Positions 1 to 64,000 of a DNA stretch of 64,000 nucleotides are shown piece after piece (the stretch's first letter is position 1; every line of letters begins with the position of its first letter). The stretch is from Chitinophagaceae bacterium (GTDB lineage Bacteria; Bacteroidota; Bacteroidia; Chitinophagales; Chitinophagaceae): NCBI GenBank assembly GCA_947447265.1, contig CANFKC010000023.1, positions 1-64,000 on the forward strand, written 5' to 3'. The notes beneath the pieces are model-generated. The model was given only the letters and a program-made list of their open reading frames with translations. It ran no database searches and had not been told where the DNA came from. Position numbers and translations under genes: made by a program.

Positions 1-61
1 AGGCAAGCCTTTCTTTTAATTGAACATCTGTAAGATGATTTACCAACTGTAAGGTTCGCAT
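1..61 (-). CDS. 5' end of an unidentified gene, cut by the window edge
   Basis: A reading frame opens with ATG at position 61 on the minus strand and stays open for 20 codons to the window edge, beginning MRTLQLVNHL. The opening has the look of an HTH or transposase N-terminus, but 20 residues are too few to name it. A TATCTTTG box just upstream (78-85) supports a real start here. Confidence 0.4.
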   Translation of the reverse strand, partial: MRTLQLVNHLTDVQLKERLA

Positions 62-77
62 AGCTCCCTATTTGAAC

Positions 78-85
78 CAAAGATA
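78..85 (-). promoter_or_regulatory. Candidate -7 box for the truncated gene at the left edge
   Basis: The minus strand reads TATCTTTG, matching the Bacteroidetes -7 consensus TAnnTTTG, 17 bases before the ATG at 61. No TTG lies at the expected 19-21 base distance, so only half of the promoter is supported. Confidence 0.35.
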
Positions 86-156
86 GTAAATTATTATTTT
101 AATAATTTTGATGGCGGTTTATTATTAATCTCCTTTTTATAGACTAAGCAAAATAA

Positions 157-184
157 AAATGGGCAGCCTCGCAGCTGCCCATTT
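157..184 (-). terminator. Rho-independent terminator after the dksA-like gene
   Basis: An 11-bp perfect stem (AAATGGGCAGC paired with GCTGCCCATTT) with a 6-base loop is followed on the minus strand by a T-rich run. It lies 26 bases after the stop codon of the minus-strand gene at 210-1376. Confidence 0.85.
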
Positions 185-209
185 ACAATTTATCATTAAT
201 AATTTACCA

Positions 210-1376
210 TTAGTTTGTTTTGGTGTTCATCATCTTCTTAGCTTCGATGCTGAGGGTAGCATGAGGAACGGCGCGGAGGCGGGCTTTTTCTATCAGCTTA
301 CCTGTAACGCGGCAAATACCGTAAGTTTTGTTTTCGATACGGATCAATGCTTTTTCCAGGTGGTTTACGAACTGGATCTGGCGGCTGGCAAGCTGAGCAA
401 GTTGCTCACGCTCCATTGCGCCGCTACCATCTTCCATATTCATATACCTGTTCTCTGTGTCTTCTGTACCAGCTTCGTCCTTGCGAGTGATAACGCCTTG
501 TAAGTATAATAACTCTTTGCGAGCAGCTTCCAGGCGGTTGCTGATCAGTTCCCTGAATTCTACCAATTCCTCGTCGCTGTAACGGTAAACGGTTACCGGT
601 GGCGGTGGTGCGTCATCAAGCAACGACCTGTATACTTCCGTCTGGTAAGTTACCGGAGATTCTGGTTCAACCTTTTCTTTCGATTTATTTTCCAAACGAC
701 GGTGTGCAATAATAACTGTTGGCTTCTTTTCTGTAGGCCTTGCTGCAGGTGTTGCCATTGGCTTGGTTACTACAGCACTTGCAGCCTTAGCAGCTAATAC
801 CCTCTTATCGAGCGAATTTGCTGAAAGGACTTTTCTTACCGGCACAGCAGACTTTTTGGGCGCTTTTTCAACAACTGGTTTTTCAACTGGTGCTGGTTTA
901 GGTGCCGGAGCTGGTGCAGCCTTTTTAGCTACAGGCGCTGGCGCTGCCTTTGGTGCTGGTGCAGGAGCGGCCTTCTTTGCTGGTGCTGCTTTTGCTACTG
1001 GTGCAGGAGCGGCCTTCTTTGCTGGTGCTGCCTTCACTTCAGGTGCCGCTTTCTTTACTGGTGCAGGTTTAGCCGGGGCTGCTTTTTTAGCTGGTACTGG
1101 TGCTGGTGCTGCTTTTACTTTACTTGTTTCCTTTTGTGATTTATCTGGTGCTGCTGTTTTCTTCATTGGTTCTGTTTTTTTCGCCGGGGCGCTTTTTTTA
1201 GCTGGTGCTGCCTTCAATTCTGGTTTCGTCACTTTCTTCGCAATAACAGCAGGTTTCACCGGGGCTGCCTTTTTTGCAGCTGGCGCTGCTTTAGCGGCAC
1301 TTTTAGCTGGTGCTGCCTGTTTTTTAGGATTTACCTTCACAGCGCTTTTCGCTGCTGATTGCTTCTTCGTGGCCAT
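210..1376 (-). CDS. DksA/TraR-family protein with a long Ala-Pro-Lys-rich N-terminal region
   Basis: 388 residues. Residues 1 to about 230 are low-complexity, made of degenerate repeats such as PAKKAAPA and KAAPAPVAKK. This region is strongly basic and probably disordered, with an H1-like look. Residues about 265-388 are a DksA/TraR-type coiled coil followed by the zinc-finger-like end (YGICRVTGKLIEKARLRAVP). Family members regulate transcription by inserting into the RNA polymerase secondary channel. Only one cysteine of the usual four-Cys finger remains, so zinc binding is doubtful; to my knowledge Bacteroidetes members often lack these cysteines. It follows ileS by 4 bases on the same strand, so the two are probably co-transcribed, and a terminator follows. 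The start ATG is clear. The regulatory role is inferred; the tail may bind nucleic acid. Confidence 0.85.
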   Translation of the reverse strand: MATKKQSAAKSAVKVNPKKQAAPAKSAAKAAPAAKKAAPVKPAVIAKKVTKPELKAAPAKKSAPAKKTEPMKKTAAPDKSQKETSKVKAAPAPVPAKKAAPAKPAPVKKAAPEVKAAPAKKAAPAPVAKAAPAKKAAPAPAPKAAPAPVAKKAAPAPAPKPAPVEKPVVEKAPKKSAVPVRKVLSANSLDKRVLAAKAASAVVTKPMATPAARPTEKKPTVIIAHRRLENKSKEKVEPESPVTYQTEVYRSLLDDAPPPPVTVYRYSDEELVEFRELISNRLEAARKELLYLQGVITRKDEAGTEDTENRYMNMEDGSGAMEREQLAQLASRQIQFVNHLEKALIRIENKTYGICRVTGKLIEKARLRAVPHATLSIEAKKMMNTKTN

Positions 1377-1380
1377 GATT

Positions 1381-4300
1381 TTAACCGTTTTTTGATATGT
1401 ATACCTTTATATTTATATCATTAACATCAATTTCTATACCTTCTGGTAAGTAAGGCTTAAAATCGATGGTGTCTGCCAAAATTTCGGCGCAAATATAATC
1501 ATTGTATTTAATTATTGCGCTTTTTAGTGCCGGCTGGTCTTCAATGGTAACATTGATCCTGTCAATTACCTCCAATCCGCTCTCTTTACGAATCTTCTGT
1601 ATACGATTTACGATCTCTCTTGCATTGCCTTCATCTTCCAGATCTGGCGTAATCGTAACATCAAGCGCAACAGTAATATTATCTTTGTTAGCCACTGACC
1701 AACCCGGTATATCTTCGGCAATAATACTCACGTCGGCAATTGCAATTTCCACTTTTTCGCCCGCTACTGTAAGATTGAAAATTTTGTTCCTTTCCAGTTC
1801 ATTAATATCATGCTGGTTCATTTCGGTTATGGCATTTGCCACGCTCTTCATTTTAGCACCCATCTTTGAACCCAATGCCTTGAAATCCGGTTTTATCTTT
1901 TTCTTTATAAAGCCATCATCTTCGGTAAGGTATTTTATCTCCTTAATATTCACCTCTCCCTTTATCAGGTCTTCCATTTTTTGTATCTGCCCCATTACAT
2001 GTTCGTTCATGATAGGGATAAGCACACACTGCAATGGCTGCCTTACTTTTATATTTACTTTTTTACGGATAGACAGTACTATTGAAGATATATCCTGCGC
2101 AAGGTGCATCCTTTCTTCAAGGCCCTTGTCAATGTAATTTTCATTAGCAACAGGGAAGCGCGACAAATGCGCAGATACGTCCAGTTTCAAGCCCGTCTTG
2201 TCATTCAGGTTCTTGAACATCCAATCTGCGAAGAATGGTGCAATAGGAGCCGTTAATAACGCCAGTGTTTCCAGGCATTCGTACAAGGTTTGGTAAGCGC
2301 ATATTTTATCATGCTCATACTCCCCTTTCCAGAACCGCCTTCTGCACAAACGTACGTACCAGTTACTCAACTGTTCATCAAGGAAGTATTCCATTGCCCT
2401 GCCGGCCTGCGTAGGTTCAAAATCATCGAACGCGGCTGTTACGTCTTTAATAAGCGTATGCAGCGAAGATAATATCCACTGGTCTATTTCTGGCCTGTCT
2501 TTTACAGGTATGTAGGCTTCGTTAAACAGGAAGTTATCTACATTGGCATACAGCGCGAAGAACTGGTAAGTATTATAGAAGGTACCAAAATATTTACGCT
2601 GCACTTCTTTAATACCATCCAGGTCAAACCTCAGGCTATCCCATGGAGAAGCATTGGTGATCAGGTACCAGCGTGTGGCATCTGCGCTGTACTTTTCCAG
2701 TGTCTCGAATGGGTCTACAACATTACCCAGACGTTTGCTCATTTTGCTGCCGTTCTTATCCAGCACCAAGCCATTACTCACAACAGTTTTGTAAGCAACG
2801 CTGTCAAACAGCATAACGCCGAGTGCATGCAGGGTATAGAACCAGCCACGAGTCTGGTCAACTCCTTCCGCAATAAAATCAGCCGGGAAGTTGCGCTTCA
2901 GCACATCCAGCGAATTAGCCTCAAAAGGATAATGTTGCTGCGCATAAGGCATTGCACCACTATCAAACCAAACATCAATCAAATCAGGCTCTCGGCGCAT
3001 AGGCTGGCCGCTTTCAGAAACCAGTATTATCTGGTCGACAAATGGTTTATGTAAATCAAGATCAGCTGCCTTAGTCGGTTTAAAAGTGAGCGTACCCACT
3101 ACTTTATGCGCTTCAGTTACCGTATGGTTTTCTGTAAGCAGTTGGTTCAGACCAAGTACTTTATTAGCTTTCTGGGCTTCTTCTATTAGTTCAGCAATAC
3201 TGCCTATGCATTTCTTTTCTGTCCCGTCTTCACTTACCCAAACAGGCAATGGAGTACCCCAGTAGCGGCTGCGGCTCAGGTTCCAGTCCACCATATTTTC
3301 CAGCCAGTTACCGAAACGACCTTCTCCGGTAGCCTTAGGCTTCCAGTTAATGGTTTTATTCAGTTCTATCATCCTGTCCTTAACCGCTGTGGTCCTGATG
3401 AACCATGCGTCCAGCGGGTAATAGATCACGGGCTTATCTGTACGCCAGCAATGAGGGTAAGTATGTTCGTATTTTTCAACTTTAAAGGCATGCCCGCTCA
3501 GCTTCAGCTTTACGGCTATGTCAATATCAACGTCTTTATATTCCGGGTCGTTCTTGTAATCTTTTACATACCTGCCACTGAACTCGCCCACATAATCAAT
3601 GAACTTGCCCTGCCTGTCCACCATCACCAGTATGCCTATGTTATTCTTCTTCCCTACCCTATAGTCATCCGCACCAAAAGCAGGCGCAGTATGTACTATA
3701 CCGGTACCATCTTCCGTAGTAACGAAATCGCCTGTAATCACCCTGAACGGATCACCACCTGCTATTTCTGCCGTGTTGCCATCGAATGGCAATAACTGCT
3801 CGTAGCGTAAGCCTTCCAGTTCACTGCCTTTATAAGTTGCAATTATATGCCATGGTATGGCTTTATTTTCAGGCAGGTAGGTTGATAGGTCTGCGCCTTC
3901 ATTTTCCGCCTTGAAAAACTTACTTACCAATGCTTTTGCCAATATAACCGTGCACGGCTTGTGGGTATACGGATTAAAGGTTTGCACCAGTACATAATCT
4001 ATATTAGGCCCCACTGTAAGTCCGCAATTGCTTGGCAATGTCCATGGCGTAGTAGTCCATGCCATGAAGGAGACCTCTCCTCCACCGGTAGTTTCCGTAA
4101 TGTACGGAGCCCAGGCATTCCTTGCTATCTCCTGAAGTTTTACTTGCAGCGGGTTTGTGGGAAGCGCACCTCCCTCTGCTAGAGAGAGGTTAAACATCGC
4201 CACTACCGTAGTGTCCTTCACATCCTTATAAGTACCCGGCTGGTTCAGTTCATGGCTGCTTAAACCAGTACCTGCAGCAGGCGAATAGGGCTGAATACTC

Positions 4301-4833
4301 ACGCTTTTGTACAACAGATCTTTCTCGTACAATTGCTTCAGCGCCCACCAAAGGGTTTCTATATATTCATTATCGAATGTGATATAAGGCTTACTCATGT
4401 CAACCCAATACCCCATTTTCTCAGTAATGTCTTCCCACTTATCCTTATAACGCATCACCACCTCGCGGCACTTCTTGTTATAATCTTCAACGCTTATTTT
4501 CTTGCCGATATCTTCCTTGGTAATACCGAGTTCCTTTTCCACGAAAAGTTCTATCGGTAAGCCATGGGTATCCCAACCTGCCTTACGTTCCACCAGGTAA
4601 CCCTGCATGGTTTTATAGCGGCAAACAAGATCTTTAAGTGTGCGGGAAATTACGTGGTGTATACCCGGCATACCATTCGCGCTGGGCGGACCTTCGTAAA
4701 ATACGAATGGCTCGCTATCACGGCGCTGATCCATGCTCTGCTGAAAATATTTGTCAGCCTTCCATGTAGCAAGAATGTCCTGCTCAATGTTAGGCATATT
4801 TAACCCCTTATACTCATTATATTTTACTGACAT
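1381..4833 (-). CDS. ileS: Isoleucyl-tRNA synthetase
   Basis: 1150 residues, a class I aminoacyl-tRNA synthetase that charges tRNA-Ile in the cytoplasm. The HIGH-type motif is visible near residue 57 (GIHH), the KMSKR loop near residue 695, and the DVWFDSG signature between them. There is a large CP1 editing region and a long C-terminal anticodon-binding part. The length fits the longer eukaryote-like IleRS type, a group that includes mupirocin-tolerant enzymes; tolerance is not something the sequence alone proves. The annotated ATG is at 4833; an in-frame ATG 12 codons later (MPNIEQ) is also plausible. The dksA-like gene follows 4 bases downstream. Confidence 0.96.
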   Translation of the reverse strand: MSVKYNEYKGLNMPNIEQDILATWKADKYFQQSMDQRRDSEPFVFYEGPPSANGMPGIHHVISRTLKDLVCRYKTMQGYLVERKAGWDTHGLPIELFVEKELGITKEDIGKKISVEDYNKKCREVVMRYKDKWEDITEKMGYWVDMSKPYITFDNEYIETLWWALKQLYEKDLLYKSVSIQPYSPAAGTGLSSHELNQPGTYKDVKDTTVVAMFNLSLAEGGALPTNPLQVKLQEIARNAWAPYITETTGGGEVSFMAWTTTPWTLPSNCGLTVGPNIDYVLVQTFNPYTHKPCTVILAKALVSKFFKAENEGADLSTYLPENKAIPWHIIATYKGSELEGLRYEQLLPFDGNTAEIAGGDPFRVITGDFVTTEDGTGIVHTAPAFGADDYRVGKKNNIGILVMVDRQGKFIDYVGEFSGRYVKDYKNDPEYKDVDIDIAVKLKLSGHAFKVEKYEHTYPHCWRTDKPVIYYPLDAWFIRTTAVKDRMIELNKTINWKPKATGEGRFGNWLENMVDWNLSRSRYWGTPLPVWVSEDGTEKKCIGSIAELIEEAQKANKVLGLNQLLTENHTVTEAHKVVGTLTFKPTKAADLDLHKPFVDQIILVSESGQPMRREPDLIDVWFDSGAMPYAQQHYPFEANSLDVLKRNFPADFIAEGVDQTRGWFYTLHALGVMLFDSVAYKTVVSNGLVLDKNGSKMSKRLGNVVDPFETLEKYSADATRWYLITNASPWDSLRFDLDGIKEVQRKYFGTFYNTYQFFALYANVDNFLFNEAYIPVKDRPEIDQWILSSLHTLIKDVTAAFDDFEPTQAGRAMEYFLDEQLSNWYVRLCRRRFWKGEYEHDKICAYQTLYECLETLALLTAPIAPFFADWMFKNLNDKTGLKLDVSAHLSRFPVANENYIDKGLEERMHLAQDISSIVLSIRKKVNIKVRQPLQCVLIPIMNEHVMGQIQKMEDLIKGEVNIKEIKYLTEDDGFIKKKIKPDFKALGSKMGAKMKSVANAITEMNQHDINELERNKIFNLTVAGEKVEIAIADVSIIAEDIPGWSVANKDNITVALDVTITPDLEDEGNAREIVNRIQKIRKESGLEVIDRINVTIEDQPALKSAIIKYNDYICAEILADTIDFKPYLPEGIEIDVNDINIKVYISKNG

Positions 4834-4863
4834 AGACTATGCCCAAATTATTAAAAATGTGCG

Positions 4864-4871
4864 CAAAGGTA
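4864..4871 (-). promoter_or_regulatory. Candidate -7 box upstream of ileS
   Basis: The minus strand reads TACCTTTG 30 bases upstream of the ileS ATG, a match to TAnnTTTG. No TTG is found 19-21 bases further up. The stretch between ileS and rplS (4834-5081) holds nothing else that I can support. Confidence 0.4.
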
Positions 4872-5081
4872 GGGAGAAATATCGGCATTTGGTTACGGGG
4901 CTGATCTCGGGTGTATTTCCAATGGTTACAGGTATCAATCCATCACCTTTCGTAATAACCGGATATCGGTAAGAAATTCTGAAAAACTCCAGATACTGTG
5001 CAGATTGGAATTAGCGGCGCTATCGTGCTACAACCATGAAATGCTGGAAGTCAATTAGACTATTGCGATCATAAACACGAA

Positions 5082-5109
5082 AAAAGGGCGCACTAGTGTG
5101 CACCCTTTT
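5082..5109 (-). terminator. Rho-independent terminator after rplS
   Basis: A 12-bp stem with one G-U wobble (AAAAGGGCGCAC against GTGCACCCTTTT) encloses a TAGT loop. On the minus strand it ends in a run of six T. It lies about 20 bases after the rplS stop. Confidence 0.85.
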
Positions 5110-5128
5110 CAATATGGTATAAAGGATA

Positions 5129-5503
5129 TTATGCTTTAACTCTTGCAGAAGCGTGTATTTGCTTCTTTTCCTTGATACGTGCAGATTTACCCTGACGCTC
5201 ACGAAGATAGAACAACTTAGCACGACGAACACGACCAGATTTGTTTAAAACAATCGACTCAATGTTTGGAGAATATAAAGGGAAGCAACGCTCAACACCT
5301 ACACCGTCAGACATTTTACGAACAGTAAAAGTTTGAGTATGGGCAGTACCCTGGCGCTTTAAAACGTCTCCTTTAAATGACTGGATACGTTCTTTATTAC
5401 CTTCTATAATTTTATAATTTACAGTAATGTTATCACCTGCCTTAAACTTAGGAAATTCCTTGTTCGCAGTTAATTGTGCATGTACAAAAGCTACAGCTTC
5501 CAT
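5129..5503 (-). CDS. rplS: 50S ribosomal protein L19
   Basis: 124 residues covering the whole L19 family length, with the conserved core FKAGDNITVNYKI, FKGDVLKRQG and GVGVERCFPLYSPNI. L19 sits at the 30S-50S interface of the ribosome. The C-terminus is lysine-rich. The gene stands alone, with its own promoter (5526-5557) and terminator (5082-5109), rather than in an rpsP-rimM-trmD operon. Confidence 0.97.
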   Translation of the reverse strand: MEAVAFVHAQLTANKEFPKFKAGDNITVNYKIIEGNKERIQSFKGDVLKRQGTAHTQTFTVRKMSDGVGVERCFPLYSPNIESIVLNKSGRVRRAKLFYLRERQGKSARIKEKKQIHASARVKA

Positions 5504-5525
5504 GTTTAATTTATTTTTGGGACTG

Positions 5526-5557
5526 CAAAGGTAATAATAATTTCATTTCGTTCCCAA
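5526..5557 (-). promoter_or_regulatory. Promoter of rplS (TTG-N21-TACCTTTG)
   Basis: On the minus strand a TTG at 5555-5557 lies 21 bases before TACCTTTG at 5526-5533, a good match to the Bacteroidetes sigma-70 type promoter. The 19 bases covering the -7 box and initiation region are identical to those upstream of rpsJ at 35818-35836. Confidence 0.65.
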
Positions 5558-5631
5558 TTTTTTTATCTTTTTATCAAAAATAAATTCAGAACGCATAAAA
5601 TAACCTGCAAAATCCGGGTTTTGTGGGAAAT

Positions 5632-5814
5632 TTATTTGGTATTCTTACGTGCGTTAACAACGTCTTTGGCGTCTATCCACTTTATTTCGCCGTTAATGCT
5701 CACAACTGCAAGTTCATTATTAGCCGCTTTCTGGTCGTACAGCTTATCTACAGCTAGTTTAAGGCCATTGGCAATTTTGTCAAGCAACTCGCGGTTTTCT
5801 TTTTTAAGATCCAT
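5632..5814 (-). CDS. Small protein coupled to the zeta-type kinase
   Basis: About 60 residues from the ATG at 5814 (MDLKKENREL). The N-terminal half is a charged, probably helical segment; the C-terminal half contains AVVSINGEIKWIDA. It overlaps the 3' end of the kinase gene by 11 bases, so translation is probably coupled. I do not recognise the family. By position it could be an antitoxin or partner of the kinase, although in the classical epsilon-zeta system the antitoxin gene comes first. Function is inferred from context only. Confidence 0.6.
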   Translation of the reverse strand: MDLKKENRELLDKIANGLKLAVDKLYDQKAANNELAVVSINGEIKWIDAKDVVNARKNTK

Positions 5815-6382
5815 TACATTGTTTATTAACGACAGCCCAAAGGTCATCATTTCCTATTAGATTAACAAATCCGTCTTCACCCTGCGCTATTATCTGCAAA
5901 ACGCCAAATGAGTTATCAGCAAGTATCCATGTATTACAGATGGGTTGAAAAAGCCTGAAGAAGTTTTGAATACCCTTATAATACCTCCGCTCAATTACCG
6001 CTCTTGGTATATTATGCCCTCCTTTTCTTACCCGCTCGGCCACACGTTGCCTGGCCAGCTCGGGGCTATTCAACCATATATATAACAAGGTAACCTGGTA
6101 CCCTTCCTGCTTAGCCTTTTTTACCAGCGATACATAACTACGGGTGGCTAATGTTGTTTCAATAGCAAAGTCTGCCTTTTGAACCAACAGCTCATCAATA
6201 CGGCGCAACATTATTCTGCCTGCCTCTATTGCGACTCCCTCAACATTAAAAGGAGAGATACCGAAAGCAATATTATCTGCATTTACAAATTCACGGCAAT
6301 CCAGTATATCAGGTAATATAGTAAGGCTGGCCGTTGTTTTGCCTGCACCGTTGCAACCCGATATAATGTATAGATGAGGCAT
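5804..6382 (-). CDS. Zeta-toxin-family P-loop kinase
   Basis: 192 residues from the ATG at 6382 (MPHLYIISG); an upstream TTG at 6394 is less likely. A Walker A motif GCNGAGKTT lies at residues 10-18. It is followed by NADNIA, the ETTLA motif and RVAERVRKGGHNIP, the order seen in the zeta-toxin/AAA_33 group. Family members phosphorylate UDP-GlcNAc precursors or other small molecules with ATP. The whole catalytic core looks intact. Bacteroidota carry many solitary zeta-like kinases that may be housekeeping rather than toxic. No epsilon antitoxin is visible upstream; the only partner is the small gene overlapping its 3' end. Confidence 0.85.
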   Translation of the reverse strand: MPHLYIISGCNGAGKTTASLTILPDILDCREFVNADNIAFGISPFNVEGVAIEAGRIMLRRIDELLVQKADFAIETTLATRSYVSLVKKAKQEGYQVTLLYIWLNSPELARQRVAERVRKGGHNIPRAVIERRYYKGIQNFFRLFQPICNTWILADNSFGVLQIIAQGEDGFVNLIGNDDLWAVVNKQCNGS

Positions 6383-6450
6383 AAGCTGATACAAAATAAC
6401 TACATCCGGTGCATTTTATTGCATTTTTTTAGTGCACAGTCACTTAGGTA

Positions 6451-6480
6451 TTGCCTTAACCCGATACTTGTATATATTTG
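6451..6480 (+). promoter_or_regulatory. Promoter (TTG-N19-TATATTTG) of the outer-membrane gene at 6496
   Basis: TTG at 6451-6453 is followed after exactly 19 bases by TATATTTG at 6473-6480, a full match to the Bacteroidetes -33/-7 consensus. Transcription would start about 6-8 bases downstream, leaving a leader of only 10-20 bases before the ATG. Confidence 0.7.
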
Positions 6481-6495
6481 TTAGCCTAAAGCCTG

Positions 6496-7371
6496 ATGAC
6501 CAATATGAAAAAATGGGTGCTGTTGCTGCTTTCTCTCGTGTGTTTCACTATTACCTACGCCCAGCGTGACGGCCTTTTTTATCTTGACAAGGAGTATAAC
6601 GAAGATCCTTTTGACGATTATACGTATTCGTTTTTCGGTGCCAACTACCTGAGCAATAACGTATACCTGGGCAGGCGCGATACCGCCCGGTTACCCTACT
6701 TTACACCCTATATAGGCTACCAGATGCATAACGGGCTTTATGGGAAAGCATCTGCATCTTACAGCCCTGTAAAACATTTCGGCCGCTTCGATCTTTTTAC
6801 ACTAGAGCTTGGCTATGATCGTACTTTCGGCAAACACATACTTACCGGAATTTCTGTTGAAAAGTATTTCTATTACAAGAAAAGTCCCGGAATAAAATCA
6901 AGCATTAAAGACAATATAACACTCTACTGTCTTTACAAAAACGAAAAAATAGAACCTCAGCTTATCTTCGCCGTTAACCAGAATAAAAGCAATGACTATG
7001 TCGTTGGTTTCAGCCTTGACCACAATATAAGGCTCCGCGACAATACCCTGAACATATACCCTACTGCGACATTCTATTACGGAAGCAGGCATTATTTCGA
7101 TGACTACTACCTGAATAACCTGAAGAGAAAAGACAGCACGCTTACTGACAGGGAAGTAGTACAAAATGCAGGAAACTACAAACCACTGAATGTAGAAATA
7201 AGCGCCCGCACTACCTTCCGCACCCCGGAATGGCTGTTTACATTAACGCCCTCTTACTCGGTACCCATAAGTGCGGCAACTATAAAGTTACCGGGACGGG
7301 TGGCTACGGAAAAATTAAAAAGCAGTTTCTATATTACGCTTGATGTTTGTTACCGGCATGAGCGGAAGTGA
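6496..7371 (+). CDS. Secreted or outer-membrane beta-barrel-like protein, unknown
   Basis: 291 residues. A signal peptide is clear (MKKWVLLLLSLVCF...YAQ), with cleavage expected after AQ; translation may start at 6496 or at the ATG at 6505. The mature part is rich in alternating aromatic and polar residues typical of outer-membrane beta strands. It has no recognisable catalytic motif. It is a single-gene unit with its own promoter. The stop is TGA. I do not recognise a named family. Confidence 0.75.
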   Translation: MTNMKKWVLLLLSLVCFTITYAQRDGLFYLDKEYNEDPFDDYTYSFFGANYLSNNVYLGRRDTARLPYFTPYIGYQMHNGLYGKASASYSPVKHFGRFDLFTLELGYDRTFGKHILTGISVEKYFYYKKSPGIKSSIKDNITLYCLYKNEKIEPQLIFAVNQNKSNDYVVGFSLDHNIRLRDNTLNIYPTATFYYGSRHYFDDYYLNNLKRKDSTLTDREVVQNAGNYKPLNVEISARTTFRTPEWLFTLTPSYSVPISAATIKLPGRVATEKLKSSFYITLDVCYRHERK

Positions 7372-7503
7372 GCAAAAAATAAATGCTTTTGCACATTTTA
7401 ACTTTTGGCTTAATAAGACGTTAAAAAGCATAGCATTGTGAACAATAATGAAGATTATAACAAGGGCATTGATTAATTTTACACCACTTTACTAAACAAC
7501 AAA

Positions 7504-8265
7504 ATGGAAAACTACAATCGAACACCAGGGTTCACAGATTTCACGGTTATCGAAAGCAAACAAATCCCGGCCGGGGCTATATCCAAAAAATACATGTCAG
7601 GTGTTTTTTTATGGATGTTTGCAGCATTAGCGGTTTCAACAATATTTGCTTTTCTTTTTTCAGCTAATGCAGAATTAGCGAGCTACCTGTACCAGATTAC
7701 CGACCGTGGGCCAAGGCTTAGCGGCTTAGGGATGATCGTTGCTTTTGCTCCGCTTGCTTTTGTACTGGTTATGTCATTTGGCCTTGCCAGGTTGTCCTCT
7801 ACCGCATTGAGTGCTATCTTTATTGCCTATGCTGCGGTTATGGGCATGAGCCTTAGCACATTGCTCATTACGTATACTTCCGGCTCCTTAATAGGTTGCT
7901 TCGGCTCTGCATCAGTAATGTTCGGCGTTATGGCACTCATGGGCTACACCACAGAGAAAGACCTTACGTCTTTTGGGTCGCTTATGATAATGGGTCTTGT
8001 TGGCATTGTAATTGCTTCAATGATTAACTTCTTTATTCACAGCGACGGCATGAATTACATTATCAGTATCATTGGTGTTGCTGTATTTCTGGGCCTTACT
8101 GCTTACGATGTTCAGAAGTTAAAGAGAATAGGCGCCGGCATTGAATTTGAAGGCACAGCCGCAAGTGATACCCGCAAACTGATGGTAATGGGCGCATTGA
8201 GTTTATACCTCGATTTTATCAACCTTTTCTTATTCCTGTTGCGTCTATTCGGTAAAAGGAAATAA
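7504..8265 (+). CDS. Bax inhibitor-1 / YccA-family membrane protein
   Basis: 253 residues with about seven hydrophobic membrane segments, short loops, and the family-typical end (TAYDVQKLKRIG followed by ALSLYLDFINLFLFLLRLFG). Bacterial members are inner-membrane proteins; YccA modulates the FtsH protease and others act as pH-sensitive calcium leak channels. Which applies here cannot be read from sequence. It is a single gene followed by a strong terminator. Confidence 0.92.
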   Translation: MENYNRTPGFTDFTVIESKQIPAGAISKKYMSGVFLWMFAALAVSTIFAFLFSANAELASYLYQITDRGPRLSGLGMIVAFAPLAFVLVMSFGLARLSSTALSAIFIAYAAVMGMSLSTLLITYTSGSLIGCFGSASVMFGVMALMGYTTEKDLTSFGSLMIMGLVGIVIASMINFFIHSDGMNYIISIIGVAVFLGLTAYDVQKLKRIGAGIEFEGTAASDTRKLMVMGALSLYLDFINLFLFLLRLFGKRK

Positions 8266-8280
8266 ACCAACAACATAAAT

Positions 8281-8324
8281 TATAAAAGTAAAAGCCCTGC
8301 ACCTGCGGGGCTTTTACTTTTATA
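8281..8324. terminator. Strong terminator hairpin after the Bax-inhibitor-like gene
   Basis: A 17-bp perfect stem (TATAAAAGTAAAAGCCC and its complement) with a 10-base loop lies 16 bases after the stop codon. A/T-rich flanks on both sides would let it work in either direction. Confidence 0.85.
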
Positions 8325-8402
8325 GCATGGCACCAAAAAATTGAAGCAGAATGGTAGGCATCTGTAGTTTGTATTTTTCTTGCGTATCAGTTTCCTATAA
8401 AA

Positions 8403-8582
8403 GCTTTGACAACTTTTTAGAAAGTTGTCAAAGCGAAGGTTGAAGCACTTTCTATGATGCACTTTATCATCCGTCCATCAACCGATTTGATAACTCTCCA
8501 AAGAGTTGTCTGAGCTAACCACAATCCCCCGTATGTCAGGGTCATAAAAAAGCCTGGACGACTTCTTAGAAAGTTGTAAAAG
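8403..8582. repeat. Three copies of an imperfect palindrome (GACAACTTT-TTAG-AAAGTTGTC type)
   Basis: The 320-base stretch 8325-8645 has no gene but holds three related hairpins. At 8403-8434 there is a perfect 14-bp stem around TTAG. At 8489-8510 there is a 9-bp stem with one wobble around CCAA. At 8557-8582 there is a degenerate copy. A fourth copy lies 10 kb away at 18635-18664. They are not followed by clean T-runs and look like a dispersed intergenic repeat family rather than terminators. Confidence 0.7.
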
Positions 8583-8645
8583 CTAAGTTTGTAGCATATT
8601 TATGTCTTGTATTGCAGTCTGTAATTTATACAGAAGCAGGAAACC

Positions 8646-9686
8646 TTATTCACTGCCGTCTTTCGCCTTGCCTGTTCTGAAACTGAGCAGGTTTATACTG
8701 CGGATAACATCGGTAACTATCTGGTCAAGTTTGCCGGCAACTTCCGCAACGCCATTCATTACTTCAACATTATTGGGGTCGTTTACCTCTTCGTAATTGA
8801 ATACATGAACCAGGCCCAATAATGTTGCCAATGGCCCCCTTACCTTGTGCGATTGTATATTCGCAATCTCCATCAGCAACTGCGTCTGTGACTCTATTTT
8901 TGAAAGGTTTTTACGATGGTCAGTAATATCTGTTGCATGGCAACTAATGCCTGCCAGCACGTTATTATTATCGAAAACCGGGTTAAAATTGATGGTCGTG
9001 AATTTAATTTCGTCACCAACCTTAATATCTTCTATCGCAGTGAAATTTTTCCCTGTGAATGCCAACTCGTAACAAGCCCTTATTTTTTCGAGATATACTG
9101 CATCAAGGCCCTTGTCAAGTATACTATCACCAACCCCCAGTTCTTTGCCTGAAAAATTAAGAATCCATTTTTTGAATGCGGTATTACACAAAACAATTTC
9201 CTTATTCATATCAACCAGCCATATCGGGTGGTCTGTAATATTGATGAGTATCCTCAGGTTGCGCTCATCAATCAATACATGCTTTTCAGGGGTTTCTGCT
9301 TCCTGCTTTTCAACGGTAATTTTTTCGAAACGGATTGTAATACCTACCTGCAGTACCGTAATGTGTAATAGAAACCATTTCCGGAAAGTATGGAAAAACA
9401 ATTCAAACCGGCAGGTGGTATCCATAGCAGATGCCTGCTGTACCCCGACACTTAAATCGAAGTCAGAATTCTCTTCAAAAAAGTCAAAGAAATTTTTATC
9501 AGGGTCAATACCCAAATCCTCAGCAAAAAGCGCATAAGCCTTATTGCTCCATATCAATTCTCCGCTTTGGCTAAGCAATATGATACTATCATTAATATCA
9601 CCGAGGACTGCCTGCAGATCGCTTACATCAAAGTTCTTGTCTCGCATCGTATTTGCCGGTATTGTGTCGCCTGACCCACCTTTCAT
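8646..9686 (-). CDS. PAS-domain sensor with a histidine-kinase dimerisation domain but no ATPase domain
   Basis: 346 residues, no membrane segment, so probably cytoplasmic. A first PAS-like domain spans about residues 28-120, a second about 145-260 (LRILINITDHPIWLVDMN to HATDITDHRK). The end is an H-box-like segment IQSHKVRGPLATLLGL followed by a second helix, as in HisKA dimerisation domains. The protein ends there: the N, G1 and G2 boxes of a HATPase domain are absent. It could serve as a phospho-acceptor or dimerisation partner for a separate kinase, or be a signal-sensing relic. It follows selD by 161 bases on the same strand. Confidence 0.8.
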   Translation of the reverse strand: MKGGSGDTIPANTMRDKNFDVSDLQAVLGDINDSIILLSQSGELIWSNKAYALFAEDLGIDPDKNFFDFFEENSDFDLSVGVQQASAMDTTCRFELFFHTFRKWFLLHITVLQVGITIRFEKITVEKQEAETPEKHVLIDERNLRILINITDHPIWLVDMNKEIVLCNTAFKKWILNFSGKELGVGDSILDKGLDAVYLEKIRACYELAFTGKNFTAIEDIKVGDEIKFTTINFNPVFDNNNVLAGISCHATDITDHRKNLSKIESQTQLLMEIANIQSHKVRGPLATLLGLVHVFNYEEVNDPNNVEVMNGVAEVAGKLDQIVTDVIRSINLLSFRTGKAKDGSE

Positions 9687-9847
9687 ATAAACACTAAAAA
9701 TAAGCAGAATCGACTAAAGATGCAAATACTCCCGGAAAATACTCCTGAAAAATCTGCACTTTATAGCCCTCCATCAACCTACTTGAAACATCAATAAAAA
9801 GAGATATAACTAACTGATAACTAAACATTTCAGTTTCCGTTGCCTTC

Positions 9848-10906
9848 CTATCGTACAATAAGTACCTTTTCGGAGGCTGATATAAAACGGCCAACCGGTT
9901 CTGCAAACCCTCCCAGGCCATAAGTTTCCAACAACTTCACAAAGACTTCGACTTCGGCTGCAGCAACCGCTATTAAAAGCCCGCCATTAGTTTGCGGATC
10001 CGGCAGCAGGCTGAACGCTTCCATCACATCAACCCCAGGTTCAAAATGTATTTTTTTGCCGTAGCCATTCCAGTTACGATAGGTAGCATCAGGTACAATA
10101 CGCTGTGTCAGGTACTCTCTGGCTCCGGCTATCACTGGCAATTTGCCATAGTACAATTCCGCTGAAAGGCCACTACCTTCAGCCATTTCAATCAGGTGCC
10201 CCGCAATACCGAAACCCGTAACATCTGTCATGGCCGTAACGCAGTCCAGTTTACCTAATGCAGCACCCAGGCTGTTTAACATAACCATCTGCTGAATAAG
10301 TACCTCTTCATGAACATGCTGCAGTACACCGCGCTTCTGCGCGGTTGCTAATATACCTACGCCTATTGGCTTGGTAATAAAGATAAGATCGCCCTCATTG
10401 GCGGTGCTATTGCGCTTTAAATTCGCAATGTTGCATACCCCATTTACAGAAAGACCGAAAACCGGCTCTGTAGTATCTATGCTATGCCCACCGGCAAGTG
10501 GTATGCCCGCCTCCTTGCAAATTGCCCTTGCTCCATCCAGCACACGGGAAGCAAGTGCGGCCGGCAATTTATCAACGGGCCAACCCAGTATGGCTATAGC
10601 AACGAGCGGATTGCCACCCATGGCATATACATCGCTTATTGCATTTGCAGCTGCTATGCGCCCAAAATCGTAGGCATCATCAACAACTGGCATAAAGAAA
10701 TCAGCGGTGGTTATAAGCGCGGTACCATTGCCCATATCATATACGGCCGCATCATCGTTAGTATTGTTACCAACCAGCAAGTTGGGGTAAACCTGTTGCT
10801 CTGAAGTGGTTTTAAGTATCTCTTCCAGAACTGCAGGCGCTATTTTGCAGCCACAGCCCGCACCTCGCGAAAACTGGGTTAACTTAACTGTATTCGTATC
10901 TTCCAT
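9848..10906 (-). CDS. selD: Selenide, water dikinase (selenophosphate synthetase)
   Basis: 352 residues. It makes selenophosphate from selenide and ATP. The catalytic motif GAGCGCK has Cys at residue 18 and Lys at 21, equivalent to Cys17/Lys20 of the E. coli enzyme; this is the Cys rather than the selenocysteine form. The AIR-synthase-like ATP-binding core is complete (DDAAVYDMGNG, TTADFFMP, TDVTGFGIAGH, PDPQTNGGLL). The gene starts 10 bases after mnmH on the same strand, so selenophosphate is probably made here for tRNA selenouridine. Confidence 0.96.
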   Translation of the reverse strand: MEDTNTVKLTQFSRGAGCGCKIAPAVLEEILKTTSEQQVYPNLLVGNNTNDDAAVYDMGNGTALITTADFFMPVVDDAYDFGRIAAANAISDVYAMGGNPLVAIAILGWPVDKLPAALASRVLDGARAICKEAGIPLAGGHSIDTTEPVFGLSVNGVCNIANLKRNSTANEGDLIFITKPIGVGILATAQKRGVLQHVHEEVLIQQMVMLNSLGAALGKLDCVTAMTDVTGFGIAGHLIEMAEGSGLSAELYYGKLPVIAGAREYLTQRIVPDATYRNWNGYGKKIHFEPGVDVMEAFSLLPDPQTNGGLLIAVAAAEVEVFVKLLETYGLGGFAEPVGRFISASEKVLIVR

Positions 10907-10916
10907 AATTGTTGAA

Positions 10917-11969
10917 TTAGTCTGCCGGAAGCAATTTACTGTTTTCTTTGGCGTTCACAGTATTTGCCGGTATGCTGAGGATCAGTTCTCCGGGATTATC
11001 CCTGTTCTTCATGCTTACCCGATAATATTTATCATAGTACTTCAGCAATATCGCGAAGCAGTCAGCATGCCGGTCTTCCAGCAGACAGTTGATCGCATTC
11101 TTTGCATCCTGGTTACCGAGTCTTTTTTGAATTCTTATAATAGCATTTACCAGCTCTTCTTTTTTGTGCTTACTATAGCCCGCAACAATATGCGCAAGCC
11201 GCTCTTCAAAAGGAATTTCAAGGTAATAGACCGTAGACTGCCTTATAGTTTTCCAGAGAGTGTGTGGTATGTTCAACTGCCCTATGCGCTGGCTTTCATC
11301 TTCAAGCCAGATGCACTGCCCAGGTGCCAGATTCGGTTCAATTTTGTCCAGTTCACAGGCCAATATATTTTCAAACATTTCCTGCCCCGGCTGCACCATG
11401 CCAAAGCCACCAAATGCGGAGCCCTTGTGCTGTGCCAGATGCTCAAGGTCCAGTACTGTCCGGCCTTGCATTGCCATCTCCTGCAGCACTTCTGTTTTAC
11501 CCGAACCTGTGTAACCACCCAACACTTTAAAAAACCAAGGCTTCGCCAGACTGGCCAGCACGTGGTTGCGGAACGCCTTATACCCGCCGGAAAGCAGGCA
11601 GACTTTAAAGCCATATAATTCCAGCAACCAGGCTATTGCAGCACTGCGCATACCACCACGCCAACAATGAACCAACACCAATTTATTATCTCCGGATGTA
11701 ACGAACTTTTTTTCGCGCAAGATGGCTTCAGTCGCCTCAACTATTTTGCGCATCTTAGGCCCATAATAATCAAGGCCTATTTTTATGGCATCTTCCCGGC
11801 TTTGTTGTTTATAGGCTGTACCAACTACTTTTCGTTCATCATCAGTAAAAAGCGGCATGCTTATGGCCCCGGGTATGTGCGCATGAGCATATTCGCCTGG
11901 GCTGCGCACATCAAGAACAGGATGCCGCTGAGCTAATGCTAAAAACTCTGCAACACCTATTTTAGCCAT
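10917..11969 (-). CDS. mnmH: tRNA 2-selenouridine synthase
   Basis: 350 residues. The N-terminal rhodanese domain (about 1-135) has the catalytic Cys at 102 in HCWRGGMRSA. The C-terminal P-loop domain starts at about 148 with GGYTGSGKT. The enzyme replaces the sulfur of 2-thiouridine at the wobble position of certain tRNAs with selenium, using selenophosphate, through a geranylated intermediate. selD follows 10 bases downstream. No selA, selB or selC is visible in the window. Confidence 0.95.
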   Translation of the reverse strand: MAKIGVAEFLALAQRHPVLDVRSPGEYAHAHIPGAISMPLFTDDERKVVGTAYKQQSREDAIKIGLDYYGPKMRKIVEATEAILREKKFVTSGDNKLVLVHCWRGGMRSAAIAWLLELYGFKVCLLSGGYKAFRNHVLASLAKPWFFKVLGGYTGSGKTEVLQEMAMQGRTVLDLEHLAQHKGSAFGGFGMVQPGQEMFENILACELDKIEPNLAPGQCIWLEDESQRIGQLNIPHTLWKTIRQSTVYYLEIPFEERLAHIVAGYSKHKKEELVNAIIRIQKRLGNQDAKNAINCLLEDRHADCFAILLKYYDKYYRVSMKNRDNPGELILSIPANTVNAKENSKLLPAD

Positions 11970-12039
11970 GAATATTTTTTGATACTAAAGTTTAACTTCT
12001 TTGAATTCTGGTTCCACTACCGTTGAAATTACAGCGCTG

Positions 12040-14436
12040 CTATTCTTTCATCATGTCTTCAATAACTTCTGCAATGTCTTCCGCATTTGGCTTTGAAAAA
12101 TAGTCGCCATCGGTTGCGTAAGCTGGCCTGTGCGCTTGTGCACTTATGGTGCGTGGTGCGACATCGAGCCAACGGAAACCACCCTGCTTTTCCATTACCT
12201 GCTGGAACATGTAAGCGCTTGCACCACCCGGAACGTCTTCATCTATAAAGATGATACGATTCGTTTTTTTCAATGACTCCACAATCATGTGGTTAATATC
12301 GAAAGGCAGTAATGTACGCACATCAATTACTTCGCAGCTGATGCCCTGAGGCTCCAGGTAGTTATTGATAGCATCATCTATTATGCGTAAAGTTGAGCCA
12401 TAAGAAACGATGGTTACATCTGTTCCTTCACGTAGTATTTCCGGCACACCGAACGGCACAGAATATTCGCCGAGATTCGATGGCATTTTTTCTTTTAAAC
12501 GATAGCCATTCAGGCACTCAATAACTATGCCCGGTTCATCGCACTTCAGCAACGTATTGTACATACCGGCAGCCTGAGTCATGTTACGTGGCACACATAA
12601 ATACATGCCCCTTATCGCATTAATGATCATACCTATCGGCGAACCGCTATGCCAGATTCCTTCTAACCTATGGCCCCTGGTACGAACAATTAACGGACAT
12701 TTTTGTCCACCCCTGGTGCGGTATTGTAACGTGGCAACATCGTCACTCAGCGGCTGCAATCCGTAAAGCAAATAATCAAGATATTGTATCTCAGCTATAG
12801 GGCGCAGGCCACGCATAGCCATACCTATACCCTGCCCTATGATAGTAGCTTCGCGGATACCGGTATCAGAAATGCGCAGTTCGCCATACTTATCCTGAAG
12901 GCCGGCAAACCCTTGGTTAACGTCACCTATTTTACCAAGGTCTTCACCAAAAGCAACTACAGCCGGGTTGGTAGCAAAAGTGTGGTCAAAGAATTTATTC
13001 AGTATTTCGTAACCATTCAGCACAACGTCCTCACCTTTAAATTCCGCCGGAACTTCCTGTGCTTTCATTACACTCTTAGCCGATTCAGAATACAGGTGCG
13101 ACGAGAATTTTGCTTTATTATCCGCCTTTATCTGTTCATAAAAATTGCGCAATGTAGTTACTGCCTGCCCGCCTTCTGTGCAAAGCCCCAGCACCTTGCG
13201 TACTGTCTGCATTACATCTTTGCGAATAGGCTCTTTAATGGCGTTAAGCTCCGCTACAATAGCTGCTATAGCACGTGCATTGGCACCACTTTCGTAGAGT
13301 ACCTGATTACACAATCCGCTAGCAGTAGCTATCTGCTCGCGTATAGGAGTAACAAAATTATCCCATGCTCTTTGCTTGGCTGCACGCGCTTCTGCTTTTG
13401 CCTCTTCTTCCACAACAGCCAGTTCTTCTGCTGTCGCTATTTCTCCTTCCAGCAAGAATTGCTTCATCTTAACAATGCAATCCATTTCCTTCTCCCACTC
13501 CAGGCGCTCTTTGCCTTTATAGCGCTCATGCGAACCCGATGTAGAGTGGCCCTGTGGTTGCGTTACTTCCTGCACGTGAAAAATTGCAGGTATATGCGTC
13601 TGCCTTACTTTATCAATACCTTTCTGCACGGTCTCGACCAGCGCAGCATAATCCCAGCCTTTTACGGTATAAATGTTGATGCCGCCTGTAGCTTCATCCC
13701 ATTGCATACCAGCCAGGGCCTGTGAAATAGAATCTTTAGTGGTCTGGTATTTACGCGGCACCGATATGCCATAACCATCGTCATAAACAAATATTGCCAG
13801 TGGCACTTTCAGCACTCCTGCGGCATTTACAGTTTCCCAAAACGGCCCTTCGGAAGTAGATGCATCACCGATGGTGCAAAAAACGACTTCGTTACCGTTA
13901 TTGGTGAATTTCTCAAAGCCGCTCTGTAACTCATCAACATTACGGTACATTTTAGAAGCACAAGCGAGGCCCAGGGCCCTTATCATTTGCCCGGCAGTCG
14001 GCGAAATATCGCTACTGGACTGCGGCGCATCCGTGAGGTTTTTATATTCTCCATTTTCATCCAGCCAACGGGTACCATAGTGCCCGTTCATCATTCTGCC
14101 TGCGGTTGATGGTTCGTTTTCAAGGTTCGGATCGGCATATAACTGCGCGAAGAACTTTTGAATATCGCTCATACCGGTAGCAAACATAAGGGTCTGATCG
14201 CGGTAGTAGCCTGAACGCACATCGCCCGGCAAAAAACATTTTGCCGCTGCCAGCTGCACTAATTCCTTGCCATCGCCAAAGATGCCAAACTTAGCCTTCC
14301 CTGTAAGTACCTCACGCCTGCCTATCAGGCTGGCTTCCCTACTCGCAATCGCCATACGGTAATCGCTGAGCGCTTCCTGCTTAAATTCTTCAAAAGATAA
14401 CCTTTCAGACTTAGATGTAGTGGCTAGTGGCAGCAT
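12040..14436 (-). CDS. Fused alpha/beta E1 component of a 2-oxoacid dehydrogenase
   Basis: 798 residues. The N-terminal half is an E1-alpha domain with the thiamine diphosphate motif GDASTSEG followed by DDGYGIS. The C-terminal half (from about 460) is E1-beta, with VVAFGEDLGKIGDVNQG and the end domain (GGASAYMFQQV). E1 decarboxylates a 2-oxoacid and transfers the acyl group to lipoyl-E2. Substrate (pyruvate or branched-chain 2-oxoacids) cannot be settled by eye; fused E1 proteins of this type in Bacteroidota are usually annotated as 2-oxoisovalerate/branched-chain E1. No E2 or E3 gene is nearby. Confidence 0.92.
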   Translation of the reverse strand: MLPLATTSKSERLSFEEFKQEALSDYRMAIASREASLIGRREVLTGKAKFGIFGDGKELVQLAAAKCFLPGDVRSGYYRDQTLMFATGMSDIQKFFAQLYADPNLENEPSTAGRMMNGHYGTRWLDENGEYKNLTDAPQSSSDISPTAGQMIRALGLACASKMYRNVDELQSGFEKFTNNGNEVVFCTIGDASTSEGPFWETVNAAGVLKVPLAIFVYDDGYGISVPRKYQTTKDSISQALAGMQWDEATGGINIYTVKGWDYAALVETVQKGIDKVRQTHIPAIFHVQEVTQPQGHSTSGSHERYKGKERLEWEKEMDCIVKMKQFLLEGEIATAEELAVVEEEAKAEARAAKQRAWDNFVTPIREQIATASGLCNQVLYESGANARAIAAIVAELNAIKEPIRKDVMQTVRKVLGLCTEGGQAVTTLRNFYEQIKADNKAKFSSHLYSESAKSVMKAQEVPAEFKGEDVVLNGYEILNKFFDHTFATNPAVVAFGEDLGKIGDVNQGFAGLQDKYGELRISDTGIREATIIGQGIGMAMRGLRPIAEIQYLDYLLYGLQPLSDDVATLQYRTRGGQKCPLIVRTRGHRLEGIWHSGSPIGMIINAIRGMYLCVPRNMTQAAGMYNTLLKCDEPGIVIECLNGYRLKEKMPSNLGEYSVPFGVPEILREGTDVTIVSYGSTLRIIDDAINNYLEPQGISCEVIDVRTLLPFDINHMIVESLKKTNRIIFIDEDVPGGASAYMFQQVMEKQGGFRWLDVAPRTISAQAHRPAYATDGDYFSKPNAEDIAEVIEDMMKE

Positions 14437-14463
14437 AAATAAAACAGTAGATTCAATGATTTA

Positions 14464-14471
14464 CAAAGATA
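14464..14471 (-). promoter_or_regulatory. Candidate -7 box of the E1 fusion gene
   Basis: The minus strand reads TATCTTTG 27 bases before the ATG of the E1 gene. The nearest TTG is 23 bases further up, slightly too far, so the match is partial. Confidence 0.45.
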
Positions 14472-14554
14472 ATGCTAAGGTATAAAAGTAACAGCAAAAC
14501 CCAAAGGAATAGGATTTTATACCCGGGGAAACCCGCATATATCCCGCCTAAAAC

Positions 14555-14586
14555 AATAAAAGCCGCCCTGTTGGGCGGCTTTTATT
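14555..14586 (-). terminator. Rho-independent terminator of the 14607-15446 gene
   Basis: A 14-bp perfect stem (AATAAAAGCCGCCC) around a TGTT loop begins 20 bases after the stop of the minus-strand gene. The minus-strand read-out ends in TTTTATTGTTTT. Confidence 0.85.
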
Positions 14587-14606
14587 AAAAATAAAATACA
14601 ATTAAA

Positions 14607-15446
14607 TTATTGTTTAACTACGCTGATTGTTTTGTTAGCACCATCTTTGCTCACCACTACCTGGTACATACCAGTTGCATAGCTCTGCATGTTTACAACC
14701 GTATTGCCGTTCGCTGACTGGCTAGCCATCAACCTGCCGCTCATGTCAAAAACATGAATGTTGTAAGTGCCATTTAATTCAATGTTCAAATTGTTGATAA
14801 CCGGATTAGGGAAAACATTTACTGCTATGTTGCTGGCAACTTCGCCAACAGCCGATACTGTACGCTCCTGGAAAGTAGCGTTAGCCGTGCTCCATTTGTC
14901 AGAACCCGTAGCACTGCCATTAGTATCCACCAGATTAACTACCGCGTAAGCCTTAACTGATCCTGTTCCTGCTGCTGGTGCTGTCCAAGGTATAGCTACT
15001 GCATAAACAGTTGCAATACCACCCGACCCTGTTGTTGGGCTCAATGGACTTGTCTGCACTGCAACCATTGGGTTAGTGCCAAACGTTGTGCCACCGGTAA
15101 TAGTACCAATAGTACCTGCATCAGTAGTACCTGTTGCTTTAACAATAGAGCACTGGAAACCGAATTTAGGCAATGTGCCACCAATAGTATTAATAGCTCC
15201 TAGCCTTATTACGTAGCTCTTGCCCGGTGTATACTTAGTTACAATGGTACCGCCACCCGCTGAATCAAGTACTAACGTAGGAGTGAAAGACGCAGCGGCT
15301 GTGCCGTGACAACCAGAACCACCACAACCAATTGAAGTAGAGCCATTGCTACCCGTAGCATTACTCATGTAGCCGGAGCTGTTACTAGAAAGTGTCATAT
15401 AGCAGAAGCCTGCAAGCAAAGGAAGAAGTAAAAAACTTTTTTTCAT
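14607..15446 (-). CDS. Secreted anchor-V/Reeler-like protein with T9SS sorting domain (paralog 1 of 3)
   Basis: 279 residues. A signal peptide (MKKSFLLLPLLAGFCYMTLS) is followed by a Gly/Ser-rich segment with the motif GCGGSGCHG. Then comes a domain with YTPGKSYVIRLGA and LPKFGFQCS, resembling the domain NCBI names choice-of-anchor V (related to Reeler). The last 75 residues are a type A T9SS sorting domain (VFPNPVINNL to VVKQ), so the protein should be exported by type IX secretion. Two paralogs lie at 55288-56178 and 56285-57157. The Cys-X4-Cys-His motif recalls haem c attachment, but spacing differs from CXXCH and haem binding is speculative. Confidence 0.85.
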   Translation of the reverse strand: MKKSFLLLPLLAGFCYMTLSSNSSGYMSNATGSNGSTSIGCGGSGCHGTAAASFTPTLVLDSAGGGTIVTKYTPGKSYVIRLGAINTIGGTLPKFGFQCSIVKATGTTDAGTIGTITGGTTFGTNPMVAVQTSPLSPTTGSGGIATVYAVAIPWTAPAAGTGSVKAYAVVNLVDTNGSATGSDKWSTANATFQERTVSAVGEVASNIAVNVFPNPVINNLNIELNGTYNIHVFDMSGRLMASQSANGNTVVNMQSYATGMYQVVVSKDGANKTISVVKQ

Positions 15447-15480
15447 ACTTAGAATTTTAGGTTTGATTTAAAATATCTGG

Positions 15481-15511
15481 CGAATCTATGTTTGTTTGTT
15501 CAAATAAACAA
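15481..15511 (-). promoter_or_regulatory. Candidate promoter of the anchor-V gene
   Basis: On the minus strand TTG (15509-15511) is followed after 20 bases by TAGATTCG (15481-15488), one mismatch from TAnnTTTG. The leader to the ATG would be about 30 bases. Confidence 0.4.
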
Positions 15512-15881
15512 TTTTATGACATATATTTTCCGGCTAAAAAGCGGAAAAGACATGCAAAAACTGCTCGTTGCCGTTAGCAGACGTAGTTTTAGGCCTGTCC
15601 GTTAGTTTATAACCGTAAATTTACATTGAGCAGGTTAACAATGGGGTTTACGCACAATAACTGCCCATAAGCTGTTTTGCGGGCCATGGCAACGATTGGT
15701 ATTGGTACTTTGCATTTATGAGCTGGTAGCTGGAAGGTTGTGGACGTTTTATAATACCGCAAGGCATCTCACAATGGGTTTTTGGTTTAAAATTCAAGAA
15801 AGTTGCATCATATAACTAGCATACAGAGCGGCATTTTTATTATTTCTTTTTATTTTTCTTTTTTCTTTTGCCTTCAACCCG
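15512..15881. other. Intergenic stretch before atpD
   Basis: About 370 bases between the divergent anchor-V gene and atpD. I see no open frame with coding character, no tRNA and no strong hairpin. The right end is a T/C-rich tract leading into the atpD promoter region. Confidence 0.5.
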
Positions 15882-15889
15882 TACCTTTG
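15882..15889 (+). promoter_or_regulatory. Candidate -7 box of atpD
   Basis: TACCTTTG matches TAnnTTTG and lies 43 bases before the atpD ATG, preceded by a long T-rich tract. A TTG at the standard spacing is not present. Confidence 0.4.
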
Positions 15890-15929
15890 CGCAAAATTTC
15901 ACAAGACTTCATTTATTTTTATACTGTAA

Positions 15930-17438
<1,509 letters not shown>

Positions 17439-17524
17439 TAGCTGAATTGCATAATGGCTCAATGGCTCAATTTTGAAGCAGAAGGGCATTTTTACTTTTT
17501 ATTTTTACTTTTTTATTTTGCAAT

Positions 17525-17779
17525 ATGCAGTTAGAAATATTAACACCCGAGCACAAAGTATTTAGCGGCAACGTATACGGTATTCAGTTACCGGGTACTG
17601 AAGGTTCATTCGAGATACTTGACAAGCACGCGGCTATTATTGCAGCACTTGGCAAGGGCAAAATGAAGGTACTTATTGACAAACACAATACCGATGTTTA
17701 CGAAATATCCGCCGGTTTTGTTGAAGTGATCAATAATACTGCGAGTGTGCTTATTGAAGACGCTACTGCTTTGGTATAA
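17525..17779 (+). CDS. atpC: F-type ATP synthase subunit epsilon, short form
   Basis: 84 residues. The sequence MQLEILTPEHKVFSGNVYGIQLPGTEGSFEI... matches only the N-terminal beta-sandwich of epsilon, which docks on gamma and the c-ring. The C-terminal helical hairpin (another 45-50 residues in E. coli), which inhibits ATP hydrolysis, is missing. The stop codon is followed at once by a terminator, so this is not an obvious frameshift. Such short epsilons are, to my knowledge, frequent in Bacteroidota. It follows atpD by 86 bases. Confidence 0.93.
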   Translation: MQLEILTPEHKVFSGNVYGIQLPGTEGSFEILDKHAAIIAALGKGKMKVLIDKHNTDVYEISAGFVEVINNTASVLIEDATALV

Positions 17780-17800
17780 CATAAAACCCCATTTTTTAGA

Positions 17801-17835
17801 AACAGGATGCTTTGAAAAAGGCATCCTGTTTTTTT
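17801..17835 (+). terminator. Rho-independent terminator of atpDC
   Basis: A 10-bp perfect stem (AACAGGATGC and GCATCCTGTT) with a 10-base loop is followed by seven or more T residues, 21 bases after the atpC stop. Confidence 0.9.
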
Positions 17836-17945
17836 ATGGGCATAATACCTTTAGCAATACGCTAAGAATAGAAGTGACGCTGATTTTCCTGAGAACTAAA
17901 TATCACCAACGCCGGTAAACAAGCCTGCATACCTATAACAAAATA

Positions 17946-17976
17946 TTGCTGGGTATATAATAATACAATAACTTTG
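17946..17976 (+). promoter_or_regulatory. Promoter of the first VapBC-like pair
   Basis: TTG at 17946-17948 is followed after 20 bases by TAACTTTG at 17969-17976, matching the Bacteroidetes promoter pattern. The ATG of the antitoxin gene follows 36 bases downstream. Confidence 0.6.
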
Positions 17977-18011
17977 TATCATAACTTTCCTGTCAACCGA
18001 AACAAACTAAA

Positions 18012-18257
18012 ATGATACAAACTGTAGTCACTCCACAAAAAACTGATTTCGACATGTCGGTTTCACTGCCGGCAGATTATGTGGGAAAGGAAGTTCATGT
18101 ATTATTTTATATTGACGACGAAGTTAAGAAAACAACGACAACAGTTTTACCCAAGAAAAAGCCTTCCGATTATTTTGGAATATTGACGCAAGAAGAGGGT
18201 GAAAAATTCGATAAGCACATCAATCAAGTACGTAACGAATGGGAGAGAGATATTTAA
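18012..18257 (+). CDS. Antitoxin of VapBC-like pair 1
   Basis: 81 residues. The N-terminal half (DFDMSVSLPADYVGKEVHV) looks like a short beta-rich domain. The C-terminal half (KKKPSDYFGILTQEEGEKF...EWERDI) is helical and charged, as expected for a toxin-wrapping tail. I do not recognise a DNA-binding fold with certainty. The antitoxin role is inferred from position: it precedes a PIN-domain gene and overlaps it by 19 bases, so the toxin start lies inside its last codons (EWERDI). Confidence 0.8.
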   Translation: MIQTVVTPQKTDFDMSVSLPADYVGKEVHVLFYIDDEVKKTTTTVLPKKKPSDYFGILTQEEGEKFDKHINQVRNEWERDI

Positions 18258-18628
18258 TTGACACGAATGTCATTTCTCACCTCTTTGCAGGGCGGCTGCC
18301 GGAACCGGCAAAAGAATTTTTAAAGAACATTATTAATGATGAGTTCATTATTTCTGTTGCTATCGAAATAGAAGTATTGACCTATCATGATGTACCGGGT
18401 AAAATGCCGCTTATCGAAGAATTTATAGGCCTCGCGACTATTCTGCCACTCGATAAAGAAGTAACAAAAAAAGCAACAGAACTGCGTAGAAAGCAACGGA
18501 AATTAAGATTAGGAGATACTATTATTGCCGCCACGGCACTGGTTCATAATTTGACAATTCTAACTAACAATACGAAAGACTTTATGAATATTAAGGGCTT
18601 AAAAATAATTGACCCTCATACGCTATAG
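18239..18628 (+). CDS. PIN-domain toxin (VapC-like), pair 1
   Basis: 129 residues. PIN-domain acidic residues are visible: D in YLIDTNVI (residue 8), E in AIEIEVLTY, D in LRLGDTIIAATA and D in NTKDF. PIN toxins are magnesium-dependent ribonucleases, often cutting tRNA. The ATG at 18239 lies 19 bases before the end of the antitoxin frame. The same arrangement is found at 46605. Confidence 0.88.
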   Translation: MGERYLIDTNVISHLFAGRLPEPAKEFLKNIINDEFIISVAIEIEVLTYHDVPGKMPLIEEFIGLATILPLDKEVTKKATELRRKQRKLRLGDTIIAATALVHNLTILTNNTKDFMNIKGLKIIDPHTL

Positions 18629-18634
18629 TGCTGC

Positions 18635-18664
18635 GATCTGACAACTTTTTAGAAAGTCGTCAAA
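18635..18664. repeat. Fourth copy of the GACAACTTT palindrome family
   Basis: TGACAACTTT-TTAG-AAAGTCGTCA forms a stem with one G-U wobble, directly after the VapC stop codon. It is related to the copies at 8403-8582. It may double as a weak terminator here, though the downstream T-run is poor. Confidence 0.6.
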
Positions 18665-18757
18665 TCTTTAATTAAACCGGTGATGACGAACATCACTCCT
18701 GCTGTTCCCTACCTTAACACGCTTTTTAGAAACACATTACCTACCTTTACATTACGA

Positions 18758-19156
18758 ATGAAACGCTTTTTTGTAACCATATTATCAATACTATACCTGG
18801 CCAGCGCCCTGGGCGCTACGGTTGATGTACATTATTGTATGGGCAAAAGTGTAGGCGCCAACTTTGTACATAAAGAAGATGACAAATGCCGTAAATGTGG
18901 CATGCACAAAAGCAAAAGCAAGGGTTGCTGCGAAGACCGGCAGGAAACGCTTAAAACAAGCGACCATCAGGCGGCAAATCTATCTTTCAATATTACTCCT
19001 GCAGCGGTAGCAATTCTTCCTGTTTCTACCTGGGTTTCCAAGCCGGACTTACGTGTTTTAACCTTCCGCACATCAAGGTCTGTATTGGTAAACGCCCCTC
19101 CCAACACCTGGAGAACCCGGCCTATTTACCTTTGCATCCGCAACTTCAGAATTTGA
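18758..19156 (+). CDS. HYC_CC_PP-family protein (first gene of metal cluster)
   Basis: About 132 residues from the ATG at 18758 (MKRFFVTILS), preferred because it starts a good signal peptide; the frame is open further upstream. The three defining motifs are seen in order: VHYCMGKS, KGCCEDRQ with neighbouring CRKCG, and NAPP near the end. The family is of unknown biochemical function, periplasmic or secreted, and Cys/His-rich enough to bind metal. It precedes two HMA-domain genes and an outer-membrane gene on the same strand, pointing to copper or other soft-metal handling; that role is inferred. Confidence 0.8.
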   Translation: MKRFFVTILSILYLASALGATVDVHYCMGKSVGANFVHKEDDKCRKCGMHKSKSKGCCEDRQETLKTSDHQAANLSFNITPAAVAILPVSTWVSKPDLRVLTFRTSRSVLVNAPPNTWRTRPIYLCIRNFRI

Positions 19157-19319
19157 TACTTTTATCTAGCCCCTTAGCTTTAATGCAAGGCGCAAGTCAT
19201 AACATTTAACCGTTTGTGCCCCCGCTGAAACTATTGGCGGCATGTGGTAACATCGGCAATTAATCTTGTATTGTGCCAGAGCACAATTCAGCATCAATCA
19301 AATTCAAATTCTAACAAAA

Positions 19320-19661
19320 ATGAACAAGTTAAAAGTAATAGCTACGGCTATAGTTATGTTTGCAGGTATATCTGCATCTTATGCAAAATCAGTTTCTGAA
19401 ACTGTAAAAGTATCTGGCAATTGCGGCATGTGCGAAAAGAAAATAGAAGCTGCTGCTAAAAAAGCGGGCGCTAAAAAAGCGCTGTGGGACAAGAAATCAA
19501 AAGTACTGTCCATAACTTACGATGACGCTAAAACCAGCAACGATGCCATTCAAAAAGAGGTAGCATCTGTAGGCTACGATACCGAAAAATATGCCGGTGA
19601 TATGACCGCATATAAAAGCCTGGAAGAATGCTGCCACTACGATGATAAAAGGGCACAGTAA
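19320..19661 (+). CDS. Exported heavy-metal-associated (HMA) domain protein
   Basis: 113 residues. A signal peptide (MNKLKVIATAIVMFAGISASYA) is followed by an HMA-like domain with CGMC in place of CXXC (SGNCGMCEKKIEAAAKKAG) and LSITYDDAKTSNDAIQKEVASVGYD. The end has a second Cys/His group (ECCHYDD). It probably acts as a periplasmic metal-binding protein. The ATG at 19320 begins the signal peptide; earlier in-frame codons are not needed. Confidence 0.88.
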   Translation: MNKLKVIATAIVMFAGISASYAKSVSETVKVSGNCGMCEKKIEAAAKKAGAKKALWDKKSKVLSITYDDAKTSNDAIQKEVASVGYDTEKYAGDMTAYKSLEECCHYDDKRAQ

Positions 19662-19786
19662 TATTTTAGCTGCCCCGCACTTACAAGTGTGGGACGCCAG
19701 ATAAACATGTGGAGACGCGGTCTATTGCGTCTCCACTTTTGAAAAAGATGCAAAATAATTGCATCGAAATCCTAAAAAATAAAACA

Positions 19787-20329
19787 ATGAAAAAAATAAT
19801 CGTAGCCATATTTATGCTGGTACTTACAATGCCAACAATGGCCCAGATAAAATCAGCATCGCTTACCGCCAGCGGACTTACCTGCAGCATGTGCAGCAAG
19901 GCCATATACAAGGCTCTAAGTGCGGTTAGCTCAGTAAAAGAAGTAACAGTAGACATTGAAAAATCGACCTATGCCATTCAATTTAAAGAAGGAGAAAAAA
20001 TAGTACTGGACGATATTAAAAATGCCGTTACCGGCGCCGGATTTTCAGTCGAATCGATGCAGGTAACTGCAGCTATTGACAAACAAGATGTAGCTGATGA
20101 CACCCATGTAAATATCGGGGGCAGCACATTTCATTTCGTGCATGTAAATAAACAAACACTCCAGGGCGATGCTACCTTTAGGTTGCTTGATAAAAATTTC
20201 GTCTCAAAAGCGGAATACAACAAGTACCATAAATACACTAAGATGAAGTGCTACGAAACCGGGTACATGAATAGCTGTTGCCCGAAAGACAAAAAACTTG
20301 AAAACCGCATCTATCATGTCACGCTATAA
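19787..20329 (+). CDS. Exported HMA-domain protein with Cys-rich C-terminal extension
   Basis: About 180 residues from the ATG at 19787 (MKKIIVAIFMLV), which starts a signal peptide ending near MAQ. Residues 25-95 form an HMA-like domain with GLTCSMCSKAIYKAL. The second half has H-rich and Cys-rich parts (GGSTFHFVHVN, CYETGYMNSCCP) not usual in simple metallochaperones. The next gene overlaps its 3' end by 14 bases. It probably binds and passes on metal in the periplasm. Confidence 0.85.
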   Translation: MKKIIVAIFMLVLTMPTMAQIKSASLTASGLTCSMCSKAIYKALSAVSSVKEVTVDIEKSTYAIQFKEGEKIVLDDIKNAVTGAGFSVESMQVTAAIDKQDVADDTHVNIGGSTFHFVHVNKQTLQGDATFRLLDKNFVSKAEYNKYHKYTKMKCYETGYMNSCCPKDKKLENRIYHVTL

Positions 20330-21128
20330 AGTACTATTGGCGCTGGTCATGATTTTTTACGTGCAGCGCATTTCGGCACAAGAGCTCTTTGTTTATTCAG
20401 AACCGGCAAGTAATATGCCTAAAAGATCAGTCGGTATACGCATGACCAACTGGCTGATGAACGATGCCGCAGCAGACAAAATAAACTACCATCTGGTACC
20501 GGAACTAATGTGGGGTGTAACGAAAAAAATAATGGTACACGCCGATGCTTTTATAAGTAACAGAGAAGGCGGGCTTGCCCTGGAAGGGGTTGGCGCGTAT
20601 GCAAAATACCGCTTCTTCAGTACCGATAAAGTACACAGGCACCTGAGGATGGCGGCATTCGGCAGGGTTACTACCAATAATGCACCGGTGCACCAGGAGG
20701 AAATTGCCACCTACGGCCATAATTCTGGTTATCAGTTAGGGCTGGTTGGTACACAGCTGTTACACAAAACAGCAATTTCCCTTACCGGCTATTACGAGCG
20801 CGCGCTAAACAATGGTAGCAATGAGCGCCCTGCCGCACTGGCAAGTAATGATATCAGTTACAGCCTCTCGGTTGGCCACCTTATAATGCCGGTACATTAC
20901 ACTAATTATAAGCAGACCAACTTCAATATAATGGCAGAACTGCTTGGCCAGCTGCAGCCTGAAAATGGGCACCAATACCTTGATATTGCACCATCTGCAC
21001 AATTCATTTTTAACAGCCAGACAAGGGTTGATATTGGCTACAGACGCCAACTATATAGCAATATGCTGAGAAGTGCGCCAAATGGGCTGCTGATAAGGGT
21101 AGAACACCTTTTGTATAATGTTTTGTAA
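20316..21128 (+). CDS. Outer-membrane-like protein of the metal cluster
   Basis: 270 residues from the ATG at 20316 (MSRYKVLLALVMIFYVQRISAQ), which begins a signal peptide; an upstream in-frame TTG is less likely. The mature part alternates hydrophobic and polar residues and ends in a typical beta-signal-like segment. There is no Cys pair. It overlaps the preceding HMA gene by 14 bases, so the two are translationally coupled. It may be a transport or sensing barrel for the metal bound by its neighbours. Confidence 0.8.
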   Translation: MSRYKVLLALVMIFYVQRISAQELFVYSEPASNMPKRSVGIRMTNWLMNDAAADKINYHLVPELMWGVTKKIMVHADAFISNREGGLALEGVGAYAKYRFFSTDKVHRHLRMAAFGRVTTNNAPVHQEEIATYGHNSGYQLGLVGTQLLHKTAISLTGYYERALNNGSNERPAALASNDISYSLSVGHLIMPVHYTNYKQTNFNIMAELLGQLQPENGHQYLDIAPSAQFIFNSQTRVDIGYRRQLYSNMLRSAPNGLLIRVEHLLYNVL

Positions 21129-21363
21129 TCCATATCGCCGATCACACGATACAACGGGATTGCAGGAATTTCAATTTAAAACCCGGGCGACATTCTACAT
21201 TTTAGTTTAAGATAGCATGTTCATCAATCAAAATGCATGAAATAAATGTCCACCATGTATAGACAATTGTATCAGCGGCTTGAAAGAGCAGTTTTGATGA
21301 TGCAACTAATGCACTTTTGAATTCTCCCCGGGGTTTTACTCCCCTACTTCATTGAAAAAAGCT

Positions 21364-21371
21364 TAAATTTG
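21364..21371 (+). promoter_or_regulatory. Candidate -7 box of the DUF983 gene
   Basis: TAAATTTG matches TAnnTTTG and lies only 7 bases before the ATG at 21379, so the transcript would be leaderless or nearly so. A clear TTG at -33 is not seen. The stretch 21129-21363 holds nothing else that I can support. Confidence 0.35.
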
Positions 21372-21378
21372 CAGCACA

Positions 21379-21816
21379 ATGATCACATCTGAACACAAAC
21401 CATCCTTACTTCCGGCAATACTAACTATGAAATGCCCGAGCTGCAGAAAAGGGTTTGTGTTCAAAAATAAAAGCATGTTCCCACTTGGCGAAACGGTAAA
21501 TCTAAAAGAACATTGCGAGGTATGCGGACAGAAACTAACCTCAGAAAAAAACAATGGTGCAGGCATGAACTATGTACTTACCGTGGTTATTTTCTTCCTG
21601 AATCTTGCCTGGTATTGCCCGTTGTATATTTCCCTGAAGAAGAACCCTAACGAAAATTGGTACGAAAATAACAGTGTGGAATGGTACCTCGCCAGCAGCA
21701 CTTTTATCGTTATTATTTTACAGCCGTGGCTCTGGCGTATGTCGCGCATGCTATACCTTTACTTGTATACGCAATTCGGTGCGAGTGCTGAGGCGACAGT
21801 GGAGAATAAGGGGTAG
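21379..21816 (+). CDS. DUF983 family membrane protein
   Basis: 145 residues. The N-terminus has a zinc-ribbon-like pair of Cys knuckles (MKCPSCRKGFVF and CEVCGQKL), followed by two hydrophobic membrane segments (about 62-84 and 103-124), the DUF983 layout. Function is unknown; in proteobacteria DUF983 genes occur near cytochrome oxidase genes. It stands alone here. Confidence 0.88.
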   Translation: MITSEHKPSLLPAILTMKCPSCRKGFVFKNKSMFPLGETVNLKEHCEVCGQKLTSEKNNGAGMNYVLTVVIFFLNLAWYCPLYISLKKNPNENWYENNSVEWYLASSTFIVIILQPWLWRMSRMLYLYLYTQFGASAEATVENKG

Positions 21817-22428
21817 TACCTTACTATGCGGATTTATTCATTCCATACGCTGCATTTAGCTTACCCTATGATTTATCTTTAGCTTACATGATCCAGTTGC
21901 CTTCTATTCGGAATGACAACTATCAACTATCAACTTTCAACATCCACTTATAGTCAATTATTGCCCACCCCTCACAACTCACGTGGCGATCAGCGTAAAT
22001 AAACATAGTATCGGAAGCCATCACGTCAACCGTGATCAGGAATGAATCAGTACGGATATACTTGCCATCCATCTCCGCATTCATAAGATATGCAAGACTC
22101 TCTGTACAGAGGTCACATTTTGAACAAACCGAAACACAGGAATCACTAAAGAATCCCAATAGCCCTCTATTGCCAAAAACAAGTACCGAAGTTGAAGCGA
22201 ACTACCAGCCGGATTTTGCCGGCGAATACTATTACTGTCTTCCTTAGCATTGTCTCACGTCGTTTCAAAAGATCGCCCTCCTTGGCAACCGAATAACAAA
22301 ATCAAAAAATGCAAAAGGTTGCGACAGTTTCTTTCATGGTGTGCTATTTTAATTGACGCAATGCCTCCACTCACCTACCAAATCATAACGTTAACCTAAA
22401 ACAGCTTATCAACGCCCACTCCATACAA
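21817..22428. other. Poorly coding intergenic region
   Basis: About 600 bases between DUF983 and the small membrane protein. It contains one weak minus-strand frame (21923-22159, listed separately) and no hairpin, tRNA or repeat that I could support. Confidence 0.5.
21923..22159 (-). CDS. Doubtful small Cys-containing protein
   Basis: 78 codons from a TTG start. The sequence has several cysteines near the N-terminus (CVSVCSKCDLC) and a protein-like C-terminal half (YIRTDSFLITVDVMASDTMFIYADRHVSCEGWAII). No ATG start, ribosome-binding site or promoter supports it, and a plus-strand frame overlaps it. It may be a relic. Confidence 0.25.
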   Translation of the reverse strand: MGFFSDSCVSVCSKCDLCTESLAYLMNAEMDGKYIRTDSFLITVDVMASDTMFIYADRHVSCEGWAIIDYKWMLKVDS

Positions 22429-22436
22429 TATTTTTG
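22429..22436 (+). promoter_or_regulatory. Candidate -7 box of the small membrane protein gene
   Basis: TATTTTTG fits TAnnTTTG and lies 26 bases before the ATG at 22463. No TTG was found at the matching distance. Confidence 0.35.
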
Positions 22437-22462
22437 TGGTCAAGTAGTTTCTATAAAAAACC

Positions 22463-22693
22463 ATGATCATGAATAACAAACAAGGCGTAGACAACAAAGT
22501 GTTTATGAGCACCATTGCAGCCGTAGTGTTGCTCATTATTTCAGCGGTACTCACCATCGTAAGCTTTGAAACATCAAAGGGACTAAACGATACCGCAATG
22601 CTATTACCCGCTGCAATAGGAATATCATCATTAGCGCTATTGTATACAACCATAAAAAAAGACAAACGTGAACCGTTTGTCTTTGAAAATTAG
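22463..22693 (+). CDS. Small two-helix membrane protein, unknown
   Basis: 76 residues with two hydrophobic segments (about 14-35 and 46-63) and a charged tail KKDKREPFVFEN. No family recognised. Its last codons overlap the hairpin that terminates map transcription from the other strand. Support is the -7 box, ATG start and membrane-like composition. Confidence 0.5.
   Translation: MIMNNKQGVDNKVFMSTIAAVVLLIISAVLTIVSFETSKGLNDTAMLLPAAIGISSLALLYTTIKKDKREPFVFEN
22654..22684 (-). terminator. Terminator of map, inside the end of the convergent gene
   Basis: An 11-bp perfect stem (AAAGACAAACG and complement, 5-base loop) reads out on the minus strand into seven T residues. It ends map transcription and at the same time encodes the last residues of the convergent small membrane protein. 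Confidence 0.75.
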
Positions 22694-22723
22694 TTTTTAA
22701 TATTGTCTGTTACAGCACTTTGT

Positions 22724-23557
22724 CTATTCTGCAGCTACTGCAGGTTTTGCTTTTGCGTAATAACTTGAATTCAGTTCAGGGTTTGCCTGTTCCGCAGCCT
22801 CAATAGTTTCGAAGGTTGATAATGGCTCTCCCCTGTTCTTGCGCACGGCTGTAGTGTGCTCGTAATGCGCTGATGGTTTACCATCCTTGGTAACCACGGT
22901 CCAGCCATCCTTTAAAGTATACACATCTTTAGTGCCCAGGTTTATCATTGGCTCAATAGCCAACACCATACCTTCCTTCAATCGCTTACCATCGCCCCTG
23001 CGGCCAAAATTTGGAACCTGTGGATCTTCATGCAGCTGCCTGCCCACACCATGGCCTACCAGTTCGCGAACTACACCATAGGGATTTTCTTTGCTGGTAA
23101 AGTATTCTACAGCATAAGAGATATCGCCTACCCTGTTATTTTCATGTGCCTGTGCAACACCTTTAAAAACCGATTGCTTGGTAATATCCAGCAGGCGGAG
23201 CACCTCAGGCTTTACATTGCCGATTGCAAACGTATACGCTGAATCGCCATGGTAGCCATTCATATACACACCGCAATCAACGGAAATAATATCACCATCC
23301 TTCAGCTCATAATCGCTCGGAAAACCGTGCACAACCACCTCATTCACAGAAATACATAAAGAAGCCGGAAAACCATGGTAGCCCTTAAAAGAAGGTACAC
23401 CGCCATTATCCCGAATAAAAGCTTCCGCCATTTTATCTAAAGATAAGGTAGTGATACCCGGCCTCAACATCTTCGCAACTTCAACATGGGTAGCCGAGAC
23501 CATCAATGCACTCTTGCGCATTATCTCAATCTCGGCATTACTCCTTATATGTATCAT
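22724..23557 (-). CDS. map: Methionine aminopeptidase type I
   Basis: 277 residues. It removes the initiator methionine from new proteins. The metal ligands are visible in DCGVYMNGYHGDSAY (two Asp), GHGVGRQLHEDP (His), LAIEPM (Glu) and EHTTAV (Glu). The C-terminus has an Ala-rich extension of about 25 residues beyond the usual end. It lies beyond the secY terminator, so its expression depends on read-through or on a promoter I could not identify in the A/T-rich gap. Confidence 0.96.
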   Translation of the reverse strand: MIHIRSNAEIEIMRKSALMVSATHVEVAKMLRPGITTLSLDKMAEAFIRDNGGVPSFKGYHGFPASLCISVNEVVVHGFPSDYELKDGDIISVDCGVYMNGYHGDSAYTFAIGNVKPEVLRLLDITKQSVFKGVAQAHENNRVGDISYAVEYFTSKENPYGVVRELVGHGVGRQLHEDPQVPNFGRRGDGKRLKEGMVLAIEPMINLGTKDVYTLKDGWTVVTKDGKPSAHYEHTTAVRKNRGEPLSTFETIEAAEQANPELNSSYYAKAKPAVAAE

Positions 23558-23585
23558 AAAAATTAGAATATAAAATAATAAAAAA

Positions 23586-23617
23586 ACAGGCTATCAGTTA
23601 GAAAACTGATAGCCTGT
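23586..23617 (-). terminator. Rho-independent terminator after secY
   Basis: A 14-bp perfect stem (ACAGGCTATCAGTT and complement) around AGAA is followed on the minus strand by seven T. It lies 9 bases after the secY stop and closes the S10-spc operon before map. Confidence 0.88.
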
Positions 23618-23626
23618 CAGAATAAA

Positions 23627-25012
23627 TTAAGCAGATATGCTCTTGGAAGCCGGTGCAGGACTTGTTACAGTACGACCTGTAATCCTTCCGGTTTTCATTA
23701 AGCCATCATAATGATTCATTAATAAATAGCTTTCTACTTGTTGTAAAGTATCGAGAATTACACCAACACCAATCAGCATTGAAGTACCACCGAAGAACGA
23801 AGAGAAACCGCTGGTAATACCAACTAAAGATGCAATACCAGGTAAGATACCTGCAGCAGCTAAGAATACAGCGCCCGGTAAGGTAATACGATCCATAATG
23901 GTTGCAATGTAGTCTGCAGTATCTTCACCAGGTTTAACACCAGGGATGAAGCTGTTATTACGTTTCAGGTTATCAGCCATTTCTGTTGGGTTGAAGATCA
24001 ACGCAGTGTAGAAATAAGTGAATGCAATTACCATTACAGAATAAAACAGATTGTACCACAATGAATGGTTATCAGATAACGCATTCAGGAAACCCGCAGC
24101 CCCATCACTCGTAGCATAACCACGGAACACGGTAGGTATGAACATCATAGCCTGTGCGAAAATGATAGGCATTACACCTGCAGAGTTAACTTTCAAAGGA
24201 ATGAAATCACGGTTACCGCTAACTTCTTTAGCAGCATTTGTGCTACCAATAATACGACGAGCATAATTCAACGGTATTTTACGAACACCCTGAGTTAAGA
24301 GGATAAGACCGATAATAACAGCAATGAATACAGCAACTTCAATTAAAAGTATCAACAAACCACCAGCACCAGCACCACTTGCTGTTTTATCAACAAACTC
24401 CTGCATTATAGCCGACGGGAAACGTGCAAGGATACCAACCATGATGATCAATGATGTACCATTACCAATACCCCTGTCTGTTATCTTTTCACCCATCCAC
24501 ATTACAAACAGTGTGCCTGCAGTAAGAATGATAACTGTAGATAACCAGAAAGTAAAGCCGTTAAAATTAAGAGCAATAGCGTTAGCGTAAGGCTGCGTGT
24601 TCAAAAGGTAAGTAACATAAGCACTAGCCTGTAAAGCGGTAACCAATACTGTAAGGTAACGGGTATACTGATTGATTTTACGACGACCACTGTCTTCACG
24701 CTGCATTTTAGCAACCTGTGGCACAACTATGCCCGCAAGCTGCATGAAAATGGAAGCCGAGATATAAGGCATAACACCCAATGCAAAAATGGACGCCCTG
24801 TTAAAGGCACCACCAGCGAACATGTTTAATATACCTAAAAGGCCACCACCGCCAGCGCTGTTACTGTCATCAATCAGTTTAGGGTTGATACCTGGCAATG
24901 TAATTAAACAACCAACACGATAAATCAATACCAGTATAATAGTATAAGTTATGCGTTTACGAAGTTCGTCAATGCTCCAGATATTTTTCAGCTTATCTAT
25001 AAATTTCTTCAC
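23627..25012 (-). CDS. secY: Protein translocase subunit SecY
   Basis: 461 residues from a GTG at 25012 (VKKFIDKLKNIW), the usual start of SecY. The frame extends 20 codons further up, but that part (MDKCVFCCLFAFHF) is not conserved-looking. Ten membrane segments form the SecYEG channel of the inner membrane; family motifs such as GIGNGTSLIIM and GVMPIIFAQ are intact. It is the last gene of the spc part of the operon, 80 bases after rplO. Confidence 0.95.
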   Translation of the reverse strand: MKKFIDKLKNIWSIDELRKRITYTIILVLIYRVGCLITLPGINPKLIDDSNSAGGGGLLGILNMFAGGAFNRASIFALGVMPYISASIFMQLAGIVVPQVAKMQREDSGRRKINQYTRYLTVLVTALQASAYVTYLLNTQPYANAIALNFNGFTFWLSTVIILTAGTLFVMWMGEKITDRGIGNGTSLIIMVGILARFPSAIMQEFVDKTASGAGAGGLLILLIEVAVFIAVIIGLILLTQGVRKIPLNYARRIIGSTNAAKEVSGNRDFIPLKVNSAGVMPIIFAQAMMFIPTVFRGYATSDGAAGFLNALSDNHSLWYNLFYSVMVIAFTYFYTALIFNPTEMADNLKRNNSFIPGVKPGEDTADYIATIMDRITLPGAVFLAAAGILPGIASLVGITSGFSSFFGGTSMLIGVGVILDTLQQVESYLLMNHYDGLMKTGRITGRTVTSPAPASKSISA

Positions 25013-25092
25013 AGGGAGTTTTGTTAGTCTAAAATGAAATGCGAATAAACAACAAAAGACGCATTTATCCAAAAATGCGCCTTTTAATATTC

Positions 25093-25539
25093 TTAAATAA
25101 GCTCAATAGTAGCTCCGGCAGCAGCAATTGCTTCCTTAGCCTTAGCACTAGCAGCATTAACTTTAAATGCTATTGTAGCTTTTAACTCGCCATTTCCAAG
25201 TATTTTAACGAGGTCTGTACGGTTAATAAGGCCATTGATGTAAAGTACTTCAGGAGAGAACTCAGGAAGACTGTATTTTTCAACTAAAAGATCGATTTGA
25301 CCTAAGTTAAACACTTTGTAGTCAACACGGAATGGATTCTTGAATCCACGTTTCGGCATACGGCGCTGGATTGGCATCTGACCACCTTCGTGACCTTTCT
25401 TTTCCTGTGAACCAGTACGGGCCTGTTGGCCTTTGTTACCACGGGTAGATGTACCACCATGACCGCTACCTTCACCACGACCAATACGCTTTACTTTCTT
25501 AGTTGAACCTGTTGCAGGTTTCAGATTATGCAGTTGCAT
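25093..25539 (-). CDS. rplO: 50S ribosomal protein L15
   Basis: 148 residues with the L15 N-terminal Gly-rich loop (KRIGRGEGSGHGGTSTRGNKGQ) and the conserved GGQMPIQRRMPKRGF. L15 binds 23S rRNA and helps late 50S assembly. It lies between rpmD and secY, as in most bacterial spc operons. Confidence 0.97.
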   Translation of the reverse strand: MQLHNLKPATGSTKKVKRIGRGEGSGHGGTSTRGNKGQQARTGSQEKKGHEGGQMPIQRRMPKRGFKNPFRVDYKVFNLGQIDLLVEKYSLPEFSPEVLYINGLINRTDLVKILGNGELKATIAFKVNAASAKAKEAIAAAGATIELI

Positions 25540-25597
25540 TACTTACGATTTTTGAACTTGCGCGGAATGTAAAACCGCTCGCAAATCAGTTAAAAAA

Positions 25598-25780
25598 TTA
25601 TTTTACTTCTTCTACCTTCACCAGGTGGTTTACGGCGCGAACCATACCCAAAATCTGTGGAGTACCTTCTACTTCTACACTATGGTGCATTTTGCGCAGA
25701 CCAAGTGCAATCAGCGTACGCTTTTGCTTCGCCATGCGATCGATACCGCTTTTTACCTGTGTAACTTTAATCTTAGACAT
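25598..25780 (-). CDS. rpmD: 50S ribosomal protein L30
   Basis: 60 residues from the ATG at 25780 ([13 protein letters not shown]); a longer frame adds MNFYI, outside the family. The conserved IGMxxxxRxTLxxLGLRKxxxxVxxxxTPxxxGMxxxVxHLV pattern is visible. L30 is a 50S protein found in bacteria of many but not all phyla. Confidence 0.95.
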
Positions 25781-25860
25781 AATATAAAAATTCAAAAAAT
25801 TAAAATACCAAATTCAAAACACAGTCCTCTCTTGTGGAAAGGACCGTGGTAAGATTTTTA

Positions 25861-26376
25861 TTATCCGTTAAATACTTTCTTCAAACTGATATTGCGTTGT
25901 TTAGCAACCTGGATAGGCTCACGTAACATACCTAAAGCAGTGAAGGTAGCCTTAACCACGTTATGCGGGTTAGCTGAACCTAATGATTTAGAAAGAATGT
26001 CAGTTACACCAACAGCTTCAAGAACCGCACGCATGCTACCACCGGCAATTACACCGGTACCATGTGCAGCTGGTTTTATCAAAACCTTAGCAGCGCCTTC
26101 TTTAGCGAACTGTTCGTGAGGAATAGTACCATGCATAACAGGAACCTTGATCAGGTTTTTCTTAGCATCGTCAATACCTTTAGTGATAGCTTCCTGCACT
26201 TCCTTAGCTTTGCCAAGACCGTGACCAACTATACCATTACCATTACCAACAACCACAAGGGCTGAAAAGCTGAATGCACGGCCACCCTTTGTAGTCTTAA
26301 CTACACGATTGATAGCAACTACTTTTTCAGTCAATTCGAGGTCTCCCCCTTTAATGCGATTTAATGTTCCTTTCAT
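25861..26376 (-). CDS. rpsE: 30S ribosomal protein S5
   Basis: 171 residues with the double-stranded RNA-binding-like N-terminal domain ([21 protein letters not shown]) and the C-terminal half with [13 protein letters not shown]5 contributes to decoding fidelity and to mRNA entry helicase activity. It lies between rplR and rpmD. Confidence 0.97.
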
Positions 26377-26442
26377 CTTATTTTTATTAGCAAATGTGCC
26401 CGTTATATAAACACATCCTGTAACTAAATCTGTTTAATTGTA

Positions 26443-26802
26443 TTAGAATTTCAAGCCACCTTCGCGTGCACCATCAGCTACTGACTTAACACGGCCATGG
26501 TATAAATAACCACCACGATCGAATACGCAGTTATGCAAACCAAGGGCGATCGCTTTCTGTGCCAATGTTTTACCAACCATCATTGATTTTTCAACTTTGG
26601 ATCCGCTGGCAGCAGCAATATCCTTCATACGGGAATTAGCTGAAGCCAAGGTTGTACCGGTAGTATCATCGATCAACTGTGCATAAATATCGCTATTACT
26701 GCGAAATACCGAAAGCCTTGGCTTTGCTGCTGTACCAGATACTCTGGCACGGATGCGCCAACGGAGTTTCTGGCGGCGAATTACTTTTTCATCTAAAGAC
26801 AT
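26443..26802 (-). CDS. rplR: 50S ribosomal protein L18
   Basis: 119 residues with [25 protein letters not shown] and the end [26 protein letters not shown], all diagnostic of L18, which binds 5S rRNA. A minus-strand TATCTTTG (26891-26898) upstream could be an internal -7 element, without a matching -33. Confidence 0.97.
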
Positions 26803-26915
26803 AATATCTGTTTTTTACGGGCTCACCCCTTGTTACAGGGGTGGCTGCCGAAGTGTTATTTGATTATGATTACGCGGTAAAAATGCGGAGCAAAGATACC
26901 AGTAAATTACCTAAA

Positions 26916-27470
26916 TTATTTACCTGCTGACTTACCTGCTTTACGACGAACAATTTCATCGCTGTAACGCACACCCTTACCTTTGTATGGTTCTGGCTTA
27001 CGAAGACTACGAATTTTAGCAGCAACAGCTCCTAATAATTGTTTGTCAATTGATTCCAGGATAATTCTTGGGTTCTGACCTTTTTCAGCTGTAGCTGAAG
27101 CCTTGATCTCTGCAGGTAATTCCATAATGATGTTATGCGAAAAACCAAGAGCAAGATCGATCTGGTTGCCGGCAACAGCAGCACGATAACCCACACCCAC
27201 AAGCTCCAATTCCCTTCTGAAACCTACAGTTACACCAGTAACCATGTTTGCAATAAGAGAACGGTATAAGCCGTGAAGTGCGCGGTGACGGATCTGGTCA
27301 GTTGGGCGCTCTACTACTAATTGACCATCCTGGATATTGATGATAATATCGCGGTCAATATTTTGTGTCAAAGAACCTTTTGGGCCCTTAACAACAAGTT
27401 CGTTTGTAGGTGATACAGAAACAGTAACACCATTTGCAAGAACTACAGGTTTTTTACCTATACGAGACAT
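26916..27470 (-). CDS. rplF: 50S ribosomal protein L6
   Basis: 184 residues, two L6 repeats, opening MSRIGKKPV and ending PEPYKGKGVRYSDEIVRRKAGKSAGK. L6 binds 23S rRNA near the factor-binding site. It lies between rpsH and rplR. Confidence 0.97.
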   Translation of the reverse strand: MSRIGKKPVVLANGVTVSVSPTNELVVKGPKGSLTQNIDRDIIINIQDGQLVVERPTDQIRHRALHGLYRSLIANMVTGVTVGFRRELELVGVGYRAAVAGNQIDLALGFSHNIIMELPAEIKASATAEKGQNPRIILESIDKQLLGAVAAKIRSLRKPEPYKGKGVRYSDEIVRRKAGKSAGK

Positions 27471-27608
27471 TCTGTAAAAATTAAAAAAGTAAACTAAAAA
27501 AACTCAAAAGCCTGACCGTGTTCAGTCACCGTATAGAGAACTTATATTCTCAGAGAGGCTTTCGTAAAAAAACAGTTAGCCAGAAAGATATCCGGCTAAC
27601 CAAATTAA

Positions 27609-28007
27609 TTAATAGATGTTGCACATAACCTCACCACCAACATTCTGGTTGCGGGCTTCCTTATCTGTCATAACACCTTTTGAAGTAGAAATGATAGATA
27701 TACCTAAACCTGCCTGTACCCTACGGATCTCAGCTGGCTTTGCATATTGACGCAGACCTGGACGGCTGATGCGCTCTAATGATTTTATTGCAGGCTCTTT
27801 AGTAATCGGATCGTATTTAAGGGCTATTTTAATAAGACCTTGCTTACTGTCAACTTCAAACTTATACTTTAAAATGTAACCTTTATCGTAAAGAATTTCA
27901 GCGATACGCTTCTTAACATTTGACGCAGGTATTTCTACGATGCGGTGACGTGCCATTTGGGCGTTACGGATACGGGTTAATAAATCTGCTATTGGATCTG
28001 TTACCAT
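27609..28007 (-). CDS. rpsH: 30S ribosomal protein S8
   Basis: 132 residues, opening [16 protein letters not shown] and ending with [31 protein letters not shown], the S8 signature. S8 binds central-domain 16S rRNA and in E. coli represses its own spc mRNA; whether that holds here cannot be read by eye. Confidence 0.97.
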
Positions 28008-28120
28008 GATTATTTTTAGGTTTTTATAAAAAAATGTTACGGGTTTCAGGTGTTACCCTGACCTTGAAACGTGTTCCTTTCCAGCTCTGCGGGACAAGGC
28101 CTACCTATAAAAGGCAGGAT

Positions 28121-28390
28121 TTACCAACTTGCTTTTCTAACTCCTGGTATTTTACCATCAAGAGCCATATCGCGGAATGCATTACGGCACATGCCGAAGT
28201 AACGCATATAACCACGTGGGCGACCGGTGATCTGACACCTGTTTTTCAGGCGAACAGCTGAAGAATTTTTAGGTAATTTATCTAAACCTGCATAATCTCC
28301 TGCTTCTTTAAGGGCTGCACGCCTAGTGGCATACTGTGCAACCATTTTCTCACGTTTACGCTGACGGGCTTTTACTGATTCTCTAGCCAT
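28121..28390 (-). CDS. rpsN: 30S ribosomal protein S14, zinc-independent type
   Basis: 89 residues. The C-terminal part [22 protein letters not shown] lacks the four-Cys zinc ribbon of the short S14 form, and the length fits the C-minus type. S14 lies in the 30S head. Confidence 0.96.
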
Positions 28391-28486
28391 ATTATTTGTG
28401 TTGATTGTTTGCTGTCAGATGACCTGGAACCAAACAATTATATTCAATGTTTTTATCAGAAAGGTATTGCTACCCAAATCTTATAA

Positions 28487-29068
28487 TTAGATACCACCTG
28501 TTTTGGTCATATTCTTGAATGGCATACCCATAAGGCTAAGCAATTCATAAGCTTCTTCGTTAGTCTTGGCAGTAGTCACGAAAGTGATGTCCATACCGCT
28601 GATGCGAGGTAACTTGTCGATATTGATTTCAGGATAGATGATCTGCTCAGTGATACCCATTGTGTAATTACCACGGCCATCAAATGATTTCTCATTGATA
28701 CCCTTAAAGTCACGTACACGTGGGAGAGAAACAGATACAAAACGATCTAAAAACTCAAACATGTTCACATTGCGCAAAGTAACCCTGCAACCAATTGGCA
28801 TGTTCTTACGAAGCTTGAAGTTCGAGATGTCTTTTTTAGACATTGTAGGTATCGCCTTCTGACCAGTGATAGCTGACATTTCGTTAACCGCGTCATCAAT
28901 CATTTTCTTATCAGAAACAGAACCTTTTACACCCTGGTTAAGACAGATCTTAACCAACCTTGGGCACTGCATAACTGTTTTATACCCGAATTTTTTCATC
29001 AGTGCGGGAACCACTTCATCCCTGTACTTCTTAAGTAAACGAGGACTATATGTTGTTGACGTTGCCAT
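28487..29068 (-). CDS. rplE: 50S ribosomal protein L5
   Basis: 193 residues with the L5 pattern ([51 protein letters not shown]). L5 binds 5S rRNA in the central protuberance. Its first base overlaps the last base of the upstream rplX stop codon, a translational-coupling arrangement. Confidence 0.97.
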
Positions 29069-29406
29069 TATTTAATTACCTCCCCTGATTTTTTAGATAT
29101 ACGCGAAAAACCGGTTTCAGTGCGGGTACGTGATACGCGCGCCGGTGCTTTAGCCTTAGCATCCCAAAGCATCACATTAGATATGTTAATAGGAGCTTCC
29201 TCCTTAACGATACCACCCTGCGGATTCTGAGCGTTTGGCTTCAGATGCTTGGTTACCAGGTTTACACCTTCTACAAGTATGCGGCCCTCGGTAGGGTTAA
29301 CGCTCAATACCTGATGCGGCGTAGTGCGATCTTTATCATCGCCGGCAATAACAACCACGTTATCGCCCTTTTTAATATTGTACTTTGGTTTAAATCTCTG
29401 TTTCAC
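29068..29406 (-). CDS. rplX: 50S ribosomal protein L24
   Basis: 112 residues from a GTG at 29406. The KOW motif region ([26 protein letters not shown]) is clear. L24 starts 50S assembly. It overlaps rplE by one base. A TACCTTTG-like element on the minus strand lies in the gap from rplN (29457-29464). Confidence 0.95.
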
Positions 29407-29456
29407 TGTTACTATGAATTAAGCGTTGTTTTTACACCGATTATTGTTTCGGGCTG

Positions 29457-29464
29457 CAAAGGTA
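29457..29464 (-). promoter_or_regulatory. Candidate internal -7 box between rplN and rplX
   Basis: The minus strand reads TACCTTTGCAG, close to the initiation regions of rplS and rpsJ. It lies 51 bases before the rplX start. No TTG at 19-21 bases supports it, so it may be chance or a degenerate promoter. Confidence 0.3.
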
Positions 29465-29473
29465 CAACAAATT

Positions 29474-29842
29474 TTACAATACTTCGGGTGCAAGGGAAAC
29501 AATTTTCATGTATCCTTTATCACGCAATTCACGAGCTACGGGTCCAAAGATACGCGTACCACGAGGGTCATCGGAGTTGTTGAGCAATACAACAGCATTG
29601 TCGTCAAAACTGATGTAAGAACCATCCTTACGGCGTAGTTTCTTTTTAGTACGAACGATTACCGCTTTTGAAACGGTTCCCTTCTTCATACCACCACCTG
29701 GAATAGCATCTTTTACGGTTACTACAATTTTATCGCCTATACCGGCATAATCTTGTCCCGAATTGCCCAACACACGTATGCAAAGTACTTCTTTGGCACC
29801 GCTGTTGTCGGCTACATTGAGCCGGGATTCTTGTTGTATCAT
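29474..29842 (-). CDS. rplN: 50S ribosomal protein L14
   Basis: 122 residues, opening [19 protein letters not shown] and holding the family signature for L14, which forms part of the 30S-50S bridge region. It lies between rpsQ and rplX. Confidence 0.97.
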
Positions 29843-29851
29843 TCTAAAAAG

Positions 29852-30112
29852 TTACTTAGCTTTTTCAATAATTTCTACCAGGCGCCAGCGTTTAGTTTTG
29901 CTAAGCGGACGCGTTTCCATAATACGTACTACATCACCAATGCCGGCAGTGTCCTGCTCGTCGTGAGCATGAAAGCTCGATGATTTCTTAATAAACTTAC
30001 CGTACATAGGGTGTTTCACCTTGCGTTCAACGTTGACAGTGATGGTTTTCATCATCTTGCTGCTGCTTACTACGCCTATACGGGTTTTCCTGCTTTTTCT
30101 TTCAATTGCCAT
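29852..30112 (-). CDS. rpsQ: 30S ribosomal protein S17
   Basis: 86 residues from the ATG at 30112 ([15 protein letters not shown]). The core [23 protein letters not shown] and [15 protein letters not shown] are diagnostic of S17, a primary 16S rRNA binder. A slightly longer frame exists upstream but adds no conserved residues. Confidence 0.96.
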
Positions 30113-30133
30113 AACGGACATCAATAATATTTA

Positions 30134-30337
30134 TTAGAAACCTAATTCTCTTTTGCGGCCTTCAGTTTTCATGCGTGCTATCTCCCTGCGCATCTGCTTA
30201 ATGATAAGCGGATTCTCAATTGGGTTAACAGCATGGCTAAACCTTGTTTTTTTCATACGCAGTTGCTCTTCGCTTATTTTATTAGCGAGACCTTCATTGT
30301 CGAGCGAACGGTAATCTGTGCCTTTTTCCTTTGCCAT
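30134..30337 (-). CDS. rpmC: 50S ribosomal protein L29
   Basis: 67 residues, helical, with the typical LxxExxxKIxEEQxRxxxxRF pattern and IKxxRRxIARxKT end. L29 sits by the peptide exit tunnel, where SRP and trigger factor dock. It lies between rplP and rpsQ. Confidence 0.94.
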   Translation of the reverse strand: MAKEKGTDYRSLDNEGLANKISEEQLRMKKTRFSHAVNPIENPLIIKQMRREIARMKTEGRKRELGF

Positions 30338-30471
30338 TGTTATTTTTTTTAGTCGTAAGTCGTAAGTCTGAAATCGAAAGCTTTACAGCAACCTCATTGA
30401 AACAAACTTCTAATTTTTTATCTTCTTGAAATCCGTCTTACAACAGCTTTCTACTTTTTACTTTGTTTTAC

Positions 30472-30894
30472 TTATTCACCAGCATAGTCATGACGAACTA
30501 CAAACTTAGTGCGGATCGGCAGCTTCTGAGCAGCAAGGTCCATCGCAGCACGAGCTACAGCCATTGGAACACCTTCAATCTCAAACATGATCAATCCTGG
30601 CTTAACTACAGCAGCCCAAAACTCCAGGCTACCTTTACCTTTACCCATCCTCACTTCAGCAGGTTTGCGGGTAATTGGCTTATCAGGGAAGATACGGATC
30701 CAAACATTACCTTCACGCTTCATTTCACGAGTCATTGCCTGACGTGCAGCTTCGATCTGACGGTTAGTTATCCATTTTGGCTCCATGGCTTTTAGTCCAA
30801 ATGAACCAAAGGATATCATTGCTCCACGCTGTGCGTCTCCCTTAATTCTGCCTTTATGGGCCTTACGGTGTTTCGATTTTTTTGGCTGTAACAT
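30472..30894 (-). CDS. rplP: 50S ribosomal protein L16
   Basis: 140 residues with [19 protein letters not shown] and the conserved [18 protein letters not shown]16 lies near the A-site and is needed for peptidyl transferase centre architecture. It lies between rpsC and rpmC. A 134-base A/T-rich gap follows before rpmC. Confidence 0.97.
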
Positions 30895-30973
30895 TGTTAC
30901 AAAATTATATTTATGCTAAAGATTGTGAATACCACTTTAAATACTACTGATGTTACTAAACTATCAGTTCAAA

Positions 30974-31831
30974 TTATCTGCGACCACCGCCGCCACCGCC
31001 ACGGTTACCACCGCCGCCCTGACCACCACGGTTACCACCGCCCTGGCCGCCTCTGCGGTCACCACCACGGTCACCGCCTCTGCGGTCACCACGATCGCCA
31101 CCCGGACGCTCTCCACGTGAACCTTCTGTTCCTGCAAAACCTGGACGGTTGTTACCGCGACTGTCAGAGTTAGCAGAGAAGTTAGGGTTTAACTCACGTG
31201 CACCTAATACTTCACCTTTACAGATCCATACTTTCAAACCAATTTTACCATATACGGTCATTGAATATACTGATGCATAATCGATGTCCATACGTAAAGT
31301 ATGTAATGGGGTACGACCTTGTTTGAATTCTTCGCTACGAGCGATTTCAGAACCATTTAAACGGCCACTTGCTTTGATCTTGATACCTTCAGCACCCATT
31401 CTCATTGCAGTAGAAATAGCCATCTTAATTGCACGCTTGTAGCTAACACGACCTTCGATCTGGCGGGCGATTGTATCACCTACTATCATAGCATCCATCT
31501 CCGGACGGCGGATTTCCATGATATTGATCTGAACATCATCCTTTTTAGTAAGGTTCTTCAGCTCTTCCTTGATACGGTCAACTTCAGTTCCTCCCTTGCC
31601 TATAATAATACCAGGCTTAGAAGTATGGATGGTGATGATCAGCTTACCTAAAGTACGCTCTATAACAATACGAGAAATACCGCCTTTGTTGATACGTGCA
31701 TTAAGGTAAGTACGGATTTTGAAATCTTCAATCAGTTTCTGACCGAAGTCCTTCTTTTCGCCATACCACATTGAATCCCATCCGCGGATGATGCCCAACC
31801 TGTTACCTATAGGATTACATTTTTGACCCAT
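30974..31831 (-). CDS. rpsC: 30S ribosomal protein S3 with Arg-Gly-rich C-terminal tail
   Basis: 285 residues. The first 225 are a normal S3: KH domain ([20 protein letters not shown]) and C-terminal domain. The last 60 residues form a low-complexity tail of GGDRGG and [10 protein letters not shown] repeats ending GGGGRR, making the protein longer than typical S3 (about 210-240). RGG tails bind RNA in other proteins; a role in RNA binding or condensate-like behaviour is inference. S3 lies at the mRNA entry channel. Confidence 0.97.
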
Positions 31832-31865
31832 TGTACTATTATTGAGTTATTATTATATATTTTTA

Positions 31866-32240
31866 TTAAGCTTCAGTTTGTTCAGTTGCTGTGATCGGCG
31901 TGCGGCTATCCACCATTATGGTAACGTGGTTGCTACGTTTGCGTACACGATAAGCACGGCCTTGTGGTGCAGGGCGCATACGCTTAAGTACACGGCCACC
32001 ATCAACAAAAATTGTACTTACATATAAGTTTGCTTCAGTCAGATCTACACCTTCGTTCTTCACTCTCCAGTTGGCGATAGCGCTCAGCAACAATTTTTCC
32101 ATTGCTACTGAAGGATCTTTTGTGCTGAACTTTAAAGTATTCAGTGCATTTTCCACTTCCATACCACGGATAAGATCAGCCAAAAGGCGCATTTTGCGTG
32201 GCGAGGTAGGATAATTTCGTAAGCGAGCTACAGCTTCCAT
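31866..32240 (-). CDS. rplV: 50S ribosomal protein L22
   Basis: 124 residues with [18 protein letters not shown] and [26 protein letters not shown], diagnostic of L22, whose loop lines the exit tunnel and can affect macrolide sensitivity. It lies between rpsS and rpsC. Confidence 0.97.
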
Positions 32241-32351
32241 TATTTTTGATTTTTTATTGACAGCAGATATCAGAATATACCGCCAAAAACTATTAAACTT
32301 TGTTATTGTCCTTTACTATACTGGCTATGGGGTACTACCCTATTACCGGTA

Positions 32352-32621
32352 TTATTGTTTGCTACCACTATGGCCGCGGAAGTTACGCGTTGGAGCGAAC
32401 TCACCTAACTTATGACCAACCATATACTCAGTAACATATACCGGTATAAATTTGTTGCCATTGTGTACAGCGAACGTAATACCAACGAAATCAGGAGTGA
32501 TAGTGCTACGGCGACTCCAGGTTTTAACTACACCTTTCTTCACCTTACCATCATTCTGTGCGACAACTTTTTTCTCCAGTTTCGCGTCTACGTAAGGACC
32601 TTTGCTTATTGAACGAGCCAT
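32352..32621 (-). CDS. rpsS: 30S ribosomal protein S19
   Basis: 89 residues, opening [19 protein letters not shown] and ending with [20 protein letters not shown], the S19 signature. S19 is in the 30S head near the A-site finger. It lies between rplB and rplV. Confidence 0.97.
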
Positions 32622-32705
32622 TTTATTGACCTATTTTTTATTTATGATTGTTGATTGAAATTTCTCAACCAATTTATTATTATGTTTTATTCGCTACGGC
32701 AATAA

Positions 32706-33539
<834 letters not shown>

Positions 33540-33613
33540 TTTTATTTCTATTTGCGATTGATGTACCAAGGGTACAACCACCCCATTTAAATATTTTAGT
33601 TAATAACCTTCAA

Positions 33614-33916
33614 TTAGCTCTGTGTAGCAAACAAATCGATAGTGTCGCCTTCTATAAGAGAAACGATCGCCTTCTTGTAAGATGGCTTCCTGCCTGATAA
33701 GAAACCAGCCTTTGTATAGCGGGTTTTATTTTTAGCCGGAACAACTACAGTGTTTACTTCGCTAACTTTAACTCCGTAAAACTCTTCTACAGCCTTTTTA
33801 ATTTCCAGCTTATTAGCTGCGTGGCCTACAACAAATGTGTAGCGGCCGCTGCGCTCCATCTGGCGATTTACCTTCTCGGTAATTACCGGCCTTACCAACA
33901 CTTCTGAAAGTCTCAT
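33614..33916 (-). CDS. rplW: 50S ribosomal protein L23
   Basis: 100 residues with VLVRPVITEKVNRQMERSGRYTFVV and the loop KKAVEEFYGVKV. L23 lies at the exit tunnel and is the docking site for trigger factor and SRP. It lies between rplD and rplB. Confidence 0.96.
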   Translation of the reverse strand: MRLSEVLVRPVITEKVNRQMERSGRYTFVVGHAANKLEIKKAVEEFYGVKVSEVNTVVVPAKNKTRYTKAGFLSGRKPSYKKAIVSLIEGDTIDLFATQS

Positions 33917-34083
33917 TTTTCTTTGGTTTTAGTCTTTTATTAGTCGAAAGTCAAAAGTCGAAAGTCAAAAGCTGATCTGCTAACTATAACCTGGACTAAT
34001 TCTTCTATTAATTACTTTTCGTTTGCGGTCACCGCCACCCTTCACCTGTTATTAATATACACTCAACTGTGTAATACTAAATA

Positions 34084-34731
34084 CTAGTTAGCTTCTTCAA
34101 CAACTGTGATATCATCTTCGCTAAACATTTTAGCTACAGACTCCATGAACACGATAACATTAGTATGTGTAATATCGTAAGTATTCATATCACTCAGCAT
34201 AACAGTTTTAGTGTTAGGCACGTTACGGCTGCTGAGGTAGATGTTGCTGTTGTACTCAGGGATAACAACCATTGATTTACGGTTATCTCCACGAAGCGCA
34301 TCCAATACCGCTATGTAGTCTTTAGTTTTAGGAGCGTCCATTTTCAGGTCTTCTACTATAACTATTTTGTTTTCGCGGGCTTTGAAAGCTAAAGCACTCA
34401 TCTTAGCCAGATCCTTAACCTTGCGGTTAAGTTTGAAGCCATAAAGGTGAGGAACTGGACCGTTAACGGCACCACCACCTTTATACAATGGGTTACGGAT
34501 ATTACCCTTACGAGAACCACCGGTACCTTTTTGCTTGTGCAATTTCTTTGAAGAACCATGCACTTCAGCACGGGTCTTAGATTTGTGCGTACCCTGGCGC
34601 TGAGCTGCTAAGTATTGCTTTACCGCTAAGTAAATACAATGTTCATTAGGCTCGATGGCGAATATATCATCCGGCAATTCTACCGAACGACCTGTTTTTG
34701 CACCTTTACTATTTAAAACGTCAACTTGCAT
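34084..34731 (-). CDS. rplD: 50S ribosomal protein L4
   Basis: 215 residues, with the extended loop (HKSKTRAEVHGSSKKLHKQKGTGGSRKGNIRNP, about residues 47-80) that reaches into the tunnel. In E. coli L4 also controls its own S10 operon; no matching leader structure can be judged by eye here. It lies between rplC and rplW. Confidence 0.97.
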   Translation of the reverse strand: MQVDVLNSKGAKTGRSVELPDDIFAIEPNEHCIYLAVKQYLAAQRQGTHKSKTRAEVHGSSKKLHKQKGTGGSRKGNIRNPLYKGGGAVNGPVPHLYGFKLNRKVKDLAKMSALAFKARENKIVIVEDLKMDAPKTKDYIAVLDALRGDNRKSMVVIPEYNSNIYLSSRNVPNTKTVMLSDMNTYDITHTNVIVFMESVAKMFSEDDITVVEEAN

Positions 34732-34738
34732 GACTAAA

Positions 34739-35356
34739 TTAATTCTGAATTAAAACAATAGAACCATTACTACCCGGTACTGAACCACTGATCAAAATAT
34801 AATTTTTGTCAGCAAATACCTTTACTACCCTTAAAGATTTCACCTTAACACTTTCCTGACCCATACGGCCTGCCATACGCATGCCCTTGAATACACGGCT
34901 AGGATAAGACGAACCACCAATAGAACCTGGTGCACGTGAACGGTCATGCTGGCCATGGGTTGCTTCACCCACACCACTAAATCCGTGACGTTTAACAACA
35001 CCCTGAAATCCTTTACCTTTGGTGGTGCCGATAACGCTTACCTTTTCACCTTCAGTAAATATTTCACAAGTTATGCTTTCACCAACTTGTTTATTAATAG
35101 AGCAATTTCTAAGTTCTTTTACTACACGTTTTGGAGTCGTGTTAGCTTTCGCGAAGTGATTGATGAGCGCTTTTGGAGTATTTTTCTCCTTAGCCTCACC
35201 AAATGCGATTTGGAGAGATTCGTAACCGTCGGTATCCACGGTTTTCTTTTGAGTAACCACACAAGGCCCAGCTTCGATAATGGTACAAGCGGTCTGCTTG
35301 CCATTTGGCTCGAAAATACTGGTCATGCCAATTTTTTTACCAATAATACCTTTCAT
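34739..35356 (-). CDS. rplC: 50S ribosomal protein L3
   Basis: 205 residues, opening [16 protein letters not shown], with the conserved [17 protein letters not shown] and [16 protein letters not shown]3 is an early 50S assembly protein reaching towards the peptidyl transferase centre. It lies between rpsJ and rplD. Confidence 0.97.
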
Positions 35357-35480
35357 TATTATTATGTTTTTACTAAGCGCCCGGAGCCGTATTTGTGTGG
35401 GCCGGGATTAGTGTTTTTCAATTTATTAAAGAACTAAGCACTTAACTTTTCGTAGCCAGCTATCAGCCAACTACCCTTCA

Positions 35481-35786
35481 TCATGCCTTTATTTCAACCT
35501 CAACGCCGCTTGGCAAATCTAATTTAGATAAAGCATCAACGGTACGTGATGAAGAAGTGTAGATGTCCAATAGGCGCTTGTGGGTGCACAATTGGAACTG
35601 CTCACGTGACTTCTTGTTTACGTGCGGAGAACGCAATACTGTAAAGATCTTCTTTTCTGTTGGCAACGGAATAGGGCCTGTAACCACTGCTCCTGTGTTG
35701 CGCACCGTCTTGACGATTTTATCAGCTGACTTGTCAACTAAGTTGTGATCGTAAGATTTTAGCTTTATTCTGATACGCTGTGACAT
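35481..35786 (-). CDS. rpsJ: 30S ribosomal protein S10
   Basis: 101 residues, with [39 protein letters not shown], diagnostic of S10. S10 also partners NusB in antitermination in other bacteria. It is the first gene of the S10-spc operon, with a well-formed promoter just upstream. fusA, rpsG and rpsL, which often precede it, are not here. Confidence 0.97.
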
Positions 35787-35826
35787 ACTTTATAAATATC
35801 TTCTTTTCCCTAAAAATTTGGGACTG

Positions 35827-35856
35827 CAAAGGTAATGATTGTTTTTGATTGACCAA
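35827..35856 (-). promoter_or_regulatory. Promoter of the S10-spc ribosomal operon
   Basis: On the minus strand TTG (35854-35856) is followed after exactly 19 bases by TACCTTTG (35827-35834), a full match to the Bacteroidetes promoter. The start region shares 19 identical bases with the rplS promoter. The stretch 35857-36050 upstream is A/T-rich and holds no other feature that I can support. Confidence 0.8.
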
Positions 35857-36050
35857 CTATTTTTTGAGAAAATTTTAAAATGTTTTTACTAATCGTAGAA
35901 ATTAGCTCACTTTTTAACGTTTTTACGTCTGGGAACAGCTGATTTGGGGGTGCGAATGTACAACAAAAAACATTGCCAGTGCAGGTTATTTTATAAATAA
36001 ACGGTTGATTTTGTTATAAAATGGCTCAATTCTTTCTTTCCGCCGGTAGA

Positions 36051-36398
36051 TTATCGGCCCACGCCTGTGCCTTGATGGATAAATGGCGCCCCAGACCGGT
36101 CGGAAACTATTCGCAGCCATTTACGAAGCGTCTCATTACCCGAAACCTCGATCCATTGCCCATCTTTTGTTGCAATCCAGAAATTATGTCATGGCTTCGA
36201 TATTGTGGGGCCATCTTTAGAACTAAAGTATTCATAATCAACTATTTGCAGAACGTTTTTATATAAGACAGTATTTGGCATGGACGTGGCATCTTTATAA
36301 TACAAACTTTCTTTTTTCAGCAGTGTTACGTTAGACAGCCCAAAAAGAAAAAACAAGCAGCCGGCTATCGAATATCTCTTGAACATCCACCTTCCCAT
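36051..36398 (-). pseudogene. Small exported protein gene interrupted by an in-frame TGA
   Basis: From an ATG at 36398 (or MFKRY, 4 codons later) a 69-codon frame with a hydrophobic, signal-peptide-like start ends at TGA (36189-36191). The same frame continues for 45 more protein-like codons (HNFWIATKDGQWIEVSG, then LRKWLRIVSDRSGAPF) to a TAA at 36051. The natural reading is one 115-residue protein disabled by a single change, for example from TGG or CGA. Selenocysteine is unlikely. No family recognised. Confidence 0.65.
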
Positions 36399-36485
36399 CG
36401 CTAAATTGTCTGCTTCAAATGTAAACGGGTAGAAGCATAGCCCCTACCCGTTTGGAATTTGGAATTTTTTATTGAAATTGCTCTA

Positions 36486-37853
36486 TTACCCCTGCTCTGC
36501 AAAGAACTTATGGAAGTATGGAATAGTCTCAATGCCTTTATAGTAGTTGAAAACGTCGTATTTCTCGTTTGGTGAGTGGATGTTATCATTATCCAGCCCG
36601 AAGCCCAGCAATACGGTCTTTAGGCCCAGTGTGCGCTCAAATAAGGCGATGATAGGTATGCTGCCACCACCACGTGTAGGTATCGGGTCTTTACCAAAGG
36701 TAGTCTGGATAGCCTTTTCAGCCGCTTTATAGGCATGTGAATTGGTTGGGGTTACAACTGGTTCGCCACCGTGATGAGCCGTTACTTTTACCTGAACATA
36801 ATCAGGTGCGATGGACTCAAAATAGCTGGTAAACATGTCGCTAATTTCTTTGCTGGTCTGGTGCGGTACCAAACGCATAGATATTTTAGCATAAGCCTTT
36901 GATGGCAACACTGTTTTAGCGCCTTCGCCTGTATAACCACCCCAAATACCATTTACATCCAGTGTTGGCCTTGTACCGGTGCGCTCCAGCGTAGTATAGC
37001 CCTTTTCGCCCCAGTTATCCTTAACACCCAGCTCTTTTTTGTACTCATCCAGATTAAAAGGAGCGTTGTTTAAGGCCTTGCGCTCCCCTTCTGTAAGGTC
37101 TTGTACTTTATCATAAAAACCAGGAATAGTAATGTGGTTATTTTCGTCGTGCATAGATGCTATCATCTTGCACAGAATGTTGATAGGATTGGCTACAGCA
37201 CCGCCATACACGCCGCTATGCAGGTCGCGGTTAGGGCCTGTAACTTCTACTTCCATGTAAGCCAGACCACGCAGCCCGCTTTCAATAGAAGGTGTTTCCA
37301 TGCTTATCATTGAGGTATCGGAAACCAGTACAATATCCGCCTTCAACCTGTCGACATTATCTTCCAGAAATTTGCCCAGGTTGCTGCTACCTACTTCTTC
37401 CTCACCCTCTATCATTATTTTTATGTTGCATGGCATGGTGTTAGTTTTAGCCATTACTTCCAGCGCCTTAATGTGCATAAACATCTGGCCCTTATCGTCG
37501 CATGCGCCACGGGCAAATATTTTGCCGTCTTTTATAACCGGCTCAAACGGGCCACTGGTCCATAAGTTAACCGGGTCTGCAGGTTGAACGTCATAGTGCC
37601 CGTAAACCAATACTGTAGGGAGTTTCGGGTCAACGATCTTCTGTCCGAAAACAATAGGATGGCCGGGTGTAGGGCAAACTTCAGCCGTATCGCAACCCGC
37701 CTTCAGCAGGTGCTCTTTTACAGCTTCAGCACAACGTTTTACATCATCTTTATACTTGCTATCTGCACTTACGCTAGGTATGCGCAACAGGTCAAGTAAT
37801 TCATCAAGGAAACGGTCTTTATTCAGCGTTTGGTATTCGGTCCAGGCTTGCAT
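36486..37853 (-). CDS. M20-family metallopeptidase (dipeptidase)
   Basis: 455 residues. The di-zinc M20 site is visible: His-Asp in VYGHYDVQP, the bridging Asp in ARGACDDKGQ, the Glu pair in EGEEEVGS, and further ligands in LVSDTSM and FGLDNDNIHSPNE. A lid/dimerisation domain lies in the middle (about 205-345). Members cleave dipeptides or small peptides in the cytoplasm. No signal peptide. It is a single-gene unit. Confidence 0.95.
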   Translation of the reverse strand: MQAWTEYQTLNKDRFLDELLDLLRIPSVSADSKYKDDVKRCAEAVKEHLLKAGCDTAEVCPTPGHPIVFGQKIVDPKLPTVLVYGHYDVQPADPVNLWTSGPFEPVIKDGKIFARGACDDKGQMFMHIKALEVMAKTNTMPCNIKIMIEGEEEVGSSNLGKFLEDNVDRLKADIVLVSDTSMISMETPSIESGLRGLAYMEVEVTGPNRDLHSGVYGGAVANPINILCKMIASMHDENNHITIPGFYDKVQDLTEGERKALNNAPFNLDEYKKELGVKDNWGEKGYTTLERTGTRPTLDVNGIWGGYTGEGAKTVLPSKAYAKISMRLVPHQTSKEISDMFTSYFESIAPDYVQVKVTAHHGGEPVVTPTNSHAYKAAEKAIQTTFGKDPIPTRGGGSIPIIALFERTLGLKTVLLGFGLDNDNIHSPNEKYDVFNYYKGIETIPYFHKFFAEQG

Positions 37854-38025
37854 GAGTGTTTAAATTTTAGAACTCAAATGTAGGGAATTGAGTCGTAAAG
37901 TTGTAGTTGGAGAGTTGTAAGCACTCGTGTTTAGGGGAATTACGGTGCGCGTTGTTCCACATAACACTTGATCGTCCTGACGCAGGAAAGATCTGCAATA
38001 AGCCGTTCTTGCGCTCTGGTTTGAC

Positions 38026-38220
38026 CTAACCTTGATGAGCAATTAGACAACGTGCTTGCAACTTCATCCTTCTTTTCAACTCTGGAAGCAGTCTTTTCTC
38101 TCCCTTGCTTTGGACTTTGCTTGGCGTTATATATTCAATAACTTCTTTAAGCTCCTCTTTTGTTCAGGGTTCCGACTTCATGGAGAAGTCTACATTTTGG
38201 GGTTCACTTATAAGTCCCAT
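38026..38220 (-). pseudogene. Small gene relic with an in-frame TGA
   Basis: From an ATG at 38220 the frame reads MGLISEPQNVDFSMKSEP, then TGA (38164-38166), then TKEELKEVIEYITPSKVQ and a lysine/arginine-rich stretch to TAG at 38026. The residue before the break suggests a lost TGG (SEPW-TKEEL). A second minus-strand frame is open for 64 codons over 37940-38134 with protein-like composition, so the locus may also be frameshifted. The 170 bases left of it (37854-38025) contain no intact gene. Identity unknown. Confidence 0.5.
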
Positions 38221-38259
38221 AATTTAGTCTTTACAATATTGTCTTATTAACTACTGCAT

Positions 38260-39378
38260 TCAGCTTTGTAACGTAATTTTTATCTCATTTATTTCAACAG
38301 CATCTAGTCGAAACCACTCGCCTCTTATCCTTTTTTTAGAGTATGCGGTATGCAACGCTTTTTCAAAACTTGAGGCTATCTTTCTGTTAATAAATTTCTT
38401 AGCTGCAATAAGTTCTATAGTCGGCTTTTCACTTTGAAGTGTTTTTTCTCGAAAGTCAGGATTATTGGCTATCCCAATCTTGTGGTAGTTATTTGAATAA
38501 TCAATCATTAAATACACATGGCATTCCTGTGAAACGTTTGCTTCTTCGTTTAGTTCGAGTGATTGGTCAAAAAATGGCAGGAAATTTTCTGTTTCTCTTT
38601 TTATAACTTCCCGAAATGCAGTAGCCATTTTTTTTATTTTAGCACTACTTACAGATGCAGTATCACCACTGGTAATGTAATGATTTGTTTTGCAAAAAGT
38701 TATTTTCCATTGTTTAAATTCATTATCTTGGAAAGCTCTTAAGTTATCTCCCGAAATTGTGACTTTTGATTCATACCAATCAATTGCACCCCATGGCTTT
38801 CGAACCTTAAAAGATTTATTGGTCAATATAAATTCCAATACTTTCCCATTATCAAATAAAAAATATATTTTATCCCCTTTTGATAAAATAAAGTCAACTG
38901 GAAGTATTTGAAAAACTAAATAGTTTTCACCATCTATATGATTGAACGTGAACGACAAACAGACATTCTCATCAATAGATTTAGTATAAATAAAATCGCG
39001 CCAATCGGACAACATGCTCCACTTAATAGTTTTTCTATTTGTAAAAGGGTCAACCGTAATTATAGGTTCATTATATTTATTGCCAATAGCCGGGGAGTTT
39101 ATTGCTCGCAAATTATTATCAATATTGGCTGCTTCTGTCTCTAAGATCTTTTGTATCAATGTTTGCTTGTCACAGAGAAAAATGTTTGAGACGTTTTGCT
39201 TTTCAGCATAAGCAATCAACTCAGGCATTTGAAGATTATGCATCGCTTGGCAATCTAAGATTGCATATATCAACGAGTTTTTTTCATAACGAATAGCGTT
39301 TGCAATACTCAGCTTTGTCGCAATGTCAACCAACTCAGTCATGAGCATATCGCACAATTCTAAAATATCGTAAACCAT
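38260..39378 (-). CDS. Rho-N-like modules joined to a GIY-YIG-like domain
   Basis: 372 residues, no signal peptide or membrane segment. Residues about 5-46 (ELVDIATKLSIANA then KNSLIYAILDCQA) closely resemble the N-terminal Rho_N/SAP-like module of transcription terminator Rho. A second, weaker copy follows (LQMPELIAYAEKQNV, KQTLIQKILETEA, about 48-88). Residues about 110-280 are unrecognised. Residues about 284-372 look like a GIY-YIG-type domain of the T5orf172/MUG113 kind: HVYLMID, HKIGIANN, an Arg in NPDFREKTL, and FEKALHTAYSKKRIRGEWF. This suggests a nucleic-acid-binding nuclease or binder. The gene is AT-rich compared with its surroundings and divergent from an unknown gene 79 bases away. 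Function unproven. Confidence 0.75.
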   Translation of the reverse strand: MVYDILELCDMLMTELVDIATKLSIANAIRYEKNSLIYAILDCQAMHNLQMPELIAYAEKQNVSNIFLCDKQTLIQKILETEAANIDNNLRAINSPAIGNKYNEPIITVDPFTNRKTIKWSMLSDWRDFIYTKSIDENVCLSFTFNHIDGENYLVFQILPVDFILSKGDKIYFLFDNGKVLEFILTNKSFKVRKPWGAIDWYESKVTISGDNLRAFQDNEFKQWKITFCKTNHYITSGDTASVSSAKIKKMATAFREVIKRETENFLPFFDQSLELNEEANVSQECHVYLMIDYSNNYHKIGIANNPDFREKTLQSEKPTIELIAAKKFINRKIASSFEKALHTAYSKKRIRGEWFRLDAVEINEIKITLQS

Positions 39379-39457
39379 AGTTGACTTTTTGAAAAATCAC
39401 TCCAAATGAGGATTATTAATAGGCAAGATACTATCTTCGGAATTAACAAAACAAGAA

Positions 39458-40228
39458 ATGGATTCTCAAAATTTATCAGATGAAATAGGAATTGAATTAG
39501 ATGCGCAAATTAAAGGCAATCAATTATCTGCGTATACAAAACATTTGAGCAAACTTATTGAATTGTATATTCTAGAGCCAGAACGTTATGAAATTGATTT
39601 CGAGCGCATTTGTTATACTGTTATTCATAAATTATGCAGCCTGCTTGATACTTCTAGTTACTTAATTATCAATACTAATATTGAAGCCAAACCTCATTTT
39701 ATCGATGGTATTTTCTTAATTTTAAGAACCTGTTTATCAGACGCAATTTGCCTTTATTTTATTGTTGATAAACACGACAATCCTCAATTATCACAAAAAC
39801 GAATAGAACGCATTATGGCAGACCATATTAGGTATGTGTATTTAGATACTGAAACAGAAAATGATAAGAAAATAATCAGGGATAAATTTCCTCAATGGTT
39901 TGATGGTAATAATTTTACAAAAAAAATCAATAAACTATCGACTCATATCATGGTTAAGGAAATTGAAAATCTCAATTTACAACATGAAGCTAAAAAAGCC
40001 TTTAAAATGTATAATGAATTTTCAAAGTCAGAGCATAATGGTCTTTTTTCTTTTGACATACTCCACGGGCATTTTGATGAAAAACGCAACATGATAGATA
40101 AAGCTAAAATTTACCACGCAATTTTTAGGACAGTTATTTCTATTAATTTAGCTATGGAAATATGGATTGATAATCAGGACAACAAGCATAAAGAACTCAT
40201 TCGTCTTTCTAAATTGCTGATGTCATAG
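39458..40228 (+). CDS. AT-rich unknown protein, divergent from the GIY-YIG-like gene
   Basis: 256 residues, mostly alpha-helical, soluble, Ile/Lys/Asn-rich. A segment around residues 90-120 (IFLILRTCLSDAICLYFIVD) and one near the end (AIFRTVISINLAMEIWI) are hydrophobic and could pack as a helical bundle; the layout is loosely like DUF5677-type proteins, but I cannot assign it. The A/T richness and divergent arrangement match the neighbouring GIY-YIG-like gene and suggest they arrived together. A regulatory or defence role is speculation. Confidence 0.7.
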   Translation: MDSQNLSDEIGIELDAQIKGNQLSAYTKHLSKLIELYILEPERYEIDFERICYTVIHKLCSLLDTSSYLIINTNIEAKPHFIDGIFLILRTCLSDAICLYFIVDKHDNPQLSQKRIERIMADHIRYVYLDTETENDKKIIRDKFPQWFDGNNFTKKINKLSTHIMVKEIENLNLQHEAKKAFKMYNEFSKSEHNGLFSFDILHGHFDEKRNMIDKAKIYHAIFRTVISINLAMEIWIDNQDNKHKELIRLSKLLMS

Positions 40229-40303
40229 ATTTCCAGCTTCCATGCGCTTTCCAGTACTATAGACGCTACTTACTATTAACAGGTATACAACTTTCAGAAA
40301 TTG

Positions 40304-40600
40304 TCAACCCTTGCCAACGCTTTGCACCGTATTCCAAAAGCGCAATAACACCACTTCCTTTTTTCGGGGCCTGTAACGGTATATTAAAATCACCTCTTTG
40401 CGGATAACTGTCTTGTGAATATTTAGTTTTTTGTTTTTAATACTCCCAAGCCGAGGATTAGTTTGCAATACAGCTAATTTTTCATCAACCCGGTCGGCGA
40501 ATTGATTGGCTTCTTTTTCGGTCCAAGTAGCCTGCAGATAACCTATAATTTGCAAAAAAGATTTTAGTGCTTCCGGCGACCAAGTTATCTTGTGAACCAT
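40304..40600 (-). CDS. ParE/RelE-family toxin
   Basis: 98 residues with the RelE/ParE fold pattern: ITWSPEALKSFLQIIGYL, EANQFADRVDEKLAVLQTNPRLG and IRKEVILIYRYRPRKKEVVLLRFW. RelE members cleave mRNA on the ribosome; ParE members poison gyrase. The choice cannot be made here. It overlaps the upstream antitoxin gene by 16 bases, so the two are translationally coupled. Confidence 0.88.
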   Translation of the reverse strand: MVHKITWSPEALKSFLQIIGYLQATWTEKEANQFADRVDEKLAVLQTNPRLGSIKNKKLNIHKTVIRKEVILIYRYRPRKKEVVLLRFWNTVQSVGKG

Positions 40601-40824
40601 TGCGGATACATTTTCTTTACATCGTCATGCGGGATCCCTTTACCTTCATCAACTTCCTTAATTGCCTTGATAACTGATTGTTGCACATCTTCGGGTAAGG
40701 CACCCCACCAATTATCGTCATCATGCTTCATCCCTAAAATACGTTCAACCTCACGCAGTGATTTTTCATCTGCCGTGTCAATGTACTTTTTGACTTTTAT
40801 ACGTAAAGCTTCAGTTACTGTCAT
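40585..40824 (-). CDS. Antitoxin of the ParE/RelE-like pair
   Basis: 79 residues from the ATG at 40824 (MTVTEALRIKVKKYIDTADEK); a longer frame needs a TTG start. A short helical N-terminal half is followed by DDNWWGALPEDVQQSVIKAIKEVDEGKG, a pattern common in Bacteroidota antitoxins paired with RelE/ParE toxins. It precedes the toxin and overlaps it by 16 bases. Confidence 0.85.
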   Translation of the reverse strand: MTVTEALRIKVKKYIDTADEKSLREVERILGMKHDDDNWWGALPEDVQQSVIKAIKEVDEGKGIPHDDVKKMYPQWFTR

Positions 40825-40942
40825 CCCTAACCGTTTATACAAATTTACGAATTCCGAAGCAAAAAAACGCAACTCAATAACTTACAGAGCCCCCAACGGG
40901 CACTTCCTCAAAAACCAGTAAATTGCAATATAAATGCGTACA

Positions 40943-41191
40943 ATGACTGGAATAAGTTTGCTGACAGATGAAACACACCACAAACGATACTTGCAAATAG
41001 ACCTTGATGAGGTGGTTCATATCAGCGATAAGGAGCTTCATTATTACATTGAACTGGTCATTGCCGAAGTGCGCGATAATTACAGCAAATTAAATGCTGA
41101 AAAAAAAATAAAAATATCGAGCCTCAGAGGGAAAATGACACCTATGACCAATGAGCAGATTGACCAGCAATTCAAAGAATTGAAGAATTAG
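40943..41191 (+). CDS. Small orphan antitoxin-like protein
   Basis: About 82 residues from the ATG at 40943; an ATG at 40934 is also possible. The start TGISLLTDETHHKRYLQIDLDEV resembles small Bacteroidota proteins found next to toxin genes. Here no toxin follows on the same strand. Function unknown. Confidence 0.55.
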   Translation: MTGISLLTDETHHKRYLQIDLDEVVHISDKELHYYIELVIAEVRDNYSKLNAEKKIKISSLRGKMTPMTNEQIDQQFKELKN

Positions 41192-41228
41192 CAATAATGA
41201 AAAAACTGCCAACTGTAAACTCTGAAAT

Positions 41229-43115
41229 CTAATGCTTCTTATCCACTAACTCCAGTATCCTGTCCAGGCTTTCCTGGGCCAAGGGGTGGTAGTTGTTTTT
41301 GTATTGGGCATAAAGCTTGTGGGCCATGTCTTCCTGCTTGGTCTTCATCATTTCGGCATAGAGTGGCTCTAAAAATTTGCGCCTGCCTACACTGCTCAGG
41401 AAGCGCTCCATGGCTGCGTATGCCGGCGTATAGTTAGCCCTTACAGCCATAATAAACCACAGGTCAGCTATTTCGCTGTTACCACTGTTGGTGAACTTAA
41501 ATGCGCCATCAAGGCTCTTCATTTGCTCAGCGGTAAGCGACGATGGCATTTTCCTGAGGAAGTGCAACCATTCATGCGTGCTCCATTCCTTGGTGGCGAG
41601 TTGTGCCGGTGCTGTACCGTTCAGATATTGCGCGCGCTCATGGTCTACCTTCTTAAAACGTACATCATCGGCACGCGGACAGTTCTGCGGCGTTCCCGGG
41701 CCATATACCCAACGATTGATGCCGATTTTATTCTTCAGCACTGTATCACCCTTCAGTAAGTTGCTATCCAGGTAAGCCAGAAATTGCTCGGTGGTAATGG
41801 TCTTAAATGCATGCGAACTAAAGTACCCATTTAAAAACTTATCAAAACGCTCCCTGCCTACATTCACTTCTATCAGCTTTAAAAAGTGCGAACCCTTTTC
41901 GTAGGGTATGTCGGTAAGGCCATCGTCTGGGTCGCGGCCAATAAGGTCTAGTTTAAGCCAGGTATCCTTGCTTTGCCCACCCAGTTCATTTACGTTCACT
42001 ACCAAGTCTTGGTAGCCAAGCTCCCACAGCATATCGGCATAGTCCTTACCCTGCATGGCCTCCATAATACGGCGCTCAAAATAATCAGTAAAGCCTTCGT
42101 TCAGCCAAAAATCGTTCCACGTGGCATTCGTAACCAGGTTACCACTCCAGCTGTGCGCCAGTTCATGAGCTATCAGGCTCACCAGCGAACGGTCGCCTGC
42201 AATTACGGTAGGTGTGCAAAAAGTAAGGCGAGGGTTTTCCATGCCCCCTATCGGGAAGCCCGGAGGCAACACCAACACATCATACCTGCCCCACCGGTAA
42301 GGGCCATACAATTGTTCGGCAGTGCTTACCATCTTACCCACATCTTCGAATTCCGACCGCACTTTATCTATCATGCCCGGCTCGGCATAAACGCCAGTCC
42401 TTTCGTCTATTTTTTTAAAAGTAACCTTACCCACAGCCAAGGCCATAAGGTATGCCGGAACCGGTATATCCATTTTAAAGTGGTACACATTGCTATCGTT
42501 CACCTCCTGCGGGTTTTCTGCGCTCATTAATGCCATCAGGCCTTTCGGTACGGTTACCCTTGCGGCATAAGTATACCGTATGCCCGGCCCATCAGGGCAT
42601 GGCAACCAGGAACGCGCATAAATTGATTCCGACTGCGTATACAGGAACGGTGCCTTTTTATCATGCGTTTGCTGCGGATCCAGCCATTGCAAGGCACGCG
42701 GGTGCTTGCCAGTGGTATAGCAAACCATAACCTGAGTGCTGTTATCAGCTATAGGTATATTAAGCGCGCGGCCAAGGTGCTCTACAAAGTCGCCCATGGT
42801 AACCTGCACTTTTTTGCCATCAACAAACGCACTGTCTATGGTAAGATCGTGTGTATCGAGGCGTAATTCCTTTTGTTTGTTCTTATTGTTAATGGTCCAG
42901 AGCGCACAACCGCTTATCTGCTTCTTTTCCATGCTCACCAGTATGTCCAGGTCCAGGTGCTTAATTTCAACGCTGTCTGCATTGCTTTGGGTATGCACAT
43001 CAATAAGCGTGCTGTCGACGGTTGATGTTTTAGCTGATGATCCGGGCTTATTTCCGGGTCCGCAGGCAACAAGCAATAAAAAAGGAAGTAGTAAAAAACT
43101 ATATTTTCTGAACAT
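41229..43115 (-). CDS. M1-family zinc aminopeptidase, lipoprotein
   Basis: 628 residues. A lipoprotein signal peptide (FLLLPFLLLVACG, with Cys at 18) places it in an envelope membrane. The exopeptidase motif GGMENPR and the zinc site HELAH followed 18 residues later by NEGFTDYFE are complete. The C-terminal helical domain resembles leukotriene-A4-hydrolase-type aminopeptidases. It removes N-terminal residues from peptides in the periplasm or at the surface. Single gene. Confidence 0.95.
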   Translation of the reverse strand: MFRKYSFLLLPFLLLVACGPGNKPGSSAKTSTVDSTLIDVHTQSNADSVEIKHLDLDILVSMEKKQISGCALWTINNKNKQKELRLDTHDLTIDSAFVDGKKVQVTMGDFVEHLGRALNIPIADNSTQVMVCYTTGKHPRALQWLDPQQTHDKKAPFLYTQSESIYARSWLPCPDGPGIRYTYAARVTVPKGLMALMSAENPQEVNDSNVYHFKMDIPVPAYLMALAVGKVTFKKIDERTGVYAEPGMIDKVRSEFEDVGKMVSTAEQLYGPYRWGRYDVLVLPPGFPIGGMENPRLTFCTPTVIAGDRSLVSLIAHELAHSWSGNLVTNATWNDFWLNEGFTDYFERRIMEAMQGKDYADMLWELGYQDLVVNVNELGGQSKDTWLKLDLIGRDPDDGLTDIPYEKGSHFLKLIEVNVGRERFDKFLNGYFSSHAFKTITTEQFLAYLDSNLLKGDTVLKNKIGINRWVYGPGTPQNCPRADDVRFKKVDHERAQYLNGTAPAQLATKEWSTHEWLHFLRKMPSSLTAEQMKSLDGAFKFTNSGNSEIADLWFIMAVRANYTPAYAAMERFLSSVGRRKFLEPLYAEMMKTKQEDMAHKLYAQYKNNYHPLAQESLDRILELVDKKH

Positions 43116-43232
43116 GAATATTTTTATATGGTGGTAAAAATAGGAAAATTAAGCTTCGGAATCTATACACCTGTATGGGTATATCGTTCCTGTTGCTATT
43201 ACATAGATTTTTTAGAAAGGGTTGCCCACAAA

Positions 43233-43263
43233 AAAAGCCGCACCAATTCATGATGCGGCTTTT
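43233..43263 (-). terminator. Rho-independent terminator after the SPT/KBL-like gene
   Basis: A 10-bp stem (AAAAGCCGCA and TGCGGCTTTT, 11-base loop) with a run of seven T on the minus strand lies 20 bases after the stop of the 43284 gene. Confidence 0.85.
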
Positions 43264-43283
43264 CAAAATATATAAAGTTGCTT

Positions 43284-44534
43284 TTATGCAGTCTGCATAA
43301 CATTCGGCATTTCCTGCGGATACAACTTGTTTTCAAGTTTGTAACGCACAGCATCAAATGCAGCCAGTGTTTCGTCAATATCTTGGTCAGTATGCGCTGC
43401 TGTTGGTATAATGCGCAATTCTATCTGGCCCTTAGGTATTACAGGGTAAACCACTACAGAACAGAAAATATCATGGTTTTCGCGCATATCGTAAGTCAAC
43501 TGAACGGCATCGTACAGGCCGCCCTTCATAAATACAGGCGTAACTGGTGTGTTACTTGTACCCAGGTCAAAACCTCTTTCACGGAAACCATCCTGCAGGC
43601 GGCGCACGTTATGCCAGAGCTTTTCACGCAGTTCCGGCTTGTCACGCAACAGTTCAAGGCGCTTAAGGTTGCCTTCTACAAATGCCATCGGTAATGACTT
43701 TGCATAGATCTGTGAACGCATATTATAGCGCAGGAAAGTCAATATTTTTTTATCAGCAGCCAGGAAACCGCCTATGCTGGCCATCGATTTTGCAAACGTG
43801 GAAAAATAGATATCAATATCATCAATACAATTCTGCTCATCGCCAATGCCCGCACCGCGGCTACCCATGGTACCAAAACCATGTGCATCATCTACAAAAA
43901 GACGGAATTCATATTTTTCGCGTAAAACCGCTATTTCGCGGATCTTACCCTGGTTGCCTGACATACCGAAAACACCTTCCGTAATTACCAGGATGCCGCC
44001 GCCGGTCTTTTTTACCATTTCGGTAGCGCGAGCCAACTGCTTGTCGCAATCAGCAATATCATTATGCTTGTAAACATAACGGTGACTAGGTATCAGCCTC
44101 AAGCCATCAATAATACATGCATGCGATTCCGCGTCATATACTACCACATCATGCCTGCCGCAAAGCGCATCAATTGCAGATACCATACCCTGGTAGCCAT
44201 AATTGAAGAGCATAGCATCTTCTTTGCCTACAAACTCAGCCAATTCTTTCTCCAACCTGTCATGGCTATCAGAGTTACCACTCATCATTCTTGCACCCAT
44301 TGGTGAAGCCAGTCCATATTTCGCCGCTGCTTGCTCATCAGCTTTACGAACTTCCGGGTGATTAGCCAGCCCTAAGTAATTATTCAAGCTCCACACAATC
44401 TTATCCTTTCCACGAAACTTCATCCTGTTTCCTATTTCGCCTTCCAGTTTAGGGAATGCGAAATATCCTGGTGCCTTTTCAGCGTAATCTCCTATCGGCC
44501 CAAGCCTGTTCTCGAATTTGGCAAAAATGTCCAT
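43284..44534 (-). CDS. Alpha-oxoamine synthase, probably serine palmitoyltransferase
   Basis: 416 residues from the ATG at 44534 (MDIFAKFENRLG); an in-frame TTG two codons upstream is less likely. A PLP-dependent fold-type I enzyme: NYLGLANHPEV near the N-terminus, DDAHGFGTMG, and the Schiff-base Lys in STFAKSMASIGG. The family includes KBL, BioF, HemA and serine palmitoyltransferase. Bacteroidota make sphingolipids with a close relative of about this length, so SPT (L-serine plus acyl-CoA to 3-ketosphinganine) is the favoured reading; KBL is not excluded. No other sphingolipid gene is nearby. Confidence 0.85.
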   Translation of the reverse strand: MDIFAKFENRLGPIGDYAEKAPGYFAFPKLEGEIGNRMKFRGKDKIVWSLNNYLGLANHPEVRKADEQAAAKYGLASPMGARMMSGNSDSHDRLEKELAEFVGKEDAMLFNYGYQGMVSAIDALCGRHDVVVYDAESHACIIDGLRLIPSHRYVYKHNDIADCDKQLARATEMVKKTGGGILVITEGVFGMSGNQGKIREIAVLREKYEFRLFVDDAHGFGTMGSRGAGIGDEQNCIDDIDIYFSTFAKSMASIGGFLAADKKILTFLRYNMRSQIYAKSLPMAFVEGNLKRLELLRDKPELREKLWHNVRRLQDGFRERGFDLGTSNTPVTPVFMKGGLYDAVQLTYDMRENHDIFCSVVVYPVIPKGQIELRIIPTAAHTDQDIDETLAAFDAVRYKLENKLYPQEMPNVMQTA

Positions 44535-44557
44535 TGGCAATAATTATTTTATTAATA

Positions 44558-44565
44558 CAAAGTTA
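44558..44565 (-). promoter_or_regulatory. Candidate -7 box of the SPT/KBL-like gene
   Basis: The minus strand reads TAACTTTG 23 bases before the ATG. No TTG is seen at 19-21 bases further up. Confidence 0.4.
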
Positions 44566-44715
44566 AAAATACAGCGCTAAAGCTTCTGAAATGGTTACAA
44601 ATATTGACCATTTCAGCAAAAGGTACAATAAAATATGCCTTTCGGCTGCAAAAATAATAAAAATATAACTGCCTTTTGTTTCCTTAATTTGCACTTTTGC
44701 ACCAAAACAGTACTA

Positions 44716-46356
44716 ATGAAACGTTATTTTCTACTCCTTTTAGCATCAGCAGGCCCATTAATGGTAGCTGCAAAAAAGCAATCAAAAGTTGAAAAACCTA
44801 AATTGGTAGTAGGTGTAGTAATTGACCAGATGCGTTGGGATTACCTGTACCGGTTCAATGATCAGTTCGGGAATAACGGCTTCAAACGGTTAATGCGCGA
44901 TGGTTTTAACTGCCAGAATACAATGATAAATTACCTGCCGTCATTTACCGCGCCAGGGCACTCCTGTGTTTATACCGGCAGTGTTCCCGCTATACATGGC
45001 ATTGCGGCTAACGACTGGATAGATAACTTTACCGGCAAAAGCACGTATTGCGTAGATGATAATTCGGTGCGCGATATTACCGATGGCGATACACTTGAAA
45101 AATCAATGAGCCCGAAAAACCTGCTGGCTTCAACTATTACCGACGAACTGCGTCTGGCTACAAATTTTCGTAGCAAGGTATATGGAGTCGCTATTAAAGA
45201 CAGGGGCAGTATAATACCTGCCGGCCACCTGGCCAACGGCGCCTACTGGCTTGATGATAGTGGTGGAAATTTTTGCAGCAGTACATTCTATAAAAACAGT
45301 TCACCAACATGGTTGCGCAGCTTTAATAAAAGACACGTTCCCGATAGCCTGATCAATTTAGATTGGAACCTTACCGACCCTACTAAAGCAATTTACACCC
45401 AAAGCCTCGCAGACAACAACAAATATGAAGGCAGTTTTAAAGGCGAGAAAGAACCGGTGTTCCCACACAAAATAAGTGGGTTGACCGGTAAAACCAGGTA
45501 CAATTCTTTTAAAGCCACCCCTGCCGGTAACACCCTTACGCTTATGGCGGCCAAGGCTTGCCTTGAAGGCGAAAATATGGGCACAGGCAGCGAATTCACT
45601 GATTTTCTTTGTGTGAGCCTTTCCAGCACCGATTATGTCGGCCATCAATTCGCCCCAAATTCTATTGAAATTGAAGACACCTACATTAAATTAGATAAAG
45701 AATTGGGCGATTTCCTCAACTACCTTGATGCTACATATGGCAAGGGTAACTACCTGTTTTTCCTTACTGCCGACCATGGCGCAGCCCACAACCCTGAATT
45801 TTTAACCGATGAAAAAATGCAGGCAGGGTTTCTTGCAAAAGATATTAAGAGCAGCGTAAACAGCTATTTAAAAAATGTTTTCAACCAGGATTCGCTGGTA
45901 AGCAATTTTACCAATTACCAGTTCTACCTGAATGAAACTTTGATTGCAAACTCAAAGCTCGATAGAAATAAAGTAAAAGAAACTATTGCCGAATGCCTGA
46001 ACAAACGCCCGGAACTGGCTTATGTTATTGATATGGAGCATATAGACCGCACTCCGTTACCGGAACCGATACACACCATGGTTGTGAATGGTTACTACCA
46101 CGGCCGCAGCGGCTGCATGGAAGTGATACCCAACCCGGGATGGTTTGAAGGCTACAGCAAAACCGGCACTACCCACGGCACCTGGAACCCTTACGATGCC
46201 CACATACCACTTTTGTGGTTCGGCTGGAACATACCTAAGGGCGAAACCCACTCTGTAGTTAATATGACCGACATCAGTGCTACCCTCGCGGCCCTGCTGC
46301 ACATCCAAATGCCCAACGGTTGCATTGGCAAGCCTATTGTGGAGATTGTGAAGTAG
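44716..46356 (+). CDS. PafA-type alkaline phosphatase
   Basis: 546 residues from the ATG at 44716 (MKRYFLLLLASAGPLMVAA), which begins a signal peptide; the upstream open frame is not conserved-looking. The zinc ligand Asp in VVIDQMRWDY, the nucleophile Thr in SFTAPGHSC, and DHGAAHNPE and AHIPLLWFG ligands are present. IKDRGSI carries the Lys-X-Arg pair that marks phosphate monoesterases of the PafA type within the alkaline phosphatase superfamily. It should release phosphate from monoesters in the periplasm. Confidence 0.92.
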   Translation: MKRYFLLLLASAGPLMVAAKKQSKVEKPKLVVGVVIDQMRWDYLYRFNDQFGNNGFKRLMRDGFNCQNTMINYLPSFTAPGHSCVYTGSVPAIHGIAANDWIDNFTGKSTYCVDDNSVRDITDGDTLEKSMSPKNLLASTITDELRLATNFRSKVYGVAIKDRGSIIPAGHLANGAYWLDDSGGNFCSSTFYKNSSPTWLRSFNKRHVPDSLINLDWNLTDPTKAIYTQSLADNNKYEGSFKGEKEPVFPHKISGLTGKTRYNSFKATPAGNTLTLMAAKACLEGENMGTGSEFTDFLCVSLSSTDYVGHQFAPNSIEIEDTYIKLDKELGDFLNYLDATYGKGNYLFFLTADHGAAHNPEFLTDEKMQAGFLAKDIKSSVNSYLKNVFNQDSLVSNFTNYQFYLNETLIANSKLDRNKVKETIAECLNKRPELAYVIDMEHIDRTPLPEPIHTMVVNGYYHGRSGCMEVIPNPGWFEGYSKTGTTHGTWNPYDAHIPLLWFGWNIPKGETHSVVNMTDISATLAALLHIQMPNGCIGKPIVEIVK

Positions 46357-46404
46357 GTCGGAGATCCAAAAAATAGTCCTACCTTTAAGTGTCAAAAACA
46401 GAAA

Positions 46405-46623
46405 ATGCAAACGCTTACAATACAGATAAATAACGCTCATGCCTTAAAACTCTTGGAAGAATTGGAGGCTTTGAACCTGATACAGGTTATTAAAAAAACT
46501 GTATCTAAAGAAAACTCAAAGAAACTATCAGAAAGGCTGGCAGGAAGTATTAATCCCGAACAGGCTGCAATAATGCGCAATGAACTTAACCAAATGCGCA
46601 GCGAATGGGATCGGGATATTTAA
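46405..46623 (+). CDS. Antitoxin of VapBC-like pair 2
   Basis: 72 residues. QTLTIQINNAHALKLLEELEALNLIQVI is a short strand-helix unit of an AbrB- or Arc-unrelated kind often seen in front of PIN genes in Bacteroidota. The end EWDRDI matches EWERDI of the antitoxin at 18012-18257 although the N-terminal halves are unlike. The PIN gene starts 19 bases before its end. Confidence 0.8.
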   Translation: MQTLTIQINNAHALKLLEELEALNLIQVIKKTVSKENSKKLSERLAGSINPEQAAIMRNELNQMRSEWDRDI

Positions 46624-46982
46624 TTGACACCAACGTTATAATCGATTTTTCTGAAAACAAGTTTCCAGTAACTGCACGTTCTTTTATTGCCTCAATAATT
46701 GATGATGACCCCATATTATCAGTAATTAGCCAAATTGAGATATTGGGATTTTCATCACCGAACTCCGTAGCTGTTGAATTAGTCGATTGCGCTATAGTAA
46801 TCGGGTTATCAGACGATATTATCAATAAAACGATAGCGATTCGTAAGGTAAAACGTATAAAACTACCCGATGCCATTATTGCAGCTACATGTGTTGTTCA
46901 TTCCCTCTCCCTGGTAACAAGAAATGTTTATGATTTTCAGAATATCAGAGCATTGAAAGTAATTAACCCATGGGATAAGTGA
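46605..46982 (+). CDS. PIN-domain toxin (VapC-like), pair 2
   Basis: 125 residues with PIN acidic residues in YLIDTNVI, SQIEILGF, IKLPDAIIAATC and NVYDF. The ATG at 46605 is embedded in the last codons of the antitoxin. Layout and overlap are identical to pair 1. The stop is TGA. Confidence 0.88.
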   Translation: MGSGYLIDTNVIIDFSENKFPVTARSFIASIIDDDPILSVISQIEILGFSSPNSVAVELVDCAIVIGLSDDIINKTIAIRKVKRIKLPDAIIAATCVVHSLSLVTRNVYDFQNIRALKVINPWDK

Positions 46983-47097
46983 CTTCACCTCACAATATCA
47001 CCCTGCCCACCGACAAATCTCATAAAACTCCTCTATCTTAATTATCTTGCACCTTTATTAGCGTTATACCAATAACGCCTGATGCTGAAACAATACT

Positions 47098-49215
47098 ATG
47101 GATTTCAAACGTTATTTAATTACCGCTGCGTTGCCTTATGCCAACGGGCCTGTTCATATAGGGCACTTAGCCGGTTGCTACCTCCCTGCCGATATTTATA
47201 GCCGCTACCAGCGCGCGCAAAAAAGAGATATAAAATTTGTTTGTGGCAGCGACGAGCATGGTGTGCCCATTACCATACGCGCTATGCGGGAAGGTATTAC
47301 TCCGCAAGACGTGGTGGACAAATACAACACCATCATCAAAGACAGTTTCGAGGCTATGGGTATCAGTTTTGATATCTATTCCCGTACCTCTAATAAAGTC
47401 CATCACGAAACTTCGCAGGCGTTCTTTACGAAGCTTTATAACGATGGCCTGTTCGAAGAGCGCGAAAGCGAGCAATACTATGATGCCGAAAAGGATATTT
47501 TCCTGGCCGACCGTTATATTATTGGCACCTGCCCCGTTTGCGCCAACCCCAACGCCTATGGCGACCAGTGCGAAAAATGCGGTTCAACCCTTTCTCCGGA
47601 GCAACTCATTAATCCACGCAGTGCACTCAGCAATGCTACGCCACAAAAGAAAATGACCAAGCACTGGTACTTCCCACTGAATAAGTACGAAGATTGGCTG
47701 AAGGAATGGATTGTGGATGGCAAAAAAGACGAATGGAAAGCCAACGTATACGGCCAGTGCAAAAGCTGGATAGATAGCGGCCTGCATCCACGTGCCATGA
47801 CCCGTGATAGTACGTGGGGCGTGCCCGTACCTTTGCCTGATGCAAAAGGCAAGGTGTTGTATGTATGGTTCGATGCACCAATTGGGTACATAAGCGCCAC
47901 CAAAGAACTGACCGCACAATGGAGCGACTATTGGTGCAAAGAAGACACAAAACTGGTACATTTCATTGGTAAGGATAATATTGTGTTTCACTGTATTATT
48001 TTCCCGGCCATGCTGAAAGCACATGGTGGTTTTGTACTACCTGAAAATGTGCCCGCCAACGAATTTTTGAATATTGAAGGTGAAAAAGTAAGCACAAGCC
48101 GCAACTGGGCAGTTTGGGTCGATGAATATATTAAAGACTTCCCCGACCAGCAAGATGCGCTGCGCTATGTGCTGTGTGCCAATGCACCGGAAACCAAGGA
48201 TAACGATTTTACCTGGAAAGACTTCCAGGACAAAGTAAATGGCGAGCTTGCTGCAACATTCGGCAACTTCGTTAACCGTGCTTTTGTGCTGATGCATAAA
48301 TTATGCAAAGGCCGCGTACCTGCAGTGCACCCGGATGCCGTTACCGAAATGGATGAAAATCTGATAAAGGATATTCAGGCTGCAAAAGTTAAGGTAGAAA
48401 ATGCACTGGAAAGCTATAAGTTTCGCGAAGGGCTGAACGAAGTAATGGACCTCGCCCGCAAAGGCAATAAGTACCTGCAGGATAATGCCCCATGGAGCCT
48501 TGCCAAAACACCAGAACTGCAAGCGGAAAATCAAAAGAGAATTGACAATTGCCTGCACTTGTGCCTGCAACTTTCAGCTAACCTGGCCATTCTGGTAAAT
48601 CCGTTCCTACCGTTTACTGCAAAGAAAATGTGTTACATGATGAAGGTGGTCGACCGTATGCTGGAATGGGAACATGCTGGTAAACTTGACCTGCTTAAAG
48701 TAAACTATCCGCTTCGTGCCCCGGAAATATTGTTCCGTAAAATTGAAGATGCCGAAGTAGAAACCCAAATTGAAAAATTAAAAAGCAATCTAAAAAAAGC
48801 AACCGCAGCCATGGAAACTAAACCAACAGAAACCACTACTGCTGAAGCAGCCGCAGCAGCTCCGGCAGACGCGCCTGCTAAAAAAGCGGAGATCACTTAC
48901 GACGACTTCGCGAAAATAGACCTTCGTGTAGGCACTATAGTTAAAGCAGAGAAAGTTGAAAAGGCAGACAAGCTTTTAAAACTGGAACTCGATATGGGTA
49001 ACAACGAAATGCGTACCGTAGTTTCTGGCATTGCCATGCACTTTAACCCCGATGATATTGTAGGCAAACAGGTAACCGTTGTCGCTAACCTTGCTCCCCG
49101 CAAAATGAGGGGCATTGAAAGCAATGGCATGATACTCATGGCCCAGAATGCTGATGGTAAACTCATCTTCACTTCTCCACTGGAAACAGCGGATAACGGA
49201 AGCGAGGTGAAATAA
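47098..49215 (+). CDS. metG: Methionyl-tRNA synthetase with C-terminal tRNA-binding domain
   Basis: 705 residues. The HIGH motif (GPVHIGHLAG) lies near residue 20. A zinc knuckle (CPVCANPNAYGDQCEKCG) lies near 145. The KMSKS-equivalent is KVSTSRN near 330, a common variant. After an Ala/Thr/Pro linker the last 105 residues form an EMAPII-like OB domain (IDLRVGTIVKAEKVEKADKLLKLELD) that binds tRNA. It charges tRNA-Met for initiation and elongation. Confidence 0.97.
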   Translation: MDFKRYLITAALPYANGPVHIGHLAGCYLPADIYSRYQRAQKRDIKFVCGSDEHGVPITIRAMREGITPQDVVDKYNTIIKDSFEAMGISFDIYSRTSNKVHHETSQAFFTKLYNDGLFEERESEQYYDAEKDIFLADRYIIGTCPVCANPNAYGDQCEKCGSTLSPEQLINPRSALSNATPQKKMTKHWYFPLNKYEDWLKEWIVDGKKDEWKANVYGQCKSWIDSGLHPRAMTRDSTWGVPVPLPDAKGKVLYVWFDAPIGYISATKELTAQWSDYWCKEDTKLVHFIGKDNIVFHCIIFPAMLKAHGGFVLPENVPANEFLNIEGEKVSTSRNWAVWVDEYIKDFPDQQDALRYVLCANAPETKDNDFTWKDFQDKVNGELAATFGNFVNRAFVLMHKLCKGRVPAVHPDAVTEMDENLIKDIQAAKVKVENALESYKFREGLNEVMDLARKGNKYLQDNAPWSLAKTPELQAENQKRIDNCLHLCLQLSANLAILVNPFLPFTAKKMCYMMKVVDRMLEWEHAGKLDLLKVNYPLRAPEILFRKIEDAEVETQIEKLKSNLKKATAAMETKPTETTTAEAAAAAPADAPAKKAEITYDDFAKIDLRVGTIVKAEKVEKADKLLKLELDMGNNEMRTVVSGIAMHFNPDDIVGKQVTVVANLAPRKMRGIESNGMILMAQNADGKLIFTSPLETADNGSEVK

Positions 49216-49270
49216 TAGAAAGTAGGCAATTTGCAGTAGGCAGTTCACCGTTTGCTGTATAAGTTCTTTC

Positions 49271-49503
49271 ACAACACCTGCGGCGCGCGCGGCCCGCCTC
49301 TTTTTGCGGGAGAAATCTTTCTCCCTTCTCTAAGGCCGAAAGCCTGTCCCGCTTTTTTGAGCGGGAGGTCCGGAATGAGGCCACACAACACCTGCGCCAC
49401 GGCGCACGCGTCCCGCCTCTTTTGGCGGGAGACTTCGATCTCCCTTCCCTATGGGGGAAAGCCTGTCCCACTTTTTTGAGCGGGAGGCCGGGGATGAGGC
49501 CAC
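49271..49503. repeat. GC-rich imperfect tandem repeat, two units
   Basis: Two units of about 114 and 119 bases begin with ACAACACCTGCG at 49271 and 49385, and the start of a third (ACAACA) lies at 49504. Each contains two short inverted repeats with CCCGCC...GGCGGG and CCCGCTTTTTTGAGCGGG-like arms. Base composition is much more GC-rich than the flanks. No coding frame has protein-like composition. The unit spans the whole gap between metG and the adaptor gene. Confidence 0.75.
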
Positions 49504-49554
49504 ACAACAGATAAGGTCCTTTATTAAACATAACAACAAGAAAACACAAATACA

Positions 49555-50916
49555 ATGGCTTCGAATACTTCAAATGGTTTGCCGCAGAAAAAATCTAATA
49601 AAACACTCTATTGGACAATAGGCATTTTGTTGACGGTGTTGATTGTGGTAATAGCATTGGTGAAAGGCAAAGGTGACGAGGGCATCAAGGTAGCTACCGA
49701 AAAAGTGGGCAAGCACACCATTACCGAAGTGGTAACCGCAACTGGTAAAATTTATCCGGAAACCGAAGTTAAAATAAGCCCGGAAGTAAGCGGTGAAATA
49801 ACCATGCTCGATGTGCAGGAAGGTGACAGTGTGCATAAAGGACAGGTACTGGTGAAAATCAACCCAGCCATCTATTCATCAATGGTGAACCAGCAAGAGG
49901 CGTCGGTAGAACAAACCCGCGCCAGTGCCACCAATACCAAGCAGATGATGTCGCAGGCAGAATCGCAATACGATCTCGCCAAAGCAACTTACGACCGTAA
50001 TAAAAAACTCTTCCAGGATAAAGTTATTTCCGCGCTCGAATTCGAACAGAGCGAAGCCAACTACAAATCCGCCCTTGCGTCGCTCGATGCGGCACGTGCC
50101 AGCACGTCTGGTGGTCAGTACGGTGTTAAGGGTGCGCAGGCATTACTAACACAGGCCCGCGAAAACCTGTTAAAGACCACTATTATAGCGCCTACTACAG
50201 GTGTCATCTCCCAGCTTAATGTGAAGCGTGGGGAACGGGTGGTTGGTACTGCCCAGTATGCCGGCACTGAAATGCTTACCATAGCCGACATGAGCCGCAT
50301 AGAAGTGCGTGTTGATGTAAGCGAGACCGACATTACCAAAGTAAAAATAGGCGACACTACCCTGCTGGAAACTGATGCATATCGCAACCGCAAGTTCACC
50401 GGAATTGTATCTAAAATTGCAGTGAGCTCTAAAACTGGTGCAGTAACATCAACCGACCAGGTAACCAACTATGTAGTACACATTCTCGTTTTGCCTTCCA
50501 GCTACCAGGATCTTGCAGCTAATTTACCAAAGGGCAAATTCCCGTTTAAGCCGGGTATGTCAGCATCTGTAGAGATACACACCAACAGGCAGGATAATAT
50601 CCTGTCGGTTCCGGTAAATGCAGTTACCACCCGCGAATGGTCGGACAGCGCAAAAAAGAAAATGACTGCTGACAAAACACCGGAATCAATAAGGCAGGTC
50701 GTATTTGTTTTCAATAAAACCACAGGCGATGTGCACATGAAGGATGTAAAAACCGGTCTGCAGGATAATACCTATCTACAAATAACCGAGGGCCTCACCG
50801 AAAACGAAGAAGTGGTGGTAGCCCCCTACGGCGCCATCGCCCGCACCCTCAACGACAAAACCAAAGTAAAATCAGTAGCCAAAGACCAGTTGTTTGAAGA
50901 TAAAGCGAAAGAGTAA
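49555..50916 (+). CDS. RND/MacA-type periplasmic adaptor (membrane fusion protein)
   Basis: 453 residues. One N-terminal membrane anchor (about 20-39), a lipoyl-like half-motif (VSGEITMLDVQEGDSVHKGQVLVKI), a coiled-coil hairpin (about 105-190), the second lipoyl half (IIAPTTGVISQLNVKRGERV) and beta-barrel domain follow. Such adaptors link an inner-membrane pump to an outer-membrane channel. No pump or TolC-like gene is next to it; 1 kb of repeat-rich DNA follows. Efflux of an unknown substrate is inferred. Confidence 0.9.
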   Translation: MASNTSNGLPQKKSNKTLYWTIGILLTVLIVVIALVKGKGDEGIKVATEKVGKHTITEVVTATGKIYPETEVKISPEVSGEITMLDVQEGDSVHKGQVLVKINPAIYSSMVNQQEASVEQTRASATNTKQMMSQAESQYDLAKATYDRNKKLFQDKVISALEFEQSEANYKSALASLDAARASTSGGQYGVKGAQALLTQARENLLKTTIIAPTTGVISQLNVKRGERVVGTAQYAGTEMLTIADMSRIEVRVDVSETDITKVKIGDTTLLETDAYRNRKFTGIVSKIAVSSKTGAVTSTDQVTNYVVHILVLPSSYQDLAANLPKGKFPFKPGMSASVEIHTNRQDNILSVPVNAVTTREWSDSAKKKMTADKTPESIRQVVFVFNKTTGDVHMKDVKTGLQDNTYLQITEGLTENEEVVVAPYGAIARTLNDKTKVKSVAKDQLFEDKAKE

Positions 50917-50988
50917 TTTCTTTTAATGGTGAATTGTGAATGGTGAATGATAAATTGTGTGGTTGTAGCATTGGGTTTACAACACCCT

Positions 50989-51126
50989 GGTCTTTGCGAG
51001 CCCTTCGCGAAGCAATCTCACAGGAGGTATATTAAGTTGTCGGTGTTATTGTGAGGTTGCTTCCTTCGTCGCAATGACCATGTTTTTTTTATTGTCTTAT
51101 TTGCCGGTCTTTGCGAGCCCTTCGCG
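50989..51126. repeat. Direct and inverted repeats of a TTTGCGAGCCCTTCGCG element
   Basis: A 21-base sequence starting GGTCTTTGCGAGCCC occurs exactly at 50989-51009 and 51106-51126. Between them, 51051-51077 (GTGAGGTTGCTTCCTTCGTC...) is an imperfect inverted copy of 50993-51021, so the first half could fold into a long hairpin. Confidence 0.65.
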
Positions 51127-51161
51127 GTTGCATACCTCCCGGGCCCGCAATCGTTACTAGT

Positions 51162-51206
51162 CCAAGCGTCGCGCTTGGTCTTAGCATTTGCAAGCGTCCC
51201 GCTTGC
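51162..51206. repeat. Two adjacent AAGCG-TNC-CGCTT hairpins
   Basis: CCAAGCG-TCG-CGCTTGG at 51162-51178 and GCAAGCG-TCC-CGCTTGC at 51190-51206 are perfect 7-bp palindromes with 3-base loops. A third member, CTGAAGCG-GGA-CGCTTCAG, lies at 59797-59815 in the opposite orientation. Confidence 0.65.
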
Positions 51207-51340
51207 GAGCACTAAACCCCATGGTATCCACCACTAGGATCACAAATATCTATATGCTGAACGAATTAGTTGTTAACTGTTATTTTCTCAACATACTTTT
51301 GTCCGTCAATGGAGACCGAAACAAGATAAAAACCAATCTG

Positions 51341-51610
51341 GCGCGAGTGTTCAGCGAAGCGCACTCGTGTCTGTGCAATTGAGCGGGTTTCCTAACCCGC
51401 ATTCCAAAGCATGCCACAGCCTCCGTTTGGCGTAGGTTGTACCTACGGCATGCCGGTAGCCGGAATCAGTCCGGCGAAAATGCACTAAGCACACACTCCC
51501 CTATTGCCAAAGAGGGGACCGGTTTTTTGGAACAAAAAACCAGGGGTGATGGGGCCTACCCACACTGACGCGAGTTTGAGGCGTAGCCATGTGCGAAGCA
51601 ACTCGTGTCT
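51341..51610. repeat. Two related hairpins with a GCGAAGC...ACTCGTGTCT end
   Basis: At 51341-51372 arms CGAGTG and CACTCG, and at 51571-51610 arms CGAGTT and AACTCG, both carry the inner GCGAAGC and the same right flank ACTCGTGTCT. They look like two diverged copies of one small element. Confidence 0.5.
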
Positions 51611-51973
51611 ACATAGTTGGACCAGTTTATAAACTGGCCGCTCAGGTCAAAGTCCGCTTCGTATCGTTCGGCGAGGGACTGCCTGCGCCTTTGAAATCGT
51701 GAATTATTTCCATACAATCACCGCGCCTCACGTTTTTGTCCAAAACAAGCAAAAAAACATACCTTTCAAACCTTCCAAAAACCCACGATAACCGCGCCAA
51801 ATGGCCGTTTGCGCAAAAGCAAAACACCCAGAAAAATAAAAATCCCGCGTAGTTTTCTACGAATCATTTGCACATTTCTACGCACCATTTTCACTTAGCT
51901 GCAAATCATTTTTATCCGATTTTTCTGTGCCTCCAACTAACCCCAACTTTATGCACGAAAAACAACAAAGAGC

Positions 51974-52420
51974 ATGAATATAAAGGACAAAAAAGAACTG
52001 GCGCGGCTGCTCATCGAAACAAGATCCTGCTCTGATGAACACATCATCGAAAAACTCGGCTTAACCAACCAGCAGCTTAGCGAGTGGAAAGAAAAAGAGC
52101 AATGGAAAATCCCTCAAAAAACCTTGCTCAGCGAACGGGGCGGGCAACTGCTCTCCTTCTACAGGCAACTCACGACCCTGAATGCATCAGTGGAAAACGG
52201 CCTTGGATTCCCCACTGAAAAAGAAGCGATGGTACAGCGTCGGCTTGCAGCATCTATTACCCATCTCGAAACAGAAGTCCACATTGGCACAGTAATAAAA
52301 GTTGCGATGGATTTCCTACTTTATATAAGAAAAGAAGACGTAGAAGAAGCCCAACGCCTCACCCTCGTTTTTGACGATTACATAAAACAAAATACACCCG
52401 GAAAAAGAAGCACCCTTTAA
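51974..52420 (+). CDS. HTH protein resembling phage terminase small subunits
   Basis: 148 residues. The N-terminal 45 residues form a helix-turn-helix-like unit (KKELARLLIETRSCSDEHIIEKLGLTNQQLSEWKE). The rest is helical. This layout, with an HTH followed by a helical oligomerisation part, resembles small terminase or DUF1804-like proteins. No large terminase or other phage gene is nearby, so a phage remnant or an unrelated regulator are both possible. Confidence 0.6.
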   Translation: MNIKDKKELARLLIETRSCSDEHIIEKLGLTNQQLSEWKEKEQWKIPQKTLLSERGGQLLSFYRQLTTLNASVENGLGFPTEKEAMVQRRLAASITHLETEVHIGTVIKVAMDFLLYIRKEDVEEAQRLTLVFDDYIKQNTPGKRSTL

Positions 52421-52424
52421 AATT

Positions 52425-52522
52425 GCGCATCTTAATTCTACACTCGGTAAGCACATGCATTTACGGCTTTGTACCGACTTTTTGTTGCGACGAAACTACT
52501 TTTCTTGCGCTTTAAGATGCGC
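52425..52522. repeat. 11-bp perfect inverted repeat 76 bases apart
   Basis: GCGCATCTTAA at 52425-52435 is exactly complementary to TTAAGATGCGC at 52512-52522. The enclosed 76 bases contain a fragment resembling the DNA just outside the right arm (GCGGCTTTGCGCC against ACGGCTTTGTACC). It could be a folded RNA end or a tiny MITE-like element. Confidence 0.5.
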
Positions 52523-52611
52523 CTCTTAAATCTTGAACAATATGCAAATTGCGGCTTTGCGCCTTTGCACGACCCCTAATTAGATCACCACAATTAATAA
52601 CACAGATCAAT

Positions 52612-53169
52612 ATGCAAAACACATTTGAAACACTTGCCCTCACAGCCTTATGGAATGGCGTGGTAGAAACGACAACCAATGAAAACAGCCTCCTGACAGC
52701 TGATAAATTACTAAGAGAAAACAAATCTAAAATTGAAGCTTTCTGGCACATTGGTCGCTTCATAGTCATGAACGAACAAGGCGGCAAGGTAACCGCCCGG
52801 TATGGCGAAGAAACAATAGTATCTGTATCAAAATACCTCACTTGGAAATATGGGCGGGGTTTTAGCGCTCGAAATATCGCTTACATGAAAAGACTGTTCG
52901 TATATTTTCCAATTTTGCAGGCAGCGATTAACACACGATTAACATGGTCGCAATACACGGAAATACTCAATGCAGAAACCCCTGAAGAAGTCGTATTCTA
53001 CAAAACGCAGGCTGAAAAAAACTGCTGGAGTCTGCGTGAAATAAGGCGGCAGGTACGAGGACTCATGTATTACCGCCTGCGCTTACGTGGGCATGAAAAC
53101 CTCACCGTTCCGGCAACCCCGGCATCGGTAAATGCATCAACCTGGTATAAACTGATTTTCATACAATAG
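52612..53169 (+). CDS. Stand-alone DUF1016 N-terminal domain
   Basis: 185 residues from the ATG at 52612 (MQNTFETLAL). The core EAFWHIGRFIVMNEQGGKVTARYGEE, KYGRGFSARNIAYMKRLFVYFPILQ, TRLTWSQYTEIL and CWSLREIRRQVRGLMYYRL matches the N-terminal part of the YhcG/DUF1016 nuclease family. The C-terminal PDDEXK nuclease domain is absent: the protein ends soon after with an unconserved tail. It is either truncated or a partner protein. Confidence 0.8.
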   Translation: MQNTFETLALTALWNGVVETTTNENSLLTADKLLRENKSKIEAFWHIGRFIVMNEQGGKVTARYGEETIVSVSKYLTWKYGRGFSARNIAYMKRLFVYFPILQAAINTRLTWSQYTEILNAETPEEVVFYKTQAEKNCWSLREIRRQVRGLMYYRLRLRGHENLTVPATPASVNASTWYKLIFIQ

Positions 53170-53194
53170 ATATGTATGGCAAATATATGGCGAT

Positions 53195-53219
53195 AATTGC
53201 GGTTGATTTTCCCGCAATT
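53195..53219 (+). terminator. Candidate terminator between the DUF1016 gene and gpsA
   Basis: An 8-bp perfect stem (AATTGCGG and CCGCAATT, 9-base loop) is followed by TCTCTTTTG. It lies 25 bases after the DUF1016 stop codon and inside the N-terminal extension of the longest gpsA frame, which argues against the upstream ATG for gpsA. Confidence 0.5.
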
Positions 53220-53267
53220 TCTCTTTTGCCTTTTATCTTAGTATTTTTACCGATTAACATTTTTATT

Positions 53268-54287
53268 TTGGGTAACACAACGGGTCAAATAGGCATTATA
53301 GGCAATGGTAGCTGGGGCACTGCACTGGCTAAAATACTTACCGACAATGGCAATGCCATTCATTGGTGGGTGCGTAACGAAGAGGCAATAAAGAACCTCA
53401 GGAACAGGCAGCATAATCCGCATTACCTTACGTCGGTGCGCTTTTTGCCGGAAACCATACACCCTACAAATAACCTGAACGAAATGTTCGAAAAGTGCGA
53501 TACGCTTATTGTTGCCGTACCATCGGCTTATGCGCAGGGCATTATTGACCAGGTAGATAAATCTTTGTGGCAACAGAAAAATGTCATTTCAGCTATCAAG
53601 GGTATTTTGCCGGACAGCAACCTACTGCTGAACGACTACATGACTTCAAAATACGGAACCAGTATTGAAAAATACATTTCGATTACGGGCCCCTGCCATG
53701 CTGAAGAAGTTGCCGATGAGCGCCTGTCATACCTTACATTTTCGGGGCTTGACGATACCCTGACGCATGATGTTGCCCGCGCTTTCCAGAACACTTATAT
53801 CAATACCACCTGCAACCATGATATATGGGGGGCACAGTTTGCTGCAGTGCTTAAAAATATCTATGCAATAGGTGCAGGCATAGCCCGCGCGCTGGACTAT
53901 GGCGATAATTTTCTGAGTGTTTATATTACCAATTGCTACCGGGAAATGTATCACTTCCTGAATGCGCATTTCGAAAAAGTACACCCATCAAGCGAGCGCC
54001 CTGATTTCCATACCAGCGCATACCTTGGCGACCTTTTGGTTACCTGCTATTCGCTGCACAGCCGCAACCGCACCTTCGGAACCATGATTGGCAAGGGCTA
54101 TTCGGTAAAGGCTGCTACGCTGGAAATGAATATGGTTGCTGAGGGTTATTATGCGGCAAGGGGTATGCAGTCGATCTCGCAACAGTTTTCAATACCGATA
54201 CCGATAGCAACTTTTATTTACCGGATGTTGTGGGAAGGGCATAATCCTTCGGATGGATTTTTGAAGCTGGAGAAGATGTTATCGTAA
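53268..54287 (+). CDS. gpsA: NAD(P)-dependent glycerol-3-phosphate dehydrogenase
   Basis: 339 residues from a TTG at 53268 (LGNTTGQIGIIGNGSWG). The frame reaches an ATG at 53172, but the extra 32 residues are hydrophobic, not family-like, and overlap a terminator-like hairpin. The Rossmann motif GIIGNGSWGTALAKIL, the catalytic Lys region VISAIKGI and FAAVLKNIYAIGAGIA, and NRTFGTMIGKG match GpsA. It makes sn-glycerol-3-phosphate for phospholipid synthesis. The end (EGHNPSDGFLKLEKML) is family-typical. Confidence 0.92.
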   Translation: MGNTTGQIGIIGNGSWGTALAKILTDNGNAIHWWVRNEEAIKNLRNRQHNPHYLTSVRFLPETIHPTNNLNEMFEKCDTLIVAVPSAYAQGIIDQVDKSLWQQKNVISAIKGILPDSNLLLNDYMTSKYGTSIEKYISITGPCHAEEVADERLSYLTFSGLDDTLTHDVARAFQNTYINTTCNHDIWGAQFAAVLKNIYAIGAGIARALDYGDNFLSVYITNCYREMYHFLNAHFEKVHPSSERPDFHTSAYLGDLLVTCYSLHSRNRTFGTMIGKGYSVKAATLEMNMVAEGYYAARGMQSISQQFSIPIPIATFIYRMLWEGHNPSDGFLKLEKMLS

Positions 54288-54353
54288 TTGGCTATCATTT
54301 CCCCCTCTTTGGGTTAGTGCAGGTTTGCGGTTTACAGTTAACTTTACTTACCT

Positions 54354-54986
54354 ATGCAACGAGACCTTGATATTCGAGTAGCTATAATTGAAGATGACGA
54401 AACGATTCGCGAAGGCTATGCGTTTCTTATCGGCAATACCACCGGCTATAAAATTGCCGGTACTTATGCGTCGTTTGAAGATGCTGCAAAAAAAATAGTG
54501 CAGGATGACCCGGATGTGATTTTGCTTGATGTGGAACTGCCGGGCATATCGGGCATTGAAGCATTGCCTAAGCTTAAAAAATTATTGCCCGATACGCACA
54601 TCATCATCCTCACCGTTTACGAACAGGAAATGCTAATCTTCCGTTCGCTAGGTAACGGCGCGGCTGGCTACCTGACCAAGAACACCCAGCCTGAAAAAAT
54701 TGTAGCAGCCATTAAGGAAGTTACTGAAGGTGGCGGCCCCATGAGCGCTCATGTAGCGCGTATGGTAATATCGTCTTTCAAACGAAATGAATCGACCCCA
54801 CTCACCCGCAGGGAAACGGAGATACTGGAGCAGATAGCAACCGGCAAAAGCCGCAAGCGGATTGCTGATGAACTGTTCATTGACCTGGAAACAGTGAAAT
54901 CGCACATCAAGAATATCTATTACAAACTTGATGTGCATTCCAAAGCCGACGCAATTAAAGCGGCCAAGGATAATAAGTTTATATAA
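54354..54986 (+). CDS. NarL/FixJ-type response regulator
   Basis: 210 residues. The receiver domain (about 8-125) has the acidic pocket EDDE, the phospho-acceptor Asp in VILLDVELPG, and the conserved Thr and Lys (LTVYE, YLTKNTQ). A LuxR-type HTH follows (LTRRETEILEQIATGKSRKRIADELF...VKSHIKNIYYKL). No histidine kinase is adjacent, so it is an orphan regulator. It lies 66 bases after gpsA. Confidence 0.93.
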   Translation: MQRDLDIRVAIIEDDETIREGYAFLIGNTTGYKIAGTYASFEDAAKKIVQDDPDVILLDVELPGISGIEALPKLKKLLPDTHIIILTVYEQEMLIFRSLGNGAAGYLTKNTQPEKIVAAIKEVTEGGGPMSAHVARMVISSFKRNESTPLTRRETEILEQIATGKSRKRIADELFIDLETVKSHIKNIYYKLDVHSKADAIKAAKDNKFI

Positions 54987-55155
54987 GGGTGCACTGATTG
55001 GGCAAGGCCGCATGGGCATTGCCATCAAGTTATAACGTTTTGACGGTGAAATTCGGCATGCAGATTTTAACGCAGCGCGCGCAAAGGGTCCGCAAGGAAG
55101 GCGCTAAGCCAAGGAGATTTATGGAGATTTTTGAAGTTCCATTAGTATTAAAAAA

Positions 55156-55214
55156 ATCCCGAAGGCAATGCATGTTGCCGTAATGCGACATTATACATGC
55201 GATACCTTCGGGAT
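55156..55214 (-). terminator. Long stem-loop terminator of the anchor-V gene at 55288
   Basis: The outer stem ATCCCGAAGG/CCTTCGGGAT (10 bp) encloses an inner stem GCATGT/ACATGC, and on the minus strand it ends in seven T. It lies 74 bases after the stop of the 55288 gene. The two-tier stem is larger than a plain terminator and could be a structured 3' end. Confidence 0.65.
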
Positions 55215-55287
55215 CGGATAAAAAGCTGTCTGTTGCTATAGACATTTGATGCCCCAGGCATCATAACAAGTCCCCTGATTGTTCTTG

Positions 55288-56178
55288 CTAATCTTTAATA
55301 ACAGGCAATACCTTGGTAGCGCCTTCGCCTTTTATAACGAGGCTATACATACCGGGCGCCCAGTTGGTGGCATCGATAACGCCGGTATTAAAGTCGGCCC
55401 CGGCAACATATAAACTGCAAACGTTGATACCGGTTAGCGAAAATACCTGGATGGTATAAAAGCCAACTAGGTCGACAGTAGTATGCAGGTGAAGTGCATT
55501 ACTAACCGGAATTGGCCATGCACTCAGGGTAGTAATTCCAGCGGCAGATAACGTCTTAACGTTAACCGGGCCGTCTTCATCAATATCGTAAACAGTGTTG
55601 TTCCATTTGTCAGTCAATGTATCAGCCGCTGAGTTGCCATTAACCAGGCAGGCTACTCCGAAGACAGAAACTTTACCTGTGCCTGCCGGTGGCGCTACCC
55701 ATGTGATTTGCGCATTGTAGATAGAGCCGAAGCTACCGGTACCTGTTGTTGGCGACAAATTAGCGCTCTGCTGGAAAAGGTATGGGTTAACGGAAGTATC
55801 TAAAATAGTATTAACCGGTAAAGACGGCCTGTAGTATGACCCAGCCTGATTGTAAGCAGAAGCCACCCCGGTTACTGCCGACAACTGGAATCCGAACTTA
55901 GGCAGGTTATCGCTACCCATGTTTATAGCAACCATTTTAATGCGGTGCCTTTTGCCGGGTATGTACTTCAGCATGGCATTACCAGCAGAGTCTTCCAGTA
56001 AAAAAGTTACGGTTACATCGTTGCTTTTGCGGCCATGGCAAACATTTGAGCTGCCGCAACCGGTATAGCCTGCGCCATGAATGCCGGTATAATTACCAGT
56101 GCTCCCGCTTTGGCTGCTGGTTAGGGTAAAGTAAGCAAATACACATATTATGGGTAGGAGTAGTAAGTTCTTCTTCAT
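55288..56178 (-). CDS. Secreted anchor-V/Reeler-like protein with T9SS sorting domain (paralog 2 of 3)
   Basis: 296 residues. Signal peptide (KKNLLLLPIICVFAYFTL), then the motif GCGSSNVCHGRKS, the anchor-V core (YIPGKRHRIKMVAINMG, LPKFGFQLSAV), and a C-terminal sorting domain (WPIPVSNALHLHTTVDLVG to VLPVIKD). Closest relatives by eye are the neighbour at 56285 and the gene at 14607. It lies downstream of paralog 3 by 106 bases on the same strand. Confidence 0.85.
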   Translation of the reverse strand: MKKNLLLLPIICVFAYFTLTSSQSGSTGNYTGIHGAGYTGCGSSNVCHGRKSNDVTVTFLLEDSAGNAMLKYIPGKRHRIKMVAINMGSDNLPKFGFQLSAVTGVASAYNQAGSYYRPSLPVNTILDTSVNPYLFQQSANLSPTTGTGSFGSIYNAQITWVAPPAGTGKVSVFGVACLVNGNSAADTLTDKWNNTVYDIDEDGPVNVKTLSAAGITTLSAWPIPVSNALHLHTTVDLVGFYTIQVFSLTGINVCSLYVAGADFNTGVIDATNWAPGMYSLVIKGEGATKVLPVIKD

Positions 56179-56284
56179 GAGCGTAGTTTGAAAGTAAAAT
56201 GAGTTGTTAATTTTTCGTCCTTATACTAGTAAGACGAGAAAAAAGGAAGGCATCTTGGGCTAATGCCGTTTATTCCGTACATAT

Positions 56285-57157
56285 TTATTGGTGTAATACC
56301 GATGTCGTGAAATTTTTGCCATCTTGACTTACTGCCAAAGAATAGATGCCAGGCAAAAATTGGGCCATATTAATGGTAAGGTCTGTTTCATTTGCAGGAA
56401 CGGCACTACTAAAAACCTGCCTGCCGCTTAAATCGAATAATGTTACACTGGTTTCTTTTGCAGTATGAGAGGCCAGTTGCAAGTGCAATACACTACTAAC
56501 CGGGTTAGGGAAAACCGCATTCACCACTGTTGCCTCTAATTGGTTCAGGCCGGTAACGGGTGGCAGTTCAGTAAAAGAATTAGCACCTTTGTTCCACTTA
56601 TCTTCTGCACCTTCAGTTCCGTTACCATCGGCGGCACAAATAACCGCATACATATTTACAGTACCAGTTCCCGCTGGTGGCGCCGTCCAACCCACTGAAA
56701 ACGTATCCTGGTCGCCAGTAGCACCACTACCTGTTGAGCTGATTGCAGCGGTACTTCCTAATATACTTAGCGCACCAAAAGTATTCACAGCACTACTTGC
56801 GGGGAGATCGGTAAATGTGCCTGCCTGTAAAGCGCCAGAACCGGCTGCACTTTTAAAGGCAGAAAGCTGGTAGCCGAATTTAGGTAGTGTACCTGTGGTC
56901 GCATTTACGCCGGTTACCTTTATGCGGTAACTCATGCCGGGCTGGTAACGGTATACAACAGTACCAGCCGAGTCGAGCAGTATGCTCACTGCAACACCTG
57001 CGGTAGCCGCGGTATTATGGCAGCTGGCTGCGCCACCGCAACCAACAGTTCCGCCAGTGCTCCCCGTAAGGTCATTACTAATACTACTCACATTACTGGT
57101 GAGCGTAACATAGCCGAAAACAGCTACTAATAACAGCAGTATATTTCTTCTCTTCAT
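56285..57157 (-). CDS. Secreted anchor-V/Reeler-like protein with T9SS sorting domain (paralog 3 of 3)
   Basis: 290 residues. Signal peptide (KRRNILLLLVAVFGYVTL), Cys motif GCGGAASCHN, anchor-V core (YQPGMSYRIKVTGVNA, LPKFGYQLSAF), and a T9SS type A sorting domain (VFPNPVSSVLHLQL to TSVLHQ). It probably arose together with paralog 2 by tandem duplication. Confidence 0.85.
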   Translation of the reverse strand: MKRRNILLLLVAVFGYVTLTSNVSSISNDLTGSTGGTVGCGGAASCHNTAATAGVAVSILLDSAGTVVYRYQPGMSYRIKVTGVNATTGTLPKFGYQLSAFKSAAGSGALQAGTFTDLPASSAVNTFGALSILGSTAAISSTGSGATGDQDTFSVGWTAPPAGTGTVNMYAVICAADGNGTEGAEDKWNKGANSFTELPPVTGLNQLEATVVNAVFPNPVSSVLHLQLASHTAKETSVTLFDLSGRQVFSSAVPANETDLTINMAQFLPGIYSLAVSQDGKNFTTSVLHQ

Positions 57158-57244
57158 TGCATTAAAAAATAATGGTGAATATACTTAATTATTGCAGAAA
57201 CGGGAAGCCCACCGCTGAGCTTGGCAAAAAAAAGACTTCCGGCA

Positions 57245-57961
57245 TTAGTGAATTTTACCAGCGCCTGCGAAATGCTTTTGCCAGTATTCTTCTTTCAGGC
57301 TGCTGATCATCACCCCGTTGGAGGTAGAAGCATGCACAAAATAATCGTTCATTAAGTACACGCCTACATGCGATATTCTGCGTCCGTGAGTCTTGAAGAA
57401 AACCAGGTCGCCTTCTTCGTATTCATTTCCTTTTTTAATGTGGGTGCAACTGGCATACTGCTCTTGCGAAGAATGCGCGAGCTCTGTAGCAAACACCATT
57501 TCATATAACTTCTTTGCAAATCCCGAACAATCAATGCCCGACTTATCCTGGCCTCCTAAATGATAGTCGGTGCCGTACCATTCATCAATAAAACTATACA
57601 GATTGGTATTACTGATGTCTTTTCTGCCAACGTTAAGCATATTGGCATATTTGTCCGCGAGCTCTTTCGACTGGCCTTTACTTATGCATACCTTGGGTAT
57701 ATCTGCATCTACCTTCCTGACCTCGGGATGCGTAGTTTTTTTAGTTGAGGCTATCTTCTTTCCAGGGTAGGTTTTTGCTGGTGGTTTTACATTCCGGTCA
57801 ACCCCATCAGCTGTTTTTGCTGTGCGATTATGGCCATCTATATAGATATCATCAATAAAACGGGGTTGCCGTGAACGTGACGATACCGCCTTCCTGCCCG
57901 TATGACAACTGGCAAGAAAAACAGGCACTAACACAATAAAATGAAGTAAATATCTCTTCAT
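57245..57961 (-). CDS. NlpC/P60-family lipoprotein hydrolase
   Basis: 238 residues. Lipoprotein signal (VLVPVFLASC, Cys at 19), a Lys/Thr-rich linker, then an NlpC/P60 domain from about 120: GGQDKSGIDCSGFAKKLY (catalytic Cys), GDLVFFKTHGRRISHVGVYL (His) and FVHASTSNGV (third polar residue). Such enzymes cut D-Glu-diaminopimelate bonds in peptidoglycan stem peptides. It probably acts at the envelope in wall remodelling. Confidence 0.92.
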   Translation of the reverse strand: MKRYLLHFIVLVPVFLASCHTGRKAVSSRSRQPRFIDDIYIDGHNRTAKTADGVDRNVKPPAKTYPGKKIASTKKTTHPEVRKVDADIPKVCISKGQSKELADKYANMLNVGRKDISNTNLYSFIDEWYGTDYHLGGQDKSGIDCSGFAKKLYEMVFATELAHSSQEQYASCTHIKKGNEYEEGDLVFFKTHGRRISHVGVYLMNDYFVHASTSNGVMISSLKEEYWQKHFAGAGKIH

Positions 57962-58043
57962 CCGGCTTTTTTAGGGGGTGTGAAAGTACGAATAAGCTGA
58001 ATTGAACCAAAATTAATTGTTGCACCTTTTTGCCCTCACGCTG

Positions 58044-58697
58044 TTACCTCAACTGCCGCATCATTTCCTCCTGCTTATATAGCTGGTATCGATATGCTGT
58101 AGAGGCTTCCAATTCGCGCACAACCATCTCTAATTCCTTATCATCGCCTTCGGGGTCGTATTCCCGCTTCAGGTTATTGTTAAAAAAAACGCCCACTGAC
58201 TGCCACATAAAGGCGGATACACCACCCTTCAGTTCTTTAATAACGTGGTAGCAATCTTGCCCGGTTTGCCGGTTAATGAGTTTTATAAGTACATGACCCT
58301 GGTTTATTGACAGGTTTTTGAGCGGCTGCTTAAAACAGGCATCTAACTGCCGGTCAGTTTCTTTCAGGTATTTTTTTCGTGACCTTCGGTCTGTTTGCTT
58401 TTCAAGGTCGTCAGTAACTCTTTTAAAAACTGCTGCGGCCGTTATGGCATAGGGGTAAACCGCATAAACATTATTACGGAGGGCGTTGATGCGCTGGCGG
58501 TCTTCGTCGTTGAGCATTTTAGCCACCCGGGTAAACTCGGGCAAAAAAATGTAGGGGTAATATTTCCCGTTTACCTCCAGCCCGCCGAGCCGTATAGTAT
58601 CGTTAGGGCCACGCTGGGGCTCCTGCGCATAGCTTAACTGTGCTGCGGCAAGCAGCAGTATTATAGCTGTGGATATATAGGAAAGAGTCTTTTTCAT
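58044..58697 (-). CDS. DUF4294 family exported protein
   Basis: 217 residues from the ATG at 58697 (MKKTLSYIST), which begins a signal peptide (ending near SYAQ); the upstream start adds MLASPGA only. The core GGLEVNGKYYPYIFLPEF, YPYAITAAAVFKRV and LINRQTGQDCYHVIKELKGG fits DUF4294, found widely in Bacteroidota. Function unknown. Confidence 0.85.
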   Translation of the reverse strand: MKKTLSYISTAIILLLAAAQLSYAQEPQRGPNDTIRLGGLEVNGKYYPYIFLPEFTRVAKMLNDEDRQRINALRNNVYAVYPYAITAAAVFKRVTDDLEKQTDRRSRKKYLKETDRQLDACFKQPLKNLSINQGHVLIKLINRQTGQDCYHVIKELKGGVSAFMWQSVGVFFNNNLKREYDPEGDDKELEMVVRELEASTAYRYQLYKQEEMMRQLR

Positions 58698-58846
58698 GGC
58701 ACCCGGCGATGCTAACAAATTTACTAAATTACCATCAATTTCCGTGCTGGATATTTCAGGCAGAGGAACAAAATGTTAATTTAACCGGATTTTAGAATGT
58801 GGTACGTTGTTTGCAGGCTTATCAATGAGTAATTTTACAAGAGCTT

Positions 58847-59191
58847 ATGAAAAAAGTTGCAACTATATTAATTGTTTCAAGTTTGGGATGGGCATCGTGC
58901 GTAAAGGAAAAGGCGCCGCAGCAACTGACTAAAAAGCAGGTACAGGAAAAGATAGATTCTATTGTTGCAGAGCGGAACATAGAAATAGAAAAAGCTGGTA
59001 AGGTTGATCTTAACCTGAGGTATAAAATTGAAGTTAAGGCTAAGGCCGATTCTATTTTAGCTGCACGCAGCAGGCAAATTGCCGGCGACACACTTAAACC
59101 ACGAGTGCCTAACTTTGCCCCTGCACATAGCCCGATGGAACAACGCCTGAAAATAAAAACACCCGTAAAACAAAGCACTCAACCGGAATAA
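58847..59191 (+). CDS. Small lipoprotein-like protein, unknown
   Basis: 114 residues. Lipoprotein signal KKVATILIVSSLGWASC (Cys at 18), then a charged helical region (KKQVQEKIDSIVAERNIEIEKAG) and a basic, Pro-containing tail. It is 3 bases ahead of the DCC oxidoreductase gene and probably shares its transcript. No family recognised. Confidence 0.7.
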   Translation: MKKVATILIVSSLGWASCVKEKAPQQLTKKQVQEKIDSIVAERNIEIEKAGKVDLNLRYKIEVKAKADSILAARSRQIAGDTLKPRVPNFAPAHSPMEQRLKIKTPVKQSTQPE

Positions 59192-59194
59192 TTC

Positions 59195-59605
59195 ATGCAA
59201 AACGACACCACAAGGCCGGTACTTTACTTTGATGGTGTTTGTAACCTATGCAGCGGCATGGTTAAGTTCGTTATCCGAAACGATAAAAAAGAACAATTTC
59301 TCTTCGCCCCTTTACAATCACCGGCCGGAACAGAAGCGCTGCAACATGCGCCTGATGCCAATGAAAAAACAGGGAGTTTCATACTGTACAGTAATGGCCG
59401 GTATTATACCCGCTCATCAGCGGCACTACATACATTTAGACTGCTGGGTGGCATATGGCAGTTGTTATATGCAGCGATAGTAGTGCCCCAATTTATTAGG
59501 GACGGGGTGTACATGTTCATTTCGCGCAACCGCTATAAATGGTTTGGCAAGTCGGAAAGCTGCATGGTGCCAACAAAAGAATTGATGGCCAGGTTTGTGG
59601 GCTAA
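59195..59605 (+). CDS. DCC-family thiol-disulfide oxidoreductase-like protein
   Basis: 136 residues with the DCC/DUF393 signature FDGVCNLCSGMVKFVI and the later YTRSSAALHTFRLLGG, and the end RYKWFGKSESCMVP. It is thioredoxin-like by fold in related proteins; substrate is unknown. It follows the small lipoprotein gene by 3 bases. Confidence 0.92.
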   Translation: MQNDTTRPVLYFDGVCNLCSGMVKFVIRNDKKEQFLFAPLQSPAGTEALQHAPDANEKTGSFILYSNGRYYTRSSAALHTFRLLGGIWQLLYAAIVVPQFIRDGVYMFISRNRYKWFGKSESCMVPTKELMARFVG

Positions 59606-59702
59606 GACAGGCGCAAATATTGTTGAAAACATGCGATGTATCAAAACGTTGCAACAGGAGCCATTGCCCGTTTGAACCACACTTCCCCTACAACATTGGA
59701 TA

Positions 59703-59815
59703 GCCCCTATGGGGCACCGTACAAAAAGCAATACGATATACTACAAACAGACAGCCCCTACGGGGCAAATACTATTTTAATAAAACTTGCAAACGTCTGA
59801 AGCGGGACGCTTCAG
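59703..59815. repeat. Short palindromes between the DCC gene and the TonB-type gene
   Basis: GCCCC-TAT-GGGGC at 59703-59715 and GCCCC-TAC-GGGGC at 59754-59766 are two copies of one small hairpin 51 bases apart. CTGAAGCG-GGA-CGCTTCAG at 59797-59815 belongs to the AAGCG family of 51162-51206. No coding frame in 59606-59879 looks real. Confidence 0.65.
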
Positions 59816-59879
59816 TATGTTGGGACGAAGCGAGACGCGTCGACCAGTTCTAAGTGTAGATAATTTGCTTTTGGGGGAA

Positions 59880-62759
59880 TTACTGCCCACCGCCATGCCG
59901 GCCCCTGCCGCCGGGCATCATGCCATCGAATGGTTGCTTGGTTTCTTCGGGAATGATACCTTTGAATTTGCGAATGGTATAGGTTAACTGGAGTATGAAA
60001 TATTGCTTCAGGACCATTGTTTCGCTGTTTTCAATGTAGTTGGCGGCAACGGTGCGCGTAATACTCTTATTCTGATTCAGCAGATCGAAGGCGGTGATGC
60101 GCGCTTCCAGGGCTTTGTCTTTAAGGAATTTATACCCCACATAGCTGTTCACTAACAGAAAACTCTGATTGCCTGTCGAACTGAAAGCTGTGTAATAATT
60201 ATGGTTGAGCGAAGCATTCAATACCAATCGCTTCTTAACTATATAATTAGCCTTTACTGATGCTACCGCGTTATAATAATTGCTGTTTGAAGCAAGTTGC
60301 GTTGTGTACTTTACTATATTGTAATTACCAGTGTAAGACACCGTGAAATCAAATTGCTCGCTGATATTACTACCCAGCACTACCCCGGCTGACGGAATAT
60401 AATTATTGCTATAATTCAGCACATTATTGATCAGCCCCGGCGTGCGGGTATAGTTAAAACTACCATTAAAATTAAGATTGCTTTTTATGAATTTTACCGG
60501 CATTCCGTAGGTGAAAAATGACCGCATACTTACATAACCATCCAGGTTAACCGGGCGGGTAAGCTGGCTGTTAGCGTTCAAATGAATGGACGTATGGGTA
60601 AACGTATCGCGGATGGTGGTGTCTTTATTGCCATAGAGATAGTTGGCGTTACCAATGTAATTGTTGATTACGTTTACATATAAGTTGCTAAAAAAATTGC
60701 GCTCTTTTTTCGATTTTGCCTGGCCATAACGGACAATGAATGTTTGTTCAAAATCCTGCTTCAGGTCGGGGTTGCCTGTTCTAAGCTGAAGCGGATTACT
60801 GATGTCCAGCACGCTCTGCAACTGGGTTACAGAAGGGGCATCAGTATTGGTGCGGTACATGAGGCGCAAATTGCGACCATCGTTAAAAGTGCGATTGATC
60901 AACGCATTCGGCAACACACTCAAAAAGTTTTTGTTCAACTCAAAATCTGTAGGGTAATGCTGGACCCCAGCCAGTTCAGCATACTGTACATTGGCACCAA
61001 TGCTGTAATTGAATTTACGATCGCCGGAACGGTAGCTCAGCCCACCTTTTTGGATAGTGTAGGTATTATCGTACTTATTGCTCAGGCTGCTATTGAAAAG
61101 ATTGTAGCTGTTATCGCTAAGATCTTTGTCGTAAGTTTCTTTGTCTGCTTTACTCTTTGAAATGGACGGATTGTAGGTGGCAAGCAACTGACCTTTTTTG
61201 CCAACCGGCTCGGTATAAGTAACATTCACGCCCAATGTATTGCTGTTGTTGTACAGGTTGTAGTGCTGATCAAAAAGGCTGGAAGTGTCGAAAGGATAAA
61301 TGTAGTGGTTGGCTGAATAGTAGGTGCCATTACCACCCTTCTCATTCAGGTTTGCGTTAAAGTTAACGGAAAGGGTTCTGCGCACCTTTGCAAACTTATG
61401 CTGCCATAATAAGTTACCGGAAGAATTATACCCATCGTTAAGAGTAGAAGTACTGTTGCTGATAATTGATGAAATAAGGCTGTGAATGCTGGTATTTTCG
61501 TTTGCAGCGGTTGTAGTATTGTTATGCTGAAAACTGAGTGCAGGCGTAAAAATTATGGTGTTATCAGAATCTATCGCATATTCCAGGCGGAAGTTGAACC
61601 GATGATTGGTGTTCTGCACATTCGATGTACTTTTTTCGGTGTACAGCGTGCTATCCGGCGTTGTGTATTGGCGGGTGATGTCAGAACTATTATCGGTATT
61701 GGTTCCATTAAAAAAGTAACTGCCACTCACTTTAATTTTCTTGCCCCATTTGTCGCTGTAATTAACCCCGAAGGAGCTGGTTGTAGCTATACCGTTTTGC
61801 TGGCCGGTAAAAAAACTACCGCCACCACCACCAGAGCCGCCACCGCCACGACCGCCACCGAAACTACCTCGGCCACCGCCGCCCGAACCTGAAGTAATAC
61901 CGAGCAGATCCTGCGAACTGAAATTCTGCTGATTAATATTATTGAACAAACCTAAAAGTGAAATGCGCGTATCATGATGGAAAATGTTCAGGTTGCCACC
62001 TGCAATGTAGCGGTCGTCAGTTCCGTAACCTGCATAAGCCTTGCCAAACACACCTTCCTGCTTATTTTTTTTGGTGTTGATGTTCATTGATTTTTGAGAG
62101 GTACCGTCGTCAAAGCCAGTAAAAGAAGCCTGATCGCTCATACGGTCAAAAATCTGAATATTATCAATTACCTCTGCCGGCAGGTTGCGTAGTGCCAATG
62201 TAGGGTCAGTACCGAAAAATGGTTTGCCATCTACCAACACCTGCTGCACGCTTTCACCATTAACTTTAACGCCGCTATTATCCGTAGTTACTCCGGGCAT
62301 CTTACTTACGAGGTCTTCAGCCGAGGCATCAGGATGGGTTTTATAGGCAGAGGCATTGAACTGACTGGTATCCCCTAGTTGTTTCGCCCTTACTTCCAGC
62401 GCAGATACGGTAACCCCTTTTAATTCTTTTGTGGTGCTGGTCATTTTTATTGTTCCAAGACCGACATTGGCAGCTGCAACATTTACTGTTCGCACTACCT
62501 GGGCATAACCAACATAGTCCAGCTTCAACCGATAGTTGCCGGGGGCTATATTAATGATCTGGAAATTACCGTCAGCATCTGTGACACTGCCTGTTTTTAT
62601 AGTGGTATCGGTTATGCCAGTGAAACTACAGCTAACGCCTATAAGAGTAGACGTGTCCATTGCATCAACGACCCTGCCAGTTGCAGAATAAGTCTGGGCA
62701 AATGATGGAAAGCAACAAACAAATAAGAATAAACAAAAGAGTGTAGAACGTGTTTTCAT
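59880..62759 (-). CDS. TonB-dependent-receptor-like outer-membrane protein
   Basis: 959 residues. Signal peptide (LFCLFLFVCCFPSFAQ), a carboxypeptidase-regulatory-like domain (about 24-105), a plug-like domain (DLVSKMPGVTTDNSGVKVNGESVQQVLVDGKPFFG), then a long beta-barrel. Residues about 290-325 are a Gly/Ser/Arg-rich insert, and the C-terminus ends GGRGRHGGGQ rather than with the usual aromatic residue. No TonB box is evident, so energised uptake is uncertain. No SusD-like partner is adjacent. Confidence 0.88.
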   Translation of the reverse strand: MKTRSTLFCLFLFVCCFPSFAQTYSATGRVVDAMDTSTLIGVSCSFTGITDTTIKTGSVTDADGNFQIINIAPGNYRLKLDYVGYAQVVRTVNVAAANVGLGTIKMTSTTKELKGVTVSALEVRAKQLGDTSQFNASAYKTHPDASAEDLVSKMPGVTTDNSGVKVNGESVQQVLVDGKPFFGTDPTLALRNLPAEVIDNIQIFDRMSDQASFTGFDDGTSQKSMNINTKKNKQEGVFGKAYAGYGTDDRYIAGGNLNIFHHDTRISLLGLFNNINQQNFSSQDLLGITSGSGGGGRGSFGGGRGGGGSGGGGGSFFTGQQNGIATTSSFGVNYSDKWGKKIKVSGSYFFNGTNTDNSSDITRQYTTPDSTLYTEKSTSNVQNTNHRFNFRLEYAIDSDNTIIFTPALSFQHNNTTTAANENTSIHSLISSIISNSTSTLNDGYNSSGNLLWQHKFAKVRRTLSVNFNANLNEKGGNGTYYSANHYIYPFDTSSLFDQHYNLYNNSNTLGVNVTYTEPVGKKGQLLATYNPSISKSKADKETYDKDLSDNSYNLFNSSLSNKYDNTYTIQKGGLSYRSGDRKFNYSIGANVQYAELAGVQHYPTDFELNKNFLSVLPNALINRTFNDGRNLRLMYRTNTDAPSVTQLQSVLDISNPLQLRTGNPDLKQDFEQTFIVRYGQAKSKKERNFFSNLYVNVINNYIGNANYLYGNKDTTIRDTFTHTSIHLNANSQLTRPVNLDGYVSMRSFFTYGMPVKFIKSNLNFNGSFNYTRTPGLINNVLNYSNNYIPSAGVVLGSNISEQFDFTVSYTGNYNIVKYTTQLASNSNYYNAVASVKANYIVKKRLVLNASLNHNYYTAFSSTGNQSFLLVNSYVGYKFLKDKALEARITAFDLLNQNKSITRTVAANYIENSETMVLKQYFILQLTYTIRKFKGIIPEETKQPFDGMMPGGRGRHGGGQ

Positions 62760-62775
62760 GTAGTTCGGTTGGACT

Positions 62776-62783
62776 CAAACTTA
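62776..62783 (-). promoter_or_regulatory. Candidate -7 box of the TonB-type gene
   Basis: The minus strand reads TAAGTTTG, matching TAnnTTTG, 16 bases before the ATG of the receptor gene. A matching TTG is lacking. Confidence 0.4.
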
Positions 62784-62946
62784 CGAAAAAGGTTTAACCA
62801 GAGTTCCACCGAAAATACCGTGTTACTGGTACTTTAACAATCAGCATTTCATGAATCAGCAACAGTTATTGCTTATCCCCCAAAACAGGTGAGCGCAACC
62901 TACTTAAAAACATAGTACTTTTATCGCTTCAATTATAAATAATTCT

Positions 62947-64000
62947 ATGAATAAACGGTTATTCGGGGTTCTGGCTATTGCTACCCTGGCTGGTGCATGC
63001 ACACAACCCGCAACCAAAGAGGCTGCCAAAGCAGACATACTTAATATGAACAGGGATACCACTGCGCGCCCTAACGACGACTTTTTTGAGTACGCAAATG
63101 GTGGATGGATCAAGAAGAATCCTATTCCGGGCGATGAAACTTCTTACGGAGTGGGCGAACTGGTGCAAAAAGAACTGTATGAAAAACTGCGGTTCATTAA
63201 TGAAGAAGCAGTAAAAAAGGCGGAAAAAACCGGAGCCGGCCAGCAAATAGGCGATTTCTGGTATAGCGCAATGGATTCGGCTGGGATTGAACAGAACGGA
63301 CTGAAACCACTGCAAGCCGAGCTGGACAAAATAGCGGCAGCCAAAACGGCGAAAGATATTATGGCTCAGGCTGCACACATGCACACTTTTGGCGCTAACG
63401 TTTTCTTTAATGAAGGTGTTGGCCAGGATGCTAAAAACAGTGATGTAGAGGCTTATGGTATGGACCAGGGTGGACTTGGCCTGCCTAACCGCGACTATTA
63501 TTTTAATAAAGATGAGCGCACAACTAAAATAAGGGTTGCTTACCCTGAGTATGTTGCTTCAGTCTTCATCAATATGGGTGTAGACAAGGCTGTTGCGACT
63601 AAAAAAGCAGACGCCATCCTGGCCTTTGAAACCAAATTGGCCACTGCCAGCCGTAAGCTGGAAGACCTGAGGGACCCCTACAAAAATTACAATAAGTTCG
63701 CGATAACACAACTGAATAAAATTGCGCCAGGTACTGACTGGCCTGCTTATTTGGGCATTATAGGTGTTAAACATATAGATAGCGTTGTTGTTGGCCAGCC
63801 GGAGTTTTATACTGCGCTCGACAAAGCTGTAAACACAACAGATCTTCAGACGTTGAAAGATTATATGAGCTTTCATCTGGTCCGCACTTTTTCGGGCTTC
63901 CTGAGTAAGCCATATTTTGATGCGTCTTTTAATTTTTACAATAAAACCATTCGTGGCCAGGAACAACCTCGCCCGAGGTGGAAGCGCGCACTTGATATAG
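62947..64000 (+). CDS. M13-family metallopeptidase, 5' part (runs off the window)
   Basis: 351 complete codons are open to the window edge from the ATG at 62947. A lipoprotein signal (KRLFGVLAIATLAGACT, Cys at 18) is followed by the M13 N-terminal domain (RPNDDFFEYANGGWIKKNPIPGDETSYG, IGDFWYSAMD, GLGLPNRDYYF). The catalytic HEXXH part lies beyond the window. Related PepO/neprilysin-type enzymes degrade peptides in the periplasm. Confidence 0.93.
   Translation, partial: MNKRLFGVLAIATLAGACTQPATKEAAKADILNMNRDTTARPNDDFFEYANGGWIKKNPIPGDETSYGVGELVQKELYEKLRFINEEAVKKAEKTGAGQQIGDFWYSAMDSAGIEQNGLKPLQAELDKIAAAKTAKDIMAQAAHMHTFGANVFFNEGVGQDAKNSDVEAYGMDQGGLGLPNRDYYFNKDERTTKIRVAYPEYVASVFINMGVDKAVATKKADAILAFETKLATASRKLEDLRDPYKNYNKFAITQLNKIAPGTDWPAYLGIIGVKHIDSVVVGQPEFYTALDKAVNTTDLQTLKDYMSFHLVRTFSGFLSKPYFDASFNFYNKTIRGQEQPRPRWKRALDI

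Follow-up and report, generated by a model that had tools for sequence, protein, structure and literature searches.

The locus raised the question of whether four adjacent genes, read at first pass as a metal-handling cluster with two exported HMA proteins, could by themselves form a purely periplasmic and outer-membrane route for a metal. The window, meaning the whole 64,000-nucleotide stretch analysed here, is contig C23 of a 5.06-Mb assembly that is 98.77% complete. All four open reading frames were confirmed on the + strand, together with the 14-nt overlap of the last two, and within the window they are neighboured by genes assigned by eye to ATP synthase and by a VapC-like pair. Signal peptides of the cluster proteins were likewise assigned by eye.

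18758–19156, + strand: HYC, 132 aa, a small exported Cys/His protein of the HYC_CC_PP family
19320–19661, + strand: HMA1, 113 aa, an exported MerP-like protein with a GNCGMC motif and a C-terminal CCHY
19787–20329, + strand: HMA2, 180 aa, exported, with an HMA domain and a mainly beta C-terminal domain
20316–21128, + strand: OMP, 270 aa, a predicted 12-strand outer-membrane barrel
20316–20329, + strand: reading-frame overlap of HMA2 and OMP, 14 nt, given ATG 20316 as the OMP start

The HMA2 and OMP sequences are probably translationally coupled via this overlap. The same −14 overlap was present in 10 other loci among 66 measured by script; on the window locus, the script took an upstream TTG as the OMP start and returned −32.

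Comparison with family models placed HYC in HYC_CC_PP (NF047658, 49.4 bits, cut-off 28) and HMA2 in the Pfam HMA family (PF00403, 36.8 bits, cut-off 24.8). HMA1 scored 19.4 bits against the same model, below the cut-off, and possesses a CxxC motif; of the two HMA proteins annotated at first pass, the second therefore stands and the first is HMA-like only. Neither protein passed the MerP model (TIGR02052, cut-off 92.55 bits), the similarity being weak for both HMA1 (31.6) and HMA2 (28.5). Twenty-three homologues of HMA1 were aligned, and homologues of both HYC and HMA1 are Cys-rich.

The AlphaFold model of HMA2 (mean pLDDT 91.4) showed an HMA domain at about residues 20–97 and a mainly beta C-terminal domain at about residues 98–180. 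Because mean pLDDT was about 92 over residues 101–180 (91–97 by block, except for 73 at 161–170), the part that follows the HMA domain looks like a domain in the model, rather than a tail. Cys164 and Cys165 fall in residues 161–170, the least certain stretch of the model, and the rows of a structural alignment (VIA) covered mainly residues 19–97. Across 95 sequences, Cys33 and Cys36 were 100% conserved, while His107, His116, Met153, Cys155, Cys164, Cys165 and His177 ranged from 80 to 92% (Cys155 92%, His177 91%, His116 90%, His107 89%, Cys164/165 84%). The His/Cys tail initially assigned to HMA2 is thus borne out as an extension with conserved His, Cys and Met residues; as a tail it gives way to a predicted second domain.

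To follow the cluster across genomes, 99 relatives were searched at E ≤ 0.001. OMP was found in 31 and HMA2 in 50, although many of the weak HMA2 rows sit in the frames of other HMA proteins or ATPases. Alignments were made from 32 of 34 HMA2 matches (A1, without L063 and L071) and 29 of 32 OMP matches (A2, without L063, L071 and L072). When named genomes were scanned with the HMA2 alignment, 531 HMA2-like stretches came up, and the best 80 of the 531 were used. From the window and 113 further loci, picked by HMA2 similarity, 95 non-redundant loci were retained after removal of four without an HMA2 label (L063, L071, L072 and L076) and 15 sequence duplicates. Upstream of HMA2, HYC was present in 85 of these loci and HMA1 in 65. 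OMP followed HMA2 in 90 of the 95, immediately in 67 and with a TlpA-like thioredoxin intervening in 23; among the five loci without OMP, the contig ended after HMA2 in two, and in three no OMP was found by label.

An even sample of 148 Bacteroidota genomes, which included the window genome and in most of which a part of the first-look candidates was scored, gave a similar picture. OMP was strongly matched (E < 1e-60) in 10 genomes, the window genome among them, and HMA2 (E ≤ 1e-20) in 12. In all 10 OMP genomes HMA2 adjoins OMP, with a thioredoxin gene between them in G207; HMA2 occurred without OMP in two of the 12 (G218 and G191). HYC was more widespread, being found in 46 of the 148 genomes, and lay beside the HMA2–OMP pair in only five of the 10 (G000, G014, G173, G207 and G230). 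Since every OMP adjoins HMA2 while HYC accompanies half of the pairs, HMA2–OMP is the tightest unit, and HYC and HMA1 are frequent companions. A chance grouping of the four genes is ruled out by the two surveys, and the expectation that homologs would be clustered in other genomes held.

The barrel itself has no named family in the libraries searched. None of 29 OMP members matched an NCBIfam family, and one of the 29 gave a Pfam match, weak and unrelated; when solved structures were searched with the alignment of OMPs, two weak unrelated rows came back. The AlphaFold model (mean pLDDT 89.5) contains 12 strands, and its closest structures by VIA-align were FapF (Z 21.8, 215 residues, 2.7 Å) and a COG4313 channel (Z 20.4). 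These matches are generic for a 12-strand barrel and, at 7–10% identity, imply no shared function. Over 90 OMPs, His109 was conserved in 100%, Met73 in 96%, Met65 in 88% and His75 in 75%. On strand parity only, residues 65, 73, 75 and 109 are predicted to face the barrel lumen.

Genes around the cluster in relatives were classified next. The copper-type classes were P1B ATPase, RND, CusB, multicopper oxidase, AraC-HMA regulator, Met-rich OMP and two TonB receptor types; neighbours were assigned by phmmer and ATPases labelled by a DKTGT motif. At least one copper-type gene lay within three genes of the core in 41 of 95 loci, as against 12 of 95 at a distance of 4–7 genes, and by gene the figures were 67 of 530 and 17 of 490; these counts are inflated, as the queries were drawn from the same loci after inspection and the loci were picked by HMA2 similarity. 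Part of the enrichment is therefore ascertainment. P1B ATPases, RND proteins, CusB and multicopper oxidases are recognised in general as serving copper or metal transport, and these four classes alone gave 22 genes within three of the core and 7 at a distance of 4–7. Separate Met-rich OMPs occurred within three genes in 10 cases. Pfam backed the labels of 8 of 10 representative neighbours, two Met-rich OMPs having no family match; the Pfam HMA domain was not called in the AraC protein or in the HMA-fused TonB receptor.

Individual loci showed the same association. In Flavobacterium cerinum (L140) the order is RND–CusB–P1B–HYC–HMA1–HMA2–OMP–P1B–multicopper oxidase, and in Sediminibacterium ginsengisoli (L093) the core is followed by a 128-aa gene, a CusA–CusC fusion and CusB. 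Loci from further families of that class (L168, L169, L170 and L174) also have P1B, AraC-HMA, multicopper oxidase or RND genes close to the pair. Neighbours in these loci and in the remote-barrel genomes described below were named by their similarity to proteins from other loci; the representative neighbours above and part of the mer-linked set were compared with family libraries. The neighbours in relatives point to copper as the metal of the cluster.

The window lacks such neighbours. The first-pass observation that no P-type ATPase or CusCBA gene is present holds locally: no E1-E2 ATPase or RND match was found on the contig, and searches of the window with the congener CopA, AraC-HMA regulator, TonB receptor and Met-rich OMP found none. 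The stand-alone route that had been proposed from this absence is not supported by comparison with the congeners and the rest of the genome. In four congener genomes (L041, L043, L044 and L046), a CopA P-type ATPase lies directly upstream of HYC, a place occupied in the window by ATP synthase subunits (by eye) and the VapC-like pair; CopA was absent from that place in two further congener loci whose upstream sequence could be read (L042 and L073). The window genome carries its CopA at C14:88482–90704, 73% identical to that of L041 and without core genes. Contig C32 encodes a 1467-aa CusA-type protein (52% to the L093 CusA–CusC fusion, the only one in which the TolC-type end was confirmed) and a CusB (41%). 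The RND genes of the genome are on contigs other than the window. Because CopA lies on C14 and the CusA-type and CusB genes on C32, the copper transporters are, by sequence similarity, dispersed rather than absent. An AraC-HMA homologue (51%) at C22:66557 reads MVSIRC instead of MVCSRC, the first Cys of the motif being lost, and a TonB receptor homologue (66%) is on C26. The genome has a second HYC gene on C6 (L179), followed at about 1.4–3.2 kb by a gene weakly similar to multicopper oxidases (57.8 bits) and by one for a Met-rich OMP (617 bits).

Two non-coding elements of the cluster may bear on its expression.

18742–18749, + strand: TACCTTTA, a possible −7 promoter element of the Bacteroidota type, 8 bases upstream of the start codon of HYC
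19662–19786, + strand: HMA1–HMA2 spacer with strong hairpins, one stem at 19709–19736; a possible attenuator or processing signal

The first was named from the Bacteroidota −7 consensus, which we take to be TAnnTTTG, and TAtcTTTG is found at the equivalent place in L041, L043 and L044. The stem at 19709–19736 appeared in the hairpin listing on the − strand only. Folding of the window spacer gave a z-score of −7.2, with none of 200 shuffles as stable, and six congener spacers (L041, L043, L044, L046, L028 and L073) gave −4.4 to −5.3, each stabler than all 200 shuffles; these seven were picked for folding after hairpins had been noticed in them. The seven genus spacers differ in sequence, and each has a stable fold. 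In the wider set spacer hairpins were common and not universal, spacers of 20–36 nt having none, as in L081 (23 nt). The hairpins suggest that expression of HMA1 may be partly uncoupled from that of HMA2–OMP. An 18-bp palindrome upstream of HMA1 was considered as an operator and rejected, because the other loci scanned lacked it, apart from a 15-bp relative in L152.

Relatives of the barrel were also found in a mercury context. Two weak OMP matches in the 148-genome sample proved to be barrel–HMA pairs (L177 and L178). In L177, a MerR-family regulator, which scored below any cut-off of its own, is followed by a 255-aa barrel, a 104-aa HMA protein, a MerTP fusion (241 bits, cut-off 180) and MerA (542.6 bits, cut-off 454.45). 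With the L177 barrel as query, 23 of 395 genomes were matched, 7 strongly (G115, its own genome, and G232, G244, G441, G222, G326 and G195) and 16 weakly. Nine of the 16 weak rows were copper-type OMPs adjoining HMA2 (G032, G151, G161, G207, G234, G310, G337, G375 and G467); in G246 and G279 the stretch read matched neither HMA2 nor the OMP profile, and five rows (G177, G348, G379, G427 and G465) were left aside. MerTP and/or MerA lay 0 to ~6.5 kb from the barrel in five of the seven strong genomes, as assigned by family cut-off in G115 and G232 and by similarity in G244, G441 and G195. In G222 and G326, an HMA1-like protein and a P1B ATPase were found near the barrel, and no mer genes. A search of a plasmid collection with both OMP types, copper-clade and mer-linked, gave no match.

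After exclusion of the broken G195 gene, six remote barrels remained, four near mer genes and two near a P1B ATPase. Profile-to-profile comparison aligned them with the copper-type OMPs over 243 columns (probability 99.0, E 4e-18), as against 0.4 for a reversed alignment and 0.5 and 4.0 for an unrelated porin family. The copper-clade Met and His residues are missing from the remote barrels, with 0/6 at positions 73, 75 and 109, and one His and no Met at position 65. Lys97, Asp104, Arg111, Tyr195, Asn204, Glu208 and Gln229 are retained in all six. As a tentative generalization, to which we give less than an even chance, these proteins could form an unnamed Bacteroidota barrel family in which each member, with its own periplasmic HMA chaperone, is an outer-membrane gate for copper or mercury, the scaffold being shared and the lumen ligands (Met65, Met73, His75 and His109 in the copper clade) setting the metal. 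Mercury resistance in the window strain is not supported, as the best MerA match in its genome, 98.77% complete, reached 313.7 bits against a cut-off of 454.45.

We slightly favour a reading in which HMA2 and OMP would work at the outer membrane as a chaperone–barrel pair handling copper. Cu(I) would be buffered in the periplasm by two thiol-rich binders, HYC and HMA1. HMA2 would be a two-domain chaperone, holding Cu(I) by its CxxC and by a second His/Cys/Met set, and would hand Cu(I) to, or receive it from, the periplasmic mouth of the OMP barrel. The barrel would be passive, with flow set by whatever feeds the periplasm; in the outward case, copper that CopA brings into the periplasm would leave the cell. 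The CopA–HYC–HMA1–HMA2–OMP order of the four congeners reads as such an outward chain. Flow could also run inward: copper would enter through OMP and be bound by HMA2 where the barrel opens to the periplasm, as MerP binds mercury, so as to supply cuproenzymes or limit free Cu(I). That a pair of this kind could serve such a direction is suggested by the mer-linked relatives, as metal must move inward in the five of seven genomes where remote homologues of OMP have MerTP and/or MerA nearby; in addition, 12 of the 95 loci carry a TonB receptor type no more than three genes from the core. Most other counted neighbours in the copper clade are, however, of efflux or detoxification types (CopA, CusA/B and multicopper oxidase). 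For that clade, outward flow is somewhat likelier than inward capture, and the inward version, which is one part of the chaperone–barrel reading, is in itself rather unlikely. Several findings count against the pair reading as a whole: the 54 of 95 loci with no counted copper-type neighbour, the ATP synthase and VapC-like genes around the window cluster, the Cys lost from the AraC-HMA homologue, the two genomes with HMA2 and no OMP, and the presence of HYC at only half of the pairs.

The proteins might instead only buffer copper, with OMP as a docking or sorting anchor that transports nothing. The Cys-rich homologues of HYC and HMA1 would fit this, and both the lumen site and transport by OMP are predictions, but the tight pairing of OMP with HMA2 argues against it, as does the retention of the barrel Met and His residues in the copper clade and not in the six remote barrels; we regard buffering alone as improbable. 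Least probable of all, and by our estimate a long shot, is a role in handling another metal or general thiol stress (silver, gold, mercury or redox), to which the copper-type neighbours would be incidental. The TlpA-like thioredoxin that separates HMA2 from OMP in 23 of 95 loci, the mer linkage of the remote relatives, and the 54 of 95 loci with no counted copper-type gene within three genes are all consistent with such a role. Copper-type classes are nevertheless commoner next to the core than farther out, and no MerA over the cut-off is present in the window genome. The chaperone–barrel pair stays the reading that we prefer for the cluster, and it suggests a little-described outer-membrane step in metal handling.

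In the passages covered, two mer reviews use the term 'outer membrane' once each, in a figure legend in which entry is drawn as diffusion (PMC3466566, PMC8261052). A study of copper genes in Bizionia argentinensis ascribes outer-membrane metal entry to porins and TonB-dependent proteins, and compares exported HMA proteins with CopZ/MerP, and a TonB receptor with OprC; no HMA-paired barrel is named in those of its passages covered here (PMC11213822). Search listings of the open-licence literature named no HMA–barrel pair and gave 0 matches for HYC_CC_PP. The point of interest is a barrel family common to copper and mercury loci and paired with an HMA protein. With its strict pairing to an HMA chaperone and its relatives in both contexts, such a barrel would make a small two-gene system for direct testing of the outer-membrane step.

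Among known systems, CCS, the copper chaperone for SOD1, resembles HMA2 in having an HMA domain, a beta-rich domain and a Cys-rich end, and it appeared in the Foldseek list. Rows spanning both HMA2 domains, however, had an rmsd of ~6–19 Å, so that the likeness is one of outline; a CCS-type identity was rejected and the comparison kept as an analogy only. PcoB/CopB is, like OMP, a barrel in copper loci, and PcoB (7pge) was a weak Foldseek match to OMP (E 3.5e-4, rank 38), but many unrelated barrels outscored it and OMP has no Pfam match. CopA/CusCBA efflux is linked to the cluster through the CopA, CusA-type and CusB genes that adjoin the core in some relatives, whereas the window cluster contains none of these, and OMP is a single small barrel with no match to Pfam OEP (TolC-type). 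The mer relay (MerP–MerT–MerA) differs in that the cluster is without MerT or MerA and HMA2 has an extra domain. It is similar in that an exported HMA protein would be the periplasmic metal binder, and in that five genomes carry remote homologues of OMP close to MerTP and/or MerA.

In the genome to which the window belongs, CopA is separated from the four core genes (HYC, HMA1, HMA2 and OMP). No core genes were found beside its CopA gene on contig C14, whereas in the congener locus L041 CopA sits directly upstream of HYC. Loci noted on other contigs of the genome were as follows:

C14:88482-90704 (L074:8483-10705), CopA ATPase, 73% identical to CopA of L041
C22:66557-67114 (L162:10552-11163), homologue of the AraC-HMA regulator
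C6:83000-99000 (L179), locus containing a second HYC gene

The regulator homologue lacks the first Cys of its motif (MVSIRC instead of MVCSRC). In L179, one gene separates the second HYC gene from two downstream genes, one weakly resembling a multicopper oxidase and one for a Met/His-rich OMP.

The site just 5′ of HYC, held by CopA in four congeners, is occupied in the window by a VapC-like pair. Features noted in the window were:

18012-18628, small gene and VapC-like PIN protein (PF01850, 55 bits), immediately upstream of HYC
19270-19287, perfect palindrome of 18 bp lying 5′ of HMA1
21379-21816, DUF983-like small protein with two CxxC pairs (18.8 bits, under the cut-off of 22.6)

The palindrome was found in none of the other loci scanned; the two-CxxC protein was also present 3′ of OMP in five congener loci.

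Three loci with Bacteroidota-type contents (the cluster or its HMA2) carry the contig titles Phycisphaerales (L102), Williamsia (L135) and Streptomyces griseus (L143), and these assemblies are probably mislabelled.

Related genes were also observed in other genomes:

L056:11165-13774 and L068:8924-11506, TonB-dependent receptors whose N-terminal part resembles HMA1
L208:7777-8483 (genome G195), mer-linked OMP gene split into two frames, adjoining MerTP/MerA-like genes

Both receptors, from two genomes, lie close to the core.
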